NCBI RefSeq assembly: GCF_000426045.1
Contig: NZ_AUEP01000012.1
Location: 1 to 64,000, forward strand
Source of the DNA: Marmoricola sp. URHB0036
Lineage (GTDB): Bacteria > Actinomycetota > Actinomycetes > Propionibacteriales > Nocardioidaceae
Reading direction: 5' to 3'
DNA length: 64,000 nt
Both the position numbers and the translations under genes were made by a program. Under the pieces are notes generated by a model that ran no database searches, was not told the DNA's origin, and was given only the letters and a program-made list of their open reading frames with translations. This document shows, piece after piece, positions 1 through 64,000 of the stretch (position 1 is the stretch's first letter; the number at the start of each line of letters is the position of its first letter).

Positions 1-51
1 TCCGGACATGCCGCACAGACGCTGCCTCCGGCGGACTCGTATCGTTCAGGC

Positions 52-288
52 GTGGCGAAACACACCGGGGTGCTCTTGCGGTTTTCCGACGGCAGGAGGC
101 AGTTCATCGACGACGCGCACGTGCATGGGTTCCGCGACGGTGACCTGCTGATCGCACTTGGACCTGCTGAGGCGGGTCTCCATGCTGTGGTGGCTCGAAG
201 AGTTCCGGTCGCAGAGCTGGCCTTCGCTGACACCCGCAATGCCTATGACGACGACGGCGAGCCTGATACGCATACCCTCAACTGGTGA
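52..288 (+). CDS. Small hypothetical protein, 78 aa
   Basis: I do not recognise this protein. It is a soluble 78-residue product with no signal peptide or membrane segment, starting at GTG and ending 144 bases before a perfect 20-bp-arm palindrome that could terminate it. Its amino-acid composition (hydrophobic strands alternating with charged turns, acidic tail) looks more protein-like than the overlapping reading frames, which are arginine-rich. No clear ribosome binding site precedes the GTG, so the start is uncertain. It could be a chance frame. Confidence 0.4.
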   Translation: MAKHTGVLLRFSDGRRQFIDDAHVHGFRDGDLLIALGPAEAGLHAVVARRVPVAELAFADTRNAYDDDGEPDTHTLNW

Positions 289-391
289 ACCGTCTTATGG
301 CGAGGACATCGCGATCAAGGTCTGGCTCGGACCGGCTCTGACATCGGATCAGCGGGCGGGTGGGGCCGGCCCTCGTGCCTCGGCCGTACCG

Positions 392-411
392 TCCGCACAT
401 GCCGCGATCCG
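392..411. repeat. 20-bp direct repeat, copy 1
   Basis: The 20 bases here, which include ACATGCCGCGATCC, recur without mismatch at 1203-1222, in the same orientation. The two copies bracket the secreted barrel-protein gene at 620-1093. Their role is unknown. Confidence 0.6.
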
Positions 412-431
412 GGCGCCACACCCTTTCCGCG

Positions 432-479
432 TTGACGGATCGTTCCAACAAGCGCGCCGTTGTTGGAACGATCCGTCAA
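432..479. terminator. Perfect 20-bp-arm palindrome, likely bidirectional terminator
   Basis: Bases 432-451 and 460-479 are exact reverse complements, separated by an 8-base GC loop (52-59 of the 400s). The left arm begins TTGACGG. It lies between two convergent genes, so a bidirectional terminator is the simplest reading. The arms are unusually long and perfect for an ordinary terminator, so a mobile palindromic repeat is an alternative. Confidence 0.5.
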
Positions 480-619
480 GACACGTGAGCACCCCTGCTC
501 AGATGGCCTGGCAAAGTACGGGCACTCACGAAGCCGGCGGTCGAGCCATCCCCATGACTGCGATCCAGCAGTCGCATCGCTCACGCGCGATTCCCGAGAC
601 GCGTGTCCGCACGACTCGA

Positions 620-1093
620 TCAGTGCGAGCGGCGCAACGAGAACGTGAAGTTGTAAGCGCTGCCCGCCGCGTTGCGGGCGTGCAAACGCATCTCACCAGA
701 GGCTCCGCGGTACTTACCGGTGCCTCCCGTGACAGCGAGGGTCGAATCACCGTGGTCTCTGAAGGGGCCGGAGACCACCAGCGAGCCACCGGGCAGCGAC
801 GTGGTCCACGTGCACTCGTAGGCCGATCCCACCGCGGTACGGACGCACGAGCCGTTGTCGGTGCCGACCTTGTGGGTGTTCTTCGCATTGAAGATCGGGT
901 TGGCGAAGGCAAGCACGTCGCCCAGGCTGTCGCCGGCCGGACCAGTGTCGGCCGTTGTGTCGGTGAGGGCGCGTTCAACGACAGTGAACCTGCCATGACG
1001 ATGATGGTCCGGCGACGAGGCCATCGCCTGACCGGCGAAGGCCAGGCTGGCAGCTACGACCGTTCCGACAGTGACCACGATTGATGTGCGCAT
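620..1093 (-). CDS. Secreted allene-oxide-cyclase-like barrel protein
   Basis: The 157-residue product has a Sec signal peptide (short basic start, hydrophobic core, cleavage near residue 25 after a QAMAS-type site). The mature part resembles the dirigent / allene oxide cyclase barrel family, with the motif GGTGKYRGASGEM and alternating strands. The family includes plant enzymes and many secreted actinobacterial proteins of unknown role; binding of a hydrophobic ligand outside the cell is only a guess. Two cysteines (in GSCVRT and YECTW) could form a disulfide. The ATG start is preceded by a GAAGGGCGG stretch. It is a single-gene unit bracketed by a 20-bp direct repeat. Confidence 0.7.
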   Translation of the reverse strand: MRTSIVVTVGTVVAASLAFAGQAMASSPDHHRHGRFTVVERALTDTTADTGPAGDSLGDVLAFANPIFNAKNTHKVGTDNGSCVRTAVGSAYECTWTTSLPGGSLVVSGPFRDHGDSTLAVTGGTGKYRGASGEMRLHARNAAGSAYNFTFSLRRSH

Positions 1094-1202
1094 GACGTCC
1101 GCCCTTCGTCCGGTTTCGGGACCGACTGGTGCCCGATGAGCTCGATGCTAAGGGTTGGAGCGCCAGCCGAGAGGCGCGAACAGGCGGCGTGCACAGCGGT
1201 CA

Positions 1203-1222
1203 TCCGCACATGCCGCGATCCG
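1203..1222. repeat. 20-bp direct repeat, copy 2
   Basis: Exact copy of bases 392-411, placed upstream of the secreted barrel gene and downstream of the EEP-family gene. Confidence 0.6.
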
Positions 1223-1279
1223 CGCGGAGAACAACGCTGCTCGCTGATGTGACCAACGCGTGACCAGATGTGGTGTCGC

Positions 1280-2068
1280 TCAGTCGGCGCTGCGCCGCGG
1301 CAGCGCGGTGCGGCGTACGACGAGGGCCCGGTGGTCGGACGGAGTCGTCACCGATGTGACCAGTTCGGCGGGACCCGGCCCGTGCACGTCGTCGACCTTG
1401 CGACGTGGCCCGAGCGTGCCGGGTGCGTGCTCACGCCCCTCCCAGGCCGAGGTCAGCCCGGGGAGCCGGAATCCGTCGAAGTTGGAGTCACCGACGGCAT
1501 GGACCACATGGCCGGCGGCGAGCAGCCGAGCGACGAGCTGCTCGAGGCGACGCACCTCGCGTCGGTGCCGAGCGACGAGCCGGGGTCTGTCCTCGCGGTA
1601 GCGGCCAACCGCTTGCACGCCCGAGACCAGGTGGTAGTCGAGCAACGCCACCGTGCCGCCCACCTGCCGGTCGAGGTAGACCCCGACCGTCGCGAGCCGG
1701 GGCGGCTCGAGGCCCAGGAACCGTTCCTCCCGGTCGGCACGCCCAGGACCGCTGAGCAGCACGGCCCGGCATCCCAACAAGCCGTACCGGTCCGCCCGGG
1801 CACCGACGACGCAGCCACCGAGGAGCGGGACCTGCCAGGTGTAGTCGCCGGATCCGCTGTCCGCACGCAGTCCCGGCCAGACACCGCGCCACGGCACGGG
1901 ACCGACCCGCCCAGTCTCCTGGAGCAGCTTCACGCGCGAGGGGTACCACTCCTGGAAACCGACCAGGTCGGGCCCGAGCGCGAGCACGTCGCCCAATGCC
2001 TTCCGCGCGTCCTGGTGGTCCAGGGTGTAGAGGACATTGGCCGTGGCGACCGTCGTACCCGCCGGCAT
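1280..2068 (-). CDS. Endonuclease/exonuclease/phosphatase-fold protein
   Basis: A 262-residue cytoplasmic protein with the signature pieces of the EEP (DNase I-like) superfamily: an early ATANVLY (Asn), VGFQE (the metal-binding Glu) near residue 40, a D-x-N pair in GDSNFDG near 195, and the C-terminal SDHRAL His. Members hydrolyse phosphodiester or phosphate-ester bonds in nucleic acids, inositol phosphates or lipids; the substrate here cannot be told from sequence. It is the last gene of a three-gene operon behind the membrane protein and stress-like protein, 22 bases after the latter. Confidence 0.75.
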   Translation of the reverse strand: MPAGTTVATANVLYTLDHQDARKALGDVLALGPDLVGFQEWYPSRVKLLQETGRVGPVPWRGVWPGLRADSGSGDYTWQVPLLGGCVVGARADRYGLLGCRAVLLSGPGRADREERFLGLEPPRLATVGVYLDRQVGGTVALLDYHLVSGVQAVGRYREDRPRLVARHRREVRRLEQLVARLLAAGHVVHAVGDSNFDGFRLPGLTSAWEGREHAPGTLGPRRKVDDVHGPGPAELVTSVTTPSDHRALVVRRTALPRRSAD

Positions 2069-2090
2069 CCTGGTGACGCGCTCCCCTTCT

Positions 2091-2531
2091 TCAGCGTGCC
2101 GCCGACCCGGCGGTCACCGTCGTCACCGGCAGCCCGAAGTGGTGAAGCCGGTGCTCCAGGTCCTGGTGCAGCCAGGTCGAGAGTCCGTGGGGAGCGACGG
2201 CGATCATGATCTCGTCGATCGGCTCGCTGAACATGGTCTCCTCGATCGCGTCCATCGGGTCGTTGCGGACCGAGACGGTGCCGATCACCGGGCCACCGGC
2301 TGCCCGCTCGAGGAGTGGGAGGGCCTGCCGCAGGACCAGCTCTGCCTCCTGCGCCTTGTCGTGGCGTTCGGGGTGGAGCAGGTGCAGCTCGGCCCGCGCC
2401 GGGTTGGGTACGACGACCCGGAACTGCACCTCGCCCGTCTCGGCTCGGTGGGTGATCGCCTCCAACAATGCGTCCGAAGGATCTGCGTGGTCGGTGACCA
2501 CCAGGATCCGCAGCGTGCGGTGGATGTCCAT
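2091..2531 (-). CDS. Universal-stress-like small protein
   Basis: A 146-residue soluble protein with an LRILVVTDHADPSDALLEAI start and a later EIMIAVAPHGLSTWLHQDLEHRL segment, the layout of a Rossmann-like universal-stress (Usp) domain. The classical ATP-binding G-2x-G-9x-G-(S/T) pattern is not present, so nucleotide binding is doubtful. It sits 12 bases behind the DUF347-type membrane protein and shares its promoter, which carries the local 11-bp direct repeat, so it is probably induced with the envelope-stress genes. The functional name is therefore tentative. Confidence 0.6.
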   Translation of the reverse strand: MDIHRTLRILVVTDHADPSDALLEAITHRAETGEVQFRVVVPNPARAELHLLHPERHDKAQEAELVLRQALPLLERAAGGPVIGTVSVRNDPMDAIEETMFSEPIDEIMIAVAPHGLSTWLHQDLEHRLHHFGLPVTTVTAGSAAR

Positions 2532-2543
2532 GGTCCGCTCTTC

Positions 2544-3344
2544 TCAGTCGTGTGCCGGTGCGGGTTGGGCGAGCTCGGTGCGGTCGACCTGGGTCCTGGT
2601 CAGGTAGACCACGACCGCGAAGATCGTGCCGAGGAACAGCACGCTGGTGCCGAGGGTGCCCAGGCCAAGCCCGCCGTCGGCGTGTGGTGAGCCGAGGAAG
2701 TCGCCGATGTTCGCGCCCAGCGGCCGGGTCAGGATGTAGGCGAGCCAGAAGCAGAGGACGGGTCCCGCACCGAGCTTCCAGGCGACGAGAACAGCGAGGA
2801 TGAGGCCGAGCGGGAGCAGCACCGCGGCACCGGGCGACCAGCCGGTCAGCTCGATGGTCCAGTCCCCGGCAGCCGTACCGAGTGCGAAGGTCACCAGCAC
2901 GGCCAGCCAGTAGAAGGCCTCGCGCAGAGTCGTGACGATCGTGTGGATCGACAGGGTGCGCTCGCGGGCGTACCAGATCCCGAACACGCCGGCGAGCAGC
3001 ACCGAGAAGACCGTCGTACTGATCCACAGCGGTACGCCGCGTGCGTCGGTCAGGTTGTCGGTCAGCAGCGTGCCGACCACGCTGATCAGCACCACGGCCA
3101 GCCAGTACACGCCGGGCACGTAGCGGCGCAGCCGGAACTGCGCCACCAGCGCGATCGCCAGGGCCAGGCAGAACACCAGCGTGGTGTTCGTCAGCCCGAA
3201 CCCGAGCGTCTCGTTGATGTAGTCCGCAAGGCTCTCCCCGACGGTCGTGCACAGGATCTTGATGATCCAGAAGTACACGGTGACCTCGGGCACCTTGTTG
3301 AGCATCTGCCGGGCACGGGTTGTCTCACGTGTCGTTGTCGCCAT
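2544..3344 (-). CDS. DUF347/COG4705-type integral membrane protein
   Basis: A 266-residue protein with about eight membrane segments. It opens with NKVPEVTVYFWIIKILCTTVGESLADYI, a form of the repeat found in COG4705/DUF347 proteins (motif K-V-P-E-(V/I)-T-x-x-F-W-x-x-K-(I/V)-L-x-T-T-x-G-E). That family is uncharacterised; some members have been linked to metal or manganese handling, which I cannot show here. First gene of a three-gene operon. The ATG lies 7 nt after a -10-like hexamer with no Shine-Dalgarno, so it is probably leaderless and driven by the operator at 3368-3384. Confidence 0.75.
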   Translation of the reverse strand: MATTTRETTRARQMLNKVPEVTVYFWIIKILCTTVGESLADYINETLGFGLTNTTLVFCLALAIALVAQFRLRRYVPGVYWLAVVLISVVGTLLTDNLTDARGVPLWISTTVFSVLLAGVFGIWYARERTLSIHTIVTTLREAFYWLAVLVTFALGTAAGDWTIELTGWSPGAAVLLPLGLILAVLVAWKLGAGPVLCFWLAYILTRPLGANIGDFLGSPHADGGLGLGTLGTSVLFLGTIFAVVVYLTRTQVDRTELAQPAPAHD

Positions 3345-3367
3345 GCGCAGGAGTCTCGGGGGCCTTC

Positions 3368-3384
3368 CCTGCAGCTAACCTGAC
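3368..3384 (-). promoter_or_regulatory. 11-bp direct-repeat operator, DUF347 operon
   Basis: On the minus strand: GTCAGG (3379-3384), five bases, TGCAGG (3368-3373), then 10 nt, a -10-like hexamer GAGACT (3352-3357), 7 nt and the ATG. The spacing matches the other sites assigned to the OmpR-type regulator encoded at 14977-15666. Confidence 0.6.
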
Positions 3385-3427
3385 TATCCGCGCGGAACGT
3401 CCCCAACCGGGACAGCGGGAACTTGGC

Positions 3428-4294
3428 TCAGGCGCCGGCGGCGACGAGGATCCCGTCGGTGACGAAGCCGAGTGCCAGCCCACCGAGGATGCACCACGTG
3501 GTGAGCTCCTTGAGCCCGAGGCGGCGCGCGACCGCCAGCAGCTCGATCACCACGTAGAGCACAGAACCGGCCGCGAGACCGAGGAAGGCGACTGCGAGGG
3601 TGTCATTCACGACGCTCTGCCCCACGAGGGTGCCCACGAGGGTCGGTCCGCCAGCTATGAGCCCGAGAACGGCGAGCCGCCCCCACGAGGGGCGCTCGAT
3701 GTCACCGGCCAGGGGTGCCACGATGCCGAATCCCTCGGTTGCGTTGTGCAGCGCGAAGCCGAGCACGAGCAGCACGGCCAGCGACAGCTCACCACCCGCA
3801 GCGGAGTTGCCGATGGCAAGACCTTCGGCGAAGTTGTGCAACCCGATCCCAGTCGCGATCATCAGTGAAAGCTCGGCCGCCGAGACAGCCCCAGGGGATC
3901 GGCCGGCCCCCTGGGCCACGACCGCGACGCGTCCGCCCTCGCCGTCGGACCTCGCCGCGGGCAGGCTGGTGGACAGGATCTGGTGTCGCGAGCGTCTGAC
4001 GCTCATGGCCTTGTCGAAATAGACGAGTCCGGCCATTCCCAGGACGAGACCGACAGCGAGGACGGCACCGTCGCGGGCAGCAACACCCCAGTCGGCATCC
4101 GCGAGAGCCGCCTCGACCGGTTCCCACGCGTGGGTCAGGATGTCCCACACCAGGAACAGCAGCACACCGACGGCCACACCGTTGAGCGCCGCCTTCAGGC
4201 GTGTATGGGGATTGCGCAGCCGTCCGACGGGCAGCCCCAGGAAGATCGTGGCACCTGCAATGGCACCCAACAGGGCGACGTGGCTGGAAGACAT
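3428..4294 (-). CDS. ZIP-family metal transporter
   Basis: A 288-residue membrane protein of the ZIP (ZupT-like) family that imports divalent metals such as zinc, iron or manganese. It has about eight membrane segments. The two metal-binding helices carry HNFAEGLAIG (TM4, around residue 150) and HNATEGFGIV (TM5, around 180), the typical H-N-x-x-E-G pairs. The long cytoplasmic loop (about residues 95-135) is basic and not His-rich. The ATG has an AAAGCGAGG ribosome site. A DtxR/IdeR-like palindrome ends 33 bases upstream, so metal-dependent repression is likely; iron or manganese would then be the physiological substrate. Confidence 0.85.
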   Translation of the reverse strand: MSSSHVALLGAIAGATIFLGLPVGRLRNPHTRLKAALNGVAVGVLLFLVWDILTHAWEPVEAALADADWGVAARDGAVLAVGLVLGMAGLVYFDKAMSVRRSRHQILSTSLPAARSDGEGGRVAVVAQGAGRSPGAVSAAELSLMIATGIGLHNFAEGLAIGNSAAGGELSLAVLLVLGFALHNATEGFGIVAPLAGDIERPSWGRLAVLGLIAGGPTLVGTLVGQSVVNDTLAVAFLGLAAGSVLYVVIELLAVARRLGLKELTTWCILGGLALGFVTDGILVAAGA

Positions 4295-4326
4295 GGCCTC
4301 GCTTTCGGTGGACGTCGCAGCAACTG

Positions 4327-4345
4327 TAAGGTCAGCCTGTCCTAA
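4327..4345. promoter_or_regulatory. DtxR/IdeR-type metal-regulator box
   Basis: TAAGGTCAGCCTGTCCTAA read on the plus strand, or its complement on the minus strand, matches 15 of 19 positions of the IdeR/DtxR consensus (TTAGGTTAGGCTAACCTAA) and keeps its dyad symmetry. It lies 33-51 bases upstream of the ZIP transporter and overlaps the stop codon of the upstream PAP2 gene. Confidence 0.65.
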
Positions 4346-5385
4346 CGGGGCTTGGTGCTCAGGGCAATCTCGTCGTCACTGACGCGCATCCGTCCCTCCG
4401 AGGGTTTGATGACCCGCCGCCCCAGCTGCACGCTGACCCATCCGATCGCCAGCCCGGCCAGATCGTCGACGGCGAAGTGCCAGCCCAGGTAGACGGTGGC
4501 GAGGATGGTGGCGCCGAGGAACACCGAGAGCACGCGCGTCGTACGCCGCAGGCCGTAGTAGGACGCCATCAGCACGATCACGGTCGTGACGCCCACGTGC
4601 AGGCTGGCGAAGGCGGAGACCTGGGCGAAGGACCCGGCGGCATGGGGGTGCGCGAGGAGCTCGGCGCGCTGGGCGAGGTATCTCGCCTGGGTGTCCTGCA
4701 CCATCGTGTGCGGCAATCCGGCGAACTCCTGAGGCGCGGACCAGAACGGGCCCAGTGAGGGGATCACGTAGTACGTCGTGACGCCGAGGATCCACACCCA
4801 CACCATCGAGGCGATGAACACGGCGCCATCACGGAAGCGCTCGGCAAGAACGACGCTGGCCACGACGGCGACCGAGACGAGCGTGGAGAACGACTCGTAG
4901 ACCACGAGCAGGACGTACGCCGCAACGTGCTCCCCCAGCACGTGGTGGAGGAGCACCGCCGGGCTGTGCCCCAGGAAGATCCAGCGGTCCCACGCGAGCA
5001 GCATCTGGTCGTGTGGCCGGTTGAAGACGTCCCAGCTCTTCAGGTTGTGGTAGCAGAAGTACACGATGTGGTAGGCGAGGAGGACACTTCCGGCTCCGAC
5101 GAGCCGACGCGGCGTCCACCGCTCGCGCACCGCCCGGGAGACGGAGCGGAGCGTTCGGCCACCGCGCGTACGCCGAGCAGCGTCGAGGACGACGAGCACG
5201 ACGAAGATGCCGACCGAGAGCGCGATCCGGGTCACCAGGATGGCGCCGTGCGGGTCGCGCAGCGGGATGCCGACGTGGAGCGATCGCAGGATCGTGACGC
5301 CTGCGAAGACAGCGACCACCGTCCACAGTCGGAACATCCACGCCCGAGACGTGTCGTGCTCAGTCGGGTCAGAGGTGGTGGTCAA
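4342..5385 (-). CDS. PAP2-superfamily membrane enzyme, AUR1/IPC-synthase-like
   Basis: A 347-residue protein with about eight membrane segments. It has the C-terminal PAP2 signatures in the variant form of inositol-phosphorylceramide-synthase-like enzymes: FASLHVG (His of motif 2, near residue 265) and GWHFAVDDLAG (His-x3-Asp of motif 3, near 310). Such enzymes transfer or remove a phospho-head group at the outer membrane face. I set the start at TTG 5385, not further upstream: it has a GAGGAG site 7 nt away and overlaps the preceding stop as TTGA. Last gene of the five-gene coupled operon starting at 9041; its product probably acts on the lipid built by the GT4 and PIG-L enzymes. Confidence 0.75.
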   Translation of the reverse strand: MTTTSDPTEHDTSRAWMFRLWTVVAVFAGVTILRSLHVGIPLRDPHGAILVTRIALSVGIFVVLVVLDAARRTRGGRTLRSVSRAVRERWTPRRLVGAGSVLLAYHIVYFCYHNLKSWDVFNRPHDQMLLAWDRWIFLGHSPAVLLHHVLGEHVAAYVLLVVYESFSTLVSVAVVASVVLAERFRDGAVFIASMVWVWILGVTTYYVIPSLGPFWSAPQEFAGLPHTMVQDTQARYLAQRAELLAHPHAAGSFAQVSAFASLHVGVTTVIVLMASYYGLRRTTRVLSVFLGATILATVYLGWHFAVDDLAGLAIGWVSVQLGRRVIKPSEGRMRVSDDEIALSTKPR

Positions 5386-6071
5386 GCTGAGTCTCCTCGT
5401 CTGGGTGGGGCCAGGTACTTCTCCGGGCCGCTCGAGGCACGCGCCCCGCTCTCCAGCCACGCGTGCAGCGCTGCAGCGTCACGGCGCTCCAGCTCGTCGA
5501 GGCAGGCTTCTCGCAGGGCCACCAGACGAAGGACTGTCACGGGCGATGCCGGCTCGCGCAGGATCCAGAACGACTCGCGCCACAGCCGGCACAACTGCCA
5601 GTCATCCAGGCCCTTGAGCAGGCCCAGCGCCTCGGGTTGCGTCAACCGGGAGTCCGCGCCCTCATCCTGCGGCTGCGGCGCAACAAACGGCGGGTTCGCA
5701 TCCGCAACCGAGATGTCTCGCGGGGACTGCCGTGCTGAGCGGATTGCTCGACGCACGACAGCTGGCGAAGAGACGCTGGCGGTCAGGACGACCAACAGGG
5801 CCAGCGCGGGCGTGAGCCGGCCGAAGGACCACACCGTCAAGAACCCGACGGACCCGATCAGCGACTGCGCGAGCACATGGCCACCGATCCCCCAGCCCGA
5901 TGATCTCTCGATGATGTCCGGCAACATGTACTGAACGAGGCAGCAGAGCGCGACGAGCGGAACGAGGGTGACCAGCACGCCCACCGCGGACCACTCGAGA
6001 ACCGCGAGTCCGACCCCGAGTGCCATCACGCTGAACCAGAAGCCGCGCCACAGGCGTTCGTAGACCCTCAT
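5382..6071 (-). CDS. Membrane protein with cytoplasmic helical tail
   Basis: I do not recognise a family. The 229-residue product has four predicted membrane segments in its first about 115 residues (two hairpins), followed by a soluble, Leu/Arg-rich helical domain with the pattern LTQPEALGLLKGLDDWQLCRLWRES. Its ATG overlaps the stop of the PIG-L gene (ATGA) and its own stop overlaps the TTG of the PAP2 gene, so it is made in fixed ratio with the glycolipid enzymes. It could be an assembly or docking partner for them; that is inference from position only. Confidence 0.65.
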   Translation of the reverse strand: MRVYERLWRGFWFSVMALGVGLAVLEWSAVGVLVTLVPLVALCCLVQYMLPDIIERSSGWGIGGHVLAQSLIGSVGFLTVWSFGRLTPALALLVVLTASVSSPAVVRRAIRSARQSPRDISVADANPPFVAPQPQDEGADSRLTQPEALGLLKGLDDWQLCRLWRESFWILREPASPVTVLRLVALREACLDELERRDAAALHAWLESGARASSGPEKYLAPPRRGDSA

Positions 6072-6925
6072 GAGTCCAGCCCCGCACGGGTTCTCCAGGG
6101 CCGGATCTGTCGTGATCGGAGCGAGGCGAAGGGATCGTCGAGCCGGTCAGGAGCCTCACGGCCGTGCTCGACGTACCACTCACGTCCGAAGACCAGCCAG
6201 AAGATGGGCAGCGGTAGCCGCACGAAGCGGTCCATCGCTCGCCTTTCGTTGCCTCCTCGTCGCTGCGAGCCGTGGGCGGCCATCGCCGCCCGCTTCTGGA
6301 GAAGTGCACCTCGCACACGGACGCGGTGGGTGATGACGCGTGGGTGTGAGAAGACACGGTCCGTCCCCAGCGGGGCGGAGCCGCCCACGGGATGACCGAG
6401 GAACGCAAGGGCACGCAGCACGCTGGTGAACGCGCGTCCGGGGACGGTCGCCTCCAGGACGACGGGGGTCTCGGCCAGCCGGGCGGCCAGTAGACCGACC
6501 CGATGGACCTGGACGTGGTCGGGATGGCCGTAGCCCCCGTTCGCGTCGTAGATCGTGAGCACGTCCGCGCGTTCCTGCCGCAGGAGCTGAGCAAGTTCTT
6601 CTGCGCAGCGAGCCACGTCCTGGTTGACGAAGCTCGTCGGGTCGGCGGGATCGGGGTGCAGGCCTGAGTCTGCATATCCCAGGGCTACGACGCGCGCACA
6701 GCCCAGGACCTCCGCGGACGCGGCCAGCTCGACCATCCGCAGGGCGGCCAGGCCTTCGCGTTCCCGGTCGTCCGCCAGGCCACGCTCGCCCGCGGTCGCC
6801 GTGACGAGCACGACGCGATGCCCCTCTGCAGCTGAGCGGGCGAGCAGTCCCCCCGTGAGCAACGCTTCGTCGTCGGGATGGGCATGGAAGGACACGAGCG
6901 TGAACTGCTGACGAGTGCGCGTCAC
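6068..6925 (-). CDS. PIG-L/LmbE-family deacetylase
   Basis: A 285-residue zinc-dependent de-N-acetylase of the PIG-L family, which removes acetyl groups from N-acetylglucosamine on lipids or small thiols (GPI, mycothiol, bacillithiol pathways). The metal motif AHPDDE is at residues 15-20, the second zinc-site piece GHPDHVQVHR near 145, and SFVNQDVARCAEEL precedes the active-site loop. I chose GTG 6925 because it overlaps the glycosyltransferase stop as GTGA; upstream in-frame codons lie inside that gene. Beside a GT4 enzyme it most simply deacetylates the sugar that enzyme adds, as PIG-A/PIG-L or MshA/MshB pairs do. Confidence 0.85.
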   Translation of the reverse strand: MTRTRQQFTLVSFHAHPDDEALLTGGLLARSAAEGHRVVLVTATAGERGLADDREREGLAALRMVELAASAEVLGCARVVALGYADSGLHPDPADPTSFVNQDVARCAEELAQLLRQERADVLTIYDANGGYGHPDHVQVHRVGLLAARLAETPVVLEATVPGRAFTSVLRALAFLGHPVGGSAPLGTDRVFSHPRVITHRVRVRGALLQKRAAMAAHGSQRRGGNERRAMDRFVRLPLPIFWLVFGREWYVEHGREAPDRLDDPFASLRSRQIRPWRTRAGLDS

Positions 6926-8013
6926 GGCTCCAGCACCGCCTCGTACTGGCGACCGCGCGCGAGCGCGTAGACGCGCTCGTGCGTGGCCAGGGACCGTGAC
7001 CACGACATGCCGTGCGCGACACGGCGGTTGTGCTCGGACATCCGCAGGCGAAGGTGGCGGTCCTCCACCAGCTCGACGAGCGCGGAGACCATGTCGTTGT
7101 CGGACGCACACAGCAGCCCCTCGACCCCATCGTCGATGAAGTCAGCGAGACCGGTGGCGGTCCGGCCCACCACGGGCAGCCCGACGCCTCGTGCCTCGAG
7201 GGCGGCCAGTCCGAAGGACTCCAGCACCGCGGGGGCGACGTACACGTCAGAACGAGCCAGGTGGCGCAGCACTCGAGTCGGGGCGACGCGACCTGTGACG
7301 CGCACCCGATCCGCCAGACCAAGGCGGACGGCCCGGTGTTCGAGACGGTGGCGCAGCGGGCCGTCACCGACGACGGTCAGGCTCACCCCCGGGACGCTGA
7401 CAGCCCGTGAGACCTCGTCGAGGATCCGGAGCAGCTCCAGGGGACGCTTGCGGCGGGCGATCCGCATGGTGCTCACCAACCGCACCTCCCCGTCGGGCTG
7501 GGGTGTTCTCGGGCGAGCTGGCGCCTCGACTGCGTTGGCGATGACGTGGACCGGCGTACCGAGCAGAAGGTGGCGACGGAGCTCGGCGGCCGCCACCCGG
7601 CTGACCGTGCTCCACGTGACCGGGGCACCACGCATGCCGGTCAGGGTCGCGGCGACGCGGGGAATCGCACCCATCCCGCTCCACAGCGAGTGCACGGTCA
7701 CGACCGTCGGAACACCTCGTCGCGCGAACACCCCCACCAGCGGCGCCGTGAAGGGGGCGACCACCGAGACGTGGGCATGCACGAGGTCGAAGGTGTGTAC
7801 GTCGACGCGCAAGCCGTCCAGCAACGAGCGCACGCGCCTCACCTCCACCGGCCCCACGTCGGTACTCGTCTGGCCCTCGGCGGTGCGCGGAGTGGAGGTG
7901 AGCACGGTGACGCTGTGACCCTGGTGGGCCTGACGCTCCGCCAGCCCGGCGACATGTGTCTCGATACCGCCGACGACGGGTGGGAAGTGGTCGGTCAGGT
8001 GCAGGATCCTCAC
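6922..8013 (-). CDS. GT4-family glycosyltransferase
   Basis: A 363-residue GT-B-fold glycosyltransferase of family 4. The N-terminal acceptor domain opens with the HFPPVVGGIETHV glycine loop; the C-terminal nucleotide-sugar domain has LVSTMRIARRKRPLELL, VVGDGPLRHRLE and the E-x7-E pair in PAVLESFGLAALEARG. Donor and acceptor are not readable, but the PIG-L neighbour suggests an N-acetylhexosamine donor. GTG 8013 is the start: it begins at the conserved VRILHL strand and overlaps the stop of the flippase-like gene (GTGA). Second gene of the five-gene coupled operon. Confidence 0.85.
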   Translation of the reverse strand: MRILHLTDHFPPVVGGIETHVAGLAERQAHQGHSVTVLTSTPRTAEGQTSTDVGPVEVRRVRSLLDGLRVDVHTFDLVHAHVSVVAPFTAPLVGVFARRGVPTVVTVHSLWSGMGAIPRVAATLTGMRGAPVTWSTVSRVAAAELRRHLLLGTPVHVIANAVEAPARPRTPQPDGEVRLVSTMRIARRKRPLELLRILDEVSRAVSVPGVSLTVVGDGPLRHRLEHRAVRLGLADRVRVTGRVAPTRVLRHLARSDVYVAPAVLESFGLAALEARGVGLPVVGRTATGLADFIDDGVEGLLCASDNDMVSALVELVEDRHLRLRMSEHNRRVAHGMSWSRSLATHERVYALARGRQYEAVLEP

Positions 8014-9041
8014 GCTGGCACCTCGGATCCGGTCGCCGCATGCGCCGAGCGCTGCGACCACAGCCACCCGGCGAGCAGGACGCTGCCGAGCGGGATCTCC
8101 AACACGACCAGGAACACGCGGCACAGCAGCACGCCCGCCACCACCTCCACCGGTGCCAGACCGGCACCGACAAGCCAGGCGATTGCCCCGACCTCAGCCA
8201 CGCCGGCCCCCGCTGGTGTGATGGGTATCAGCGATCCCAACCGCTCGATCGCTGCCGCCATCAGCACGATCGTCAGCGGCGGCTGCAGGCCGACCGTGTG
8301 GAGACTGACGTCGAGCAGCGCCACCTGTGCTGCGATGTATCCCGCGCTCGCTATCAGCAGCCGTGGCGCGCCGACCCTCAGCAGCTCACGGATCCGCTGC
8401 CACGAGTCCCTGACCTGCTCGCGCGTGCGCTCGATGACCCGGTGTCGGCTTCTGGTCCCGTGCGAGATCCGCCGCACGACCGGCTCGACCACGGTGCTCG
8501 CCAGCAGGACGGTCGCGCAGCACGCGGCCATCACCCACAGGGACGTCGGCACGTGCGCCGAGACCAGGGCCAGACCGGCGACAGCGACGAGCGGCAGCGC
8601 CAGCTTCGTCAACACGTCCAGGGCGTTGGTCAGGACGCAGAAGGCAGCGAAGGCGGCGCTGCTGTGACCCCAGCGGGTGACCATCCGCCAGTTGAGCGCC
8701 GTACCCGCCGCACCACCCAGGGGAAGCACGTTCGAGACGGCGCTACCGCTGAGGTTGAGCAACAGACTTCGCGGCACACCGAGTCCGGGCAGGGCCGCGG
8801 AGAGCACCAGGGAGTAGACGGCGAGACCGGCCAGCCAGATGACGGTGAGGAGGATCAGCTGCTCGGGTGCCACGTGGCGGAGGATCGTGACCACGTCGGA
8901 CCACGCGACGTGCGCAACCCCGTGCGTGGCGGTCCAGAAGCCACCCGCGACCACGCACAGGACCAGACCGGTCTTCCCCAGACGCACCGCCCAGGTGCGA
9001 CCGGTCCGCCATCGTTCACCTGTGACGGGGGCGCACTCCAC
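8010..9041 (-). CDS. Flippase-like membrane protein (MprF/AglD2-type TM domain, UPF0104)
   Basis: A 343-residue protein of the lysylphosphatidylglycerol-synthase transmembrane / UPF0104 family, with about eight membrane helices and the conserved PLGGAAGTALNWRMVTRW and PITPAGAGVAEVGA loops. In MprF this domain flips a modified lipid to the outer leaflet; stand-alone versions often sit with glycosyltransferases. It heads the coupled operon. A TTG at 9062 would extend the frame, but GTG 9041 lies exactly 6 nt after a -10-like TCTACT, the same geometry as two other leaderless genes here, so I prefer it. Confidence 0.75.
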   Translation of the reverse strand: MECAPVTGERWRTGRTWAVRLGKTGLVLCVVAGGFWTATHGVAHVAWSDVVTILRHVAPEQLILLTVIWLAGLAVYSLVLSAALPGLGVPRSLLLNLSGSAVSNVLPLGGAAGTALNWRMVTRWGHSSAAFAAFCVLTNALDVLTKLALPLVAVAGLALVSAHVPTSLWVMAACCATVLLASTVVEPVVRRISHGTRSRHRVIERTREQVRDSWQRIRELLRVGAPRLLIASAGYIAAQVALLDVSLHTVGLQPPLTIVLMAAAIERLGSLIPITPAGAGVAEVGAIAWLVGAGLAPVEVVAGVLLCRVFLVVLEIPLGSVLLAGWLWSQRSAHAATGSEVPA

Positions 9042-9063
9042 GTGACCAGTAGACGAGAGCAAA

Positions 9064-9080
9064 CCTGACCGTCACCTGAC
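9064..9080 (-). promoter_or_regulatory. 11-bp direct-repeat operator, glycolipid operon
   Basis: Minus strand: GTCAGG (9075-9080), five bases, GTCAGG (9064-9069), 10 nt, hexamer TCTACT (9048-9053), 6 nt, GTG at 9041. Half-sites are identical to each other. Confidence 0.65.
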
Positions 9081-9102
9081 CAGAGCACGGGCGGGCAGGT
9101 GG

Positions 9103-9471
9103 TCAGCGCCCGTAGTCGTCCTCGAGGCGGACGATGTCGTCCTCGCCGAGGTAGGCGCCGACCTGGACCTCGACCAGGATCAGGTCGTCCTCCTGGTCGT
9201 TGCCGATCCGGTGAGGTGTTCCGACGGGCACATGGACGCTCCCCCCAGCCCCGAGCACGCGCTCACGATCACCGACGGTGCAGGTCGCCCTACCGCTCAC
9301 GATCATCCAGTACTCGGACCGACAGGCATGGGTCTGCAGCGAGAGCCGGGAGTTGCCCCGAACGGTGATGCGCTTGACCTTGTAGTCCGGACCTTGGTCG
9401 AGCACCTCCCACGAACCCCAGGGGCGTACGTCGGATGTGACCCCTTGGTCGGGGTGGATCGTGATGCTCAT
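9103..9471 (-). CDS. Cupin, mannose-6-phosphate isomerase type II-like
   Basis: A 122-residue single-domain cupin of the type found at the C-terminus of bifunctional GDP-mannose pyrophosphorylase / phosphomannose isomerases: PWGSWEVLDQGPDYKVKRI at the start, SLQTHACRSEYW and VPVGTPHRIGN in the two cupin motifs, and a VQVGAYLGEDDIVRLEDDYGR tail. In the classical enzyme the first motif reads H-x-H-R; here it reads THACRSEYW, so one metal-binding His is replaced by Cys and activity is uncertain. It could supply or sense mannose phosphate for the adjacent glycolipid operon. ATG 9471 has a GGGAGAGG site. Confidence 0.8.
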   Translation of the reverse strand: MSITIHPDQGVTSDVRPWGSWEVLDQGPDYKVKRITVRGNSRLSLQTHACRSEYWMIVSGRATCTVGDRERVLGAGGSVHVPVGTPHRIGNDQEDDLILVEVQVGAYLGEDDIVRLEDDYGR

Positions 9472-9517
9472 GGTCAGACCTCTCCCTCGTCGCGGTCCAC
9501 GAGGATCGACCGAACAA

Positions 9518-9534
9518 CCTGACCGTCGCCTGAC
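9518..9534 (-). promoter_or_regulatory. 11-bp direct-repeat operator, cupin gene
   Basis: Minus strand: GTCAGG (9529-9534), five bases, GTCAGG (9518-9523), 10 nt, hexamer GATCCT (9502-9507). Here a leader of about 25-30 nt with a ribosome site follows. Confidence 0.6.
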
Positions 9535-9613
9535 TGGTCCGGTCCCGACACGGGCGTCGGCTCGGCTCAGCGGCCTCCGTGCGGACCCCTCACCTGATGA
9601 GCGCGTGGATCCA

Positions 9614-9630
9614 CCTGACCGCAACCTGAT
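9614..9630. promoter_or_regulatory. 11-bp direct-repeat operator, cupin/PAP2 intergenic
   Basis: CCTGAC (9614-9619) and CCTGAT (9625-9630) are 11 bp apart, with the orientation of the cupin-side site. It lies 53-69 bases upstream of the PAP2 start but is inverted relative to that gene, so which promoter it serves is open. Confidence 0.5.
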
Positions 9631-9670
9631 CGTGCGGGCCGTATCCCTGTCCGCCGCCGGACCGCCGACC

Positions 9671-9682
9671 TAGGGTCAGGTC
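9671..9682 (+). promoter_or_regulatory. -10 element of a leaderless promoter
   Basis: TAGGGT (9671-9676) fits the TAnnnT -10 pattern and ends 6 nt before the ATG at 9683, with no ribosome site between. This implies a transcript that begins at the start codon. Confidence 0.45.
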
Positions 9683-10393
9683 ATGTCACGACTGGACGTC
9701 TCCTCCACGGATGATGCCCCCCGCCGCTGGCAGCTCTCCGACGCCGGGGGTGCGCGGCTCGTGCTGGTCCTCATCGCCTGCCTCGCGACCACAGGCGTCG
9801 TGGCCCTGGCCGACGCCGCGAGGGAGCACGACGGGGTCAGCCGGCTCGACCCCACCGCGGCCGCGGACATTGTCAGGATGCGTACGCCGACGCTCACCGA
9901 GCTGGCCCATGTCTTCACCTTCCTCGGCAGCGAGGTCGTCGTCGGCGGCCTCGCCCTCGTCGTCCTCGCGACCCTGCTCATGCGGCACCAACCCAGCCGG
10001 GCAGCCACGTTCGCCATCGGCATGGCCGGCTCGGCCTTCCTCACCGTGGTGGTGAAGCTCGTCGTGGCACGTCCTCGACCCGGCGAGGTCGACCGCCTGG
10101 GAGCCCTGGACACGTCGTACTCGTTCCCGTCGGGGCACACCCTCAACTCCACCGTCTTCATCGCTCTCGTCGTGTGGTTGTTGTGGCCATCGGTGACGCG
10201 TGCTGGGCGCATCGCCCTGGTCACCGGGGGCGCCGTGCTGGCGGTCGGCGTGGCATCGAGCCGGATCTACCTGGGCTACCACTGGCTCACCGATGTGCTC
10301 GCGTCGGGCCTGGTCGCCCTCGCGTGGCTGTGCGTCGTAGGACTGCTCGGTTCGACACTCACGAGGGCTGGGCGGCTGACGCAGAGCGTGTAG
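9683..10393 (+). CDS. PAP2-family phosphatase
   Basis: A 236-residue, about six-helix membrane phosphatase with all three PAP2 signatures: KLVVARPRPGEV (motif 1, K-x6-R-P), SFPSGHTLN (motif 2) and SRIYLGYHWLTD (motif 3, S-R-x5-H-x3-D). The family removes phosphate from lipid phosphates such as phosphatidate, diacylglycerol pyrophosphate or undecaprenyl pyrophosphate on the outer membrane face. It ends 25 bases from the convergent spermidine-synthase-like gene. The start appears leaderless, and the intergenic region carries two operators of the local regulon. Confidence 0.85.
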   Translation: MSRLDVSSTDDAPRRWQLSDAGGARLVLVLIACLATTGVVALADAAREHDGVSRLDPTAAADIVRMRTPTLTELAHVFTFLGSEVVVGGLALVVLATLLMRHQPSRAATFAIGMAGSAFLTVVVKLVVARPRPGEVDRLGALDTSYSFPSGHTLNSTVFIALVVWLLWPSVTRAGRIALVTGGAVLAVGVASSRIYLGYHWLTDVLASGLVALAWLCVVGLLGSTLTRAGRLTQSV

Positions 10394-10418
10394 TGGTCCT
10401 GCCCGTGCCGCTCATTCC

Positions 10419-12425
10419 TTACCGAGGTGCCCGGAGCATCCGGCTCCATGGCGGCGTCAGCAGGAAGGCTGCGAGGTAGAGCAGGCCCGCCAGGATCAGC
10501 AGGTTGTCGTAACCGGTCAGCAGCGCGGCGTACTCCAGACAACCGCCGACGATGGCCCCGAGCAGGTTCACCCCGAACGCCGACTGGGAGTCGCTCGTGT
10601 CCGCGAACCTCTTGGCGAAGGCGACGTTGGCCAGGTAGATCGGCAGGAACGCCAGCACGCTCGCTGAGACCAGACGCGGCCAGAACGGCAGTCCCAGGAG
10701 GTCATCGGGCTGGATCACCCATGCCAGGACGAGCGAGACCGCGATCCCGGCGAACACCACCGGCAGGGGTGGCGTCCTGACTCTCCTGGTCGTCTCGACA
10801 GCAGCGAGCACGATCACGAGGATCCCGGCGAACACCAGCGCGTTCACGAACCACGTGGTGCCGAACATGAGGGCGAAGCTGGCCACGTTCTTGGTCTCCA
10901 GGAGCAGAAAGGCTGCGCCCATGAAGCAGAGATCGGCGTACGGCCGCATTTCCCTGAACGGTCCGCCGACCGCGCGCACGGACAGCAGCGAGACCACGAT
11001 GACGCCGAGCAGCGACCACACGTAGAGCCACGGGACCATCCCGCCCTTGAAGTACAGGAACGGCGAGTTGTCCGTGGCGGGCGCGACAACCTTGGTCGAC
11101 GGCCTGTAGGCCGTGCCACACACCTGGTTCGACTGCTGGAGCGCCACGGCCACCACCGCTTGGTGTGAGGTGAAGTTGTCCACGCACGGCGTGTGGCCGA
11201 ACACGGTGGCCGCGGTCCCTGCGAGGCGATCGATCAGCCAGTTCTCGCGGTAGTAGTTGTACATCGCGAAGCCACCATCAGGCCTGAGGTGGTCGCGCAC
11301 CGCCTCCAACGCCTGCTGCGTGAACAAGAAGCTCTCGAGCCTGATCTGGGAAGCACCGTTCACGAGCGCCAGAGAGTCAGGCAGGGCAAAGAGGATGAGG
11401 TCGTACTTCGTGTGCGTGGACTCCAGGAAGGCGCGACCGTCGTTCGTGTGGGTGGTGACCCGCGGGTCCTGGTAGGCGTGGTCGGGGTTGCGCTGGCGAC
11501 CCAGCTGCAGGATGCGCGGGTCGATCTCCACCGCGTCGACATGACGGGCCCCCTTGCTGAGTGCGATCGCCACGTCCGTCCCAGAACCCGCACCCACGAC
11601 CAGCACGTTGTCCAGCCGGGCCTTCGGCAACCGCTGGTACGGCGTGCCGTACTGCTGCGGTGCATGGATCAGGCGCCATGAGGCCTTGGCCATCGTCTGG
11701 TGGGGCACCCCGTTGACCCAGATGGAGAGCGCCCCGGGCCCCGAACGAGACGGCTGGGTCTGCACCTTGTAGTACGGCGACCAGCTCACTCCCGCGGTCA
11801 TGGTCTCGCTCAGCAGCATGCCGACGACGATGACCCCGCTCACGGCGTACACCAGGCGCATGCGGAGCCCGGTCGCGAGCACGACGAAGACCAGGGAAAC
11901 CACTAGCCCCCAGACGACCGACGGTGCCCGCAGGAACGACATCAACGTGAAGACCCCGATGCCGAGCAACGACCCGAGCAGGTCGTAGCGGTAGGCGGTC
12001 AACGGCGCGAATGCCCCGAAGCACCGTCCGACCATCTCCGCGGGGCCAGCCACGATGACCGCCACCAGGAGGAAGACCACCGGCAGCGCCAACCAGGCCG
12101 GTGGTCCCGACACCTTCATCGCCGTGAAGTAGATGACGTCGCTGCCCTGTCTCTGGATGGTGACCGGGAAGACGAGGACCGCGCTGACGAGCAGTGCCAG
12201 CAGCGGCATTGCGACCGGCACCACGGTCCAGCGCTTGCGGCTGATCAGGAAGCCCAGGCCGACACCCAGGAACGAGCCGAGCAGCACGAAGTTGGAGAAG
12301 TAGCTCAGGTGCACGACGTTGGCGCCGAGCCACCGGATCAACGCCAGCTCCAGCAGCAGCATCAAGGCACTCGAGGCGACCAGACGGAGCGCGATGAGCC
12401 GGCTGGCGTCTGAGGCGGCGGTCAC
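10419..12425 (-). CDS. Spermidine-synthase-like polytopic membrane protein
   Basis: About 668 residues: an N-terminal block of about six to seven membrane helices, a soluble SAM-dependent-methyltransferase-fold domain, then six more helices. The soluble part has VLVVGAGSGTDVAIAL (glycine loop, about residue 280), DAVEIDPRILQLG and HTNDGRAFLE, as in aminopropyltransferases. Membrane-embedded spermidine synthase homologues are common in actinobacteria but their reaction is not established. Two GTG starts (12434, 12425) are possible; 12425 fits the 7-nt gap after the predicted -10 hexamer. Its operator at 12449-12465 suggests co-regulation with the divergent lipoprotein gene. Confidence 0.75.
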   Translation of the reverse strand: MTAASDASRLIALRLVASSALMLLLELALIRWLGANVVHLSYFSNFVLLGSFLGVGLGFLISRKRWTVVPVAMPLLALLVSAVLVFPVTIQRQGSDVIYFTAMKVSGPPAWLALPVVFLLVAVIVAGPAEMVGRCFGAFAPLTAYRYDLLGSLLGIGVFTLMSFLRAPSVVWGLVVSLVFVVLATGLRMRLVYAVSGVIVVGMLLSETMTAGVSWSPYYKVQTQPSRSGPGALSIWVNGVPHQTMAKASWRLIHAPQQYGTPYQRLPKARLDNVLVVGAGSGTDVAIALSKGARHVDAVEIDPRILQLGRQRNPDHAYQDPRVTTHTNDGRAFLESTHTKYDLILFALPDSLALVNGASQIRLESFLFTQQALEAVRDHLRPDGGFAMYNYYRENWLIDRLAGTAATVFGHTPCVDNFTSHQAVVAVALQQSNQVCGTAYRPSTKVVAPATDNSPFLYFKGGMVPWLYVWSLLGVIVVSLLSVRAVGGPFREMRPYADLCFMGAAFLLLETKNVASFALMFGTTWFVNALVFAGILVIVLAAVETTRRVRTPPLPVVFAGIAVSLVLAWVIQPDDLLGLPFWPRLVSASVLAFLPIYLANVAFAKRFADTSDSQSAFGVNLLGAIVGGCLEYAALLTGYDNLLILAGLLYLAAFLLTPPWSRMLRAPR

Positions 12426-12448
12426 GGGCGCCACCGTCTCAGGGGCAA

Positions 12449-12465
12449 CCTGTCTGTAGCCTGAC
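12449..12465 (-). promoter_or_regulatory. 11-bp direct-repeat operator, spermidine-synthase-like gene
   Basis: Minus strand: GTCAGG (12460-12465), five bases, GACAGG (12449-12454), then 10 nt to a weak hexamer GACGGT (12433-12438). One half-site deviates by one base. Confidence 0.5.
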
Positions 12466-12523
12466 CGGCCGACGGGGATCCACTCACGCCGCTGGCGCAG
12501 TCGTGCCCGACGCGACGACGGCA

Positions 12524-12540
12524 GTCAGGAGACGTGCAGG
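12524..12540 (+). promoter_or_regulatory. 11-bp direct-repeat operator, phosphoesterase lipoprotein
   Basis: Plus strand: GTCAGG (12524-12529), five bases, TGCAGG (12535-12540), 10 nt, hexamer GATCCT (12551-12556), then a short leader with a GGAG site before ATG 12591. The hexamer is the same as at the cupin gene. Confidence 0.6.
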
Positions 12541-12590
12541 TTCACCACGGGATCCTCGCCATCCACCCCCGGACCGCGACGGAGAGCAAC

Positions 12591-13538
12591 ATGACCAACG
12601 CCCGTTCCTTCACCGCAGCAGTTCTCAGTGCGGCGGCGCTGCTGACGGGCCTGGCCGGGTGCGGTTCCAGCCAGCATCCGAACAGCTCCCCGGCGACCAC
12701 GTCGGACGCCAGCGACACGTCCTCGCCGACGTCCACGGCAGCCAAGCCCACCAAGGTGCTCGTCGTGATCGAGGAGAACCACTCCTACACCCAGATGAAG
12801 GCGGGCATGCCGTTCCTTGCAGGCCTGGCCGCGAAGTACGGCTACGCCAGCCACTGGACGGCCCTCGCCCACCCCAGCCTGCCGAACTACCTCGGGATCG
12901 CGGGCGGCACCACCTTCGGCATCCTCGACGACAAGGCCCCGGCTGCTCACACCGCCGACATCGGGTCCGCGACCTCGGTCTTCGACCAGGCGATCGCGGC
13001 CGGCAAGACGGCCGGGACCTATGCCGAGACAATGCCTGAGAACTGCCATGTCTACGATTTCCCCGACCGCTCGGTCGGGACGCCGAAGTACGCGGTGCGC
13101 CACAACCCGTGGGTCTACTTCTCCAAGGGCCGCACCAGCTGCCTCGCCCACGACCGCGACCTGGCCCCCTTCGCCGGCGACGCTGCGCGCAACGCACTGC
13201 CGAACGTCGGGTTCCTGATCCCCAACCTCGACCACGACGCACACGATGGGTCACTGGCCACTGCCGACTCCTGGCTCAAGCAGCAGCTCTCTCCCGTCGT
13301 GAAGAGCACCGACTTCACCAGTGGCAAGCTGGTGGTGGTGGTCACGGCGGACGAGGACGACAAGAAATCCGGCAATGTCGTGCTCACCTCGGTGCTGACG
13401 CCCCGCATCTCCCACAAGGTGGTGACGACTCCGCTCACGCACTACTCCCTGACCCGCTTCATCGCTCAACTCCTCGGTGTCAAGCCGCTGAAGAACGGAG
13501 CCACCGCCCCCGACATGGCGGCCGCCTTCGGGCTGTGA
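12591..13538 (+). CDS. Secreted phosphoesterase-family lipoprotein
   Basis: A 315-residue lipoprotein: signal peptide with lipobox LAGC (Cys near residue 23), a Ser/Thr-rich linker, then a domain like the phosphoesterase family of phospholipase C and acid phosphatases (PF04185 type). Visible pieces are VVIEENHSYTQM (metal-binding Glu-Glu-Asn), HPSLPNYLGIAGG (nucleophile region), PNLDHDAHDG and VVVTADEDD. It probably hydrolyses phosphate esters, possibly lipid head groups, at the outer membrane face. The start is ATG 12591, with GGAG 6 nt upstream; earlier codons in frame have no signal peptide. Divergent from the spermidine-synthase-like gene. Confidence 0.8.
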   Translation: MTNARSFTAAVLSAAALLTGLAGCGSSQHPNSSPATTSDASDTSSPTSTAAKPTKVLVVIEENHSYTQMKAGMPFLAGLAAKYGYASHWTALAHPSLPNYLGIAGGTTFGILDDKAPAAHTADIGSATSVFDQAIAAGKTAGTYAETMPENCHVYDFPDRSVGTPKYAVRHNPWVYFSKGRTSCLAHDRDLAPFAGDAARNALPNVGFLIPNLDHDAHDGSLATADSWLKQQLSPVVKSTDFTSGKLVVVVTADEDDKKSGNVVLTSVLTPRISHKVVTTPLTHYSLTRFIAQLLGVKPLKNGATAPDMAAAFGL

Positions 13539-13566
13539 TTGATGCCTCGGTCCCGGGATGGACGTT

Positions 13567-13585
13567 GCCTCGACCCGCTCGAGGC
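13567..13585. terminator. Short hairpin between convergent genes
   Basis: GCCTCGA (13567-13573) pairs with TCGAGGC (13579-13585) across a 5-base loop, between the lipoprotein gene and the sensor kinase, which converge. No T-run follows, so it is a weak candidate. Confidence 0.3.
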
Positions 13586-13609
13586 GCGGCCGCCGTCACG
13601 CGCCCCTGC

Positions 13610-14980
13610 TCACCTGGAGATGTCAGGTCTCGCTGCGCACGCCGCGTCCGTGGGCAGGAGCAGGCGCATGGTGGCGCCGCCCTCGGCGTCCACGAGGTCG
13701 AGTCGGCCCCTGTTGCGTTCGGCCAGTCCCCGGGCGATCGACAGCCCCAGACCGTTGCCCCCGTCACGGGCGCGAGAGCTCTGCGCGCGGTAGAAGCGGT
13801 CGAAGATCCGGTCGCGCTGCTCGATCGGAACCCCGGGCCCATCATCGAGGACCACGAGGGCGGCCCACCCACCGGAGCACTCGACCGTCAGCTGCACCCG
13901 GGTTCGGGCGTGCACAACAGCGTTGTCGAGCAGGTTCCGCACCACGCGACGGACGTCGTCGGCGTTGGCGTGCGCCGGAGCCGCGGACACTCCGGTGGTG
14001 TCCACGTGCACGAGCCCGCGGGTTCGAGCGCGGGCAGCCTCCTCCAGGACGAGGCTGTCGAGATCGATGGCGGCCGGCTCGGGTGACACGTCGGCGTCGA
14101 TGGATGCGACCACCAGGAGCTCCCCCACGAGACGCTCCATGTCAGCGGTGGCGCCGAGTACCTCCGCCCTGAGCAGGTCGGTATCGATGTTGCGCGGTCG
14201 CGAGAGTGCCACTTCCAGGGCGACCCGCTGCGCTGCGAGAGGGCTTTGCAGGTCGTGCGACACGTCGGCCACGAAGTCACGCTGACGCCGTACGGCGACA
14301 TCGAGGCGCTCCAGCAAGGCGTTCATCGTCGCTGCCAGGCGGCCGACCTCGTCCTCGACGCCGTCGCCCGCCACCCGGGTGTGGAGGTTCTGCTCGGAGA
14401 TGCGATCGACCTCGGCCCTGATCCGGTCCAGCCGGCCGATGGTGCGTCCGAGCAGGTACCAGATGACGAGGCCGAGGAGGATGACCACGACTGGTACGCC
14501 GAACCACAGGGCGCGCCGCAGCGCTGCCGACGCCTCCGAGACGGCCTCCAGGCTGTCTCCCACGTACACCGTCACCGTGCCCTCGGGACTGGGCCCTGCG
14601 GCGTACCAGAAGCGATAGCTCTCGATCTCCTGGTCGTCGGCGGCCCGGAACGTGCTCGTCCGCAGCTGCTGGCCCGCCTGAAGCTCGGCGACCGGGGGCT
14701 TGCCCGTGATGTTCGGCGACGCCGCCAGCACTCTCCCGCCCGGTCCGACCACCTGCGCGACACCGTTGTCGTCGACGTTGCGCAAGGTCGAGGGCAGATC
14801 ACCCGTGCGCGCCAGTGCGCGCAGGTCGTCGACCCTGGAGCGAGACAGGTGGTCGGACGCGTCGGTCAGCCGGCCCTCCAGCGTCGAGACGAGAAGCAGC
14901 GCTCCGACCGCGAGCAGCGCCGCGATCGCGAGCGTCCCGAGCACGGTCGCCCGCGCGCGCAAGCTCAACCGCCTCTTCAT
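13610..14980 (-). CDS. Sensor histidine kinase (HAMP type)
   Basis: A 456-residue membrane kinase. TM1 at about residues 13-33, an extracytoplasmic sensor of about 120 residues, TM2 near 165-185, a HAMP domain, then HisKA with the phospho-acceptor in FVADVSHDLQSPL (near residue 245) and an HATPase domain with NLLDNAVVH (N box), VLDDGPGVP (G1) and GNGLGLSIARG (G2). It phosphorylates the response regulator whose stop overlaps its ATG (ATGA). The acceptor motif has DLQ where many kinases have ELR/DLR. Neighbouring genes suggest it senses an envelope signal; the PepSY protein across the intergenic region may modulate it. Confidence 0.9.
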   Translation of the reverse strand: MKRRLSLRARATVLGTLAIAALLAVGALLLVSTLEGRLTDASDHLSRSRVDDLRALARTGDLPSTLRNVDDNGVAQVVGPGGRVLAASPNITGKPPVAELQAGQQLRTSTFRAADDQEIESYRFWYAAGPSPEGTVTVYVGDSLEAVSEASAALRRALWFGVPVVVILLGLVIWYLLGRTIGRLDRIRAEVDRISEQNLHTRVAGDGVEDEVGRLAATMNALLERLDVAVRRQRDFVADVSHDLQSPLAAQRVALEVALSRPRNIDTDLLRAEVLGATADMERLVGELLVVASIDADVSPEPAAIDLDSLVLEEAARARTRGLVHVDTTGVSAAPAHANADDVRRVVRNLLDNAVVHARTRVQLTVECSGGWAALVVLDDGPGVPIEQRDRIFDRFYRAQSSRARDGGNGLGLSIARGLAERNRGRLDLVDAEGGATMRLLLPTDAACAARPDISR

Positions 14981-15666
14981 CGGTCCTCGTCCGTCCTGTC
15001 GTCCACGACGCGGTACCCCACCATGCGAACCGTCTGCAATGACGCCCGCCCGAACGGCTCGTCGATGCGCTGTCGAAGCTGGCGCACGTACACCTCGACG
15101 ATGTTGGGATGACCGTCGTAGGCGAAGTCCCACACATGCTCGAGAATCGCCGCCTTGCCCAGCACCTCCTCGGCGTGCCGCATCAAGAACTCCAGCAGGG
15201 CGAACTGACGAGGCGTCAGTTCCACCGGGCTTTCCCCGCGCCACACGCGGTGCACAGCAGGGTCGAGCCGCAGGTCACCCACCTCGAGGACGGTCGGCCG
15301 CTCGCGGCCCCCTCGCCGCACGAGTGCGCGCAGGCGCGCGGTCAGCACCATGAACGAGAACGGCTTGGAGAGGAAGTCGTCGGCGCCGGCATCCAGCGCC
15401 CGCGCTTCCTGCTCTGGCCCGCTGCGCGCCGTGAGCATGAGGATCGGAGTCCAGTCCCCGGTGTCGCGGCGTCGCGCACACAACTCGTCCCCCGCCAGAC
15501 CGGGGAGCATCACGTCCACGACCATCGCGTCGTAGGCGTTCTCGGCCGCAAACCACTCTCCATCGGTGCCGGTCAGGGCGACGTCGACCGCGTATCCCTC
15601 ACCCTCCAGACCGCGACGGAGCGCGGCCGCCAGCTGCTTGTCATCCTCGACCACCAGGATCCGCAC
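14977..15666 (-). CDS. OmpR/PhoB-family response regulator
   Basis: A 229-residue regulator: receiver domain with EDD at 7-9, phospho-acceptor Asp51 (VVDVMLPG) and Lys in FLSKPF near 101, then a winged-helix DNA-binding domain ending in VRMVGYRVV. OmpR-type proteins bind tandem half-sites about one helical turn apart, and three such half-sites lie directly upstream. The start is GTG, 6 nt after the hexamer GATCGT and with no ribosome site, so the transcript is probably leaderless and autoregulated. It is the best candidate regulator for the repeats found at eight further places from 3.3 to 16.9 kb. Confidence 0.9.
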   Translation of the reverse strand: MRILVVEDDKQLAAALRRGLEGEGYAVDVALTGTDGEWFAAENAYDAMVVDVMLPGLAGDELCARRRDTGDWTPILMLTARSGPEQEARALDAGADDFLSKPFSFMVLTARLRALVRRGGRERPTVLEVGDLRLDPAVHRVWRGESPVELTPRQFALLEFLMRHAEEVLGKAAILEHVWDFAYDGHPNIVEVYVRQLRQRIDEPFGRASLQTVRMVGYRVVDDRTDEDR

Positions 15667-15688
15667 CGACCCACGATCGCACTGCTGC

Positions 15689-15716
15689 GCTGAAGCCGCG
15701 CTGAACGCCGACTGAA
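15689..15716 (-). promoter_or_regulatory. Triple 11-bp direct-repeat operator, two-component system
   Basis: Three half-sites read TTCAGT, TTCAGC, TTCAGC on the minus strand (15711-15716, 15700-15705, 15689-15694), each 11 bp apart, then 10 nt, hexamer GATCGT (15673-15678), 6 nt and the GTG start. Confidence 0.7.
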
Positions 15717-15725
15717 CAACGCGTC

Positions 15726-15742
15726 TTCAGGCTGCCTTCAGC
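15726..15742 (+). promoter_or_regulatory. 11-bp direct-repeat operator, PepSY gene
   Basis: TTCAGG (15726-15731), five bases, TTCAGC (15737-15742), oriented toward the PepSY gene. Together with the triple site it forms a divergent control region with half-sites pointing outward from a 9-base centre. Confidence 0.6.
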
Positions 15743-15804
15743 ACCTGTCCCACAGGCTGGCGGGACGAGGCAAACCGCGGACAGAAGACGGAAGAGGAGT
15801 GTCC

Positions 15805-16128
15805 ATGCGCAAGCGAGCATTTGGCGTGGCTGCTGGGGCTGGAGTGGTCCTCGCAGTAGCCGGCGGTGGCATCGCCGTCGCCACGGGCGGGGACGACGGG
15901 CCGGCGAGCCACCAGTACACCCAGAAGCAGGCCGACGCCGCGACGAAGGCCGCGCTCGAAGCGACCGGCGGCGGCAGAGCCAACAGCGTCGAGACCGACA
16001 GCGAGAACGGCGCAACCTACGAGGTCGAGGTGACCAAGCCCAACGGGTCGACCGTCGACGTACGACTCGACGACGCCTACCACGTGGTGGTCATCGAGGG
16101 CGACAGCGAGGACGCAGGCGGAAACTGA
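15805..16128 (+). CDS. Small PepSY-domain envelope protein
   Basis: A 107-residue protein with an N-terminal signal or anchor helix (residues about 7-27) and one PepSY-like domain: KQADAATKAALEATGGGRANSVE followed by TYEVEVTKPNGSTVDVRLD and a VVVIEGD strand. PepSY domains are found in secreted protease propeptides and in small proteins beside two-component systems, where they may bind or inhibit a partner outside the membrane. ATG 15805 is chosen over GTG 15799 because a GAGGAG site ends 5 nt before it. It is divergent from the response regulator and shares its control region, so it is probably part of the same feedback circuit. Confidence 0.8.
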   Translation: MRKRAFGVAAGAGVVLAVAGGGIAVATGGDDGPASHQYTQKQADAATKAALEATGGGRANSVETDSENGATYEVEVTKPNGSTVDVRLDDAYHVVVIEGDSEDAGGN

Positions 16129-16135
16129 CTCAGCA

Positions 16136-16151
16136 CCCCAGTCAGCTGGGG
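16136..16151. terminator. GC hairpin between convergent genes
   Basis: CCCCAG (16136-16141) pairs with CTGGGG (16146-16151) across a TCAG loop, midway between the PepSY gene and the convergent secreted-protein gene. Confidence 0.4.
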
Positions 16152-16168
16152 CCACTGACCTTGGATCG

Positions 16169-16894
16169 TCACGGGCGGTGGACGGCCACCACCTGGAATG
16201 TCTCGCTGCCACCCGACATGTCGCGTTCCTTCACGATGCCGACTCCCGGGGCATAGAGCTTCAGCGACAGGACACCGGGCTCCAGTCGCGTCCACTCGAA
16301 GCTGCGCACCACGTGGCCGAAGGTCCCCATCGGTGTCTTCGTGCGCGTGGAGTTGCCCACGATCCAGGCTTGGTCCTCCGCGTGGCCGCGGAGGAACTCC
16401 TGGCGGAAGGCCTGCGTCGGGTGCGGGCGGGCCGGCATGATCATGCCGGCTCTCGCTCCGTGGAGACCCGCCTGCCAGGAGCCTTCGCGGGACTCGAGGT
16501 GGCCCTTCTCGTCGTACGTCGCAGTCGCCTCGCCGAAGTACCAGACGTTGCCCGCGCCGTCGGCGGCGTACCAATCGGTCGTGCGCTCCGCCAGCCTTCG
16601 GTTGTCTCGGCGGAGCACGTCGGTGACCACGCGGGTCCGGACGCCCTCGATCACCTTGGTCCGATAGGTGACGTGCACGCGTTCGCGAAGGTGCTCGCCC
16701 TCGTCCGTGCCGCGCAAGATGGTCGTGGTGCCGGGGCGCAGCGGGAACCAGGGGTTGGCTTGCGGGTGCGCGAAGTCGGCCCGGGCGATCTGTGTCGAGC
16801 CCGCCTGAGTGCCGGCGGCGACGGTGGCGGCAGCGGGTCCGATGCCCACGGCTGCCGCGACCGTGAGCAGAAATGCAGTGGTGGTTCTCGTCAT
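16169..16894 (-). CDS. Secreted protein of unknown function
   Basis: A 241-residue exported protein with a clear signal peptide (residues 1-27, Ala-rich cleavage region). The mature part has repeated beta-strand features: NPWFPLRPGTTTILRGTDEGE, ADGAGNVWYFGE and SLKLYAPGVGIVKERD. I recognise this layout from conserved actinobacterial secreted proteins but know no function. The ATG lies 6 nt after TAGGTT, a good -10 element, and there is no ribosome site, so it is leaderless. The promoter has the local direct-repeat operator, which places it in the envelope regulon. Confidence 0.75.
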   Translation of the reverse strand: MTRTTTAFLLTVAAAVGIGPAAATVAAGTQAGSTQIARADFAHPQANPWFPLRPGTTTILRGTDEGEHLRERVHVTYRTKVIEGVRTRVVTDVLRRDNRRLAERTTDWYAADGAGNVWYFGEATATYDEKGHLESREGSWQAGLHGARAGMIMPARPHPTQAFRQEFLRGHAEDQAWIVGNSTRTKTPMGTFGHVVRSFEWTRLEPGVLSLKLYAPGVGIVKERDMSGGSETFQVVAVHRP

Positions 16895-16916
16895 CGAACC
16901 AACCTAGGACCGGGCG

Positions 16917-16933
16917 CCTGTAGCCAGCCTGAA
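16917..16933 (-). promoter_or_regulatory. 11-bp direct-repeat operator, secreted protein
   Basis: Minus strand: TTCAGG (16928-16933), five bases, TACAGG (16917-16922), 10 nt, TAGGTT (16901-16906), 6 nt, ATG. Same geometry as the glycolipid-operon and response-regulator promoters. Confidence 0.65.
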
Positions 16934-17004
16934 GAGGTTCTTGCAAGAGTGTTCAACAGGCCGTCGAACTCGGCGGTTGCTCCGCCGACCTCCGCGGTCG
17001 TTGG

Positions 17005-17559
17005 TCACTTCGCAGGGTGGGCCATCGTGTCGACGGCGACGGTGACGGCCAGGACGAGAGCGATGTCCACGTCGGGGACGATCTCCACGCCGTAGGTGTC
17101 ACGAACCCGGAACCACTTCTTGGAGATCTCCGCGATCTTGTGGTCGTCGGCCTCCAGTTCGTACTCGTGGTCGACGACGTTGCCCTGCACCTTCCACTCC
17201 TGGTCCCCGGGAAGGTCTACCTTCCATCGCTCCCGCAGTGGCGAGATGAGTGCCTTGTGCACCAGGGCGAGGCGGTCACCGTTCGGGTCCTCGATGGCCA
17301 TCGAGTCACGGATGTGCAGTACCCGGGTCTGGATCCGGCACAGCTGGTGGCCCTCCGCATCCTCGAGGTCGAGGGTGTTGCGCAGCCGCATCGCCTTGCC
17401 GTCCACCCGGAAGACCCGCTCGCCGGCGTCGTTCTCGATCCAGTAGTCATCGCCGATCGAGACCAGCTTCTGCCGCATCTGGTACCGGACGGCGGTCCCG
17501 CCGCGGCCGAACGCCGCACGCTCGTCACGACGCTTCTCGCGCCTGTCTCGAAGGCCCAT
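17005..17559 (-). CDS. LURP-one-related (Tubby-like) protein
   Basis: A 184-residue soluble protein of the LURP-one-related family: YQMRQKLVSIGDDYWIENDAGE at the start, KAMRLRNTLDLED, VLHIRDSMAIED and WFRVRDTYGVEI near the end, the strands of the Tubby/scramblase-like barrel. Function in bacteria is unknown; the fold can bind membrane lipids. The ATG at 17559 follows an AGGAG site 7 nt away; a longer frame running into the next gene is not credible. It lies 74 bases behind the DUF7144-like membrane protein and may be co-transcribed. Confidence 0.8.
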   Translation of the reverse strand: MGLRDRREKRRDERAAFGRGGTAVRYQMRQKLVSIGDDYWIENDAGERVFRVDGKAMRLRNTLDLEDAEGHQLCRIQTRVLHIRDSMAIEDPNGDRLALVHKALISPLRERWKVDLPGDQEWKVQGNVVDHEYELEADDHKIAEISKKWFRVRDTYGVEIVPDVDIALVLAVTVAVDTMAHPAK

Positions 17560-17633
17560 CGGTGACTCCTGTTCGGGTGTGCGTGAGTGTTTGCCGGTTG
17601 CGCGTGAGGAGGTTGTCGAGGCGGTCCGGACGA

Positions 17634-18098
17634 CTACGCCTCTCGCAGCTCGCCCCCGTGCACCGTGATGGCCCAGATCACCAGGATGTCGATCGTGATC
17701 ATGATGGTCGACCAGATGGGGTACGCCGAGAGGAAGGCGATGTTCACGATGGCGCTGAACATCGCGATCGGCACGGCGATGAACCGAGCCCACACCTTCC
17801 CCGACAACAGTCCGACCCCCGCCGCGATCACGATGACGCCCCCGATGAGGTGGACCCATCCCCAGACCGTGTAGTCGACGTGGACCGTGAGCCCGGACTT
17901 GCCGACGAGGAAGTACTCGTCCTGGAACAGGGCGATCAACCCGTCGATGACGTGGAACGAGCCGAGGATCACCATCATGATGCCGGCGAAGGCCACCCAC
18001 CCGACCCAGCCGGACATGCCGGTGGAGGTCACGTTCTGCCGGTAGTCCGTCTCCGGCGAACCGGAGGCGCCGGCGCCCGACTGACTGCTCTCTGACAT
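17634..18098 (-). CDS. DUF7144-type four-helix membrane protein
   Basis: A 154-residue membrane protein with a Ser/Gly-rich cytoplasmic N-terminus and four helices. GWVAFAGIMMVILGSFHVIDGLIALF, WGWVHLIGGVIVIAAG and an aromatic-Pro-Ile-Trp near residue 130 match the actinobacterial DUF7144 pattern. The family often sits near stress or carotenoid genes but has no proven role. The ATG has a TAGGAG ribosome site. It ends the ancestral region: the IS remnant and island border lie just upstream. Confidence 0.75.
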   Translation of the reverse strand: MSESSQSGAGASGSPETDYRQNVTSTGMSGWVGWVAFAGIMMVILGSFHVIDGLIALFQDEYFLVGKSGLTVHVDYTVWGWVHLIGGVIVIAAGVGLLSGKVWARFIAVPIAMFSAIVNIAFLSAYPIWSTIMITIDILVIWAITVHGGELREA

Positions 18099-18164
18099 GT
18101 CGGTCTCCTATCGCGAGGGCTCTGGTGTCACCACACTTCGGCCTCGTCGTGCTCCGCGGCTCAT

Positions 18165-18407
18165 CCCATACGGGTGATCTGGCGTATTCCGGTGTTCCTG
18201 CCGGACTGGAACCGAGCCGTCCGAACCCACGTCATCCTGCTCGCCCAAGACCTCGAAGTCCGCGTCGTCAACGCCGTCACCGGCGAACCGCTGCGCGAGC
18301 TCACCATCGACACCAACAAGGACTACCAGCCACGAACCCCGAAATGACAAACACCCGAACCCACGTTCACGTGGGTTCGGGTGTCGCCGATGTCCTGAGA
18401 CATCACA
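18165..18407 (+). pseudogene. IS481-type transposase remnant with right end
   Basis: Only the last about 60 residues survive in frame up to TGA 18345-18347: a stretch reading RTHVILLAQDLEVRVVN, then GEPLRELTIDTNKDYQP. This is the usual C-terminus of a group of IS481-like integrases (RNase H-fold DDE enzymes). The catalytic core and left end are missing. The sequence after it contains the hairpin at 18351-18384 and ends in GACATCACA at 18407, a plausible terminal repeat (IS481 ends finish in CA). The next base starts the tRNA-derived repeat. Confidence 0.65.
18351..18384. terminator. Strong hairpin at the IS remnant's end
   Basis: A 15-bp perfect stem (18351-18365 with 18370-18384) and TTCA loop. 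On the minus strand it is followed by TTTGTCATTT, so it could stop transcription coming from either direction. Confidence 0.5.
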
Positions 18408-18452
18408 CGGTCGGGCTGACAGGATTTGAACCTGCGACCCCTTGACCCCCAG
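18408..18452. repeat. Left copy of 45-bp island-bounding direct repeat (att site)
   Basis: Identical over 45 bases to 42764-42808, which is the 3' part of tRNA-Pro from the anticodon loop to just past the discriminator base. Here the rest of the tRNA is absent, so this is the displaced attachment-site copy. Confidence 0.85.
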
Positions 18453-18675
18453 GTCGGCGGGTTAGCCGTTTGAGCGTGAAAGGCCTTGGTGCTGCGTCGG
18501 TTCCGTGCCGATTTTCGCACTGAGTCCCAACTGTTTCGCCTACCGAGGTCCGCGATTGGTCCGTGGTTCAAGGGCACAACCCCGGCACCTCACCTATGAG
18601 CGGGTCAACTCGTTACGCCGCGATGACCTGCGGGTGCTCCAGCTCAAGTCGCGTGCGCCAGTGGCCGGACCGCAT

Positions 18676-19746
18676 TCAGATCGCCCCACGCCTGGTTGCT
18701 ATCAGGTCGAGCCGCAACAGCCCTTCTCGCGCTGCCTTGGCGGCGGCTCCTGCCCGCGACTCCTGTCCGAGTTTGGCCAGGATCCGCTCCACGTGGGTGG
18801 TGACCGTCCGCACCGAAATCGAGCGCTCGGAAGCGATGCGCTGGTTCGACGCCCCCTGCGCGAGGCCGTTGAGGACGTCGAGCTCGCGGGCGGAGAGCCC
18901 GTAGGACGTCTGCCACGGCGACTCGGTGACAAGGAGCGCGGCTGAGTGCTCGAAGAGCGGATCCTGCACGCGCTCGACCCTGACGGAGACCCAGCTCCCG
19001 TGGACGGGCCAGACCCCGAAGAGCACGTGTGAGTGGGTTCTCAGGAGGCGCTCGACGAACCTGCCGAAGTCCGGATCCGCGAGGCAGGTCGCCGGTTCGT
19101 ACTCGTCGATGAGCCGGGGCTTCCCGGTGTGGTCGACGAGGCTGGCTCGCGATCCCTCGTCGGCCGGGAGCAGCGCCGACCTCAGCCGCCGCAGGCTGCA
19201 GAGCCGTCCCAGGCTTGCGGTCAGCGCCTCGATCATGTGCACATGCCGGGCGGCGAAGGCAGTAGGAGACTCAGCGGACATGTGCAAGATCCCGGCATAG
19301 GTTCCGTCGGCGGCGAAGACGCACGTTGACATCCCGTCGCCGAAGCCCGCGGGACGCAGCACCTCCTGGTAGAGGGTGGTCTTTCGGTAGTCGTAGGGCA
19401 GGTCGCTGATCCGCAGGGGGCGATGCGTCGTGAGCATCCGCCGGTAAGGGTCGGTCTTGGCATACGGCTCACCCAGCCCGGTCAGGGTCGCCGGGTTGTA
19501 TATCGAACTGCCGAGCACGACGTGCTCGCCCGCCAGTGAGTCCCAGGCCATGAGCGCTGCGGCGTCCTGGTGCACGACCCGCTGCAGCTGGGCGAAGATC
19601 TCAACCACGGCCTCGTTGGCACGACCCGACCCGGCAACGTAGGCGCAGTCGACCAGCACTCGCGCCTCAGCGAGAGTGAATGCCTCGTCTGCTGCTGGTA
19701 TCTGCTCGGCCATGAAGAGCTCTCTCGGCTCCGGCGGAGCGCTCAC
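18676..19746 (-). CDS. LuxR-family transcriptional regulator
   Basis: A 356-residue regulator with a GAF-like sensor region in the N-terminal two thirds and a C-terminal LuxR helix-turn-helix (GLSARELDVLNGLAQGASNQ, then SVRTVTTHVERILAKLG, about residues 285-345). The N-terminal part is of the type seen in single-protein LuxR sensors of small molecules. GTG 19746 is chosen: AGGAG lies 6 nt upstream and the start is one base after the stop of the hydrolase gene, giving tight coupling. As last gene of the catabolic operon it probably reports substrate and controls the operon. Confidence 0.85.
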   Translation of the reverse strand: MSAPPEPRELFMAEQIPAADEAFTLAEARVLVDCAYVAGSGRANEAVVEIFAQLQRVVHQDAAALMAWDSLAGEHVVLGSSIYNPATLTGLGEPYAKTDPYRRMLTTHRPLRISDLPYDYRKTTLYQEVLRPAGFGDGMSTCVFAADGTYAGILHMSAESPTAFAARHVHMIEALTASLGRLCSLRRLRSALLPADEGSRASLVDHTGKPRLIDEYEPATCLADPDFGRFVERLLRTHSHVLFGVWPVHGSWVSVRVERVQDPLFEHSAALLVTESPWQTSYGLSARELDVLNGLAQGASNQRIASERSISVRTVTTHVERILAKLGQESRAGAAAKAAREGLLRLDLIATRRGAI

Positions 19747-19747
19747 T

Positions 19748-20965
19748 CTACTCTCCTGCCGCATCCCCGTCCGAACCCTGAGCCAGCTGGCTCGACACCG
19801 CATCGAAAGCACGCAGGGTCGTGAAGAGCTTCCCGGGGTGCTGTGGCTCCGGCCAGCTGGACAGCTTGACCGCGACCACGCCCGTGGCTCCGTTGACGTA
19901 AAGCATCTGTCCGTGGATGCCGAGACACAGGAGTACGTCGCGGTCGGGGTAGGGCAGCCAGAACTGGTTGCGGTACATCCCTCCCGGCATCAACGTCTCG
20001 GTGGGGCTTGCCGCGAAAGCGTCACGTGAGTCTGGGTCACCCCGGAAGGTGTCCGCGATCCAGGCGCGAGGAACCACCTGACGGCCCGAGAGCGACGTGC
20101 CCCCCTGGGCCAGCATGGTGCCGAACCGGGCCAGGTCACGCAGCGTGGCACAGATGCCCCCGTCGTACATCCCAGACCCGACGGAGTCGACCGCGATCCT
20201 CGCGTCGTTCTCCGCGCCCAGGGCCGACCACAGGATCTGTGACATGAGCTCGGGCATCCGCATCCCCGCAGCCGCCTCGCATACCCAGCCGAGGATGTCG
20301 GTCTCGCTGCTGCGGTACTCGAACGGGCCACCGTGGGGGGCCTTCTGCTCGAGCGTCAACAGGTAGTCGTACATGGTGCGCGGGACCTGCGGATGCTGCC
20401 TCGTGGCCCAGCCGATCGCCTGTTCCAAGACGCGCACCTCGGCCTGCGGATCGAGGTAGTCCTCGGAGAAGTGGATCCCCGAGCGCATGTCGAGCAGATG
20501 ACGTACGACCGCGCCGGCGTAACCGCTGGCCCCAAGTGCTGGGACGTATGCCGTGAGCGGCCGCTCGAGGTCGAGAGCCCCCTCCGTGGCGAGGGCCCCC
20601 GCCACGACTCCGACCAGCGACTTGCTGACCGACATGAGCAGGTGGCTCGTCCCAGGCCCCATGCCGGCGTAGTACTCCTCGGCCACCACCCGTCCGTGCC
20701 GGCAGACCATCCACCCGTCGGTGTCGGTTGCCGCCATGGTTTCGGCGACCATCGCGAGGGATCCGTCAGGCTGTGGGACGCCGAGGTCACCGACGCTCAC
20801 GAGCCGGGGAGGCAGCTCGGCCACCGGGTCCGTGCCGCGGGAGATGAGCGCGGTCGGAAAGAGGTCTTCGATGTGTCGGAACGACCACTGCAGCTGGGGG
20901 GCTTCCTGCCAGTTGTCCAGGTTCACGGCACCGTGCGGCCGGCTCGACTGTTGCCCCAGCGCCAC
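19748..20965 (-). CDS. NylB-like serine hydrolase (beta-lactamase fold)
   Basis: A 405-residue hydrolase of the class-C beta-lactamase / penicillin-binding-protein fold. It has the nucleophile motif S-x-x-K in LLMSVSKSLVG (near residue 113) and the Tyr motif in FEYRSSETDILGW. NLDNWQEAPQLQWSFRHIEDLFPT at the start and YVPALGASGYAGAVVRHLLDMRSG resemble 6-aminohexanoate-dimer hydrolase (NylB) and related amidases/esterases more than beta-lactamases. No signal peptide, so it acts in the cytoplasm. It starts one base after the ATP-grasp stop. It may hydrolyse an amide or ester intermediate of the pathway. Confidence 0.8.
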   Translation of the reverse strand: MALGQQSSRPHGAVNLDNWQEAPQLQWSFRHIEDLFPTALISRGTDPVAELPPRLVSVGDLGVPQPDGSLAMVAETMAATDTDGWMVCRHGRVVAEEYYAGMGPGTSHLLMSVSKSLVGVVAGALATEGALDLERPLTAYVPALGASGYAGAVVRHLLDMRSGIHFSEDYLDPQAEVRVLEQAIGWATRQHPQVPRTMYDYLLTLEQKAPHGGPFEYRSSETDILGWVCEAAAGMRMPELMSQILWSALGAENDARIAVDSVGSGMYDGGICATLRDLARFGTMLAQGGTSLSGRQVVPRAWIADTFRGDPDSRDAFAASPTETLMPGGMYRNQFWLPYPDRDVLLCLGIHGQMLYVNGATGVVAVKLSSWPEPQHPGKLFTTLRAFDAVSSQLAQGSDGDAAGE

Positions 20966-20966
20966 G

Positions 20967-22547
20967 TCAGCGCCCCGCCCTGGTCATGGAGCCACCCACG
21001 TCCCAGGTCGGGACCACCGTTGGTGGGGGCGTCACGGGCGTTCCGGTGTAGAGGGCACGCAGCGAGTGGATGAGGTGTTTGGCCCGGATCGTCAAGGTCG
21101 CCGGCTTCCCAGGCGTTCCGGTCTGGAGGCGCCCCTTAGTGACCAGTACGCCGATGTCGGCACCCTTCCAGCGGCAGTCGCCAGCCCCGTAGATCCGTAG
21201 GAAGAAAGCGTCGGACTCACTTTGGAGCTGGTGCCAGTCCAGGGCGGCCCGTTGGAAAACCAGGGCGCCGCTTGCGTCGAGGCTGTATGCCCCGGTGCGG
21301 GCCGCCGTGTCGATCCGCTGGACTCCCGGTGACGTCTCCTTGATGATCATCTGAGACCAAAGGTCGACCGCGGCAAGCTCCTGCCAGCGCTGGTTGATGT
21401 CGTCGAGGTCAAGGTCGAGCTCAATCGGCAGGTACTCGAGCAGATGAAAAAGGAAGAGCGGCACGTCGGCGTAGGCACCGGCGGTGACATTGGTGATCGA
21501 CGAGGCGCCACTGATGCGCGGGTTGAGCTCACCGAGGTAGACCTCGTCGGTGTCGACGTCGACGAGCACATCGACCTCGAAGAACCCGCGGTATCCCTCC
21601 ACGCCGAGCCGATCCCCCAAACGACGCACCAGCGCGGCCGCGCGCGCCCTGAGGTCACCGGTCAGCACCTCGGGGAACATCTCATTGCCGCACCAGCCTC
21701 CTCGATACGGCGTCAGCTCGGCGTGCCCCGTCAGCTCGGACATGAAGGGACCCACCACCGTCCCGCATCTGGTCAGTACCGCCTCCACGGCGACCGGGCG
21801 GTTGTTGATCCGCCTCATCACCTTGACCTGTTGGCCCACGATCTCAGTGCTGTGCTGGTCCCAGTCGGCCGCCGAGCTCATGAAGAAAGTGGTCTTGCCC
21901 GAGTCGCCGTACGCGGTCTGCACGACCAAGTCCGTCCCGAGCCCGGCCTCCTCGGCCGCGGCGGTGAGGCTCTCGAAGTCCTCGACCGTGGTCACCACGT
22001 TGGGCACGCTGGGCACATCCACCTCGTTGCCCAGCCGGGTCGTGACGATCTTGGAGTCCAGGTGCGCCCGCAGCTGCGCCTTCGGCAGGATCAGGTCGTA
22101 GTCGAGCTCGTCGCAGATGCGTTCGGTCTCTTCATCGAAGAAGACCATCGCGATCTTGGGCCGGGTCCCTGGGCGGGTTCGGCTGCCGATGAACGCGCGT
22201 ACCTCTGAGTTCTCCAGCAGCCAGTTGTTGATGTGCTCCCCGCTCTCGAAGTCCACGGGCGGACGGTGCGCCGGCGTAAACACCCGCGGATGCGCGCCGT
22301 CCCACGCGTCGTAGTAGGCGACATAGGTGAAGTTGCGCACCCAGCGGTCCAGCCCGAGCAGGTTGAACGGCGTCGCGCCGACGAAGTAGATCGGCGTGTC
22401 GTTGGTGCGGAAGAAGTGCCTCACCTCGGACATGTTGCGCAGGGGCCGACGAGCAACGCCTGGCGCCGTCGAGGGACTCGCTGGTCCGAACGCCGCATCG
22501 GTGGCCACGGTCGCCACCGGGTCCGGGCCTGTAGGCGCAGTGGTCAT
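20967..22547 (-). CDS. ATP-grasp ligase-like protein
   Basis: A 526-residue protein with a central ATP-grasp fold. A Rossmann-like N-terminal part (IYFVGATPFNLLGLDRW) is followed by LILPKAQLRAHLDSKIVTTRL, DLVVQTAYGDSGKTTFF (nucleotide loop), VAVEAVLTRCGTVVGP and FFEVDVLVDVDTDEVYLGELNPRISGAS (metal-binding Glu/Asn at the end of the site). Such enzymes join a carboxylate to an amine or carboxylate using ATP. The last about 140 residues form an extra domain I cannot place. Its partners (PuuP-like permease, aldehyde dehydrogenase, hydrolase) suggest it activates or masks an amine or acid in a catabolic route. Confidence 0.75.
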   Translation of the reverse strand: MTTAPTGPDPVATVATDAAFGPASPSTAPGVARRPLRNMSEVRHFFRTNDTPIYFVGATPFNLLGLDRWVRNFTYVAYYDAWDGAHPRVFTPAHRPPVDFESGEHINNWLLENSEVRAFIGSRTRPGTRPKIAMVFFDEETERICDELDYDLILPKAQLRAHLDSKIVTTRLGNEVDVPSVPNVVTTVEDFESLTAAAEEAGLGTDLVVQTAYGDSGKTTFFMSSAADWDQHSTEIVGQQVKVMRRINNRPVAVEAVLTRCGTVVGPFMSELTGHAELTPYRGGWCGNEMFPEVLTGDLRARAAALVRRLGDRLGVEGYRGFFEVDVLVDVDTDEVYLGELNPRISGASSITNVTAGAYADVPLFLFHLLEYLPIELDLDLDDINQRWQELAAVDLWSQMIIKETSPGVQRIDTAARTGAYSLDASGALVFQRAALDWHQLQSESDAFFLRIYGAGDCRWKGADIGVLVTKGRLQTGTPGKPATLTIRAKHLIHSLRALYTGTPVTPPPTVVPTWDVGGSMTRAGR

Positions 22548-22562
22548 GGACGTCCCCTATCG

Positions 22563-23933
22563 TCAGGCATTGGCGTGAGTGCGGATGAGCTTCTTGTTCA
22601 CGAACTCGTCCATGCCGAAGTGGCCCAGCTCGCGCCCGAAGCCTGAGCGCTTCACGCCTCCGAACGGCAGCTCTGCCGCGTCGAGCATGACGCCGTTGAC
22701 GAACACCATGCCGGCGTCGATTTGGTTCGCGACGCGCTCCGCCTGCTCCGGATCGGTGGTGAACAGGTAGGAGCCCAAGCCATACGGTGTGTCGTTGGCC
22801 AGCTCGACGGCCTCGACCTCCGAGGAAACACGGAAGACCATGGCGACCGGGCCGAACAGTTCCTGGGAGAAGGCGTCCTGGTTCGAGGAGACACCGGTGA
22901 GCACCCCCGGAGGGAAGAAGGCACCCGAGCGTTCCCCGGCGACGTGCAGAACGGCGCCTTGGGCCACAGCACGGTTCACCTGCCCTTGGAGCCCTTCGGC
23001 GGCGCGCACCGATGACATCGGCGCGATGCCATCGCTCGCCGCGAGCATCGACGTGGTGAACCGGTCGAGGAAGGCCTCGTAGAGCTCGTCGGCCACGATG
23101 AATCGCTTCGGGGCGTTGCAGACCTGGCCGGCGTTGTCCAGGCGTGCCGTCACCGCGGCCTCCACGACGGCGTCGAGGTCGTCGGTGCTGAGCAGCACGA
23201 ACGGGTCGGAGCCACCCAGCTCGAGGACCACCTTCTTGAGGTTGCGTCCAGCGATCTCGGCAACCGCCGCTCCGGCCCGCTCGGACCCGGTCAAGGACAC
23301 CCCGGCGATGCGCGGGTCGGCGATCATCTCCGCCACCTGGTTGACCGTCGCGTTAACCGCGACGTAGGCGCCACGGGGGAACCCGGCCTCGGCGTAGATC
23401 TCGTGCAGGGCCGCGGCCGACTCCGGGCACTGGGGTGCGTGCTTGAGCACAATGGTGTTGCCGATGGCGAGGTTGGGGGCAGCGAAGCGGGCCACCTGGT
23501 AGTACGGAAGGTTCCACGGCATGATGCCGAGCAGCGCCCCCACGGGGCTGCGGCGAACCACGGCCGTCCCGCCGCCGTGGCGCAGCGGCACCTGCTCGTC
23601 ACGGAGAAGCCGCGCCGCGTTGTCGGCATAGAACTCGTAGATCTCTCGGCAGAAGTCGACCTCCCCGAGGGCCTCCTCCTTGGGCTTGCCCATCTCTCTG
23701 CCGATGGCAGTAGCGAGATCGTCGCGTCGCTCACCATGAAGTTCGCCCACCCGTCGGATCAGCGCGGCGCGCTCTGCCGAGCTCGATGCGCGACCCCACG
23801 ACTCGCACGCGGACGCGGCGGCGCCGAGCGCGGCGTCGATGTCGGCCTGCGAGGCCTGAGGGAACGTCGCCAGGCGCTTTCCGGTTGCGGGGTCGATGAC
23901 GGCATAGTCGTCGATGAGGGCGTACTCCTCCAT
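22563..23933 (-). CDS. NAD(P)-dependent aldehyde dehydrogenase, succinate-semialdehyde type
   Basis: A 456-residue aldehyde dehydrogenase. Motifs: PWNLPYYQVARFAAPNLAIGN (cofactor domain, near 140), VVLELGGSDPF (general-base Glu, near 225), GQVCNAPKRF (catalytic Cys, near 262) and LPFGGVKRSGFGRELG near the C-terminus. Length and the SDPF and FGGVKRSG patterns are those of the succinate-semialdehyde dehydrogenase group, which is shorter than classical ALDHs. It would oxidise an omega-oxo acid or amino-aldehyde to the acid. The AGGAAG ribosome site and 27-base gap to the dmf-like gene show it is in the same operon. Confidence 0.85.
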   Translation of the reverse strand: MEEYALIDDYAVIDPATGKRLATFPQASQADIDAALGAAASACESWGRASSSAERAALIRRVGELHGERRDDLATAIGREMGKPKEEALGEVDFCREIYEFYADNAARLLRDEQVPLRHGGGTAVVRRSPVGALLGIMPWNLPYYQVARFAAPNLAIGNTIVLKHAPQCPESAAALHEIYAEAGFPRGAYVAVNATVNQVAEMIADPRIAGVSLTGSERAGAAVAEIAGRNLKKVVLELGGSDPFVLLSTDDLDAVVEAAVTARLDNAGQVCNAPKRFIVADELYEAFLDRFTTSMLAASDGIAPMSSVRAAEGLQGQVNRAVAQGAVLHVAGERSGAFFPPGVLTGVSSNQDAFSQELFGPVAMVFRVSSEVEAVELANDTPYGLGSYLFTTDPEQAERVANQIDAGMVFVNGVMLDAAELPFGGVKRSGFGRELGHFGMDEFVNKKLIRTHANA

Positions 23934-23960
23934 GCTGTTCTCGCTTCCTGTGCGCCGTGG

Positions 23961-26261
23961 CTACTTCAGCGGTTCGGCGTCTCGGAAGCGCCGCAACACG
24001 TTCGTCGTGAGTCGAGCGATGTTGTTCTCGTACTCGTTGTGGGACAGCGATCCCGTCCACGCGATCGATCCGACCGAGAAGAAACCACCGCCCCCGTCGA
24101 GGGCCGCGTAGACGACATCCGAGCGGACCGACGGCTGCTCCGTGCCTCCCAATCCGGGAAGCTGTTCGTAGAGTTCCTCGGCGACCAGGAGGTAGTTGTC
24201 GGACAGGGGCCCGGAGGTGGCCAGCACCAGGGTGTCCGGGGGCGTTCCGAGGCTCGGGTTGTAGAGGTCGATCTCGGACCCAGCTGCGCCGCCTCCGATG
24301 ATGCCGAAGTCTCCGAGCAGCTCCGTGGCTCCGATGCCCTCGAAGATGAAGGCAGCGCGCGCGTCGAAGCTGTCCTCGAGCCGCTGGTAGTGCGTGCACC
24401 GGTCGAAGCCTTGGGCAGACATGCCGACACCCACCAACCGCTCCGGAGCCTTGCCCTTGTTCCTCCACAGGCCGGCAGACTCACCCGAGGTGGTGTGCCG
24501 TCGCTCCGCGAAGGGTGACTGGTGGGGTCGGGTGCCGCCGTCGGCACGCCGTACCTCGACGACATGTCGGTTCTCCGGGTCGTATGAAGTGGTGGCGTAG
24601 AACCCGTTGCCGCCGAGGTACATCAGCCGTCCACCCGCAGCCGTGAACTCGGCGAGCGCATCGAGTTCTGCGCGGGTCATGTACTCCGGGTGGCTGCCGG
24701 TGATGATGACCCGGTACCGCGAGATGAGGTCGTAACCCTCGATGTCCAGGGTCTCGTCGGTGAGCGCGTCGAACTCGCAGCCGGCCTCATCAAGCCAATG
24801 CGCGATACACAGATCGGCAGGCAGTCCCCACGGTCCTTCGCTCATGAACGACGCTCGGTATCTGGGCTGCATCGTGATGAGCGGGCGTCGAGCGGTGCTG
24901 AAGATGACGCCTGAGCCGTCGTTGTGGATCTCGTAGCACGAGCGGCCGAACTCAGGATGGTCCTGGAGATCCAGATCTCCTGAGTGGACGATTGGGGTGT
25001 GGCCAAGCAGCATCTCCATGCTGTCGGCCTCGAACGCGATCCGGTCGTTCGCGTAGGCCAGGTAGGTGCCGGTGGGAAACAGCACAGCGACGTCTCGCGC
25101 ACGCTGGCCGGGCCCGACGAAGAAGGGTACGTGGTGGTCCCTGCCATCGGCGGTGAGCCGGAAGGCGTACACACCGCTGGCGAGATCCTCAGGCACGTCG
25201 AATGTGAGGGCCACCGGCCAGTCCGCATCGGCAATGTCGTCGTCATGGAAGTGGATGGCGTCGTACTCGTCCGGGGCCACCCGGAAGTCCTCGACGAGAC
25301 CTTGGAACGTGGGTCCGGTGACACCGCGAACCGGGCCGTTCACGCAGCGTCCGTCGAGGCCGTTGGGCGAATCGTCGACGACTTCGGAGAGAAGCAGTCC
25401 GTCGGGGCGCTCGCTCCGGCCGAAGTGCCAGCGTGCGACCGACTCGAGCCCGTCCGAGACGCGCTTCTGAATCTGGACGCCTCCGATCTTGCCGTTGAAG
25501 GCCGAGGTCGCCACGAGTCGTGAGTCCGAGCGAGCAGCGAGAGCCCCGATGCGGAAGGGCATGTCCGATGCCTTCAATCGACCCTCGGTCCGCACCCCTG
25601 CCGACTCCGGCGTCAGGCGTGCGGCGGCCGGAGCCACCAGATCCATCGCATGCTTCAGCGGGTTGCAGGTGAGGGTGACCTCCCCATCACCAGCCGGGAC
25701 CTGGAGAAGGAGTTCGTACCAGTGGTGGGCCGTCAGCGCTGTGTCGAGCTGGACTGTGCGCGAGCGCCCCGACTCGCTCCAGACGAACGTGGGGCGACCA
25801 TCCTCCAGCGTTAGGGCCCACCCGGTCGACGTCGCGGCATCCCACGTCCCCAGCACTGTCTGATGCTCTCCGTGGAAAGCCACGGAGCTATGGCTGATCC
25901 GGTAGGCGCCCAGGGTCCCACTGCGGTCGTCACGCGGAAGCGTCGGGAAGATTGCTGCGCGCACCTCGAAGCCGACTGGGTCCGTCAGCACCCGGTCTGG
26001 GTCGTTCACCTCGACGAACGAGCCGGGTCGGCACTCGTAGTGCTGCCCGGGGTACGTTCCGTCGACCCTCGTGGTCAAGACCGTCTCCTGGAAGCCCGGA
26101 CCGGCTGAGCCGTCGAAGCCGTGGTGGAGCTGGACCACGCTGGCGGCGTAAGAGTCGGCCGCCTCGCAGCTGACGTGAAGCGTGAGCTGCTCACCCGGGC
26201 GCGCAGACAGTCGATCTGTGTACCCGTACACCTTCTGGTTGGTATTCGTCGGCGAGCTCAT
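23961..26261 (-). CDS. N,N-dimethylformamidase large-subunit-like amidohydrolase
   Basis: A 766-residue protein that matches the large subunit of N,N-dimethylformamidase (DMFase, about 762 residues in Paracoccus): an N-terminal beta-rich region, a LamG-like jelly-roll around 130-270, and the C-terminal DMFA2 domain with PTGTYLAYANDRIAFEA, CYEIHNDGSG, TGSHPEYMTRAELDAL and LMYLGGNGFYATTSYD. In characterised DMFase a mononuclear iron is held by two Tyr and one Glu; candidate ligands are the Tyr of TYLAYAND and the Glu of HPEY. The ATG overlaps the small-subunit stop (ATGA). The true substrate may be another amide, since the neighbours are not those of DMF degradation. Confidence 0.8.
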   Translation of the reverse strand: MSSPTNTNQKVYGYTDRLSARPGEQLTLHVSCEAADSYAASVVQLHHGFDGSAGPGFQETVLTTRVDGTYPGQHYECRPGSFVEVNDPDRVLTDPVGFEVRAAIFPTLPRDDRSGTLGAYRISHSSVAFHGEHQTVLGTWDAATSTGWALTLEDGRPTFVWSESGRSRTVQLDTALTAHHWYELLLQVPAGDGEVTLTCNPLKHAMDLVAPAAARLTPESAGVRTEGRLKASDMPFRIGALAARSDSRLVATSAFNGKIGGVQIQKRVSDGLESVARWHFGRSERPDGLLLSEVVDDSPNGLDGRCVNGPVRGVTGPTFQGLVEDFRVAPDEYDAIHFHDDDIADADWPVALTFDVPEDLASGVYAFRLTADGRDHHVPFFVGPGQRARDVAVLFPTGTYLAYANDRIAFEADSMEMLLGHTPIVHSGDLDLQDHPEFGRSCYEIHNDGSGVIFSTARRPLITMQPRYRASFMSEGPWGLPADLCIAHWLDEAGCEFDALTDETLDIEGYDLISRYRVIITGSHPEYMTRAELDALAEFTAAGGRLMYLGGNGFYATTSYDPENRHVVEVRRADGGTRPHQSPFAERRHTTSGESAGLWRNKGKAPERLVGVGMSAQGFDRCTHYQRLEDSFDARAAFIFEGIGATELLGDFGIIGGGAAGSEIDLYNPSLGTPPDTLVLATSGPLSDNYLLVAEELYEQLPGLGGTEQPSVRSDVVYAALDGGGGFFSVGSIAWTGSLSHNEYENNIARLTTNVLRRFRDAEPLK

Positions 26262-26650
26262 GATCCCGATTCCTTTCGTAGCGGCAGTTCGCGAACGGCG
26301 GTCGTCTCGAGGTATTCCGCCCGTCTCTCGTGGAACACCGCCCTCATCGCGTCCTCGTAGTCGCCGTACTCTTCTGGATGGACGACGAGGTTCCCAGGAG
26401 CTCCGTGTGTGACCCGAGCCAGGCACCACGGTCCATCGGGTCCGGTGGCGTAGATGAGGTGTTTGCCCCGGATCGGCTGGCTACGGAGTACACGCAGCAC
26501 TCGATTCGCGCCGTCCTCCAAGATCGAGAGCGGGTCGGCGTCATGAAGCGCAACAACTTCCTCTGTGAACTCCGCGTGCAGGCGCGCCAGGCTGCGCTGG
26601 GTGAATACCTCGAGCAGCTCTGCCGCTCTGTCGGTCGCCGTACGAATCAT
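26258..26650 (-). CDS. N,N-dimethylformamidase small-subunit-like protein
   Basis: A 130-residue protein of the size and position of the DMFase small subunit (about 132 residues). It is all-helical at the start and ends with CLARVTHGAPGNLVVHPEEYGDYEDAMRAVFHERRAEYLE. The small subunit packs on the large one in the alpha-beta heteromer and has no catalytic residues of its own. Coupling to the large subunit through ATGA supports the pairing, as does the ribosome site (AGGA, 8 nt before ATG). The identification rests mainly on size, order and the large subunit; sequence motifs in small subunits are weak. Confidence 0.7.
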   Translation of the reverse strand: MIRTATDRAAELLEVFTQRSLARLHAEFTEEVVALHDADPLSILEDGANRVLRVLRSQPIRGKHLIYATGPDGPWCLARVTHGAPGNLVVHPEEYGDYEDAMRAVFHERRAEYLETTAVRELPLRKESGS

Positions 26651-26715
26651 TGACTGTTCCTGTCCCTCATGACGGCTGCGGGCTCCGTCGAGCGTCTGTG
26701 GTCGGTGAGATCGAG

Positions 26716-28113
26716 TCAGAGATCTGACTGCTCCATGGAACGGCCCGTGGCCTTGAAGAAGGCCGCCACTCCGAGTCCCACGGCGACCCAGCAGACTCCA
26801 AGGATCTTGGCGTGGGGGTTGGCGCTCCAGAGAGCGAAGAGCAGGATCGCGGTGCCGACGACGGGAGAGATCAGATGCAGGAAGAAGCGGCGGCTCTTTC
26901 CGCGAACGATGAAGTGGTTGACAACGGCGACGTTCAACAAGATGTAGGCGGTGAGGGCGCCGAACGTGACCAAGGTGATCAAGAGACCGGCCTGTTCGAC
27001 GCCGAGAACACCGATCCCGATGGACAGCACCGCGATGAAGAGCATCGCGTTCCTAGGCACCTTGTGAGCGCTGACCCGCGCGAGGAACCGCGGCAGCTGG
27101 CCGTCGCGGGCCATGCTGAACACCAGTCGGGATGAGGTCGCGTTGGAGGCGATCGCATTGGCGAAGAGTGCAATGAGGGCGTTGGTCAGCAGCACTACGT
27201 GACCGAACCACGACGCCATCGAGTGACTCACGATGTCGTAGAACGCGTTGTTGGTGTCGGCTCCGTCAGCGAATGTGGTGCCGGTGGGAACGAGTACCGC
27301 GGCAAGGCAGACTTGGAGTACGAACAGCACGCCGACGCACCACATCACCAGGATGGTGGCGCGGGCCACTGTGGCTCCGCCGTGCTCAGCTTCTTCGTTC
27401 AGTGTGGAGATGGCATCGAAACCGATGAAGCTCAATGCAGCCACGGGGACTGCGGACGCCACGAGCGCCCACGAGGAGTTCGAGGAGGGAATGAGGACGT
27501 CCAACGACAGATACGCCTTGCCAGTGAAGATCAGCACGGTCGCCCAGCCCACGAAGCCGGCGAGGACGGCGAGCTGGATGCACAGGAAGATCTTGTTCAT
27601 CCGGGCCGTCACACTGACGCCCATGATGTTGATGAAAGCGGTAGCGGCCACGAACAGGATCACCCAGGCCCAGCCCGGCACGATCGTGACCTCGGAGGCC
27701 ATGGCGAGGGAGGCGAAGACGCAGAGGAGGGCGGGAAGCAGTAGGTAGTCGAGCAGGATCGCCCAGCCTGAGATGAAGCCGAAGAAGGTTGAGGTCCCCA
27801 GCCGGACGTAGGAGTAGACCGAGCCCGCGACTGGGAATTGCAGGGCCATCTCTCGGTAGCTCAAGGCGCTGAATGTCATGACGAGCGCAGTAACTAGGTA
27901 CACCGCGCCGGCGGCTCCCACCGAGAGGTTGTAGACGACACCGAAGACCGAGATCGGTGCGATCGGCACCATGTAGATGAGTCCGTAGATGACTACGTCG
28001 GCCAAGGTGAGAGTTCGCGAGAGCTCGGGCTTGTATCCCAGCTCAGAGAGCCGCGCATTCTCAGTGTCCATCTGTTCTCCTGGGACAACCGTCGCATCCG
28101 CCTGGTCAGTCAT
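26716..28113 (-). CDS. APC-superfamily permease, PuuP-like
   Basis: A 465-residue importer with 12 membrane helices. The first helices read LADVVIYGLIYMVPIAPISVFG, and SYREMALQFPVAGSVYSYVR and GFISGWAILLDYLLLP match the putrescine importer PuuP and related amino-acid/polyamine permeases. SFIGFDAISTLNEEAEHGG is the conserved TM6-loop. It brings in an amine or amino-acid substrate by proton symport. First gene of the operon, 65 bases before the small dimethylformamidase-like subunit, with an AAAGG ribosome site 9 nt from ATG. Confidence 0.85.
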   Translation of the reverse strand: MTDQADATVVPGEQMDTENARLSELGYKPELSRTLTLADVVIYGLIYMVPIAPISVFGVVYNLSVGAAGAVYLVTALVMTFSALSYREMALQFPVAGSVYSYVRLGTSTFFGFISGWAILLDYLLLPALLCVFASLAMASEVTIVPGWAWVILFVAATAFINIMGVSVTARMNKIFLCIQLAVLAGFVGWATVLIFTGKAYLSLDVLIPSSNSSWALVASAVPVAALSFIGFDAISTLNEEAEHGGATVARATILVMWCVGVLFVLQVCLAAVLVPTGTTFADGADTNNAFYDIVSHSMASWFGHVVLLTNALIALFANAIASNATSSRLVFSMARDGQLPRFLARVSAHKVPRNAMLFIAVLSIGIGVLGVEQAGLLITLVTFGALTAYILLNVAVVNHFIVRGKSRRFFLHLISPVVGTAILLFALWSANPHAKILGVCWVAVGLGVAAFFKATGRSMEQSDL

Positions 28114-28696
28114 AGCTGTCTACCTTTCGGAGCCGTCGAGGCTCGGTGTCTGCAGCCGCTCCTGCCTCGATCAGACGGACGACGGAAGCACTCAGGGTGG
28201 AAGTGCCTTGGTCTTCGAGTCTCAGTGCCGGTCGACGCTCTGCTCAATACGTACATGTGCGGATGGCGCGGCGAAGCACGCTGCTGACGCGTCGCGTATG
28301 TGGAGGCGCAGCGGACGCGTCGAACTACGTCTTCAGACCGCCACGAGCTCATCCGCTCGCGAAACGACCTCCATCGTTCCGGGAGGACCGTCGACGCAGG
28401 GAAACAGTGTTCTTCGCAGCCTCATGCACCACCCGCTTCGGTGCCGCGTCAGACCGGGTGAATCGGCTGTCGGCACTGTGGTGCAAGAGGTGTGTGCCTT
28501 TGTCTGTCGTTGCCCTTGTTCCTCAGTTTGTGGCCTTAGATCGACACCGTGATACCAGCACTAGATCAGTCTGACTTCCTCTACTGGTCTCTCTCAGTTC
28601 CAGGTAGTGGGCTCTTGCACCTCACATGGCTAGGGGTTATCCACAGGTATGACCGGCTCGGGGCCGCGTCGGCGCGAGCGGTGCGACAGTAGGTCC
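28114..28696. other. Gene-free stretch between the permease operon and integrase
   Basis: About 580 bases with no gene I can support. It must hold the promoters of the divergent permease operon and integrase, but I see no clear -10/-35 pair, operator repeat or hairpin, and no third copy of the 45-bp attachment repeat. Confidence 0.5.
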
Positions 28697-29920
28697 ATGG
28701 CCGCGCGGGACGAGAAGGTGCCGCCGCTCGGGGTCCGGCTGACCGTTGACGTCGAGGAGCACGAAGGCGCCCGCGGGACGCACTACTGGGCTCGGGTGCG
28801 GTGGACAGACCCCAACACCGGCAAGCGCGAGGGTGTGAAGCGCAGCCACTCCTCTCGAGAGGCGGCCACGCGCTGGCTGGACCGGATGGAGCGCGCCGCG
28901 AAGACGGGGCTGGACAGTGGCCAGACACTGGCGGCGTACGTCGGGTTGATCGGCGACAGGTGGGCTCGTGGGATTGACCCAACATCGACCTTCGACGCCT
29001 ACGCCGCCGGACTGCGCCGACGCGTCCTGCCGACTCTGGGGCACCTGCCGGTCGCCATGATCAGCGCTGGCCTGGTCGACCGGGCTATTGACGCGTGGGA
29101 GCAGGAACACGGTCGGTCGACGGTGAAGAACAGCGTGGCGGCGCTGGTGCTGGTCCTCGACGAGGCGGTCCGCGACGGGCTCATCACGCGCAACCCGGCC
29201 CGTGATCGCGCCCGGCGTCGGACCGTGGGCCGCTCCCCCACATCTGAGACGCCCGCGAGTCCGCGTGACTTGGCGTTGCCCGACGTGGCCACCCTCGAGC
29301 GCCTGGTCGCCGGTGTCATTGAGTCCGGGGGTCACCCCGCATACGGCGACGTCGTGACGATCCTGGCCACCACCGCCCTGCGGATCAGTGAAGTAGCGGG
29401 ACTACGCGTCCGCGACGTAGACCTCACACAAGGTCTCGTGCACGTCGAGCGACAAACCTACCCCGGACGCGGCGGCCTGGCGACCAAGGCAACGAAGGGC
29501 AGGAGACGCCGCGTGGTCCCGATCATCGATCCCTTGCGACCGACGTTGGCCAGGCTTGTGGTGGGACGAGAAAAGGACAAGCGCTTGGTAGTCGGTCCAC
29601 GTGGTGGCGTCATCACGACCGCGACGCTGCGGGACGCCACGAAGTGGGACGAGCTCGTGGCTGAGTTGGGCCTTGAGGGCCTTGTGCGGCACGGGCTGCG
29701 GCACACAGCCCTGACCTGGATGGCGGACGCCGGCGTCGAGCTGCACATGCTCCAGCGAGTCGCTGGACACCAAGACCCAGCAGTCACGAGCCGATACCTG
29801 CATCCCGACACACGAGCGGTTCTCGATGCCGGAGCCGCCTTCTCGCGCTGGTGGGCAAGTCCTCGCCCCGAGCAGCCCACGCTCGGAGTTATCACCGGTG
29901 GCGCCGGGACTGGCGCATAA
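28697..29920 (+). CDS. Tyrosine site-specific integrase
   Basis: A 407-residue integrase: an N-terminal arm-binding part (YWARVRWTDPNTGKREGV), a SAM-like core-binding domain (about 75-175) and a catalytic domain with all key residues: Arg in TTALRISEVAG, Lys in TKATKGRRRR, H-x-x-R in RHGLRHTALTW, His in VAGHQDP and the nucleophile Tyr in SRYLHPDT. It is complete and probably active. ATG 28697 is preceded only by a weak AGTAGG site. It is the best candidate for integration into tRNA-Pro, though it lies about 10 kb from one end and 13 kb from the other. Confidence 0.9.
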   Translation: MAARDEKVPPLGVRLTVDVEEHEGARGTHYWARVRWTDPNTGKREGVKRSHSSREAATRWLDRMERAAKTGLDSGQTLAAYVGLIGDRWARGIDPTSTFDAYAAGLRRRVLPTLGHLPVAMISAGLVDRAIDAWEQEHGRSTVKNSVAALVLVLDEAVRDGLITRNPARDRARRRTVGRSPTSETPASPRDLALPDVATLERLVAGVIESGGHPAYGDVVTILATTALRISEVAGLRVRDVDLTQGLVHVERQTYPGRGGLATKATKGRRRRVVPIIDPLRPTLARLVVGREKDKRLVVGPRGGVITTATLRDATKWDELVAELGLEGLVRHGLRHTALTWMADAGVELHMLQRVAGHQDPAVTSRYLHPDTRAVLDAGAAFSRWWASPRPEQPTLGVITGGAGTGA

Positions 29921-30247
29921 CCCCGGCTCATCCCGCCCACTAAGACGCAGCTGCTCGCGGCGGACGGCACCATCCGCGCGGCGGACGAACGGAGGCCGCC
30001 CTCATCTCCGGTGTTCAGCACGTCCACGAGACGGCGAGCGACACCAGGATGCGGAATCTGCCGGGAGTGTCCTAGCCCCCAGCCGAGACACCTTCGTCTG
30101 GACGGGACACTCCCCCCTTCTATCCGAGACACGCTCGTGGGATGGGAACCCTCGGCGAGACACTGCGGAGGCGAGAGGCCTTCTCGTCGGCGGGCACGGG
30201 GGCTCGACCGAGAGTAGCGCGCTCGCGCTACGTCGAGCCTGCGTCGG
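29921..30247. other. Gene-free stretch after the integrase
   Basis: About 330 bases between convergent genes. I see no gene, no strong hairpin and no copy of the attachment repeat. Confidence 0.5.
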
Positions 30248-31344
30248 TCATGACCAGCGCTCCCACCAGCGGGACACGGGCCACGGCGTGTTCGACGCCG
30301 CGACCCAGCGGGTCGGCCGGTGCAGGCGGTACACGATCCGCCCCTCCTCCTTGCTGCCCTCGTAGTGCTCGGTGACTAGAGCTGGGGCCGGACCGGGAAC
30401 TTGCATCCGCATCCCGATCTGCCGGCTCGGCTTCTCGAAGACCCACCGGCTCGAACTGGCGACCATCTCGCGGTTGATGTCGGCGAGCTCCACGACGTCC
30501 AAGGTTTGACTCGGCTCGCGTGGCAGGTCGCCTCGAAGGAGCACTAGCAGCTTCGACGGCGTGAGCGGGAACAAGATGACCGGCGCGTCGGCGAACCCAC
30601 GCTCCTCCGCGCGCGTTCCGGCGGGTCCGCCGAGGACGACGACTGGCTCGTCGCAGGTGACCAAGAGGGCTGGGGTGTCGTAGACGAGCCACTGTCGCCC
30701 GAGCAACAGGTATTTCACGAGTTCACCGGCTGTCTCGGCAGCCTGGGCGGCAAGGGCGGCGTCTTGGGGCGAGACCCGCCATTCGTCCGCGACGATCTTC
30801 CCGACTGCTCGCAGTCCGGCCGCCACTGCCTCATCGGTGGCCTCCCCGCCATCCTTCTCCATGAGTCGCCTGACGCCATCCGCGTCCAAGTCCCCGAACC
30901 TCAGCTTGGCGAACTCGTGTGTGCCGGCCCGGAGCACTGCCCGGTAGCCGCGGCCACGGGTCGCCTGCAATCCGAGGTACCACGCTAGGTACGCCCCGTT
31001 TTCCGGTGAGCACGCTTGTCGGTCCAGCAACTCGTCGATCCCGGCCTTCGCGTAGCCCTCGATCTCACTGAGGAGCACCTCCAGCGCAAGAGGTGGCACT
31101 CATCTGGCTCCAGGCCGTCAGCCTCCAGCCGGTAGAAGTCTGCCTCGCGGCCAACTGTCTCCGGCCGTGCGCAGTAGGAACGCCTGGACTCCACGTCGGT
31201 GACGCGTACCTGGCCGTCCTCAGTCCACCGGTGCAGGTAGCTCGCGGGTACCAGATGCTGCTTCCGACCACCTCGGTTGGCCTCGATCTTCCGGGCGCGC
31301 TCGAACAGATCAGCGACCTTCTGATCATCGTCGTCCTCAGGCAC
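30248..31344 (-). pseudogene. DUF4238-family gene split by a frameshift
   Basis: Two overlapping frames together make one DUF4238 protein of about 365 residues. The first (start 31344) carries the family's opening motif, RKQHLVPASYLHRWTEDGQVRV, and runs in register to about 31099. The second (from 31099) continues without a break in family layout with PLALEVLLSEIEGYAKAGI and later LVTCDEPVVVLGG and ILFPLTPSKLLVLL. Joining them needs a -1 shift near 31095-31100. DUF4238 proteins are common in defence islands but uncharacterised. A sequencing error or programmed frameshift would leave it functional. Confidence 0.65.
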
Positions 31345-31453
31345 ATCACCATTCTCCGCGGCGACGCCAGTCAGTTTTCAAGGAGGCCAGGCAGGCTGTG
31401 GACAATGCCCGAAGGCTCGTCACCGCCGCTCCTCCGGTAGGGGGACCGATCTC

Positions 31454-33673
31454 TTACGACTCGCCCGACTCCTCGATCCAGTCCGCGGGGACCAGTCGTG
31501 TTCCATCCCGCCAGTAGTGTTCGACAGCGTCCTGGAACCACTCCTCTTCGAGGTTGGCGTGGTCGCTGACGATGATCTGCATCTGGGGTGCGAGCTCCAC
31601 GACGAGATCGTGCATCACGGTGAACATGGCTAGGACGGCCTCGCGGTCCGCGTCTGCGACCGCTCCGGCGTTCTTCGCCACCTCGGAGGGGTAGAACGCC
31701 TGTGTCGGCTGGTCGACCATCAACAGTCGCGGCACCGGCCGGTCGTTCTCGACGAAGTACTTGTGCAGGGCCAGGTGTGTGGCGAGGTGGTACCCGATCC
31801 AGTTGGCGGCGCTGCCGATCCGCTGCAGGGGCAACGGGCCGTCGCTGGTGTCGGTCACCACGGTCAGGTTCGCCAGGTCGAGGCGAACGCCCGCCTCGAC
31901 GTGCTCGAGCCCGAGCTTCTCGGCCATGTCGGTCATGGTGCGTCCGACGACGTTCAGGCGGGAGTGGAGCTGTTCTCGGTCAGCATCAGGGTCAAGCTCG
32001 GCCTGCAGCAGCGCTACTCGCTGATTGGCGGACGTCAAGTTGCGCCGCAGCCGGTCCAGCGATCCACCAGTCCCTGTCTCGAGGACACCGAGGAGGGCCA
32101 CGATGCGACCGCGCGTGTAGTTCCTGGCTGCCGACGTGTCGCGCTGTGAGCGCGCCGTCTCGTCGGCGGCGTCGAGGGCCTCGACGGCGCCCTCGAGTGC
32201 TGCGAGTTCGCCACGGAGCCGGTCCGCCTCGGCCTCGAGGGTGGTCAGCGCGCGCCGCCGTGACTCCGGTGCCGCGTCGAGGGAGGTCAGCTCCTGGCGC
32301 AGCTCGGCAAGCCGAGCGGTCAGCTCAGCGGCCGACGCGTCTGGTTCGGCGAGCGCGGACCCACAGACCGGGCACGCGTCCTCAGGATTCGGGTGCTCGT
32401 CCTCGCCATGTTCGCCGGCGCCAGTCCCGCCGGTCCCGTCCTCGGCGTCGCCATCATCGTCCGGAGCATCTTCGATGCTGTAGTCGTTGGGGTTGTCGGG
32501 ACCCGTGGACTGGGGTTCCGCCGGTGGGGGCAGCAGGTCGAGGCTGGTGAGACGCCCGGCGTGTACCGCGACCGCACCTGTGAAGTCCCTCTCCGCGTCG
32601 GCTCGGTCGAGCAGGAGGGCGCGGCTGTCCATCACCGCCTCGAGCTCATCGCGCAGAGCGACTCTGCGGCGAAGGAGTGTCCTGCGCCGGTCCTGACGTT
32701 CGGTGCCGTCAGCGCCGCGAACGCTCAGGTTCGCGGTCACGGGAGACCGGGGACCTGCGCCACCGCCAGGGTCCTCGTCCACCGCCGGGCCCGGGCCTGC
32801 TCCGAGCGACGCGGGTGCGGTCCACGACCCCGGCGAGAGGTCGCGAGTTGCTTCGTGCAGCGCCCCGATGATCTGGGCGCGCTCGGTCAACTCGTTCTCG
32901 TCGGTCAGACCTGCGGCGTGCGCTTCGGCGAGGAGTCCACGCAGCGTCGTGTCGACCGAGGAGGCCTCCTGCTGCGCTGCGGTCAGGGCAGCCTCTGCCC
33001 GGCGCTGAGCACGGATCGCGTCACGCAGCGCGGCCTTCTTCGCGGCTGCGTCCGCCGGCACCGCTCCGAGGAAGTACGGGATGGTGTCCTTCAGGTGCTC
33101 GGCGACCTGTGCTTCACCTTGCCGGTGGAAGAGCAGGTGCCGGCTGGCGATCTCGTCCTGGTCTTGGAGGCACAGCCAGGCGGCGTGACCCAGGTGTGCC
33201 TCGAACGGGGACTGGTTCATGCCCGGGCCGCGGGACTCGATGACGTTCTCGGCGATGCCGATGCGACGTCCGAGCTGCCGGCGCAGGCTGGCGGTGTCGG
33301 CGTTCTCGGTCAACTGGTCGAAGTCGAACAGTTCGAGGTTCGCGCCGCCGAACTCGAGCATGGCGCGCTGGATGGAAGCCTGTCCCTTCGGTGGGGCGGG
33401 CCGCCCGACGAACGCGCGAGGCCCCTCTGGGTCCGCGGTGAGCTGCCACAACGACCCGTACCAGCTGACGTGGTCGGTGATAGGGCCGGCGGGGATCAGG
33501 TAGGCGTTGCGACCGAGGCAGAACTCTGTGATGGTCAGCAGCGCGCTCTTGCCGGTCTTGGACTCGCCGGTGACGATGTTGAGACGCCCAGGCTGAAAGG
33601 CGACGTCGCGACGACGTCCGTCATGGGCGTAGAGGGCCAAGGCTAGCAACTGCACGGGGTCAGGGTTCCACAC
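31454..33673 (-). CDS. ABC-3C system ATPase (DUF3732, SMC/Rad50-like)
   Basis: A 739-residue SMC-type ATPase. Walker A is GESKTGKS at residues 36-43; long coiled coils follow (about 200-300 and 460-590), with a CPVCG zinc-hook-like turn between them; the C-terminal half has RLLMVDQPTQAFYP (Walker B, near 645) and SDHAN. This is the DUF3732 ATPase of ABC-three-component (ABC-3C) conflict systems. By family reasoning it senses a DNA or nucleoprotein cue and drives the effector. Its GTG overlaps the end of the middle-component gene by 14 bases, so the three genes form one operon. An acidic insert (about 395-430) precedes the CxxC. Confidence 0.85.
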   Translation of the reverse strand: MWNPDPVQLLALALYAHDGRRRDVAFQPGRLNIVTGESKTGKSALLTITEFCLGRNAYLIPAGPITDHVSWYGSLWQLTADPEGPRAFVGRPAPPKGQASIQRAMLEFGGANLELFDFDQLTENADTASLRRQLGRRIGIAENVIESRGPGMNQSPFEAHLGHAAWLCLQDQDEIASRHLLFHRQGEAQVAEHLKDTIPYFLGAVPADAAAKKAALRDAIRAQRRAEAALTAAQQEASSVDTTLRGLLAEAHAAGLTDENELTERAQIIGALHEATRDLSPGSWTAPASLGAGPGPAVDEDPGGGAGPRSPVTANLSVRGADGTERQDRRRTLLRRRVALRDELEAVMDSRALLLDRADAERDFTGAVAVHAGRLTSLDLLPPPAEPQSTGPDNPNDYSIEDAPDDDGDAEDGTGGTGAGEHGEDEHPNPEDACPVCGSALAEPDASAAELTARLAELRQELTSLDAAPESRRRALTTLEAEADRLRGELAALEGAVEALDAADETARSQRDTSAARNYTRGRIVALLGVLETGTGGSLDRLRRNLTSANQRVALLQAELDPDADREQLHSRLNVVGRTMTDMAEKLGLEHVEAGVRLDLANLTVVTDTSDGPLPLQRIGSAANWIGYHLATHLALHKYFVENDRPVPRLLMVDQPTQAFYPSEVAKNAGAVADADREAVLAMFTVMHDLVVELAPQMQIIVSDHANLEEEWFQDAVEHYWRDGTRLVPADWIEESGES

Positions 33674-34139
33674 CGAGGAGCGCGAACGCGGTGGTTGGCG
33701 AGTCCAGCTGGGTCAGCCAGCGGCCGACGAACCCTGCCTTCGCGACGACCTGGGCTATGTCGCCGACCTGCGCCGGCCGGCGGCCGCGCAGGTGGCCGAC
33801 CAGGGCACTGTCGACAACCTCAAGGGCCCCGGTGCGTATCCCGAACCGGATGCCTTCACGGACCGGACCAACCAGTGCCCTGGCGCGCGCCCCGAACCCG
33901 GCGGCCAGGACCTCGTGGGAGGTCACCCACTTGCTCAGGTGCGAGTCGACCCTGCTCGGGAGCTCCTCACGTGTCGCCTTGTGCAGCACCAGGGGCGCGA
34001 CGAGGAACGCCAACGCGAACGGCATCGGGCGGCCGTCTCGCCGCTCGTACTCGGAGGCGGCCGCCGCGATGGTGATCGAGAGCAGGGCAGGGTTGAGCAG
34101 ATCGGCGACTGCCGAGTTCCGCTCTGTCCACCGCCTCAC
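33660..34139 (-). CDS. ABC-3C system middle component
   Basis: About 159 residues, the size of ABC-3C middle components. WTERNSAVADLLNPALLSITIAAAA and the MPFALAFLVAPLVLHKATREELP segment match the MC3-type pattern (NPA near the start, then P-L-x-F-x-x-x-P-L-x-L-H). The protein is thought to bridge ATPase and effector. The GTG at 34139 is my choice; the open frame extends further but the extension is Arg/Ser-rich and not protein-like. It lies 85 bases after the effector gene and overlaps the ATPase gene. Confidence 0.75.
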   Translation of the reverse strand: MRRWTERNSAVADLLNPALLSITIAAAASEYERRDGRPMPFALAFLVAPLVLHKATREELPSRVDSHLSKWVTSHEVLAAGFGARARALVGPVREGIRFGIRTGALEVVDSALVGHLRGRRPAQVGDIAQVVAKAGFVGRWLTQLDSPTTAFALLGVEP

Positions 34140-34224
34140 GGAAACGCACCCTGTCACGATCCAGCCCGCGACGGGGCCCGTTCTCCCACGTCGCAAGACG
34201 ACTGGTTTTCGGCGCGAGAGGCGC

Positions 34225-35535
34225 TCAGGCGTGCTCGAGCAGGAGCTGCTCCAGATGCGTCTGGAAGTCCGGATGCCAACCGAGGTCCGGCCCATCGGCC
34301 AGCGCGTGGCGACGCCCGCGCGCATGAGTGGCGTCGTCGAACCGGGCCCGGATCGCCAGCGTCGAGTTGCTCAGCGTGTGCAACAAGGACCGTCCAGCCG
34401 AACGCTTCTCCTCCTCGGACGCCTCCTCGCCCAGCTCGCCGCACATGAAGTCGAACTCGCGCTCCCACTCGTCGATGAGCTTCGCGGTGAACCGCTCCAG
34501 CTCGTCGTAGTCGACCAGATGCTCGGCCAGCCAACGCGTCTCCTGCAGGTACGCCACCTGGTAGTCCAGGATTGCCTTCTGCAGTTGACGCGGCTGCACC
34601 TTGACCCACTTCAGCTGGTGCACGAACGTCCGGTCCTCGTGCTGCTGCAACGCAGCCTCGAGGTCGATCTCGTCGGCCTGGACAAGCACGGGCAGGTTCT
34701 CTGAGGCGAACTGATCGCGGACGCGTTCCAGCGCCGTCCGCATACCTGCGACGGTGATCCGCTCTGTGCGCCCTCGCAGCATCGCCAGCGACGTCCGCCC
34801 CCACCAACCCCACACCTGGTCCAGGTAGGTGTCGAAATGCTGAGTCGGGGCCCCGGGCCGCAGCCGCGTGGCGACCTCCTCGTCGACGTCATCGAGGTCG
34901 GCGGACTCGTCCGCGACGTAGATCCGTTCGACGAACACCATCCGTTCTGCTGGCGACAGTTCGAGGAACTTGTCACGCGCCTTCTTCGTCTCCTTGTTCG
35001 TCGACTTCGCCGCCACCGCCGCGAGCAGCCCAGCCGCTGCGGCAGGGTCACGGGTGGCGGCGTCAGGGCGAAGCATCGAAGCGGCCGAACCTTCGGCTGC
35101 CGAGGAGTTCGTCACCAACGTCAGGACGGGTCCATGGACATCGCGGGGCCGCCCGTTGTCCAACCAAACGCCGAGGGTGCGCCACATGTCATCGGAGGAG
35201 TCTGTGAGGTCTTTGAGCGCCTTCACATGCAACTTCATCTGCTTCAGCTCCGTCGGTGTGCCGGCGTCTTCCCAGGCAACGTCGTCGTGCATCTCCAGGG
35301 TCAGGCTCAGGTCCGGGTTGTCGCCCTTGGCCCGCAGCAGTTCCAGGAGGCCCCACCGGGTCTGGTGCAGGTACCCGAGCACACTCGCTGCTGCGGAGTG
35401 CGCGGCCGGTGTCGTCGCCTGCTTCTTGACCGGAGTTGTTTGCGCCGCAGGGACGAGCCCGCCTGCCGAGGACGACTCAGTCGGCTCCTCGGTCGGCTCC
35501 GTGGACTCCTCCGAGCCAGAAGGGTCGTCACTCAT
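34225..35535 (-). CDS. ABC-3C effector with predicted nuclease domain
   Basis: A 436-residue protein: an acidic Ser/Thr/Glu-rich N-terminus (1-45), then a domain like Cap4/DUF4297 restriction-type nucleases with VLGYLHQTRWGLLELL, SLTLEMHDDVAWED and TELKQMKLHVK (Glu, Asp and Q-x-K of a PD-(D/E)xK-like site, near 70-120), and an all-helical C-terminal half (about 240-430) with VWGWWGRTSLAMLRG typical of ABC-3C C-terminal components. It is the likely killing or DNA-cutting effector. ATG 35535 has GGAGG 8 nt upstream. First gene of the operon effector-middle component-ATPase. Confidence 0.75.
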   Translation of the reverse strand: MSDDPSGSEESTEPTEEPTESSSAGGLVPAAQTTPVKKQATTPAAHSAAASVLGYLHQTRWGLLELLRAKGDNPDLSLTLEMHDDVAWEDAGTPTELKQMKLHVKALKDLTDSSDDMWRTLGVWLDNGRPRDVHGPVLTLVTNSSAAEGSAASMLRPDAATRDPAAAAGLLAAVAAKSTNKETKKARDKFLELSPAERMVFVERIYVADESADLDDVDEEVATRLRPGAPTQHFDTYLDQVWGWWGRTSLAMLRGRTERITVAGMRTALERVRDQFASENLPVLVQADEIDLEAALQQHEDRTFVHQLKWVKVQPRQLQKAILDYQVAYLQETRWLAEHLVDYDELERFTAKLIDEWEREFDFMCGELGEEASEEEKRSAGRSLLHTLSNSTLAIRARFDDATHARGRRHALADGPDLGWHPDFQTHLEQLLLEHA

Positions 35536-36010
35536 CGACTCCACCTCCACAGTCCGCGTCCCGACGCTCGGCCGTGGCTTCCTGCCACCGACAGTGCTCG
35601 GTCGAGATTACTGCGCAACCCCCGGGCGAGGTCCAGACATGGCCGCGGGCCGGTCACACGAACCAGGACCCGACGCCTGTCCTACTCCGTCCCACGATCG
35701 GTCATCCTCGCTGCAGGAGCCGTCGGTGACCGAACCACCGCAACCGAGTTCGACCGCGGCCGGTGCGCGCTTGCTCCCTGCAACCGTAGCGTCGCCAGGT
35801 AGGTCTCGAGATCAGCGAATCCGAGGGCGCGCACCCTTGCCGCGCACCGGACCAGCGCCTCCGCCCACCGACGGTCCCGGTCCGCGCGCAACGCTGCGGA
35901 CGCAACCTCACGCGACGCCGACGCCCGTCCCTGAGCGCGTCTGGTGCCGGCCGGATGCGCTCCCGCACGGGGCGCACGCAGTTCCCCGGAGCGCGCCAAC
36001 TGCTGCCCTC
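35536..36010. other. Gene-free stretch upstream of the ABC-3C operon
   Basis: About 475 bases between the divergent ABC-3C operon and the integrase remnant. The long plus-strand frame through here is Arg/Pro-rich and antisense to the effector gene, so I do not call it. No clear promoter or repeat seen. Confidence 0.5.
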
Positions 36011-36463
36011 GTGCGAGCATCCGAAGCCGCAGCCGTGCTGATCGAGGACTACGCCGAAACCCTCCGAGGCCACCGAGTGTCACACCTGGTCGGCAAAGGC
36101 AACAAGCCCGCCACCATGCCGATCACCGTGCCAGTCCTCCAAGTCTTGGAAGCCTGCCGCGGCCAGCGAACCACCGGACCACTCATCCTCCGACCCGTCT
36201 CGGGCAATGCCATCGACCGCCGCGACGCCTACCGGATGATCACCCGAATCGCGAAGGTCGCCGGCATCCCCTGCCACATCAGCCCGCACTCCCTGCGGCA
36301 CGCCACCATCACCAACGCCCTCGACGCAGGTGTTCCACTCCGAGACGCCCAGATCCTGGCTCGGCACGCCGACCCACGCACGACTGAGCACTACGACCGC
36401 GCTCGCGGCAACCTCGACCGGCACGGGGTCCATTTCCTGACTGCCTACGTCGCGGGCGCGTGA
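36011..36463 (+). pseudogene. Tyrosine recombinase remnant, C-terminal part
   Basis: About 150 residues of an integrase catalytic domain, different from the intact one: VSHLVGKGNKPATMPI (Lys hairpin), ISPHSLRHATITNALDAGVPL (H-x-x-R), RDAQILARHADPRTTEHYDRAR (His and nucleophile Tyr). The N-terminal domains and the first catalytic Arg region are missing; upstream sequence in the same frame is not integrase-like. This class is common in actinobacterial mobile elements. It marks a second, older insertion or a deletion inside the island. Confidence 0.75.
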
Positions 36464-36796
36464 GCGTTGCCGCTCAGTTCCACCCACTATGGGACAGTCC
36501 CCTGATCGCTCAACAGCCTTTGGGAGCGCCCGGGGTTCAACTCGCTTTCCCCTTCGGCTACTCGCCCTGCGGTTGTTACCAACTCGCGTGGCGCATCTCG
36601 GCCGTGGCGGAGCCTCCTAGAAGAGACAACCCGCCCCACAAATGCTGTCTCGATACGTCGCGGGTCAGCCCCCCAGCCCCCACAAGGGTCGCTAGGTCAT
36701 CACCCCGGGCCCCCAAGGCTATACCTCAACTCCGTAGCCCTGCTGAGGCGCAGTATCGCGCGCGAAGCACCCGGGAAGCCACCTATCATCGGCACC
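36464..36796 (+). other. Gene-free stretch with a leaderless promoter at its end
   Basis: No gene seen. TATCAT at 36784-36789 is a good -10 element, 7 nt before the GTG of the TIR-like gene with no ribosome site between, so that gene is probably leaderless. No convincing -35 box. Confidence 0.45.
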
Positions 36797-37729
36797 GTGA
36801 CAGCCCCGGCCAAGCCCGTCCGCGTGTTCATAGGTTCGTCGACCGAAGGCCGCGAAATCGCCCTGAACCTTCAAGAGCAACTGGAGAGAACCAGCGGTTG
36901 CGAGGTTGACCTTTGGGAACACGTTTTCGACCCGTCGGGCTATGCGCTGCCGAGTCTCCTCGCTGCCGCTGCCAAGGTCGACTTCGCAGTATTGGTTGCG
37001 ACACCTGACGACACCACAATCAGTCGAGGAGTGGCCCAGGAGTCTGTGCGCGACAACATCATCCTGGAATTTGGGCTTTTCGCCGGGGCGCTTGGACTCG
37101 ATCGAACCTATCTACTCCCGACCGGCGACGACGTTAAGTTGCCGTCCGATGTCGTCGGCCTAACGCGGCTGAGCTACAGGGAGCGGACGGATGGCCGGAT
37201 ACCCGCAGCGCTAACAAGCGCCGTCCTCTCCATCAAGAGCCAGCTCGACGCGCTCGGCCCCAGAACTCGTGCGGTCACACCGCAAGCGAACCCGGACGCG
37301 CTCACCGAAGCCGAGTTTGACGAGGCCGAAACGATCATTCACGAAAAGCGACGGAGTTACGGCACGGCGAACGCCTTCTATCGAAGTTTTGAGGCCGGAA
37401 GGTGGCTAAAGGGATTCAAGCTTCCACCGCGCTTCAGAACTCCATCAGCGGAGATGCAGCTGAAAGAACGCTGGATCCGAGAAGCCGACTTCACGCGAAC
37501 CTGGGATCACAGCAACACGGTCTTTATGCAACTTCAATTGGTGACAAGCCACATCACTACGGAAGAGCTCGATCATATCCTCGACCTGCCAACTACGGAT
37601 GATTACGGAAACGACCAGCAAGCAGGACTAGATATCTTCCTGCAATATGTTCAAAAGAACAACCCAGTAATTCTCTCCCAGAAGGCTATCGAGCGGCTCC
37701 AGGGATTTGAGAATGGCGGAACTTCGTAG
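36797..37729 (+). CDS. TIR-like nucleotide-binding domain protein (CAP12/Pycsar TIR type)
   Basis: A 310-residue protein. Residues about 8-145 match the TIR-like nucleotide-binding family (PF10137): VRVFIGSSTEGREIALNLQEQL, VDFAVLVATPDD, and RDNIILEFGLFAGALG with the conserved Glu expected to be catalytic. Such domains degrade NAD+ when triggered and act in CBASS, Pycsar and stand-alone defences. The C-terminal about 150 residues (KRWxREAD-type helices, VTSHITTEELDHIL) are unknown and may sense the trigger. No cyclase or SAVED partner is adjacent. The gene is visibly richer in A+T than its neighbours, a sign of transfer. Confidence 0.8.
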   Translation: MTAPAKPVRVFIGSSTEGREIALNLQEQLERTSGCEVDLWEHVFDPSGYALPSLLAAAAKVDFAVLVATPDDTTISRGVAQESVRDNIILEFGLFAGALGLDRTYLLPTGDDVKLPSDVVGLTRLSYRERTDGRIPAALTSAVLSIKSQLDALGPRTRAVTPQANPDALTEAEFDEAETIIHEKRRSYGTANAFYRSFEAGRWLKGFKLPPRFRTPSAEMQLKERWIREADFTRTWDHSNTVFMQLQLVTSHITTEELDHILDLPTTDDYGNDQQAGLDIFLQYVQKNNPVILSQKAIERLQGFENGGTS

Positions 37730-38057
37730 CCGTCTGTGCCCGCCTCTATCGACCCAGATTTTCGAGGCCGGAGACTTGTCACCCGATGTGGCCGATCGGG
37801 ATGGGGTGCTCGAGAAGAAGCTCACGCGACGAGGTTCGCCGGTCCCAGCAACGGGAGCGTCTGCGGTCATTTGCTCATCACCTGGCGGATGCAGGAGGGG
37901 CGGCCGCGCCGGGACCGCACTCCTCGAAACGGCGGCTCTCCTCAACCCCGACATATGCGTCGAACCACCGCTTGAGTGCGATCGTTTAGGCAAGGCCACC
38001 CGCCGCGAAGAGTCCGGCGCGTTTGAGCCAAACCATTGACGGATCGCCTCGCGCCAA
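37730..38057. other. Gene-free stretch after the TIR-like gene
   Basis: About 330 bases between convergent genes. Short frames exist but none has a recognisable domain or ribosome site. I see no strong hairpin. Confidence 0.45.
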
Positions 38058-38558
38058 CTACGAAAAGTGATCGAGCACCGACTGCTCGGCGACGACGACG
38101 TTGTGGTCTGCGTACAGCTCGAGCAGGCCGTCGGCTACCTCGTCTCCAAGAATCTGAGCCACCAAGTTTGCGAGGACCCTGCAGAACAAGGGCCCGTGCC
38201 CGGCGGTCGGGGCGATGTGGTGTGTCAGCTCGTGCAAGACCAGCATGCGACCAAGCCGCCCCGAGCTCTCTGGCACAAGGTGGATGACACCGTCGTCGTA
38301 GTAGCCAGCTCGACGCCCGGGGCCAAACTCAAGATCGAACACGAACGCGGGTGAGGGTCGCACCCAGCCCGATGCGTCGAGGGCCTGGCGAGAGAGCGTT
38401 GGTACGTCGACTTGGCGGATCTCGTCGTCCCAGTTGCCCCAACACTCGACCATAAAGTCCTCGGCTTCGTAGACCAACCGCGTGATCGAGGCCTTCTCGC
38501 CTGGGGGCGTGCGCTCGACCCACATCCATAGTGCGTCGTCATCGAGAGTCGGCTTCAC
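38058..38558 (-). CDS. Putative HExxH zinc metallopeptidase-like protein
   Basis: A 166-residue cytoplasmic protein with H109-E110-L-T-H113 as the zincin motif and a further H121-G likely to complete the metal site; VIHLVPESSGRLGRMLVLHELTHH and GHGPLFCRVLANLVAQILG resemble the small actinobacterial metallohydrolases of the TIGR04338 type. The substrate is unknown. Similar small peptidases can activate toxins or cut repressors in mobile elements, but nothing here proves it. The GTG start has no strong ribosome site. Confidence 0.65.
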   Translation of the reverse strand: MKPTLDDDALWMWVERTPPGEKASITRLVYEAEDFMVECWGNWDDEIRQVDVPTLSRQALDASGWVRPSPAFVFDLEFGPGRRAGYYDDGVIHLVPESSGRLGRMLVLHELTHHIAPTAGHGPLFCRVLANLVAQILGDEVADGLLELYADHNVVVAEQSVLDHFS

Positions 38559-38726
38559 GTCATCATCAAACTCTGACGGTCACGTGCACTGCAGCCTTTT
38601 ATCCAAGGTCACCACGCATTCGGAGTCGGCTTCCGGCACTTCCGTTGGGCTTGAGTCGTCCTTTTGAGTTCGGGCCGATGAAGGGGCGGAACTCGGCATC
38701 AGCGAGCCCACGTATTCCGCCGCGAG

Positions 38727-39503
38727 TTACCCGCCGGTGAGGGCCTCAATTAGGTGGCTGACGCTTCGGATGTCTGCGGTGACCCTGGCAAGCGGCTGCC
38801 TGCGAACAAATCCGGGCAATGGCTGCGCACCCTCTGCGAACGCGATGCCGGCGTTAGTGGGTTGCGCCGGGACATCTGCCTCTGCGTCCACTGATTGAAC
38901 CGTGTGGTGCGGCGGGATTGTCGCGGACTGCAGGTACTCGTAGCCATCGGTGTCGTGGTCGTAGTCCAGTCGGTCGACCCGAGCCTCGCGCCAATCCTCG
39001 AGGGTCTCCCAAGGCTGACGGTCAATGGTCACGGGTCGCGAATTCGTGTAGGTGGGTGACTGCCAGTGGGCTCTGACGCTGCCCACCGTCGACCATCCGA
39101 GAATGGTGACTCTCGGCCTTCGCACCGAACGCTTGGCCACGCACCAGACGTATGCATCAGCATCCGTACTGTAAATCTGATCCTCGTTGACTATGCGGCC
39201 GTAGGCCGCAAGCCGGTCCGGATGCGTTGTCTTCACCTCGAGTCCAACGGTCGTCGCCCCCGACACCAACGAGATATCGGAATTGGTCGATGAGGAGTCC
39301 GCTAGGTGCAGGGCGGTCCACCCCTCTGACAGTTGACTGCGAACGAACGCGACAACGGCCAATTCGCCACAGAGGCCAAGGAGGTTGCTTTCGATTAGAA
39401 ACTCGTCGGCCTGGTCCCGGCTCCGCAGTTTCCTCGCTCGCCACCTGGCCTGCAACTCCGCGTTGGGTCTGAGGTAGTCCTCGGGCTCGATGCTGATCGT
39501 CAC
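38727..39503 (-). CDS. Predicted PD-(D/E)xK-type nuclease
   Basis: About 258 residues. LLGLCGELAVVAFVRSQ (Glu on the first helix), SSTNSDISLVSG (Asp) and TTVGLEVKTTHPD (E-x-K) have the order and spacing of a restriction-endonuclease-like core, near residues 45-110. The rest is not recognised. Start uncertain: the frame is open to 39713 but that would run into the divergent hicA promoter and start, so I take GTG 39503 at the beginning of the conserved-looking part. It has no methylase beside it, so it is not a standard restriction system; DNA repair or defence are both possible. Confidence 0.6.
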   Translation of the reverse strand: MTISIEPEDYLRPNAELQARWRARKLRSRDQADEFLIESNLLGLCGELAVVAFVRSQLSEGWTALHLADSSSTNSDISLVSGATTVGLEVKTTHPDRLAAYGRIVNEDQIYSTDADAYVWCVAKRSVRRPRVTILGWSTVGSVRAHWQSPTYTNSRPVTIDRQPWETLEDWREARVDRLDYDHDTDGYEYLQSATIPPHHTVQSVDAEADVPAQPTNAGIAFAEGAQPLPGFVRRQPLARVTADIRSVSHLIEALTGG

Positions 39504-39658
39504 ACTGCAATTAGATCCGGTTGACGCCGCCGAGGGAACTGCGTCTCCAGTTGCGTCACACCACCGCCAGTCGGCGCGTCGTACTTGCTTGGTGAGTGAC
39601 CGGACGGGAAGCCTAGATGGGCCGTCCTGCTCTGGGTCGCGCGCGGACTTACGGTTTT

Positions 39659-39705
39659 GTCTAGGCCGATTGACTAGAAACCGTCTAGGGACATAGACTA
39701 TTCTC
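39659..39705 (+). promoter_or_regulatory. Leaderless hicA promoter with GTCTAG repeats
   Basis: TTGACT (39670-39675), 18 bases, TAGACT (39694-39699), then 6 nt to GTG 39706. GTCTAG occurs at 39659-39664 and 39683-39688, and the related GACTAG at 39672-39677, overlapping the -35 and spacer. They are candidate binding sites for the HicB-like protein or the toxin-antitoxin complex. Confidence 0.6.
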
Positions 39706-39942
39706 GTGACCAAGGAGATGAAGACGCGGGACTTCCTCCGGGTCCTGCGGGCGGCGGGCTGGTCGCCAGGGAAGACCGTTGGCAGTCACACAAAGTGGCG
39801 CTGTCCCGGCGACAACCACTCTGTCCCGGTGCCCGACGGGCACCGCATGATCTCCCCGGGCGTCATCCGAAGTGTCGCCGCCAAGATCGACGACTGCGAC
39901 TGCACCACTGACACGAAGGACGAGAAGGGGGCGAGCAAGTGA
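39706..39942 (+). CDS. hicA: HicA-family mRNA interferase toxin
   Basis: A 78-residue HicA (YcfA-like, dsRBD fold): MKTRDFLRVLRAAGWSPGKTVGSHTKWRCP with the catalytic His28 in GSH, and a short basic C-terminus with the ISPGVIRSVAAKI helix. HicA cuts mRNA and arrests growth until neutralised by HicB. The GTG start is 6 nt after the -10 element, so it is leaderless. Its stop overlaps the partner's GTG (GTGA). The DCDC and Asp/Lys-rich tail is longer than usual. Confidence 0.85.
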   Translation: MTKEMKTRDFLRVLRAAGWSPGKTVGSHTKWRCPGDNHSVPVPDGHRMISPGVIRSVAAKIDDCDCTTDTKDEKGASK

Positions 39943-40745
39943 AGCGATTCGAGGTCGAGGTCCTACGCGATGGCAAGTGGTGGATGATCAACATCCCCGA
40001 GATTGGCGGGGTTACTCAGGCGCGGCGCCTCGCTGAGGCCGGTCAGGCCGCAGCGGAGTACATCGCCCTCTCCGAGGATCTAGCCCTCTCTGAGGTCGAT
40101 GTCGACATAGTTTCGGTCGATGTCAATGGCATGGACGTGCACGCTGCTGGTGAGCTCGTCGAGCATCTGCGAACCGAGGTGCGCGTCCTCGAAGGACTCA
40201 TCGCGCAGTTGACGAGCGCCACCGCTCGCCAACTTGTCGACGACGATGTTCCCCTTCGCGACATTGCCGAGGTGCTTGGTGTCTCCCACCAGCGCGTCGC
40301 CCAGATCACAGGGGGAACGGAGCAACCCCGCACGGTTCTCTTCTTCGACTCGGACCCCCTCCTCCTGGCCAATTTTGATCGTGTTGCAACCGACGTCGTA
40401 GCCCCACTCGCGGACACCATCGCGCGCATGCAGGAACGGATGCGACCAGTTCGAGAAGCTGCTGCGGCATCCAGCCGTGCCATGGCCCCTGCACAGTCAG
40501 TGTTCGAAGAGATCAACCGTTCACTCGCTCCGTTCCGGGAAAGCATTCGCGCCCTTGATTCAGTCGGCAAGGAGATCAGACTCGCCAACAAGGTCGGCAA
40601 GAAAGTCGCAGTGGCCTCGGCGGCAGACCGGAGATCAGAACGCGTTGCTGCCAGAGCCGTCTCGATTTCACAAACTCAGCGAGATGCGGTTGAGAAAGCG
40701 CGCAAGTTCACAGGCGAGGAGAGGTCGCCAGGGTCGGGCCGCTAG
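39939..40745 (+). CDS. Oversized HicB-like antitoxin
   Basis: A 268-residue partner of HicA, much longer than typical HicB proteins (about 70-150). Residues 1-60 are a HicB-like partial RNase H fold (EVLRDGKWWMINIPEIGGVTQARRL, AAEYIALSEDL); about 95-130 is a helix-turn-helix (LRDIAEVLGVSHQRVAQI); the remaining about 140 residues are predicted long helices rich in Ala/Arg/Glu with no family I recognise. The first parts fit toxin binding and autoregulation through the GTCTAG sites. The extra tail could be a sensor, oligomerisation arm or protease handle. Confidence 0.75.
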   Translation: MKRFEVEVLRDGKWWMINIPEIGGVTQARRLAEAGQAAAEYIALSEDLALSEVDVDIVSVDVNGMDVHAAGELVEHLRTEVRVLEGLIAQLTSATARQLVDDDVPLRDIAEVLGVSHQRVAQITGGTEQPRTVLFFDSDPLLLANFDRVATDVVAPLADTIARMQERMRPVREAAAASSRAMAPAQSVFEEINRSLAPFRESIRALDSVGKEIRLANKVGKKVAVASAADRRSERVAARAVSISQTQRDAVEKARKFTGEERSPGSGR

Positions 40746-41024
40746 ATACCGAAGAGTTACCGAAGCGTCAGACGATGGCGATCCAGTAATGCGCATCAAT
40801 TGCCATACGTCGCGACCCGCATTGTGATAGCGCCTGTGCCGTGACCTGTACTGGTCAACTCGCGACGCTCCACCGCGTCAGTCTCACGCGAGATCAGTGG
40901 GATCGCACTCTGGTCCGTTTAGGCTTCGGTAGTCCCATAGACGTGAGATCCACTTCGTACTGATCGCAGACCCGCCGAAGCCGGCGGCGAGTCATCGTCT
41001 GAGCTCAAATGAAACGGAGCATGC

Positions 41025-41498
41025 GTGTCAGACATTCTTGCCGTCGCCGCCATGATCGGGGTCCTGGCTGCCGTCTTCCAACTGCGTCAGGTGCGGAAAC
41101 AGCGGAAGCGAGAATTCGAAGATCTCTTCGTCCAACGCTACTGGTCGATCATGGACCGCTTGTCGACTTCGGCCCTGGAATCCGTTCCCCACAGCGGGGC
41201 CATTCGTGACGAGGATCGCCGGGCGGTGATCGCGTATTTCCGACTCAGCGAGGATGAGCTCGACTTACGCGCACGCAACTGGATAAGTCGTGACGCATGG
41301 GAACTGTGGCGCGATGGCATAGCCACGCAGTTGCGGCGCTGGCCGTTCGATGAGATCTGGCGCGAAGTCGCCGAACGTGAGTCGCAAGCTGGCGCGGACG
41401 GCCAGTTCGTCCAACTGAGGCGCGCAGATATTGAGATCTATCAGGAGGGGTTTGATCCGCGCACGGAACCCACATGGTGGCATTGGCGAGGACGCTGA
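41025..41498 (+). CDS. Small membrane-anchored protein of unknown function
   Basis: A 157-residue protein with one N-terminal membrane helix (about residues 2-20), a basic stop-transfer (RKQRKRE) and a soluble cytoplasmic part rich in Trp and Arg (FEDLFVQRYWSIMDRLS, YFRLSEDELDLRARNWIS, RDAWELWRDGIATQL). I know this layout from short proteins in actinobacterial islands but no function. GGAG lies 5 nt before GTG. The C-terminal PRTEPTWWHW is unusual. Confidence 0.65.
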   Translation: MSDILAVAAMIGVLAAVFQLRQVRKQRKREFEDLFVQRYWSIMDRLSTSALESVPHSGAIRDEDRRAVIAYFRLSEDELDLRARNWISRDAWELWRDGIATQLRRWPFDEIWREVAERESQAGADGQFVQLRRADIEIYQEGFDPRTEPTWWHWRGR

Positions 41499-41677
41499 GC
41501 AGCCCCCGACTGCTTTCACATGAGTTAACGGAGCCGCGTCTTACCGCCGCGAGCGCTCGTGCGTCATTCGACCATGGGCAGGTCCCCTGCGTGCGACTCA
41601 GGTTTCGTGTCCAGCCCGTCGGGCCGCCGCGCCCCTGGCTGAACGTAACCGGCTCGTCCAGCCCGCAGCCGTGGGTC

Positions 41678-41841
41678 TCAAGGGCGGAAATGTGTGCGGA
41701 CCTGAGCCGCTTGCTCCTGGGTCAGTCCCCAGCGGGCGTAGGGACGCTTTGCCATCCTTGGTCTCGCAACCACTGGCGGATTGCCCGATCACTGACGCCC
41801 AGCTCCGCCGACAGTTCCTTCGGAGTGATTGGTTCGGTCAT
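41678..41841 (-). pseudogene. Small helix-turn-helix gene with frameshift
   Basis: ATG 41841 starts TEPITPKELSAELGVSDRAIR, a helix-turn-helix, followed by QWLRDQGWQSV. The frame then stops early, while a shift of one base near 41740-41750 continues as PYARWGLTQEQAAQVRTHF to a stop at 41678. That second part reads like the natural end of such small DNA-binding proteins. I infer a one-base deletion; a sequencing error is possible. Confidence 0.45.
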
Positions 41842-41937
41842 TTGTCGAAGATAGCTGGGAGCCCTACTGCTCCGCGTCGTCTGGTGGCCGGCCGGAGTAG
41901 ACACCGACGTCGCGTGGGCTGAACCTGCGTCATACCG

Positions 41938-42474
41938 CTAGGGCTCGTTAGGTGGCCTACCAATACCAACCGTGTGCGCGCCGGAGAATCGATCGAGCTC
42001 AGGCCGAACTTGGCGGAAGTGTTCCCAGAGCGTCTTGTTGAAGTCCAAACCGCTTTGGTCTTCCGGAAGGAGGACATGCAGTGCGCGCCCCTTAGGGTGC
42101 GCAGAGGTCGACTCCTCCCAAACCTCGACGTGCAACGGCTGGGACGACACGAGAGTCTGGCTTCCCAAGTATGCGACCCTGGCGAGCGGCCAGCGGAGTG
42201 GTGGGTCGTTGCCGAAGAGGGGATTCACGATCAGGGCCTCGGACGTGAGGAAGAGGCGAATCGGAGCGCCGCTTTTAGCGGCGGTCGCCTGTGTGGTAGC
42301 GAGCTGATGCTCCCCTTTAGAGATCAGGCCGGAAAAGTCGCCCTCCAGCAGACCCCATTCTGCCAAGTCATCCAACACCGTGTCGTCGTGCGGAGTCGCG
42401 TTCACGCGATCGAGTAGAGGATCTCGGCGCCGGCCCACAGGCGGTTCGGCGCCCTTGCGCTTGAACAACCTCAT
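41938..42474 (-). CDS. Hypothetical cytoplasmic protein
   Basis: A 178-residue protein I do not recognise. Basic N-terminus (MRLFKRKG), then a predicted beta-rich domain (APIRLFLTSEALIVNPL, WPLARVAYLGSQTLV, GRALHVLLPE) resembling PH-like or GRAM-like folds in strand order, and a helical end. Its ATG overlaps the stop of a short upstream frame (ATGA), of which only about 26 residues before it look plausible. It is the last island gene before the tRNA. Confidence 0.5.
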   Translation of the reverse strand: MRLFKRKGAEPPVGRRRDPLLDRVNATPHDDTVLDDLAEWGLLEGDFSGLISKGEHQLATTQATAAKSGAPIRLFLTSEALIVNPLFGNDPPLRWPLARVAYLGSQTLVSSQPLHVEVWEESTSAHPKGRALHVLLPEDQSGLDFNKTLWEHFRQVRPELDRFSGAHTVGIGRPPNEP

Positions 42475-42729
42475 CTCGGCTCAACCACCTTTCCTTCGAC
42501 GTCACGATACGAATCGTTCACACCAGGTCGCTGAGCAATCGAGAAATTCATGGTGCACCCGGACCCGGGAGGACCTGCGTCACTCCGCCGCCTGTCGGCT
42601 ACGTGCACGCGCACACCCCGGACAGTCGCCCCTAAGTACCGAAGCAGTGCTGTCGCGTTGATGGTCCGGTTCTGGTCCGTAGCGGCCACGCTCAGTCTTG
42701 TCGCCAGAGCGCGGCCGGGAGCATGACAA

Positions 42730-42761
42730 AGGCCCTGACCTGCGTGAACAGATCAGGGCCT
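42730..42761 (-). terminator. Terminator of tRNA-Pro
   Basis: A 13-bp stem with one G-T pair (42730-42742 with 42749-42761), 6-base loop, followed on the minus strand by TTTGTC. It lies directly after the tRNA 3' end, on the island side of the attachment repeat, so the island seems to supply it. Confidence 0.65.
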
Positions 42762-42763
42762 CT

Positions 42764-42840
<77 letters not shown>

Positions 42841-42914
42841 ATGCCCCGCGATCTGCTCGACCGGCAAGGCGAATGGAACCCTACCGCAGGGGTTCGACCG
42901 CGCCCGAATCGGCC

Positions 42915-43904
42915 TCAGCGACGGGTGGCGGCCGAGTTGGCGGCGACCTTGAGCCTCGAGGTGTCCACGGCGACGAAGGCCGAGGCGGGGATCCGCTTGA
43001 GGGCCTCGACCATGGCCGGGGGCCAGTGCGGGTTGCGCTCGCCCTGGAAGTACCACGGCGACCCGTTGTCGGCGAGGACGAGTCCGTAGTGCTTCATCGC
43101 GACGATGACACGGCGGGCGTAGGTGCCGTAGCCCTTCAGCGGGTACGCCGCCTTCAGCCGGAACCGGGCTCCCATCGGCGGGTACGCGAGGCTGTTCTGC
43201 GAACCGGCGTCGTGCCTGGCCGGCCAGAGGTGGTGCCGGCTGGTGACGTCGGTGGTGAACCGGATGGCGTGCCGCACCGGACCCGCCTTCACCTCGTTCC
43301 AACGCAGCAGACCCGGCAGGATCGGTAGGCCTGCGGCGTCGGCGGAGGTCCACGTGTCACGCCGCAGCGCATTGGACTTCAGCGACCAGGTCGCGCCCGA
43401 CCCGGCGCTCCAGCGGCCACCGCTCTCCCGGGTGTTCCAGGTCTCGTAGAGCCGGCACGTCCCCTTCTGTACGACGACCGCATGCATGTCCCCGCCGGAG
43501 TTGCGACCGCCCTCGATCATCGTGTCGGCGCCGAACGGGTAGCCGACCCGGTTGCTCTCGCTCGCGTAGTCGAACCTGACCGGAACCTTGCGATGTGCCT
43601 GAGAGACCACCGTGATCGGGATGCCGTAGTTCGGGCCATCGCCGTACGACGGGCCGAAGTCGGGATGCAGCTTGCGGGACGGCGACATGTGCGCGAGCCA
43701 CTGCCGACTGCGCGGGTTGATCGGCAACCGGGAGATGTCCCGGTTCCAGTAGTTGTTCGCGGGGAACACCGCACAGCCGCCGACCCGCGGCACGACCGAC
43801 TTCGCCGCCAGCGCGACCCCCGGCGCAGTCTCCGGGAGCACCGACGCCGTGGGCAGGAGCGCGGCGAGGAGGGCAGCAGGCAGCAGCAGTCGTAAACGCG
43901 GCAT
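42915..43904 (-). CDS. Secreted protein of unknown function
   Basis: A 329-residue exported protein: signal peptide (residues 1-33, Leu/Ala-rich) and a mature domain starting CAVFPANNYWNRDISRLPINPRS. SYGDGPNYGIPITVV, GGDMHAVVVQKGTCRLYETWN and HAIRFTTDVTSRHHLWPARHDAG are conserved-looking stretches seen in bacterial and eukaryotic proteins of unknown role. His, Asp and Trp residues are frequent, compatible with an enzyme or carbohydrate-binding protein, but I cannot assign one. Monocistronic; first gene outside the island on the right. Confidence 0.75.
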   Translation of the reverse strand: MPRLRLLLPAALLAALLPTASVLPETAPGVALAAKSVVPRVGGCAVFPANNYWNRDISRLPINPRSRQWLAHMSPSRKLHPDFGPSYGDGPNYGIPITVVSQAHRKVPVRFDYASESNRVGYPFGADTMIEGGRNSGGDMHAVVVQKGTCRLYETWNTRESGGRWSAGSGATWSLKSNALRRDTWTSADAAGLPILPGLLRWNEVKAGPVRHAIRFTTDVTSRHHLWPARHDAGSQNSLAYPPMGARFRLKAAYPLKGYGTYARRVIVAMKHYGLVLADNGSPWYFQGERNPHWPPAMVEALKRIPASAFVAVDTSRLKVAANSAATRR

Positions 43905-43986
43905 ACGTCCAGATTAGGGGAAGGGCGTCCTGGTGGCGGTCGATGTGCGAGGTCGGTGGGACGGGGGTGGTACTGCTCGGGTGACG

Positions 43987-44010
43987 GTTTCCCCGGGCGT
44001 CCGGGGAAAC
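43987..44010. repeat. REP-like palindrome, copy 1
   Basis: GTTTCCCCGG and CCGGGGAAAC arms with a 4-base centre. It differs by one base from the perfect 24-bp palindrome at 58979-59002. Both are intergenic. Confidence 0.6.
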
Positions 44011-44160
44011 TTGTCCACTCGCGTGACTCCTGTGACCACGCGACAGGGGCTCGACCAGGCCGAGGCCACCTGAGGGATCTCAGGAACTTCTTCGCCGGTC
44101 ACAGCCATCCCTCCGACGGCTCACAGGAAACCTTCGGCATTGCCCAGTTCTCTGGGATCC

Positions 44161-45399
44161 ATGCCCGAGAACGACACGACTCCCCCTCCCCACGGCCCCT
44201 TCCATGGCGCCGCTCCCGCACCCACCCCGGCACCCGGACCGCCTCGCCGCGGCCGCCGCATGCTCGTCCTCCCCGCGGCGGCCGCGGCGTTGGCCCTCGG
44301 CGTCGGCGGCGTCAGCGCCGGGTACGCCTTCGCGCGCCAGCACCCGGCTGGCAGTTCCGGCACCACCCCCCAGAGCTCCAACGTGCTGCTCACCCCGGGG
44401 GACGGCTACTCCTACGGCCAGGACCCCGGGGTGCAGCAGCTCCCCACCAGCCCCTACGGGTACGACGGCGGCGACTGGACCGGACAGGGCAGCTCCACCG
44501 ACACCACCACGCAGGCCTCGGACTCCCAGCTGACCGGCCTCGTCCGCATCGCCACCACCATGAAGTACGACGGAGCCGCCGCGGCCGGCACCGGTCTGGT
44601 GCTCACCTCCGACGGCGAGGTCGTCACCAACCACCACGTGGTCGCCGGCGCCACCTCCATCGAGGTGACGGTGATGTCGACCGGTGACACCTACACCGCC
44701 AAGGTGGTCGGAACCGACACCACCGACGACGTGGCCGTCCTCCAGCTCGAGGACGCCAGCGGCCTCGACACGGTGAGCACCGACCACGACGGCGTCACCC
44801 AGGGCGAGGCCGTGACCGCCGTCGGCGACGGCAACGGCACCGTCGACTACCTCAGCGCCGCCACCGGCTCGGTGATCGCGACCGACCAGTCCATCGCAAC
44901 CCAGAGCGAGGGCAGCGCCGCGGGCGAGAACCTCACCGGCCTGATCGAGATCAGCAGCGACGTGGTCGGCGGGTACAGCGGCGGCGCGACGTACGACGCC
45001 GACGGGGAGGTCGTCGGCATGACCACCGCCGCCTCGACCGGCGGTGACGTGGTCGGCTACGCCATCCCGATCGCGAAGGTGCTGAGCATCGCCGACGACC
45101 TCGAGAACGGCGTCTCGAGCGCGGCGTACGCCTATGGCTACCCGGCCTTCCTCGGCGTCGGTCTCGGCGACGGCACCGTCGTCCAGGGCGTGTACGACGG
45201 CACCCCGGCTGCCGATGCCGGGATCGCCGCCGGTGACACCATCACCTCGGTCGACGGCACCACCGTGACCGGTGCCGACCAGCTGCACTCGCTGGTCGCA
45301 GCCCACTCCCCCGGCGACGACGTCCGCGTCACCTGGACCGACGCCAACGGCTCCAGCCACTCCGCCACCGTGACCCTCGGCAAGGGCCCTGTCGCCTGA
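44161..45399 (+). CDS. HtrA/DegP-like membrane serine protease with PDZ domain
   Basis: A 412-residue protein: Pro-rich cytoplasmic N-terminus, one membrane helix (about 37-60), an extracytoplasmic trypsin-like domain with His in TNHHVVAGA, Asp in TDDVAVLQL and Ser in GGYSGGATYD, and a C-terminal PDZ domain (about 320-405) with FLGVGLGDGTVVQGVYDGTPA. It degrades or checks misfolded exported proteins. The Ser motif reads G-Y-S-G-G instead of the usual G-N-S-G-G, which still fits the catalytic pattern. ATG 44161 has only a weak site; a start further upstream is possible. Convergent with der. Confidence 0.85.
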   Translation: MPENDTTPPPHGPFHGAAPAPTPAPGPPRRGRRMLVLPAAAAALALGVGGVSAGYAFARQHPAGSSGTTPQSSNVLLTPGDGYSYGQDPGVQQLPTSPYGYDGGDWTGQGSSTDTTTQASDSQLTGLVRIATTMKYDGAAAAGTGLVLTSDGEVVTNHHVVAGATSIEVTVMSTGDTYTAKVVGTDTTDDVAVLQLEDASGLDTVSTDHDGVTQGEAVTAVGDGNGTVDYLSAATGSVIATDQSIATQSEGSAAGENLTGLIEISSDVVGGYSGGATYDADGEVVGMTTAASTGGDVVGYAIPIAKVLSIADDLENGVSSAAYAYGYPAFLGVGLGDGTVVQGVYDGTPAADAGIAAGDTITSVDGTTVTGADQLHSLVAAHSPGDDVRVTWTDANGSSHSATVTLGKGPVA

Positions 45400-45404
45400 C
45401 CCCC

Positions 45405-45456
45405 GCTTGCGTCATACGAATCGAGCGCTCTAGGCACCAATTCGTATGACGCAAGC
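45405..45456. terminator. Perfect 17-bp-arm palindrome between convergent genes
   Basis: Bases 45405-45421 and 45440-45456 are exact reverse complements around an 18-base loop (core CGTCATACGAAT). Placement between the ends of the protease and der genes suggests a bidirectional terminator. The arms are unusually AT-richer than the region and may be a dispersed repeat. Confidence 0.55.
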
Positions 45457-45464
45457 AGCCGTTC

Positions 45465-46808
45465 TCAGCGCTTCCGCTTCTCCCGAGGACGCTGCTGGAT
45501 GTCGATCGGGGTGCCGACGAAGCCGAACTCCTCGCGGAGGCGGCGCTCGATGAAGCGCAGGTAGCCGGCGTCGAGGAGGCCGGAGGTGAACAGCACGAAG
45601 GTGGGCGGCGAGGTGGTCGGCTGGGTGCCGAACAGCACCTTCGGCTGCTTGCCGCTGCGCACGGGGTGGGGGTGCTCGGCGACGAGCCGACCGAGGAACG
45701 AGTTCAGCTGACCGGTGCTGATCCGGGTCTCCCAGCCCTCGAGCGCCTTCTCCAGCGCGGGCACCAGCCGGTCGACGTGCCACCCGGTGCGGGCGGTGAC
45801 GTTGATCCGCGGTGCCCACTGCACCTGAACCAGGTCTCGCTCGATCTCGCGGTCGAGGTAGTAGCGACGCTCCTCGTCGACCAGGTCCCACTTGTTGAAG
45901 GCGATCACCATGGCGCGGCCGGAGTCACGCACGGTCTGGATGATGCGCATGTCCTGCTCGGAGACCGACTGCGAGCCGTCGATGACGAGCACCGCCACCT
46001 CGGCCCGCTCGATCGCGGTCTCGGTGCGCAGCGAGGCGTAGTACTCGTGCCCCGACGCCGTCTTCACCCGCTTGCGGATGCCGGCGGTGTCGATGAACCG
46101 CCAGGTCTTGCCGCCGAGCTCGACCAGCTCGTCGACCGGGTCGACCGTCGTACCCGACGCGTCGTCGACCACCACGCGGTTCTCGCCCGCGAGCTTGTTG
46201 AGGAGCGAGGACTTGCCGACGTTGGGCCGGCCGATGATCGCGATCCGGCGGGGGCCGCCGACCTCGCCGAACGTCTCGGGAGGGGTCTCCGGCAGCGCAG
46301 CGAGTACGGCGTCGAGCAGGTCGCCCGAACCACGGCCATGGAGCGCCGAGACCGGCATCGGCTCGCCCAGCCCGAGGTTCCACAGCCCGTAGGTCTCGGC
46401 CTCGGCCCGCTGGTCGTCCACCTTGTTGGCCGCGAGCACGACGGGCTTGCCGGACTTGCGCAGGATCCGTACGACGGCCTCGTCGTTGTCGGTGATCCCG
46501 ACCCCGGCGTCGACCACGAACATCACGGCGTCGGCGATGTTGACCGCGATCTCGGCCTGGGCCCGGATGCTCTCGGCCAGCCCGCGGGCGTCGGGGTCCC
46601 AGCCGCCGGTGTCGACGACGGTGAAGGCGCGACCGTTCCAGACCGCGTCGTAGGACACCCGGTCACGGGTGACGCCGGGGACGTCCTCGACCACCGCCTC
46701 GCGACGGCCGATGATCCGGTTGACCAGCGTCGACTTGCCGACGTTGGGGCGACCGACGACGGCCAGGATCGGCGCGCGGGTGTCAGGGGTCTCTGCAGGG
46801 GTGCTCAT
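45465..46808 (-). CDS. der: Ribosome-assembly GTPase Der (EngA)
   Basis: A 447-residue protein with two tandem GTPase domains, each with its own G1 loop GRPNVGKS (near residues 20 and 190), G3 DTGGW and DTAGI, and G4 NKVD and NKWD, then a KH-like C-terminal domain ending in a basic PREKRKR. It helps assemble the 50S subunit. ATG 46808 overlaps the acyltransferase stop (ATGA); the frame runs further upstream only inside that gene. Confidence 0.97.
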
Positions 46809-47539
46809 CGTCTCTTCTTCACGGGCTTCGGGCCGAGCGGGCCGGGCAAGGTCATGCCGGTCTCGTTCTCGGCGGTGTGGATGGTCTGCAGAATGGCGTC
46901 GGTGACGCGCGTGGCCGCGTCGGCCATGTCCTGCTGGGTGCGGGGCCACGGGCGCCTGCCGAGGTCGACGGGTTCGCCGAACGTCATCGCCAGCCGGGTT
47001 CCGCGAGGCGGCAGGGTGCCGTCGGTCCCGGGTACGCGGGTCCCGAGGAACGCCACCGGGACGACGGGCGCTCCGGTGACGAGCGAGAGGTAGGCGGCCC
47101 CGGCGCGCGGCGAGGCCATGTCGCCGGCACCTCGGGTGCCTTCGGGGAAGACCCCGACGCACAGCCCGTCCTCGAGCGACTTCACCGCGACGCGGATGGC
47201 GTTGACGTCGACGTGGAAGCGGTCGAGCGGGATCTGGCCGACGGCGACCAGGAAGGCACCCATGCCGTGGGAGAACATCTCCATCTTGGTCAGCGCGTGC
47301 ACCGGTCGTGGCGCGCAGATCGCGAGCAGCGGTCCGTCGAGCCAGCCGACGTGGTTGGCCGCCATCACCACCGGTCCGGTCCGGGGCACGTTGTCGGCAC
47401 CGTGGATCTCGAGGTTCCACCACGTCCGGATGATGGCCGCGGGCACGAAGCGCCCTGCCGTGATCAGCCGCGTGTGCGGGGCACGGACGCCGTCGGTCGA
47501 GGGCAGCTCTCCACCGTCGATGCGGAGAGCCCCGGTCAC
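46805..47539 (-). CDS. plsC: 1-acyl-sn-glycerol-3-phosphate acyltransferase-like protein
   Basis: A 244-residue PlsC-family acyltransferase. Block I is NHVGWLD (the usual H-x4-D), block III is FPEGTRG (near 140), block IV VPVAFLG. It acylates lysophosphatidic acid to phosphatidic acid at the inner membrane face. GTG 47539 overlaps the cmk stop (GTGA). In this cmk-plsC-der order it is well known in actinobacteria. Confidence 0.9.
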
Positions 47540-48222
47540 GGTTGTCTCTCCAGCCCCGCTTGCCGGACGAGGCCCACCACCTGGTCGACGACCTCGTCGA
47601 GGGAGTACGGCGTGGTGTCGATGTGCACGGCGCCGTCGGGCATCATCGCCGGGGCCACCGCGCGACCCGAGTCGATCCGGTCCCGACGAAGCAGGTCGGC
47701 CTGGGTCGCCTCGACCGAGCCGGCACCGTTCTCCGCCGTACGTCGCTGCGCCCGGGCTGACGGGTCTGCCGTGAGGTAGACCTTCACCTCCGCGTCGGGA
47801 GCCACCACCGAGCCGATGTCACGTCCCTCGACCACGATGCCGCCGTCGCCGATGATCGCGCGCTGCAGCTCGAGCAGGCGGCGGCGTACCTCCGGGACGG
47901 CTGCGACCGCGCTCACGTGGTCGGTGACCGCCTGGGTCCGGATCTGGGCGGCGACGTCGCGGCCGTCGACGGTGATCGTCGGGTCCTGTGGGTCGGTGCC
48001 GGAGACGATCTCGGGCTCGCCGGAGCGGGCGGCAATGGCCGCCGGGTCGGAGAAGTCGACGTCGTGCCCGATCATCCAGGCGGTGACGGCCCGGAACTGG
48101 GCCCCCGTGTCGAGGTAGCGCAGGCCCAGGCGCGTCGCGACACCTCGTGAGGTGCTCGACTTGCCCGATCCGGAAGGTCCGTCCATGGCGACGACGACCC
48201 TCGTGGATGACTGGCTGCCCAC
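47536..48222 (-). CDS. cmk: Cytidylate kinase
   Basis: A 228-residue nucleoside-monophosphate kinase that phosphorylates CMP/dCMP. P-loop [14 protein letters not shown] at residues 14-27, the NMP-binding part with [12 protein letters not shown], the CMP-specific insertion (about 70-130) with [11 protein letters not shown], and the lid with AQRRTAE. GTG start. First gene of the coupled cmk-plsC-der set, after tyrA. Confidence 0.96.
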
Positions 48223-48265
48223 TGCGCTGCTCCTGCTGTCTCGACTCCTCCAGCAGGGGCCAACC

Positions 48266-49333
48266 CTACCGGTGGGTGACCCATTCCCTCGTCTCGAGAG
48301 CGACCCGCAGCCCCTCGGCGGATGTGTCCTCCACCACCAGCTCCACCAGCCCGACGGGGCGACCCGGGTCGTGGTCGATGTGCAGGTCCTCGATGTTGAC
48401 GCCGATGTCGCCGACGTCGGCGAACAGGCGCGCCAGCTCGCCAGGGTGGTCGGGCACCGACACGAACACCGATGCGGTGGCGATCGCGGGCCCGCCGTGC
48501 TTGCCCGGGATGGCCCGGGTGCCGGTGACGCCGCGGGTCAGGATGTCCTCGAGACGCTCCTCGTCACCGCTCGCCAGCACCTCGACCAGGCGCTCCAGAT
48601 CGACCTGCACGTCGCGCAGGAGCTCGCTGACCGCCGCGTTGTTGGCGCGGATGATCTGGCCCCACATGTCCGGGTCGCCGGCCGCGATCCGCGTGACGTC
48701 GCGGACGCCCTGCCCCGACAGCGACAGGTGCTCGGGCTGGGCCTCGGCGAGCTGGCCGGCGGTGAGCACGGCGAGCAGGTGCGGCAAGTGCGACGTACGC
48801 GCCACCGCCCGGTCGTGCTCGACCGGGGACAGCCGGACCGGCTCGGCGCCGCACAGCTGCGCCAGTGCCTCGACCAGCTCGACGGCTTCCGGGGAGGAGT
48901 GCGTGTGCGGGGTGATCGCCCACGGACGTCCGTCGAACAGCGCAGCGCTCGCGGCCAGCGGCCCCGATCGCTCGCTGCCGGCCATCGGGTGGCTGCCCAC
49001 GTAGCAGGCGAGCAGGTCCTCCTCGACGTGGTCCGAGACCTGGGTCAGCGGGAGACTCTTCACGCTGCCGACGTCGGTGACCACGCCGCCACGCTCGAGT
49101 GCCTCGACGACGAGCGCGGCGATGTGGTCGGGCGGTACGGCGACCACCGTGACCTGCGCGACCCCGTCCTCCGGCGCCTGACGCCCGGCTCCGAGGCCGC
49201 TCGCGGTGCGCACGTGCTCGTGGTTGGTGTCGCTGAGCCAGACCTCGAGCCCGGCCCGCGCGGCCGCCAGCCCGACCGAGGTGCCGAGGAGTCCGGCGCC
49301 GACGACGTGGATGGGGCCCGTGAGCTCATTCAT
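48266..49333 (-). CDS. tyrA: Prephenate dehydrogenase with ACT domain
   Basis: A 355-residue enzyme of tyrosine synthesis that oxidises and decarboxylates prephenate. N-terminal Rossmann domain with HVVGAGLLGTSVGLA (residues about 8-22), SVKSLPL, GSHPMAGSERSGP (active-site His), helical dimerisation domain, then a C-terminal ACT domain (about 280-350, SVFVSVPDHPGELARLFADVG) that likely gives feedback control by tyrosine. ATG 49333 overlaps the aroH stop; a GTG-type extension lies inside aroH. Couples directly to the chorismate mutase upstream. Confidence 0.93.
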   Translation of the reverse strand: MNELTGPIHVVGAGLLGTSVGLAAARAGLEVWLSDTNHEHVRTASGLGAGRQAPEDGVAQVTVVAVPPDHIAALVVEALERGGVVTDVGSVKSLPLTQVSDHVEEDLLACYVGSHPMAGSERSGPLAASAALFDGRPWAITPHTHSSPEAVELVEALAQLCGAEPVRLSPVEHDRAVARTSHLPHLLAVLTAGQLAEAQPEHLSLSGQGVRDVTRIAAGDPDMWGQIIRANNAAVSELLRDVQVDLERLVEVLASGDEERLEDILTRGVTGTRAIPGKHGGPAIATASVFVSVPDHPGELARLFADVGDIGVNIEDLHIDHDPGRPVGLVELVVEDTSAEGLRVALETREWVTHR

Positions 49334-49709
49334 CTGGAACCGCTCGGACCCGAGCGAGGTCACGGCGCAGGGCAGCGGCGCCGTGCAGGTAGACGTGGGT
49401 GATGTCCTTGCGCGACAGGTCGGTCTCGACGTGCGCCATCATCCGCACCACCCGCGGCATCGAGGAGCCGATCTCGAGCTCACGCGCGCAGATCAGGGGT
49501 ACGTCGTCGAAGCCGAGCTGGCGGGCGGCGTACGCCGGGAATTCGGAGTGCAGGTCGGAGGTCGCGGTGAAGATGATGCTGATGAAGTCGTCGACGGCCA
49601 GCGAGTTCGCGTCGAGCACGTCGCGCACCATCTCCGCGACCCGGTCGAGCATGTGCTCGCGCTCGTCGGACTCGAGCTGGGTGGCTCCCCGTACGGCTCT
49701 GACGGACAC
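49326..49709 (-). CDS. aroH: Chorismate mutase, AroH type
   Basis: A 127-residue AroH-fold chorismate mutase: VRAVRGATQLESDE (Arg near 7), IIFTATSDLHSEFPAYAAR and VPLICARELEI, and HVYLHGAAALRRDL (Arg of the active site) near the C-terminus. It converts chorismate to prephenate, the substrate of tyrA, whose start overlaps its stop. GTG start, 10 bases behind rluB. Confidence 0.95.
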   Translation of the reverse strand: MSVRAVRGATQLESDEREHMLDRVAEMVRDVLDANSLAVDDFISIIFTATSDLHSEFPAYAARQLGFDDVPLICARELEIGSSMPRVVRMMAHVETDLSRKDITHVYLHGAAALRRDLARVRAVPDE

Positions 49710-49719
49710 GCGGCTGAGC

Positions 49720-50469
49720 CTACAGACCGGCAGAGTCGAGCAGCTCGCCGACTTCGGCGTCGGTCAGCTCGCGCAGCCGACCCGCTTTCAGCTCACCGAG
49801 ACGCACCGGCCCGATGCGGGTCCGGGACAGTCGACGCACCGGGTGGCCGACCTGGTCGAGCAGCCGTCGCACGATGCGGTTGCGTCCCTCGTGGATGACC
49901 AGCTCGACGATCGAGCGACCGCCGTGGGCGTTGCGCACCCGCGCCTCGCGGACCTCGACCGGACCGTCCTCCAGCACGACACCGTCCAGCAGCTGCTTGA
50001 TGGTGGTCCGTGAGACGACGCCGTCCACCTCGGCGACGTACGTCTTCTCCACCTCGTACGACGGGTGCGCCATCTTCTGGGCGAAGTCACCGTCGTTGGT
50101 CAGCAGGATCAGGCCGTCGGTGTCGGTGTCGAGCCGGCCGACGTGGAACAGCCGCTCCGGACGATCGGCGACGAACTCGGCCAGCGTGCGATCGGCATGG
50201 GGGTCCGACATCGTCGAGGTGACCCCGGCCGGCTTGTTCAGGACGAGGTAGACGTGCTCGCTGACCGGCGGCAGCCGCCGCCCCTCGACGCGGATCACCG
50301 CCGTGGTCGGGTCGACCTTGGTGCCCAGTCGGGTGACGACCTCGCCGTCGACCTCCACCAGTCCGGCGAGCATCAGCTCCTCGCACTTGCGACGGCTGGC
50401 CACCCCGGACTGGGCGAGGAGCTTCTGCAGGCGGATCAGCCCCTCGTCGTCGGTCTCGACCTGCCTCAT
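49720..50469 (-). CDS. rluB: 23S rRNA pseudouridine synthase, RluB family
   Basis: A 249-residue enzyme: N-terminal S4 RNA-binding domain (IRLQKLLAQSGVASRRKCEELM, residues 11-60), then a pseudouridine synthase domain with the catalytic Asp in FHVGRLDTDTDGLILLTNDG and the EGRNRIVRRLLDQVGHPV motif. It modifies U2605 (E. coli numbering) or the equivalent of 23S rRNA by homology. ATG overlaps the scpB stop. Confidence 0.9.
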   Translation of the reverse strand: MRQVETDDEGLIRLQKLLAQSGVASRRKCEELMLAGLVEVDGEVVTRLGTKVDPTTAVIRVEGRRLPPVSEHVYLVLNKPAGVTSTMSDPHADRTLAEFVADRPERLFHVGRLDTDTDGLILLTNDGDFAQKMAHPSYEVEKTYVAEVDGVVSRTTIKQLLDGVVLEDGPVEVREARVRNAHGGRSIVELVIHEGRNRIVRRLLDQVGHPVRRLSRTRIGPVRLGELKAGRLRELTDAEVGELLDSAGL

Positions 50470-51131
50470 TCCTCCATGCTGTCGGATGCGACCTCGCCGG
50501 CCACATCCGGGGCCGCAGGCGCCTCCGCGACGACCTCCTGCTCGTCCTCGAAGTCGTCGACCCCCGGGAGGAACGGCGCCAGCTCGGGCAGCTCGTCGAG
50601 CGAGGTGACACCGATGCGCTCCAGGAAGTAGCTCGAGGTGCGGTAGAGGTGGGCACCGGTCTCGTGGTCGGTGCCGGCCTCCTCGACCAGGCCACGGGTC
50701 AGCAGCGTGCGCATCACGCCGTCGACGTTGACCCCACGGATCGCGGAGACGCGGCTGCGGCTGACCGGCTGCTTGTAGGCGACCACGGCCAGGGTCTCGA
50801 GCGCCGCCTGCGTCAGCCTGGCCTGCTGCCCGTCCAGGACGAAGCGCTCCACCACCGGGGCGAACTCCTCCCGGGTGTAGTAACGCCAGCCGCCGGCCAC
50901 GTTGCGCAGCTCGAAGCCGCGCCCCGACTCGTCATACTCCGCCACCAGGGCGTTGAGCGCCTCGACCACCTCGCCCACCGGGTAGCCGACCGCGGTAGCC
51001 AGCGTGGCGTCGTCCAGCGGCTGGTCGGCCACCATCAGCACCGCCTCCAGGGCGGGGCGCAGCTCGGCGAGCGGGACGTCGAGGGTCTCCGCCTCGGTGA
51101 CGGTCTCGTCCTCCAGCATCTCGGTGGTCAC
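50466..51131 (-). CDS. scpB: Segregation and condensation protein B
   Basis: A 221-residue two-winged-helix kite protein of the SMC-ScpAB complex. Features: LRPALEAVLMVADQPLDD, then ELRNVAGGWRYYTREEFAPVVERFVLDGQQARL and LAVVAYKQPVSRSRVSAIRGVNVDGVMRTLLTRGLV, and an acidic tail. It bridges ScpA on SMC heads in chromosome organisation. GTG overlaps the scpA stop (GTGA). Confidence 0.95.
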   Translation of the reverse strand: MTTEMLEDETVTEAETLDVPLAELRPALEAVLMVADQPLDDATLATAVGYPVGEVVEALNALVAEYDESGRGFELRNVAGGWRYYTREEFAPVVERFVLDGQQARLTQAALETLAVVAYKQPVSRSRVSAIRGVNVDGVMRTLLTRGLVEEAGTDHETGAHLYRTSSYFLERIGVTSLDELPELAPFLPGVDDFEDEQEVVAEAPAAPDVAGEVASDSMEE

Positions 51132-52075
51132 TCGTGCTCCTCATCACTCGGTGGTTGAGGAGGTTGCGCAGCAACCGTCTCGAAACCACTGGTTTCCCCG
51201 TCGACCGGAGCCGGCTCCTCAGCCGGCTCCTCGGGGGGCGCTCCGTCGAACTCGTCGTTGATCTCGATCTCCGCGTCCTCGGTGCCGGTCCAGCGGATGC
51301 TCAGCTCACCCAGCGGCGTCATCTGGTCGAAGGACACCACGCCCTCGCGGAACAGCTCCAGCAGGGCCAGGAACCGGGCCACCCGCGTCATCATGTCGGG
51401 CGCGTCGGCGGCCAGCGCCCGGAAGGTCAGCGTGCCGCTCCCCTTGAGCCGCCCCACGACGACGGTGGCCTGCTCGCGAACGCTCACCGCAGGAGCGTGG
51501 ATGTGCGCCAGCCCGATGCCCTCGGGCTCGGGCTTCGGCTCCAGGGCGCGGGCAGCGAGCCCGGCGAACTCCTCGAGGCCGAGCCCGATCAGCACCTCGG
51601 GGAGCAGCGTCGAGAAGCGCTCCTCGAGCCCGACCGAGCGGGGGTGCCGGCGAGCCTCCCCCGTCATCCGGCGGTCGAGGATGCCGGCGACCTGCTTGAA
51701 CGCCTTGTACTGCAGCAACCGGGCGAACAGCAGGTCCCTGGCCTCGAGCAGGGCGAGGTCCTCCTCGTCCTCGACGTCGCCCTGCGGCAGCAGCCGGGCC
51801 GCCTTGAGGTCGAGCAGGGTCGAGGCGACGAGCAGGAAGGAGGTGGTCTGCTCGAGGTCCCACACCTCGCCGCCGGCCTTGATGTGCGCGATGAACTCGT
51901 CGGTGACCTGCGACAGCGCCACCTCGGTGACGTCGAGCTTGTGCTTGCTGATCAGGCTCAGCAGCAGGTCGAACGGACCCTCGAAGTTGGCCAGGTGCAG
52001 GGAGAAGCCCGCACTGGCTGCGACCTCCTCGGAGCCCGCGACCTCCCTCTCGGGCGCGACCGCCAGGTCTGTCAT
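51128..52075 (-). CDS. scpA: Segregation and condensation protein A
   Basis: A 315-residue kleisin: FEGPFDLLLSLISKHKLDVTEVALSQVTDEF (N-terminal SMC-neck-binding domain), LLVASTLLDLKAARLLP and a C-terminal winged helix (about 210-270). It links SMC heads and binds ScpB. The last about 25 codons are encoded by the dispersed repeat at 51150-51189 and give a tail with GFETVAAQPPQPP that is not part of the kleisin fold, so the gene's end was probably extended or replaced by repeat insertion. Confidence 0.95.
   Translation of the reverse strand: MTDLAVAPEREVAGSEEVAASAGFSLHLANFEGPFDLLLSLISKHKLDVTEVALSQVTDEFIAHIKAGGEVWDLEQTTSFLLVASTLLDLKAARLLPQGDVEDEEDLALLEARDLLFARLLQYKAFKQVAGILDRRMTGEARRHPRSVGLEERFSTLLPEVLIGLGLEEFAGLAARALEPKPEPEGIGLAHIHAPAVSVREQATVVVGRLKGSGTLTFRALAADAPDMMTRVARFLALLELFREGVVSFDQMTPLGELSIRWTGTEDAEIEINDEFDGAPPEEPAEEPAPVDGETSGFETVAAQPPQPPSDEEHE
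51150..51189. repeat. Dispersed Nocardioides-type repeat inside scpA
   Basis: 40 bases with a dyad core GGTTGCGCAGCAACC and flanks GGTGGTTGAGGAG and GTCTCGAAACCAC. From memory, close variants are scattered in Nocardioides genomes; I cannot count them here. It lies in frame at the 3' end of scpA. Confidence 0.5.
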
Positions 52076-52392
52076 CGAGCGATCAGCCGCTGCACCAGAG
52101 CGCTGTCGTCACCGTTGGCCTCGAGGTCGGCCAGCGCCATCGCGATCGCCTCGCGCACGAGCCGGCCACGATCGACCGCCAGCCCCTGGTGTCGCCGCAG
52201 CGAGAGCCGGGCGTGCTCGATGTCGAGCAGCTCGTCGGCGGTGACGTAGACGGTCATCTTCTCGTCGTGGCGGACCCGGCCGCTGGGCTTGCGCGGGGCC
52301 GCGCTGCTGCGCTCCTCGGGCGCCGGCTCGTCGGGGACGGCCGTCATCGGCCGGTTGCCGCGGAACAGGTCGTCCGCGGCCGGCAGGCTCAC
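52072..52392 (-). CDS. Small ribbon-helix-helix-like partner of parA
   Basis: A 106-residue protein with a disordered start and a C-terminal part that looks like a ribbon-helix-helix domain (KMTVYVTADELLDIEHARL, then VDRGRLVREAIAMALADLE). It stands between parA and scpA with 4-base overlaps on both sides, a conserved actinobacterial order. It could act as a CopG-type regulator or ParA partner; I see no parS-like site in the window. GTG 52392 is chosen because it overlaps the parA stop. Confidence 0.75.
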   Translation of the reverse strand: MSLPAADDLFRGNRPMTAVPDEPAPEERSSAAPRKPSGRVRHDEKMTVYVTADELLDIEHARLSLRRHQGLAVDRGRLVREAIAMALADLEANGDDSALVQRLIAR

Positions 52393-53567
52393 GCGTCGAG
52401 ACAACGGACCGCCACCTCCCTGGCCAGGTCGCGGTAGGACTCGGCACCGGCTGAGCTGGAGGCATAGCTGGTGATCGGCTCGCCCGCGACGGTGGAGTCG
52501 GAGAACTTGATGGTGCGCCGGATGACGGTGTGGAAGACCTGGTCACCCCAAGCCTCGACCAGTCGTTGCATCACCTCGCGGCTGTGCAGGGTGCGGCCGT
52601 CGAACATGGTGCCGAGCACGCCGTCCACGGTCAGTCTCGGGTTCAGCCGCTCCTGGACCTTGTCGATGGTGGTCTTCAGCAGGGCCACGCCGCGCAGCGC
52701 GAAGTACTCGCACTCCAGCGGCACGATCACCCCGTCCGAGGCGGTCAGCGCGTTGACCGTGAGCAACCCGAGCGAGGGCTGGCAGTCGATCAGGATCACG
52801 TCGTACTTCTCGATGGCCGGCGCCAGCACGCGTTGCAGGGTCTGCTCGCGGGCCACCTCGTGAACCAACTGCACCTCGGCGGCGCTGAGGTCGATGTTGG
52901 AGGGCAGCAGGTCCATGCCGGGGACACCGCTCGGGACGACCACGTCGTCGAGGGTCACGTCGCGCTGCATGAGCAGGTTGTAGATGGTCAGGTCCATCTG
53001 GTGGGGGTTCAGGCCGAGACCGACCGAGAGCGAACCCTGCGGGTCGAAGTCGACCAGCAGCACCTTGCGACCGAACTCAGCCAGCGAGGCACCGAGGTTG
53101 ATCGTCGTCGTGGTCTTGCCGACGCCGCCCTTCTGGTTGCACATCGAGATGACGCGCGCGTTGCCGTGGGTGAACACCGGCTTCGGGTCCGGCAGGACCG
53201 GCATCGGACGCCCGGTCGGGCCGAGCACGACCTCGGCCTCGGGCTCGGGCTTGGTCTCGGTCTCGGCGCTGACCTCGACCTCTGCCTCGACGTCCGGCAC
53301 GGTCTCGGGCTCGAGCGCGGGCTGCTCGACGCGGGCCTCCTCGACTGACTCCTCGACCGGCTCCTCGACCGGCTCCTCCACCACCGTCGACTCCGCGCGC
53401 TGCGGCGGGGGCTCGAGCACCCGCCCGGTGCGGAACGGGATCGGCGCAGCGGGGGTCTCCGTCCCCTGGGGCGGAACCGGAGGTCGGAGCAACGGGGGCA
53501 TCTCCGAGGCTGCGCTGTCTGGCTGTCCGCCGCCGAAGAAACGCCCGAACCCGTTGGCACCGCTCAT
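52389..53567 (-). CDS. ParA-type chromosome-partitioning ATPase
   Basis: A 392-residue protein. Residues 1-125 are a disordered, Glu/Pro/Val-rich tail with EEPVEE repeats; then a ParA/MinD ATPase: deviant Walker A NQKGGVGKTTTTIN (near 140), LLVDFDPQGSLSVGLG (A'), VILIDCQPSLGLLTVNAL (B) and the C-terminal TIKFSDSTVAGEPI. This second-copy ParA linked to scpAB is typical of actinobacteria and distinct from the one near the origin. The long acidic N-terminus is unusual and may be a localisation or interaction arm. Confidence 0.9.
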   Translation of the reverse strand: MSGANGFGRFFGGGQPDSAASEMPPLLRPPVPPQGTETPAAPIPFRTGRVLEPPPQRAESTVVEEPVEEPVEESVEEARVEQPALEPETVPDVEAEVEVSAETETKPEPEAEVVLGPTGRPMPVLPDPKPVFTHGNARVISMCNQKGGVGKTTTTINLGASLAEFGRKVLLVDFDPQGSLSVGLGLNPHQMDLTIYNLLMQRDVTLDDVVVPSGVPGMDLLPSNIDLSAAEVQLVHEVAREQTLQRVLAPAIEKYDVILIDCQPSLGLLTVNALTASDGVIVPLECEYFALRGVALLKTTIDKVQERLNPRLTVDGVLGTMFDGRTLHSREVMQRLVEAWGDQVFHTVIRRTIKFSDSTVAGEPITSYASSSAGAESYRDLAREVAVRCLDA

Positions 53568-53868
53568 GGTGCAGTTCCTCTCGCCGTTCGCGGGCCTCGA
53601 TCCTTCCCCGGATCAACCCCGCTGATTGTCGACTTACCGCCAAGCCGCGGGCGCGACTCTATGCACCTGTCTCATCGGTCACAAGCCGTAGGCAAACGCA
53701 TCACGTCCATCATCCAAATCTGGGGAGGAGATGTGGGTAGCGCCTCGCCGTGGACACACAATTACTGCTAGTCCTGTGGGAAAACCTGTGTACGACGAGA
53801 TGACCGGCGCAGCGCCGCGAGTGCGACGTGAAACTGCCGTGAAACCGGGGCACCCGAGACTTCGGGAC
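53568..53868. other. Divergent intergenic region of parA and ABC exporter
   Basis: About 300 bases, more A+T-rich in the middle (around 53690-53800) than its surroundings. It must contain both promoters. I see no perfect operator repeat and no parS-like GTTTCACGTGAAAC. Confidence 0.4.
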
Positions 53869-54915
53869 ATGACGACACACCACTTCTCCACCGAGGTCGA
53901 CTCTGGACCGACGGCCGAGCTGGCCGTCGAGGCGCACGGCCTGGTCAAGGTCTTCGGTGACCAGCGCGCCGTCGACGGCGTCGACCTGGTCGTACGCCGC
54001 GGCGAGGTGTTCGGCGTCCTCGGCCCGAACGGCGCCGGCAAGACCACCATGCTCAAGATGCTCGCCACCCTCCTCCCGATCGATGGGGGCGAGGGCAGCA
54101 TCTTCGGTGTCGACGTGCGCACCAACCCGCACGTCGTACGCCAGCTCCTCGGGGTCACCGGGCAGTACGCCTCGGTCGACGAGAACCTCACCGCCACCGA
54201 GAACCTCGTCCTGTTCGGCCGCCTGCAGGGCCTCAGCCGCCCCGCCGCCCGCGAGACCGCGGCCCGCCTGCTCACCCAGTTCGGGCTGGAGGAGGCGGCC
54301 ACCAAGCAGATCGCTCAGTTCTCCGGAGGCATGCGTCGCCGGCTCGACCTGGCGGCCAGCCTGATCACCCGTCCGCCGCTGATCTTCCTCGACGAGCCGA
54401 CCACCGGCCTGGACCCGCGCACCCGTGGCCAGATGTGGACGACCATCCGGGAGCTCGTGGAGCAGGGCAGCACCATCCTGCTCACCACCCAGTACCTCGA
54501 CGAGGCCGACCAGCTCGCCGACCGCATCGCGGTCATCGACCAGGGCCGCAAGGTCGCCGAGGGCACCTCCGACGAGCTCAAGTCCTCGGTCGGCCGCTCG
54601 ACCCTCCAGCTCCAGCTGGTCTCGGCCGACGACATCCCCGTGGCCGCCAGCATCGCGGAGCGGCTGATCGGGGAATCGCCGGTGCTCACCCCGGAGGCCC
54701 GGCGGATGAACATCGCCCTGCAGCGCAGCGACCAGGCCGTCGACGTGCTCGTCGGCCTGCGCGAACAGCAGATCCACATCGACTCGGTGACCGTGCAGAA
54801 GCCCTCGCTCGACGAGGTCTTCCTGGCACTCACCGGCCACGACACCGGTGAGGGCGGCGCTGACACCGACCCGCCGACCGGCCGCGACTCGAACGACCTG
54901 GAGGCGGTCCGATGA
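53869..54915 (+). CDS. ABC transporter ATP-binding protein, DrrA-like
   Basis: A 348-residue ATPase of the daunorubicin-resistance (DrrA) type. Walker A GPNGAGKTT (near 58), signature SGGMRRRLDLA, Walker B IFLDEPTTGLDP, and the long C-terminal domain with QKPSLDEVFLALTGHD found in drug or glycolipid exporters. ATG 53869 follows a weak GGGAC. The next gene overlaps its stop by 4 bases. It powers the export of a hydrophobic compound. Confidence 0.9.
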   Translation: MTTHHFSTEVDSGPTAELAVEAHGLVKVFGDQRAVDGVDLVVRRGEVFGVLGPNGAGKTTMLKMLATLLPIDGGEGSIFGVDVRTNPHVVRQLLGVTGQYASVDENLTATENLVLFGRLQGLSRPAARETAARLLTQFGLEEAATKQIAQFSGGMRRRLDLAASLITRPPLIFLDEPTTGLDPRTRGQMWTTIRELVEQGSTILLTTQYLDEADQLADRIAVIDQGRKVAEGTSDELKSSVGRSTLQLQLVSADDIPVAASIAERLIGESPVLTPEARRMNIALQRSDQAVDVLVGLREQQIHIDSVTVQKPSLDEVFLALTGHDTGEGGADTDPPTGRDSNDLEAVR

Positions 54916-55733
54916 GCACCATGACACGCACGCCCGAGCTGCACCCCGCGGCCAACCTGCCCACCCGGGTCAGCCTGGCCGACACGCTCAGCCAGACCAT
55001 GACCATGGCCTGGCGGGCCATGCTGAAGATGCGCCGCAACTTCGAGCAGTTCTTCGACGTCACCCTCCAACCGCTGCTGTTCACCGCGATGTTCGCCGTC
55101 ATCTTCGGTGGCGCCGTGTCCGGCGACGTCAGCTCCTACCTGCCGATCCTGATCCCCGGGCTGATCGCGCAGACGGTGATGACGGCCTGCGTGGCCACCG
55201 GCGTGCAGCTGCGCGAGGACATGGACAAGGGCGTCTTCGACCGGTTCCGGGTGCTGCCCATCTCCCGGATCGCGCCACTGGCCGGTCCGATGGTGGCGGA
55301 CACCCTGCGCTACGCCATCGCCGCGACCCTGACCTTCGCCACCGGCATCGCCATGGGCTACCGGCCCGGCGGCGGCGTGGTCGGGCTGACCGGCGCCATC
55401 GTGCTCGCCGTCTTCACCGGCTGGTCGCTCGCCTGGGTGTTCACCTGGTTCGGCACGGTGGGCAAGAGCGCCCAGATCGTGCAGGGCTACTCGCTGATGG
55501 TGATGTTCCCGCTGACCTTCCTGTCCAACGCCTTCGTCCCGGCCAGCACGCTGCCGGACTGGCTGCAGACCTTCGTCAAGCTGAACCCGGTCTCGCACGT
55601 CGTCTCCGCGGTCCGCTCGCTCGCCAACGAGGGCACCATCACCGCCGAGGTCGGCTGGTCGGTGCTGGCCCTGGCCATCGTGGTGGCGATCTTCGCCCCG
55701 CTGTCGGTACGCAGCTTCAAGCGGAAGATCTGA
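54912..55733 (+). CDS. ABC-2 type permease, DrrB-like
   Basis: A 273-residue permease with six membrane helices. TRVSLADTLSQTMTMAWRAMLKMRRN at the start, then FEQFFDVTLQPLLFTAMFA and the ABC-2 pattern YSLMVMFPLTFLSNAFVP near residue 190. It forms the exporter with the preceding ATPase (ATGA overlap). Its last 17 bases overlap the end of the convergent BTAD regulator. Substrate unknown; DrrB relatives move anthracyclines and lipids. Confidence 0.9.
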   Translation: MSTMTRTPELHPAANLPTRVSLADTLSQTMTMAWRAMLKMRRNFEQFFDVTLQPLLFTAMFAVIFGGAVSGDVSSYLPILIPGLIAQTVMTACVATGVQLREDMDKGVFDRFRVLPISRIAPLAGPMVADTLRYAIAATLTFATGIAMGYRPGGGVVGLTGAIVLAVFTGWSLAWVFTWFGTVGKSAQIVQGYSLMVMFPLTFLSNAFVPASTLPDWLQTFVKLNPVSHVVSAVRSLANEGTITAEVGWSVLALAIVVAIFAPLSVRSFKRKI

Positions 55734-58700
55734 CGGCTTCCTGCGCCTGGGCGAGGAGGTCCGCCACCTCCCCGGTCAGCGAACGGCCCGGTCGCCCGTC
55801 GTACTCCTCCAGGAGCGCGGCGAGCCGGCCGGGCCGCGCGCGCTCGGCCAGCTCGGCCAGCGGCTCCCACGCCATCACCGGGAAGGTCCGGTTGTAGGAG
55901 AAGCAGCGCGCCAGCGCCAGCAGGCGTACGCCGGCCTCCGTCTCGACATCGCGGTCGAGCAGCCACGCCCCGACCCCGGCCAGCAGCATCCCGGTCACCG
56001 GGTAGTCCAGGAACGAGTCGGCCATGGCGAGCAACCGCGCGCCGGTGTCGAGCAGGTCCACCGCGAGCTGGTCGCGCACGGTGCGCTGCTCGGCCGTCTC
56101 GGCGTACCGCACGTGGGCGGTCAGGGCGGCAGCGCGGGCGACGATGGTCCACGGCTCCATGCCGGAAGCGTCCATGCCGGGGAACCTGATGGCGGCCATC
56201 TCCCCGATCGCGTCGTAGTAGACCTTGAGGCCGGTGGCGACATCACCTCGGGCCAGGGCCAGCTCGGCCCGGGTCGTCGACTCGGTGGTGTGGCCGCCGA
56301 ACGAGGGACCCTGCTTCATCTTGCGGACCTCGCCCAGGATGCGCTCGCACTCCTCGACGTCACCCAGCAGCAGCTTGCCCATGGCCATCCCGGCCCGCAC
56401 CTGCACGGCGTCGTCGTCGGCGTGCAGCCGGACCAGCAGCGGCCAGGCGGTCTCGGCGTGCGTCGCCGCGGTGGCCGGATCCCCGACCTGCATCGCGAGC
56501 AATGCCATCTGGGTGTGCAGCATCGCGCGCGGCCACGGAGTGGTGTCGTCGTCGAGCGCGACAAGTGCGCGCTGGGTGTACTCCCACGCCGCGTCGATGT
56601 CGCCGGAGTTCTCGGTGAGGTTGGCCGCCCACTGCAGCGCCATCATCGCGGTGGCAGGGTCCGGGCTGTCGGCGACCTTGAGCACCGCGTCGAGCCGGTC
56701 CTCGTCGGACCTCGCCTCCACGAACAGGGCGTAGGTCGCCCGGGCCCAGGGCTGGTCGGGTACGCCGAGCCGCTCCATCGTCGCGACCATCGAGTCGAGG
56801 TTGCGGTCCTGGAAGAAGCCCATGTGGCTGATCAGGATCGAGACCGCCATCTGGGACTCCATGACCAGGTCGGGCGGTGGATCCCAGTCCTCGAGCAGCT
56901 TCTCGGCCCCGTCGAGCATCGCGAACACGCGCGGGTTGTTGCCGGTGATGGCCCAAAAGGACCCCAGCGCGGCCATCAGGGGTACGGCGACCGCAGCGTC
57001 GTCCTCGGTCATCGCCCGGCGCAGCACGTCGGCGAGGTTGTTCTCCTCGTGGCTCAGCTCGTCGACCGCCGCGACCTGGCCGTCGGCGAACATGTCGTGC
57101 ATGAGGTTGCCGCACACCCGGAGCGCCCAGTCTGCCTGGGCGGCCAGCGCCTTGGCGCTCTCCCCCGAATCGTTCAGCCGGAGGTGGCCGAACTCGCGGA
57201 CGGTCTCGAGCATCCGGTAGCGCACGACCCCGTCGGCCTCCCGCACCGACAACAGTGACTGGTCGACCAGTGCCTCCACGAGGTCCATGGCGTCCGGCCC
57301 GAGCACCGCTTCGGCCGAGCCGATGCTGAGGCCGTCGTGGAACATCGAGAGCCAGGCCAGCGCCTGCTGCTCGCGTGGTCCCAGGAGGTCCCACGACCAC
57401 GCGATCACGGCCGCGAGCGTCTGGTGTCGCGCCGGGGCCGACCGGTCCTTGCCGCGGAGCACGGCGAAGCGGTCGTGCAACCGCTGGCGCAGCTCCTCCA
57501 AGGACATGGTCCGGATGCGCGCGGCGGCCAGCTCGATCGCGAGCGGGAGGCCGTCGAGCCGGGCGACCACGTCGTCGACGAGGGCGGGGTCGAGGTCCGC
57601 GGTGGGGCGGGCAGCCCTGGCCCGTCGTACGAACAGTGCGGCGCCGTCCTCGGTGGTGAGCTGGTCGAGCAGTACGACGTGCTCGGCGGCGATGTTCAGC
57701 GGTGCCCGGCTGGTGGTGACGACGCGCAGGTCGCGGGCCGTGACCAGGAGGAACGCGACGAGGGCGGCGACCGCCTCGACGACGTGCTCGCAGTTGTCGA
57801 GGACCAGCAGCGCCGGCCCCGTGTCGAGCTCCTGGGCGATGCGGCCGCGGATGTCGGCCCGCTGGGCGAGGGTGTGCGTACGCCGGGAGGTGACCGAGTC
57901 GCGCACCCCCAGGGCGGCGCCGATCTCGGGGATCACGTCGTCGGGCGAGGAGATGCCGACCAGCTCGACGAAGTGCACCCGCGTCTGGGTGGCCTCGCGG
58001 GCCAGGACGTGGGCGATCCGGGTCTTGCCGATGCCGCCGGGGCCGATGATCGAGGTGAGTCGACTGCTGCGCACGGAGGCGCGCAGGCGAGCGAGGTCGG
58101 TCTCGCGACCGAGCAGCTCCTCGGCGTCGTACCGGATGCCAGTCCGGACCGGTTCGTCGGCCGCCAACAGCTCGCGCTGCAACCGCTGCAGGGTGTCGGA
58201 GGGGTCCACTCCGAGTCGGTCGCGCAGAGCGCGGCGGTACTCCTCGTAGCGGGCCAGCGCCACCGGCACCCCCGAGACGACCGACTCGGCACGCAGCAGC
58301 GCCTCGAGCAGCTCGTTGTCGTCACCTGCGCCGTCGTACGCCGGGCGCAGGTGCTCGAGCGCCTCCCGCTCGCGCCCGCTCCGGGCCAACGACAACCCGA
58401 GCAGCCGTCGCGCCTCGAGCGCCGAACGCCGAGCACGGGACCGCACCTCGGCCAGCGGCCCCTCGGCCATCTCGTCGTCGACGGCAGTCAGGTCCAGCGC
58501 CTCGCGGGCGAGCAGTGCGGCCTTCGCCGGATCACCTCCGGCCAGCTCGCCGCCGGCCCGCTGCAGCAGCCGCCCGAGCAGCAGCGCATCGACCTCCTCG
58601 TGACCGATCCCGAGCCGGTAGCCGTTACCCTGCCGGACCAGCACCTCGGCCCCGCACTGCGACCGCACCCGCGAGACCAGCACCTGTAGCGCCTTGGTCG

Positions 58701-58863
58701 GATTGGCCGGCAGGTCCTCGGCCCACACCACGTCGATCAGGCTCGCGTCGGACACCCCCGACGGCGACAGCGCGAGCGCAGCCAGCAGCGCAGCAGGCCG
58801 CTCCCCCGGAAGAGGAGTGCCCCGCCAGGTCACGTCGTCGAGGAGACGCAGGGCTGGGCTCAC
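55717..58863 (-). CDS. Large BTAD/winged-helix regulator with NB-ARC-type ATPase
   Basis: About 1048 residues: an OmpR-like winged helix (LRLLDDVTWRGTPL, then ALQVLVSRVRSQCGAEVLVRQGNGYRL), a BTAD helical domain (to about 240), an AAA/NB-ARC-like ATPase with IGPGGIGKTRIAHVLA (Walker A) and LLVLDNCEHV (Walker B), and a long TPR-like helical C-terminus (about 600-1040). This AfsR/SARP-related layout controls secondary metabolism or development. It is convergent with the DrrAB-like exporter and could regulate it. GTG 58863 begins at the conserved domain; the upstream frame is Arg-rich. Confidence 0.85.
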   Translation of the reverse strand: MSPALRLLDDVTWRGTPLPGERPAALLAALALSPSGVSDASLIDVVWAEDLPANPTKALQVLVSRVRSQCGAEVLVRQGNGYRLGIGHEEVDALLLGRLLQRAGGELAGGDPAKAALLAREALDLTAVDDEMAEGPLAEVRSRARRSALEARRLLGLSLARSGREREALEHLRPAYDGAGDDNELLEALLRAESVVSGVPVALARYEEYRRALRDRLGVDPSDTLQRLQRELLAADEPVRTGIRYDAEELLGRETDLARLRASVRSSRLTSIIGPGGIGKTRIAHVLAREATQTRVHFVELVGISSPDDVIPEIGAALGVRDSVTSRRTHTLAQRADIRGRIAQELDTGPALLVLDNCEHVVEAVAALVAFLLVTARDLRVVTTSRAPLNIAAEHVVLLDQLTTEDGAALFVRRARAARPTADLDPALVDDVVARLDGLPLAIELAAARIRTMSLEELRQRLHDRFAVLRGKDRSAPARHQTLAAVIAWSWDLLGPREQQALAWLSMFHDGLSIGSAEAVLGPDAMDLVEALVDQSLLSVREADGVVRYRMLETVREFGHLRLNDSGESAKALAAQADWALRVCGNLMHDMFADGQVAAVDELSHEENNLADVLRRAMTEDDAAVAVPLMAALGSFWAITGNNPRVFAMLDGAEKLLEDWDPPPDLVMESQMAVSILISHMGFFQDRNLDSMVATMERLGVPDQPWARATYALFVEARSDEDRLDAVLKVADSPDPATAMMALQWAANLTENSGDIDAAWEYTQRALVALDDDTTPWPRAMLHTQMALLAMQVGDPATAATHAETAWPLLVRLHADDDAVQVRAGMAMGKLLLGDVEECERILGEVRKMKQGPSFGGHTTESTTRAELALARGDVATGLKVYYDAIGEMAAIRFPGMDASGMEPWTIVARAAALTAHVRYAETAEQRTVRDQLAVDLLDTGARLLAMADSFLDYPVTGMLLAGVGAWLLDRDVETEAGVRLLALARCFSYNRTFPVMAWEPLAELAERARPGRLAALLEEYDGRPGRSLTGEVADLLAQAQEAVRSSA

Positions 58864-58978
58864 GAGGGCCAGCCTAGGTGGGTGCGCTGACCGGTCGCGG
58901 CCGCCGAACCGACATACCGGATGGGGTGGGCGGGCAATTCTGTAGCCGGAGGGCCGATGTTTCACCCGCCCGCCCACA

Positions 58979-59002
58979 GTTTCCCCGGGCGCCCGGGGAA
59001 AC
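58979..59002. repeat. REP-like palindrome, copy 2
   Basis: A perfect 24-bp palindrome: 12-base arm GTTTCCCCGGGC and its complement. It lies 8 bases after the xerD stop and differs by one base from the copy at 43987-44010. It may also serve as terminator. Confidence 0.6.
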
Positions 59003-59010
59003 CGCCGCCG

Positions 59011-59988
59011 CTACTTCAGCGCCCGCGGGTGCGCCGCGGCGTACACCTCCCGCAGGCTGTCGACCGTGACCAGCGTGTAGACCTGCGTGGTGGTCACCGA
59101 GGCGTGACCGAGCAGCTCCTGCACGACGCGCACGTCGGCGCCGCCCTCGAGGAGGTGGGTCGCGAACGAGTGGCGGAGGGTGTGCGGCGAGACCTCCGCG
59201 GTGATGCCGGCGCGCTCGGCCGCCTTCACGATCACCGACCAGGCGCTCTGTCGGGACAGCCGGCCGCCGCGAGCGTTGAGGAACATCGCGCCGTGAGCGG
59301 TCGCACCGGCGGTCCCGGCCTCCAACAGCTCGGGGCGACCGCGGACGACGTAGGCCTGCACCGCCTCACGGGCGAACCGGCCCACCGGCACGATCCGCTC
59401 CTTCGACCCCTTGCCGCGCAGCAGCACGCTGCTGCCCGCCGGGTCCTCGAGCTCGAGGTCGTCGACGTCGAGGCCGACGGCTTCGGAGATCCGCGCGCCG
59501 GTGCCGTAGAGGATCTCCAGCAGCGCGCGGTCACGCAGCGCCAGCGCCGTCCCTGCTGCCCCCGCCGCCTCCAGAAGCCGCTCGACGTCGCCGAGGGGGA
59601 TCGCCTTGGGCAGCCGCTTGGCCGGCGTCGGAGGGCGTACGCCGACCGACGGGTCGATCGCGGCCAGCCCGTCCCGCACCGCGAACTTGTGGAAGCCCCG
59701 GACCGCGACCACGGTCCGCCCCGCGGACGTCGCGCTCAACGGCTGGTGATCCCGGTCGCCCTCGCGCAGCGCCATCAGGAACCCGCTCACCGTCTGCTCG
59801 GTGATCTGGTCGAGGTCGCTCACACCGACGCTGTCGAGGTAGCCGAGGTAGCGCCTCAGGTCGCGCCGGTAGGACTTGACGGAGTTCTCCGCCAGCCCGC
59901 GCTCGACCACGAGGTGGTCGAGATAGGTGCGGACGGCACGGACGAGCGCGCTCGGACCGGCCGGCGCCTCTGCGACCGGCTCCGACAC
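59011..59988 (-). CDS. xerD: Tyrosine recombinase XerD
   Basis: A 325-residue recombinase that resolves chromosome dimers with XerC at dif. Core-binding domain (about 15-115, [26 protein letters not shown]), catalytic residues Arg in [11 protein letters not shown], Lys in [21 protein letters not shown], His in [11 protein letters not shown] and the nucleophile Tyr in QVYTLV. Five bases behind ald. Length and motifs are those of the housekeeping protein, not an island integrase. Confidence 0.92.
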
Positions 59989-59992
59989 CTGC

Positions 59993-61108
59993 TCAGCCGA
60001 GGACGGACTCGAGCGTCACCGAGTCCATGCCGTGGGCCTCCGCCACGGGCGCGTAGGTGACATTGCCCTGGTGGGTGTTCAGTCCCAGCGCGAGCGAGTG
60101 GTCGTCGCGGCAGGCCTGCTCCCAGCCCTTGTTGGCCAGCGCCACGGCGTACGGCATGGTCGCGTTGGTCAGGGCGTAGGTCGATGTGTTCGGCACCGCA
60201 CCGGGCATGTTGGCCACGCAGTAGAACACCGAGTCGTGCACCGTGTACGTCGGGTCGGCGTGCGTCGTGGCATGGGTGTCCTCGAAGCAGCCGCCCTGGT
60301 CGACCGCGATGTCGACCAGCACCGAGCCGGGCTTCATCCGCGAGACCAGCTCGTTGCTGACCAGCTTGGGCGCCTTGGCACCCGGGATCAGCACCGCACC
60401 GATCACCAGGTCGGCATCCATCACCTGCTGCTCGATCGCCAGCTTGGAGGAGGCCAGCCCGTGCACCCGGTTGTTGTAGCGCCAGAACGACATCCGCAGC
60501 TTGTCCAGGTCGGTGTCGAGCAGGGTGACGTCGGCTCCCATGCCGAGCGCGATGTTGGCGGCGTTCTGGCCCGAGACACCCGCGCCGATCACGACGACCT
60601 TGGCGTTGGCGACACCACCGACACCGCCGAGCAGCACGCCGCGGCCGCCCTGGGCCTTCATCAGCGAGTAGGCGCCGACCTGCGGTGCCAGGCACCCGGC
60701 GACCTCGGACATCGGGTACAGCAACGGCAACCCCCCGGACGGCAGCTGCACGGTCTCGTAGGCGATGCCGGTGACCTTGCGCTTGGCCAGCTCCTCGGTC
60801 AGCGGCTGGTCGGCGGCGAGGTGGAGGTAGGTGAACAGCACCTGCCCCTCGGCCATCCGGTGGTACTCCTCGGAGACCGGCTCCTTGACCTTGAGCACCA
60901 TCTCGGCCTGACCCCACACGTCGTCGGCCGAGTCGATGATCGTGGCGCCGGCGGCGACGTACTCCGCGTCATCGATCTGCGACCCGACACCCGCGTCCTT
61001 CTCGACGCTCACCTCGTGACCGTGGGCCACCAGCTCGTGCACCCCGATGGGCGTGATCGCCACGCGGTACTCGTGGTTCTTGACTTCCTTGGGTACGCCG
61101 ATGCGCAA
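59993..61108 (-). CDS. ald: Alanine dehydrogenase
   Basis: A 371-residue NAD-dependent enzyme that interconverts L-alanine and pyruvate plus ammonia. [19 protein letters not shown] at the start, active-site Lys in the [16 protein letters not shown] region and His just after, and the NAD loop [24 protein letters not shown] (near 170). Start is TTG 61108, with AGGAGG 5 nt upstream; this gives the usual 371 residues, whereas an earlier ATG in frame does not fit the family. Confidence 0.93.
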
Positions 61109-61177
61109 CGTTGCCTCCTGTAGTTCACCGCCAGGGCCGGCGGGTGTCGCCACGTCGTCGGGGCGACCTTCGTCACT

Positions 61178-62245
61178 CTATTCCTGTCGCTCCGACGTCA
61201 GACCGGCGTCCCCCATCGCCCGCAGCACGTTGCGGCAGGTCAGCCGGGCGAGGTCGTCGTCGGACCAGCCACGGTCGGCCAGAGCCGCGAGCAGGCGTGG
61301 ATAGCCGGTGACGTCCTCGAGGCCCTGCGGCAACCAGTCGGTGCCGTCGTAGTCGCCGCCGAGCCCGACGTGCTCGACCCCGGCCACCTCGCGCACGTGC
61401 TCGACGTGTGCGACCACATCGTCGAGCGTGGCCGGCGGGTGCTCCCCCTCCTCGCCGGCGGCGTGCCAGTCGCGGACGGCCTGGTTCACGAACATCGGCA
61501 CGAACGTCACCATGCACACGCCGCCGTTGCCGGACAGCCGTTGCAGGACGTCGTCGGGCACGTTGCGCGGGTGGTTGCACACGGCCCGGGCCGAGGAGTG
61601 CGAGAAGATCACCGGCACGGTCGAGACGTCGAGCGCCTGACGCATCACGTCGGCACTCACGTGGCTGAGGTCGACGAGCATGCCGATCCGGTTCATCTCC
61701 GAGACCACCTCGCGACCGAAGTCCGAGAGTCCGCCGAGCACCGGCTCGTCGGTGGCCGAGTCGGCCCACGGCACGTTGTCGTTGTGGGTCAGGGTCAGGT
61801 AGCGCACCCCGAGGCGGTGCAGCATCCGCAGGGTGCCGAGCGACTCGTTGATCTGGTGGCCGCCCTCGGCACCCATCAGGCTGGCGATCCTGCCCTGCTG
61901 CCAGGCGCGCTCGATGTCCTCGACCGTGGTCGCGAGGGCCAGGTCGTCGGCGTACCGACGGATCATGGTGTGTCCGGCGTCGATCTGCTCCAGCGTCGCG
62001 GTCACCGCCTCGTCGCCGGCCAACGTCGCCGGCACGAACACCGACCAGAACTGTGCGCCCACTCCCCCGGCCCGCAGGCGGGGCAGGTCGGTGTGCGCGC
62101 CCGCCGACTGGCACATCTCGGTGTCCGTGATCTCCAGCCGGTCGAAGTCGTAGCCGACCTGCTCGCGGGCCAGCCAGAGCAGGTCGTTGTGCCCGTCGAC
62201 GACCGCGTGCTCGCGCAGCAGCGCGTCGATCCGTGCGTCGGTCAC
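61178..62245 (-). CDS. Membrane-dipeptidase-family (renal dipeptidase-like) zinc hydrolase
   Basis: A 355-residue peptidase M19-type protein: [10 protein letters not shown] (His-x-Asp metal pair, residues 17-26), [13 protein letters not shown] (bridging Glu), LVDLSHVS (His), [18 protein letters not shown] (His) and [11 protein letters not shown]. It hydrolyses dipeptides, possibly including D-amino-acid or peptidoglycan-derived ones. No signal peptide, so it is cytoplasmic. Its ATG/GTG overlaps the Nudix stop. Confidence 0.9.
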
Positions 62246-62865
62246 AGCCGCCCCCGTCGCTTCAGAGCGTCATAGGTGAGTACGGCGGCCGCCAGTGGGC
62301 CCTCCCGGACCCGGCCGTCGAGGACCGCCTCGAGGAGCTCGTCGACCGGCACCCAGACCTGCTCCATCTCGGCCTCCTCGGCGTGCAGCTCGAAGTCGCC
62401 GCGACCGGCGTGGGTGAGCCCGGTCGCGAGGTAGAGGTGGTGCAGCTCGTCGGTGAGGCCGGCGCTCGGGTAGAGCGTGACCAGGTGTCGCCAGTGCTCG
62501 GCCCGCAGCTCGGCCTCCTCCTGGAGCTCGCGGGCGGCGGTCACCTGGGGGTCCTCGCCGTCCTTGTCGCACAACCCGGCCGGGAGCTCCACGAACACCC
62601 CGCCACCGGCATGGCGGTACTGCCGCAGGCAACAGACGCGCTCGTCATCGTCGAGGGCCAGCACGACGACGGCGCCGGGGTGCTCGACCACGAGACGGCC
62701 GAAGGTCTCCTCGGGATGGTCGGGCCGTTGCACGACGTCCTCGCGCAGCGCCACCACCCAGGCGTCGCGGTGGAGGTCGCGGCTGCTGAGGACGGGCCAG
62801 CTGAGGTGCTCATCGGCCAGGTCTGGTGCCAGGTCTGGTGCCAGGTCTGATCCCGGGTCAGGCAC
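62242..62865 (-). CDS. Nudix hydrolase, ADP-ribose pyrophosphatase-like
   Basis: A 207-residue Nudix protein. The box [18 protein letters not shown] keeps the E-x7-R-E-x2-E-E core, but the leading Gly spacing and the final Gly (here Glu) differ from the strict consensus. [12 protein letters not shown] and [12 protein letters not shown] fit the ADP-ribose pyrophosphatase group. The N-terminus contains a short tandem repeat (12-base unit, three copies near 62820-62850) giving [14 protein letters not shown] 62865 overlaps the pyrG stop by 8 bases. Confidence 0.85.
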
Positions 62866-64000
62866 GGTCGAGCGCCGGGTCGCCGGCCTTCTCGCTCTCG
62901 GCGTCCGCCTCAGGTGCGGGCTCGTCCATCGTGACGTCGTCGTCGGCCACCCAGCGGCGGCGCAGGGCGCTCTCGTCGATCGGGATGAGCAGCTCGCGCT
63001 GGCGCTGGATCGCGGCGCCGATCAGGCCTGCGAACAACGGGTGCGGGCGCGTGGGGCGGGACCGCAGCTCGGGGTGGGCCTGGGTCGCGACGTAGTAGGG
63101 GTGCACCTCGGCCGGCAGCTCCACGAACTCGACCAGGTTGTTGTCCGGCGAGGTCCCGGAGAACACCAGCCCGGCCGCCTCGAGCTGCTCGCGGTAGGCG
63201 TTGTTGACCTCGTAGCGGTGCCGGTGACGCTCCTCGACCCGCGGCGCGTCGTACGTCGCCCGGATGACGCTGCCTTCCTTGAGCTCGGCCGGGTAGAGGC
63301 CGAGCCGCATGGTGCCGCCGAGGTCGCCGGCGCCCTCGACGTAGGCGTGCTGCTCGGCCATGGTCGCGATCACCGGCTCGGGGCAGTCGGGGTCGAACTC
63401 CGTGGACGCGGCCTTCTCGAGGCCCGCCTGCTCGCGGGCGAACTCGATCACCATGCACTGCAACCCGAGGCAGAGGCCCAGGGTCGGGATCTTGTGGGTG
63501 CGGGCGAAGGTCAGCGCGCCGAGCTTGCCCTCGATGCCGCGGATGCCGAAGCCGCCGGGGACGCAGATCGCGTCGAGGTCGGCCAGGCGACGGGTGGCGC
63601 CCTCGGTCGTCGCACACTCGTCGGAGGGGATCCACTCGATGTTGACGCGGGCCTCGTGGGCGAAGCCACCGGCCCGCAGCGCCTCGACGACGGACAGGTA
63701 GGCGTCGGGCAGGTCGATGTACTTGCCGACCAGGCCGACGGTCACCTCCTCGTTGGGGTGGTGCACCCGCTGCAGCAGGTCGTCCCACAGCGTCCAGTCG
63801 ACGTCGCGGAAGGGCAGGTTGAGGCGGCGTACGAGGTAGGCGTCGAGTCCCTCGCGGTGCAGCACCTTCGGGATGTCGTAGATGGAGGGCGCGTCGGCGG
63901 CCGTCACCACGGCCTCCTGGTCGACGTCGCACATCAGCGAGATCTTCTTCTTCACCGAGGCGGGCAGCTCGCGGTCGGAGCGGCACACGATGGCGTCGGG
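62858..64000 (-). CDS. pyrG: CTP synthase (C-terminal part, truncated by window edge)
   Basis: About 380 residues of CTP synthase, running off the right edge; the N-terminal synthase part lies beyond. Visible are the end of the synthase domain ([21 protein letters not shown], then [18 protein letters not shown]) and the whole glutaminase domain: [12 protein letters not shown], nucleophile Cys in [14 protein letters not shown], and His-Glu in [12 protein letters not shown] near the end. It makes CTP from UTP with glutamine as nitrogen donor. The C-terminal tail is acidic ([16 protein letters not shown]). Confidence 0.96.

What the first reader, a model, noticed from the sequence alone, without database searches (positions are those of the whole stretch)
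15667..15804. Divergent control region with outward-pointing half-sites
Seen: three half-sites face the regulator gene and two face the PepSY gene, all on an 11-bp register within each group. This would let one regulator tune both genes with different strength and gives a likely feedback loop through PepSY.
Basis: partly seen in the sequence, partly recalled or inferred. Interest (0 to 1): 0.5.

Follow-up and report, generated by a model that had tools for sequence, protein, structure and literature searches.

The report
Two-way switch for a bacterial sensor
A short stretch of DNA between two genes carries a five-part landing pattern by which a bacterial regulator very probably switches on its own genes, the gene of a small partner protein and a third gene nearby; the same pattern recurs beside relatives of these genes in many actinobacteria, so it is a real and testable control element, though of a broadly familiar kind.

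Summary
Confirmed and extended. Five exact TTCAG half-sites lie at the stated place: three pointing at an OmpR-type regulator gene (15690-15716, - strand), two at a PepSY gene (15726-15741, + strand), on an 11-bp register; 0 of 20,000 shuffles gave even two such pairs. Of 80 regulator homologues, 40 have exact TTCAG-N6-TTCAG within 200 bp upstream; 59 letter permutations average 0.1. Of 46 exact pairs, 44 have a -10-like xAnnnT exactly 11 nt on, here CAGGCT and GATCGT. In other genomes the signature follows PepSY and third-gene relatives that sit elsewhere; among 92 regulators the exact pair occurs in one group only. Best reading: the regulator activates its own operon, PepSY and a predicted half-barrel protein. 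Feedback of PepSY on the kinase is inferred from Vibrio DbfQ (PMC12714742, passages); unequal strength is untested. Against: 16 of 40 PepSY loci lack the signature. The kind is known; this operator was not seen in ten paper searches.

The parts
14977..15666 (-). OmpR/PhoB-family response regulator, GTG start, 229 aa
   Evidence: Response_reg 83.2 bits and Trans_reg_C 80.9 bits; ORF
13610..14980 (-). sensor histidine kinase, overlapping the regulator stop codon; HAMP, HisKA, HATPase_c
   Evidence: Pfam on 13610-15004; start ATG 14980 read
15690..15716 (-). three TTCAG half-sites facing the regulator: 15712-15716, 15701-15705, 15690-15694
   Evidence: shuffles
15673..15678 (-). -10-like hexamer GATCGT, 11 nt after the last half-site and 6 nt before GTG 15666 (leaderless mRNA predicted)
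   Evidence: spacing test
15726..15741 (+). two TTCAG half-sites facing PepSY: 15726-15730, 15737-15741
15753..15758 (+). -10-like hexamer CAGGCT, 11 nt after the second half-site
15805..16128 (+). small PepSY protein, 107 aa, with a hydrophobic N-terminus by eye
   Evidence: NF051432 PepSY_MTB 113.8 bits (cut-off 60); Pfam PepSY 24.2 bits (cut-off 24); profile of relatives matches solved 2kgy E 1.2e-16 and UipA 7ath E 3.7e-5
16901..16934 (-). third array CTTCAG-N5-CTACAG-N11-TAGGTT (one mismatch), 6 nt before ATG 16894
   Evidence: second-ranked place (E 0.126) in the own genome with a profile trained without this genome
16169..16894 (-). third target, convergent with PepSY: 241 aa, signal-like N-terminus by eye, predicted beta half-barrel; no Pfam or NCBIfam family
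   Evidence: model pLDDT 83.5; 3fzx Z 13.4, 4fvs Z 13.2, 6ntr Z 11.5

Best explanation
The region is a back-to-back pair of regulator-dependent promoters. The phosphorylated OmpR-type regulator binds head-to-tail TTCAG half-sites (11-bp register) that take the place of the -35 element and recruit RNA polymerase to a -10 element 11 nt downstream. In one direction it raises its own regulator-kinase operon (three half-sites, leaderless start), in the other the PepSY gene (two half-sites); a separate copy 1.2 kb away drives a predicted half-barrel protein. Shown by sequence comparison: half-sites, -10 spacing, the arrays before all three genes, their conservation and link to this regulator group. 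Inferred: that this regulator is the binder, that it activates rather than represses, and that PepSY in turn restrains the kinase, as DbfQ does in Vibrio, so that positive autoregulation is balanced by an induced brake.
For: Exact TTCAG-N6-TTCAG within 200 bp upstream in 40 of 80 regulator homologues against a mean of 0.10 (at most 3) for 59 letter permutations; of spacings N0-N19 the others give 0 except N5 (27 loci) and N16 (23), part of a longer Streptomyces-type array, and N3, N15, N17 (1 each). 44 of 46 exact pairs have A-N3-T at spacing 11. The exact 12-base signature occurs 44 times in 24,000 bp upstream of the regulators and 5 times in the other 627,010 bp, all 5 before PepSY (L057, L058, L062) or third-gene relatives (L054, L057). 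All 41 exact-motif regulators of 92 fall in one group of 60 rows; of the 32 rows outside, 0 have the exact pair and 1 has it with one mismatch. Of 12 other regulator-like genes of this genome printed none shows the exact pair (for L196 the match starts at residue 36, so its stretch is not truly upstream). PepSY loci found by an HMM, not through the regulator: 24 of 40 examined have the signature, 23 exactly. A matrix trained only on other genomes ranks the three sites first in the window (31.0, 23.2, 20.4; next 13.9; reversed control 12.1).
Against: No binding, transcript or mutant data. With a profile trained without this genome the regulator-side site is matched only in part at rank 11 (E 2.4), and the second-ranked site has E 0.126. 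16 of 40 PepSY loci lack the signature, and 9 of these 16 score over the family's 60-bit cut-off. 13 of the 60 regulators in the motif group show no pair within 200 bp even with one mismatch (one of them, L057, has the array before PepSY instead). Two of the three -10 elements lack the usual first T. By Pfam only 11 of 42 divergent proteins scanned are PepSY.
Confidence: 0.86

Rival explanations
1. The arrays are bound by the regulator but work as repressor sites, shutting both promoters.
For: Both arrays lie close to the predicted starts of transcription, and regulators of this family can repress; CutR is reported to do so at several promoters (PMC12802291, passages).
Against: The arrays end 11 nt before the -10 in 44 of 46 cases, the place of a -35; two of the three -10 hexamers here are GAnnnT/CAnnnT rather than TAnnnT, as expected of promoters that need help; by eye there is no separate -35 (no promoter scan was run). 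BqsR activates from a like arrangement (PMC4682146, passages and section 7).
Confidence: 0.08
2. Another regulator of the cell, for example a paralogue, owns these sites, and their place beside this regulator is secondary.
For: The genome gives 14 matches to this regulator, itself included, and a second, similar 11-bp-register box, GTCAGG-N5-GTCAGG (71 places with up to 1 mismatch against 23 for the control).
Against: The exact motif is confined to this regulator's group among 92 rows; none of the paralogue stretches printed has it; the three best sites in the window are the three promoters here; GTCAG signatures are rare beside motif-bearing relatives (1 in 40 loci).
Confidence: 0.04
3. The repeats form a hairpin (17-nt arms, 82% complementary) that acts by structure, not as an operator.
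For: the repeat finder lists inverted arms 15700-15716 and 15726-15742.
Against: Neither predicted transcript spans both arms; of 33 PepSY loci scanned whole, 23 have exactly one signature place, 2 have two and 8 none, so a facing array is usually absent.
Confidence: 0.02

Closest known systems
DbfQRS of Vibrio cholerae (PMC12714742, passages)
   Same: Small secreted PepSY protein encoded beside a two-component pair; the paper reports positive autoregulation and says such neighbourhoods are more than 60-fold above chance, in several phyla.
   Different: dbfQ lies upstream in the same predicted operon; here PepSY is divergent with its own array. Restraint of the kinase is shown there and only inferred here.
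BqsRS of Pseudomonas aeruginosa (PMC4682146, passages and section 7)
   Same: Operator of two pentamers 6 bp apart; in the promoter dissected the last pentamer overlaps the -35 and extra upstream pentamers add output; PepSY proteins are encoded beside the kinase (PMC12714742, passages).
   Different: Pentamer TTAAG there, TTCAG here; 432 candidate operators with up to 2 mutations are reported there, while here three places stand out.
UipA and UipRS of Microbacterium (review PMC8963506, passages; the primary paper is not held)
   Same: Actinobacterial two-component pair beside a PepSY protein; the PepSY profile matches solved UipA at E 3.7e-5.
   Different: UipA has tandem PepSY domains and binds uranium; no operator appears in the passages read; identity of UipR with this regulator was not tested, and PepSY proteins of L062 and L033 did not match UipA up to E 1.
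TcrA system of mycobacteria (PMC8965865 Table 2 and PMC10743970, passages)
   Same: The PepSY family model is named PepSY_MTB and the closest solved chains are 2kgy and 2lra; that these are the protein encoded next to TcrA is recalled, not from a call.
   Different: Gene-by-gene orthology with TcrA was not tested; TcrA is listed with two kinase genes, here there is one.

Membership tests
OmpR/PhoB-family two-component system | Receiver domain plus winged-helix Trans_reg_C, with an adjacent HAMP-HisKA-HATPase kinase | tested here: met
   these five domains over their Pfam cut-offs
NF051432 PepSY_MTB proteins | Score over the curated cut-off of 60 bits | tested here: met
   113.8 bits
Heavy-metal CzcR/SilR/CopR regulators and their kinases (TIGR01387, TIGR01386) | Score over the curated cut-offs 279.2 and 292.55 | tested here: not met
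   201.2 and 168 bits
PepSY two-component module (DbfQRS/BqsPQRS kind) | PepSY gene within a few genes of kinase and regulator | tested here: met
   relatives
PepSY two-component module (DbfQRS/BqsPQRS kind) | PepSY binds the kinase sensor domain and restrains it | not testable with these tools
   needs a binding or phosphorylation assay
BqsR operator | TTAAG-N6-TTAAG | tested here: not met
   the third base differs: TTCAG; the spacing is the same
CutR operator | TAWATAAA (PMC12802291, passages) | tested here: not met
   not seen in 15667-15804 on reading
YmcC/LolA/RseB-type half-barrel fold, for the protein 16169-16894 | Fold match of the predicted model | tested here: inconclusive
   3fzx Z 13.4, 4fvs 13.2, 6ntr 11.5, LmcA 9.3; LolA 8.4 and RseB 8.1 lie among unrelated barrels such as porins at 8.5-8.7; no sequence family
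UipRS-UipA | Tandem PepSY domains with uranium/iron binding | tested here: inconclusive
   one PepSY stretch here; profile match to UipA E 3.7e-5, single sequence E 0.11; metal binding not testable
TcrA (Rv0602c) | Orthology of regulator and split kinase | not tested
   no named mycobacterial locus was compared

The most novel reading that the evidence does not exclude
An actinobacterial envelope-sensing circuit in which one regulator induces two exported proteins, a PepSY protein and a half-barrel protein, that together set the kinase: PepSY holds it off, while the half-barrel binds lipid or lipoprotein and releases it, a two-key sensor reminiscent of RseB but attached to a two-component system.
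Probability: 0.12. Interest if true: 0.75.

Novelty: new variant of a known kind. Interest (0 to 1): 0.5.

Why it matters
It supplies a precise, conserved operator (CTTCAG-N5-CTTCAG-N11-xAnnnT) for a PepSY-linked two-component family of actinobacteria, for which none turned up in ten paper searches of an open-licence library. It defines a small candidate regulon of three promoters and points to an uncharacterised half-barrel protein as a recurring partner (relatives in 5 of 80 regulator loci, and 14 of 33 PepSY loci). It makes the PepSY feedback idea directly testable. Related regulators with CTCA repeats at the same 11-bp step (7 of 21 loci of a neighbouring set) may offer a natural series for reading how OmpR-type regulators change specificity.

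Tried and rejected
Wider regulon: with up to 2 mismatches the full pattern gives 44 places in the genome against 38 for the reversed control and the half-site pattern 153 against 296, so none is claimed. The four one-mismatch places other than 16901 were looked at and not pursued. A cluster of near-sites at 37422-37475 lies inside an ORF and was dropped as chance. CutR was rejected because its reported operator is TAWATAAA.

The GTCAGG-N5-GTCAGG box was considered as a degenerate site of the same regulator and set aside: 1 such signature in 40 motif-positive loci, 2 in 33 motif-negative ones with one mismatch. Of 30 fetched of its 71 genome places, 5 have A-N3-T at spacing 11.

Mended steps: one search looked for a divergent regulator by a regular expression that proved too strict, replaced by phmmer; one search also placed L209 wrongly, as that contig is cut short, but the scan of all of L209 has no signature. 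Divergent ORFs chosen by length were replaced by codon-position GC. The first profile R1 included the window's own sites; R2, without them, is less favourable and is the one to trust. A model of the PepSY protein was not made, as solved relatives exist. Rows dropped: of 23 loci I took 13 (left out: the window's own, 7 second stretches of genes already taken, L042, L047) plus all 28 new loci; L039 was too short. In one search, L201 and L205 were left out as fragments.

Full report
WHAT IS THERE. Between the regulator start (GTG 15666, - strand) and the PepSY start (ATG 15805, + strand) lie CTGAA at 15690, 15701 and 15712 and TTCAG at 15726 and 15737. Read in the direction of the gene each group faces, all five are TTCAG, and neighbours within a group are 11 bp apart. 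Of 20,000 shuffles of the 138 bp none had two TTCAG pairs in this register, and no 5-mer reached the observed three. The window-wide scan has its only three perfect pairs here, though with up to 2 mismatches the window as a whole (28 places) is not above shuffles (mean 23).

THE PROMOTERS. Each array is followed after 11 nt by a -10-like hexamer: GATCGT (15678-15673) towards the regulator, with GTG 6 nt later, and CAGGCT (15753-15758) towards PepSY. Over the window and its relatives, with up to one mismatch in the half-sites, hexamer position 2 is A in 22 of 24 regulator-side and 40 of 44 divergent-side sites, and position 6 is T in 22 of 24 and 39 of 44. Among exact pairs of the 80 relatives 44 of 46 have A-N3-T at spacing 11, against at most 6 at any other spacing from 4 to 24. 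The arrays thus stand where a -35 would be, which argues for activation. The short distance to GTG 15666 predicts a leaderless transcript.

A THIRD TARGET. A copy CTTCAG-N5-CTACAG-N11-TAGGTT at 16934-16901 (-) precedes ATG 16894 by 6 nt; this gene runs towards PepSY. A matrix trained on 46 sites from other genomes ranks 15725 (31.0), 15673 (23.2) and 16901 (20.4) first in the window, the next being 13.9 and the best in the reversed window 12.1. In the whole genome the perfect 12-base signature occurs only at the first two; the third is one of five with one mismatch. A profile built without this genome puts 15725 first (E 0.007) and the third site second (E 0.126), but matches the regulator-side site only in part, at rank 11 (E 2.4); this is the weakest point. 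With the window's sites included the three rank first to third.

CONSERVATION WITH THE REGULATOR. Of 80 homologues from genome contigs (84% to 54% identity; the best 80 of more), 40 have an exact pair within 200 bp upstream: 10 in the regulator's sense, 36 in the other, 6 in both. Permuting the letters gives 0.10 loci on average, at most 3. Spacings N5 (27 loci) and N16 (23) also appear, as part of a longer array seen mainly in Streptomyces and Kitasatospora; N3, N15 and N17 once each. On a tree of 92 regulators (the window, 80 homologues, 11 paralogues of this genome) all 41 exact-motif rows lie in one group of 60 (support 100/99), with 13 lacking the pair and 6 having it with one mismatch; of the 32 rows outside, none has it exactly and one (L114) with one mismatch. 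Upstream stretches printed for 12 further regulator-like genes of this genome show no exact pair (the stretch for L196 is not truly upstream). In a neighbouring set of 21 loci the commonest repeat is CTCA-N7-CTCA, the same 11-bp step, in 7: a lead only.

THE SITE FOLLOWS THE GENES. In the 80 loci the exact signature occurs 44 times in the 24,000 bp upstream of the regulators and 5 times in the other 627,010 bp. All five precede a PepSY gene (L057, L058, L062) or a relative of the third gene (L054, L057). In L057 PepSY lies directly upstream of the regulator on the same strand and the array stands before PepSY. A separate set of PepSY genes was found with the NF051432 model in 24 genomes of the genus (12 with a match) and 296 of the class (90 with a match). 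I examined 41 fetched loci, one too short: 24 of 40 have the signature, 23 exactly. Over the family's 60-bit cut-off it is 23 of 32, below it 1 of 8. The many matches without a fetched locus were not examined. In one unnamed genus the loci show kinase, array, PepSY, third-gene relative in one direction, with the end of a regulator gene before the kinase in four of them; in L213 the array precedes the third gene, with PepSY behind it. Against a strict rule: 16 of the 40 lack it, and the divergent gene is often another. By Pfam 11 of 42 divergent proteins scanned are PepSY; an iterated search adds weaker PepSY-like ones in Streptomyces and Kitasatospora; others are small proteins in Streptosporangiaceae and Pseudofrankia or, in Kutzneria and Nocardia, an ABC ATPase.

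THE THIRD PROTEIN. Relatives lie in 5 of the 80 regulator loci, two of them (L079, L116) outside the motif group, and in 14 of 33 PepSY loci. So it recurs but is not constant: none was found in the flanks held for the close relatives L055 and L056. It aligns with 17 relatives and matches no Pfam or NCBIfam family convincingly (best Pfam E 0.03) and no solved chain by sequence up to E 1. An AlphaFold2 model (6 sequences, mean pLDDT 83.5, residues 1-33 uncertain) is mostly beta. Best matches are 3fzx (YmcC-like exported protein, Z 13.4, 175 residues, rmsd 4.0), 4fvs (lipoprotein, Z 13.2) and 6ntr (DUF1849, Z 11.5), then LmcA 9.3; LolA 8.4 and RseB 8.1 are no better than porins and autotransporter barrels at 8.5-8.7. 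A shared fold does not show function.

HOW IT MOST LIKELY WORKS. Shown by comparison: operator, spacing, three arrays, linkage. Inferred: binding by this regulator and activation. The nearest worked example is BqsR, an activator with TTAAG-N6-TTAAG; in one dissected promoter the last pentamer overlaps the -35, pentamers 3 and 4 are needed and 1 and 2 add output (PMC4682146, section 7). By analogy the third regulator-side half-site may boost autoregulation. For PepSY the nearest example is DbfQ, whose loss raises DbfR phosphorylation, with positive autoregulation of the operon and interface mutants raising output (PMC12714742, passages). By analogy PepSY here would be an induced brake. Neither analogy is tested here. 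UipA, a uranium-binding PepSY protein beside the UipRS pair in Microbacterium (review PMC8963506, passages), suggests a metal or cation signal; the protein here looks acidic, but metal binding was not tested.

NOVELTY. Known kind: PepSY-linked two-component systems and tandem-pentamer operators. Not seen in the listings and passages of ten searches of an open-licence library: this operator, or the half-barrel protein as a target. Most listed papers were not opened. A ChIP-seq set that includes Rv0602c (TcrA) is used in PMC10312376 (passages); whether its source reports this motif I did not see.

Noticed in passing
window 3368-3384 (-), 9064-9080 (-), 9518-9534 (-), 9614-9630 (-), 12449-12465 (-), 12524-12540 (+): A second 11-bp-register box, GTCAGG-N5-GTCAGG, stands near starts of several genes (a YbhN-like membrane protein and a cupin by eye; a Pfam phosphoesterase); 4 of these 6, which I picked from 17, have xAnnnT 11 nt on. 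In the window the 17 are not above shuffles (mean 12.7), but genome-wide 71 places with up to 1 mismatch stand against 23 for the control, one before an UppP-like ORF by eye. Probably another regulator's box.
   Followed up: partly
L195 (regulator at C3:381918) with site C3:381827-381859 (-): A mixed box GTCAGG-N5-TTCAGG lies upstream of a distant OmpR-type paralogue; that one may own the GTCAGG box.
   Followed up: no
many Streptomyces and Kitasatospora loci among L078-L128, about 35-75 bp upstream of the regulator: A four-part array CTGAA-N6-CTGAA-N5-CTGAA-N6-TTCAG replaces the two separate arrays, with a 10-bp step in the middle.
   Followed up: no
divergent genes of the Streptosporangiaceae and Pseudofrankia loci among L063-L091: The divergent gene is not PepSY but other small proteins, exported by eye; one of the 42 divergent proteins scanned matched CopK (E 5e-5).
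   Followed up: no
divergent proteins of Streptomyces/Kitasatospora and Glycomyces loci: The PepSY-like targets carry His-rich or Asp-rich stretches, which may suggest cation binding.
   Followed up: no
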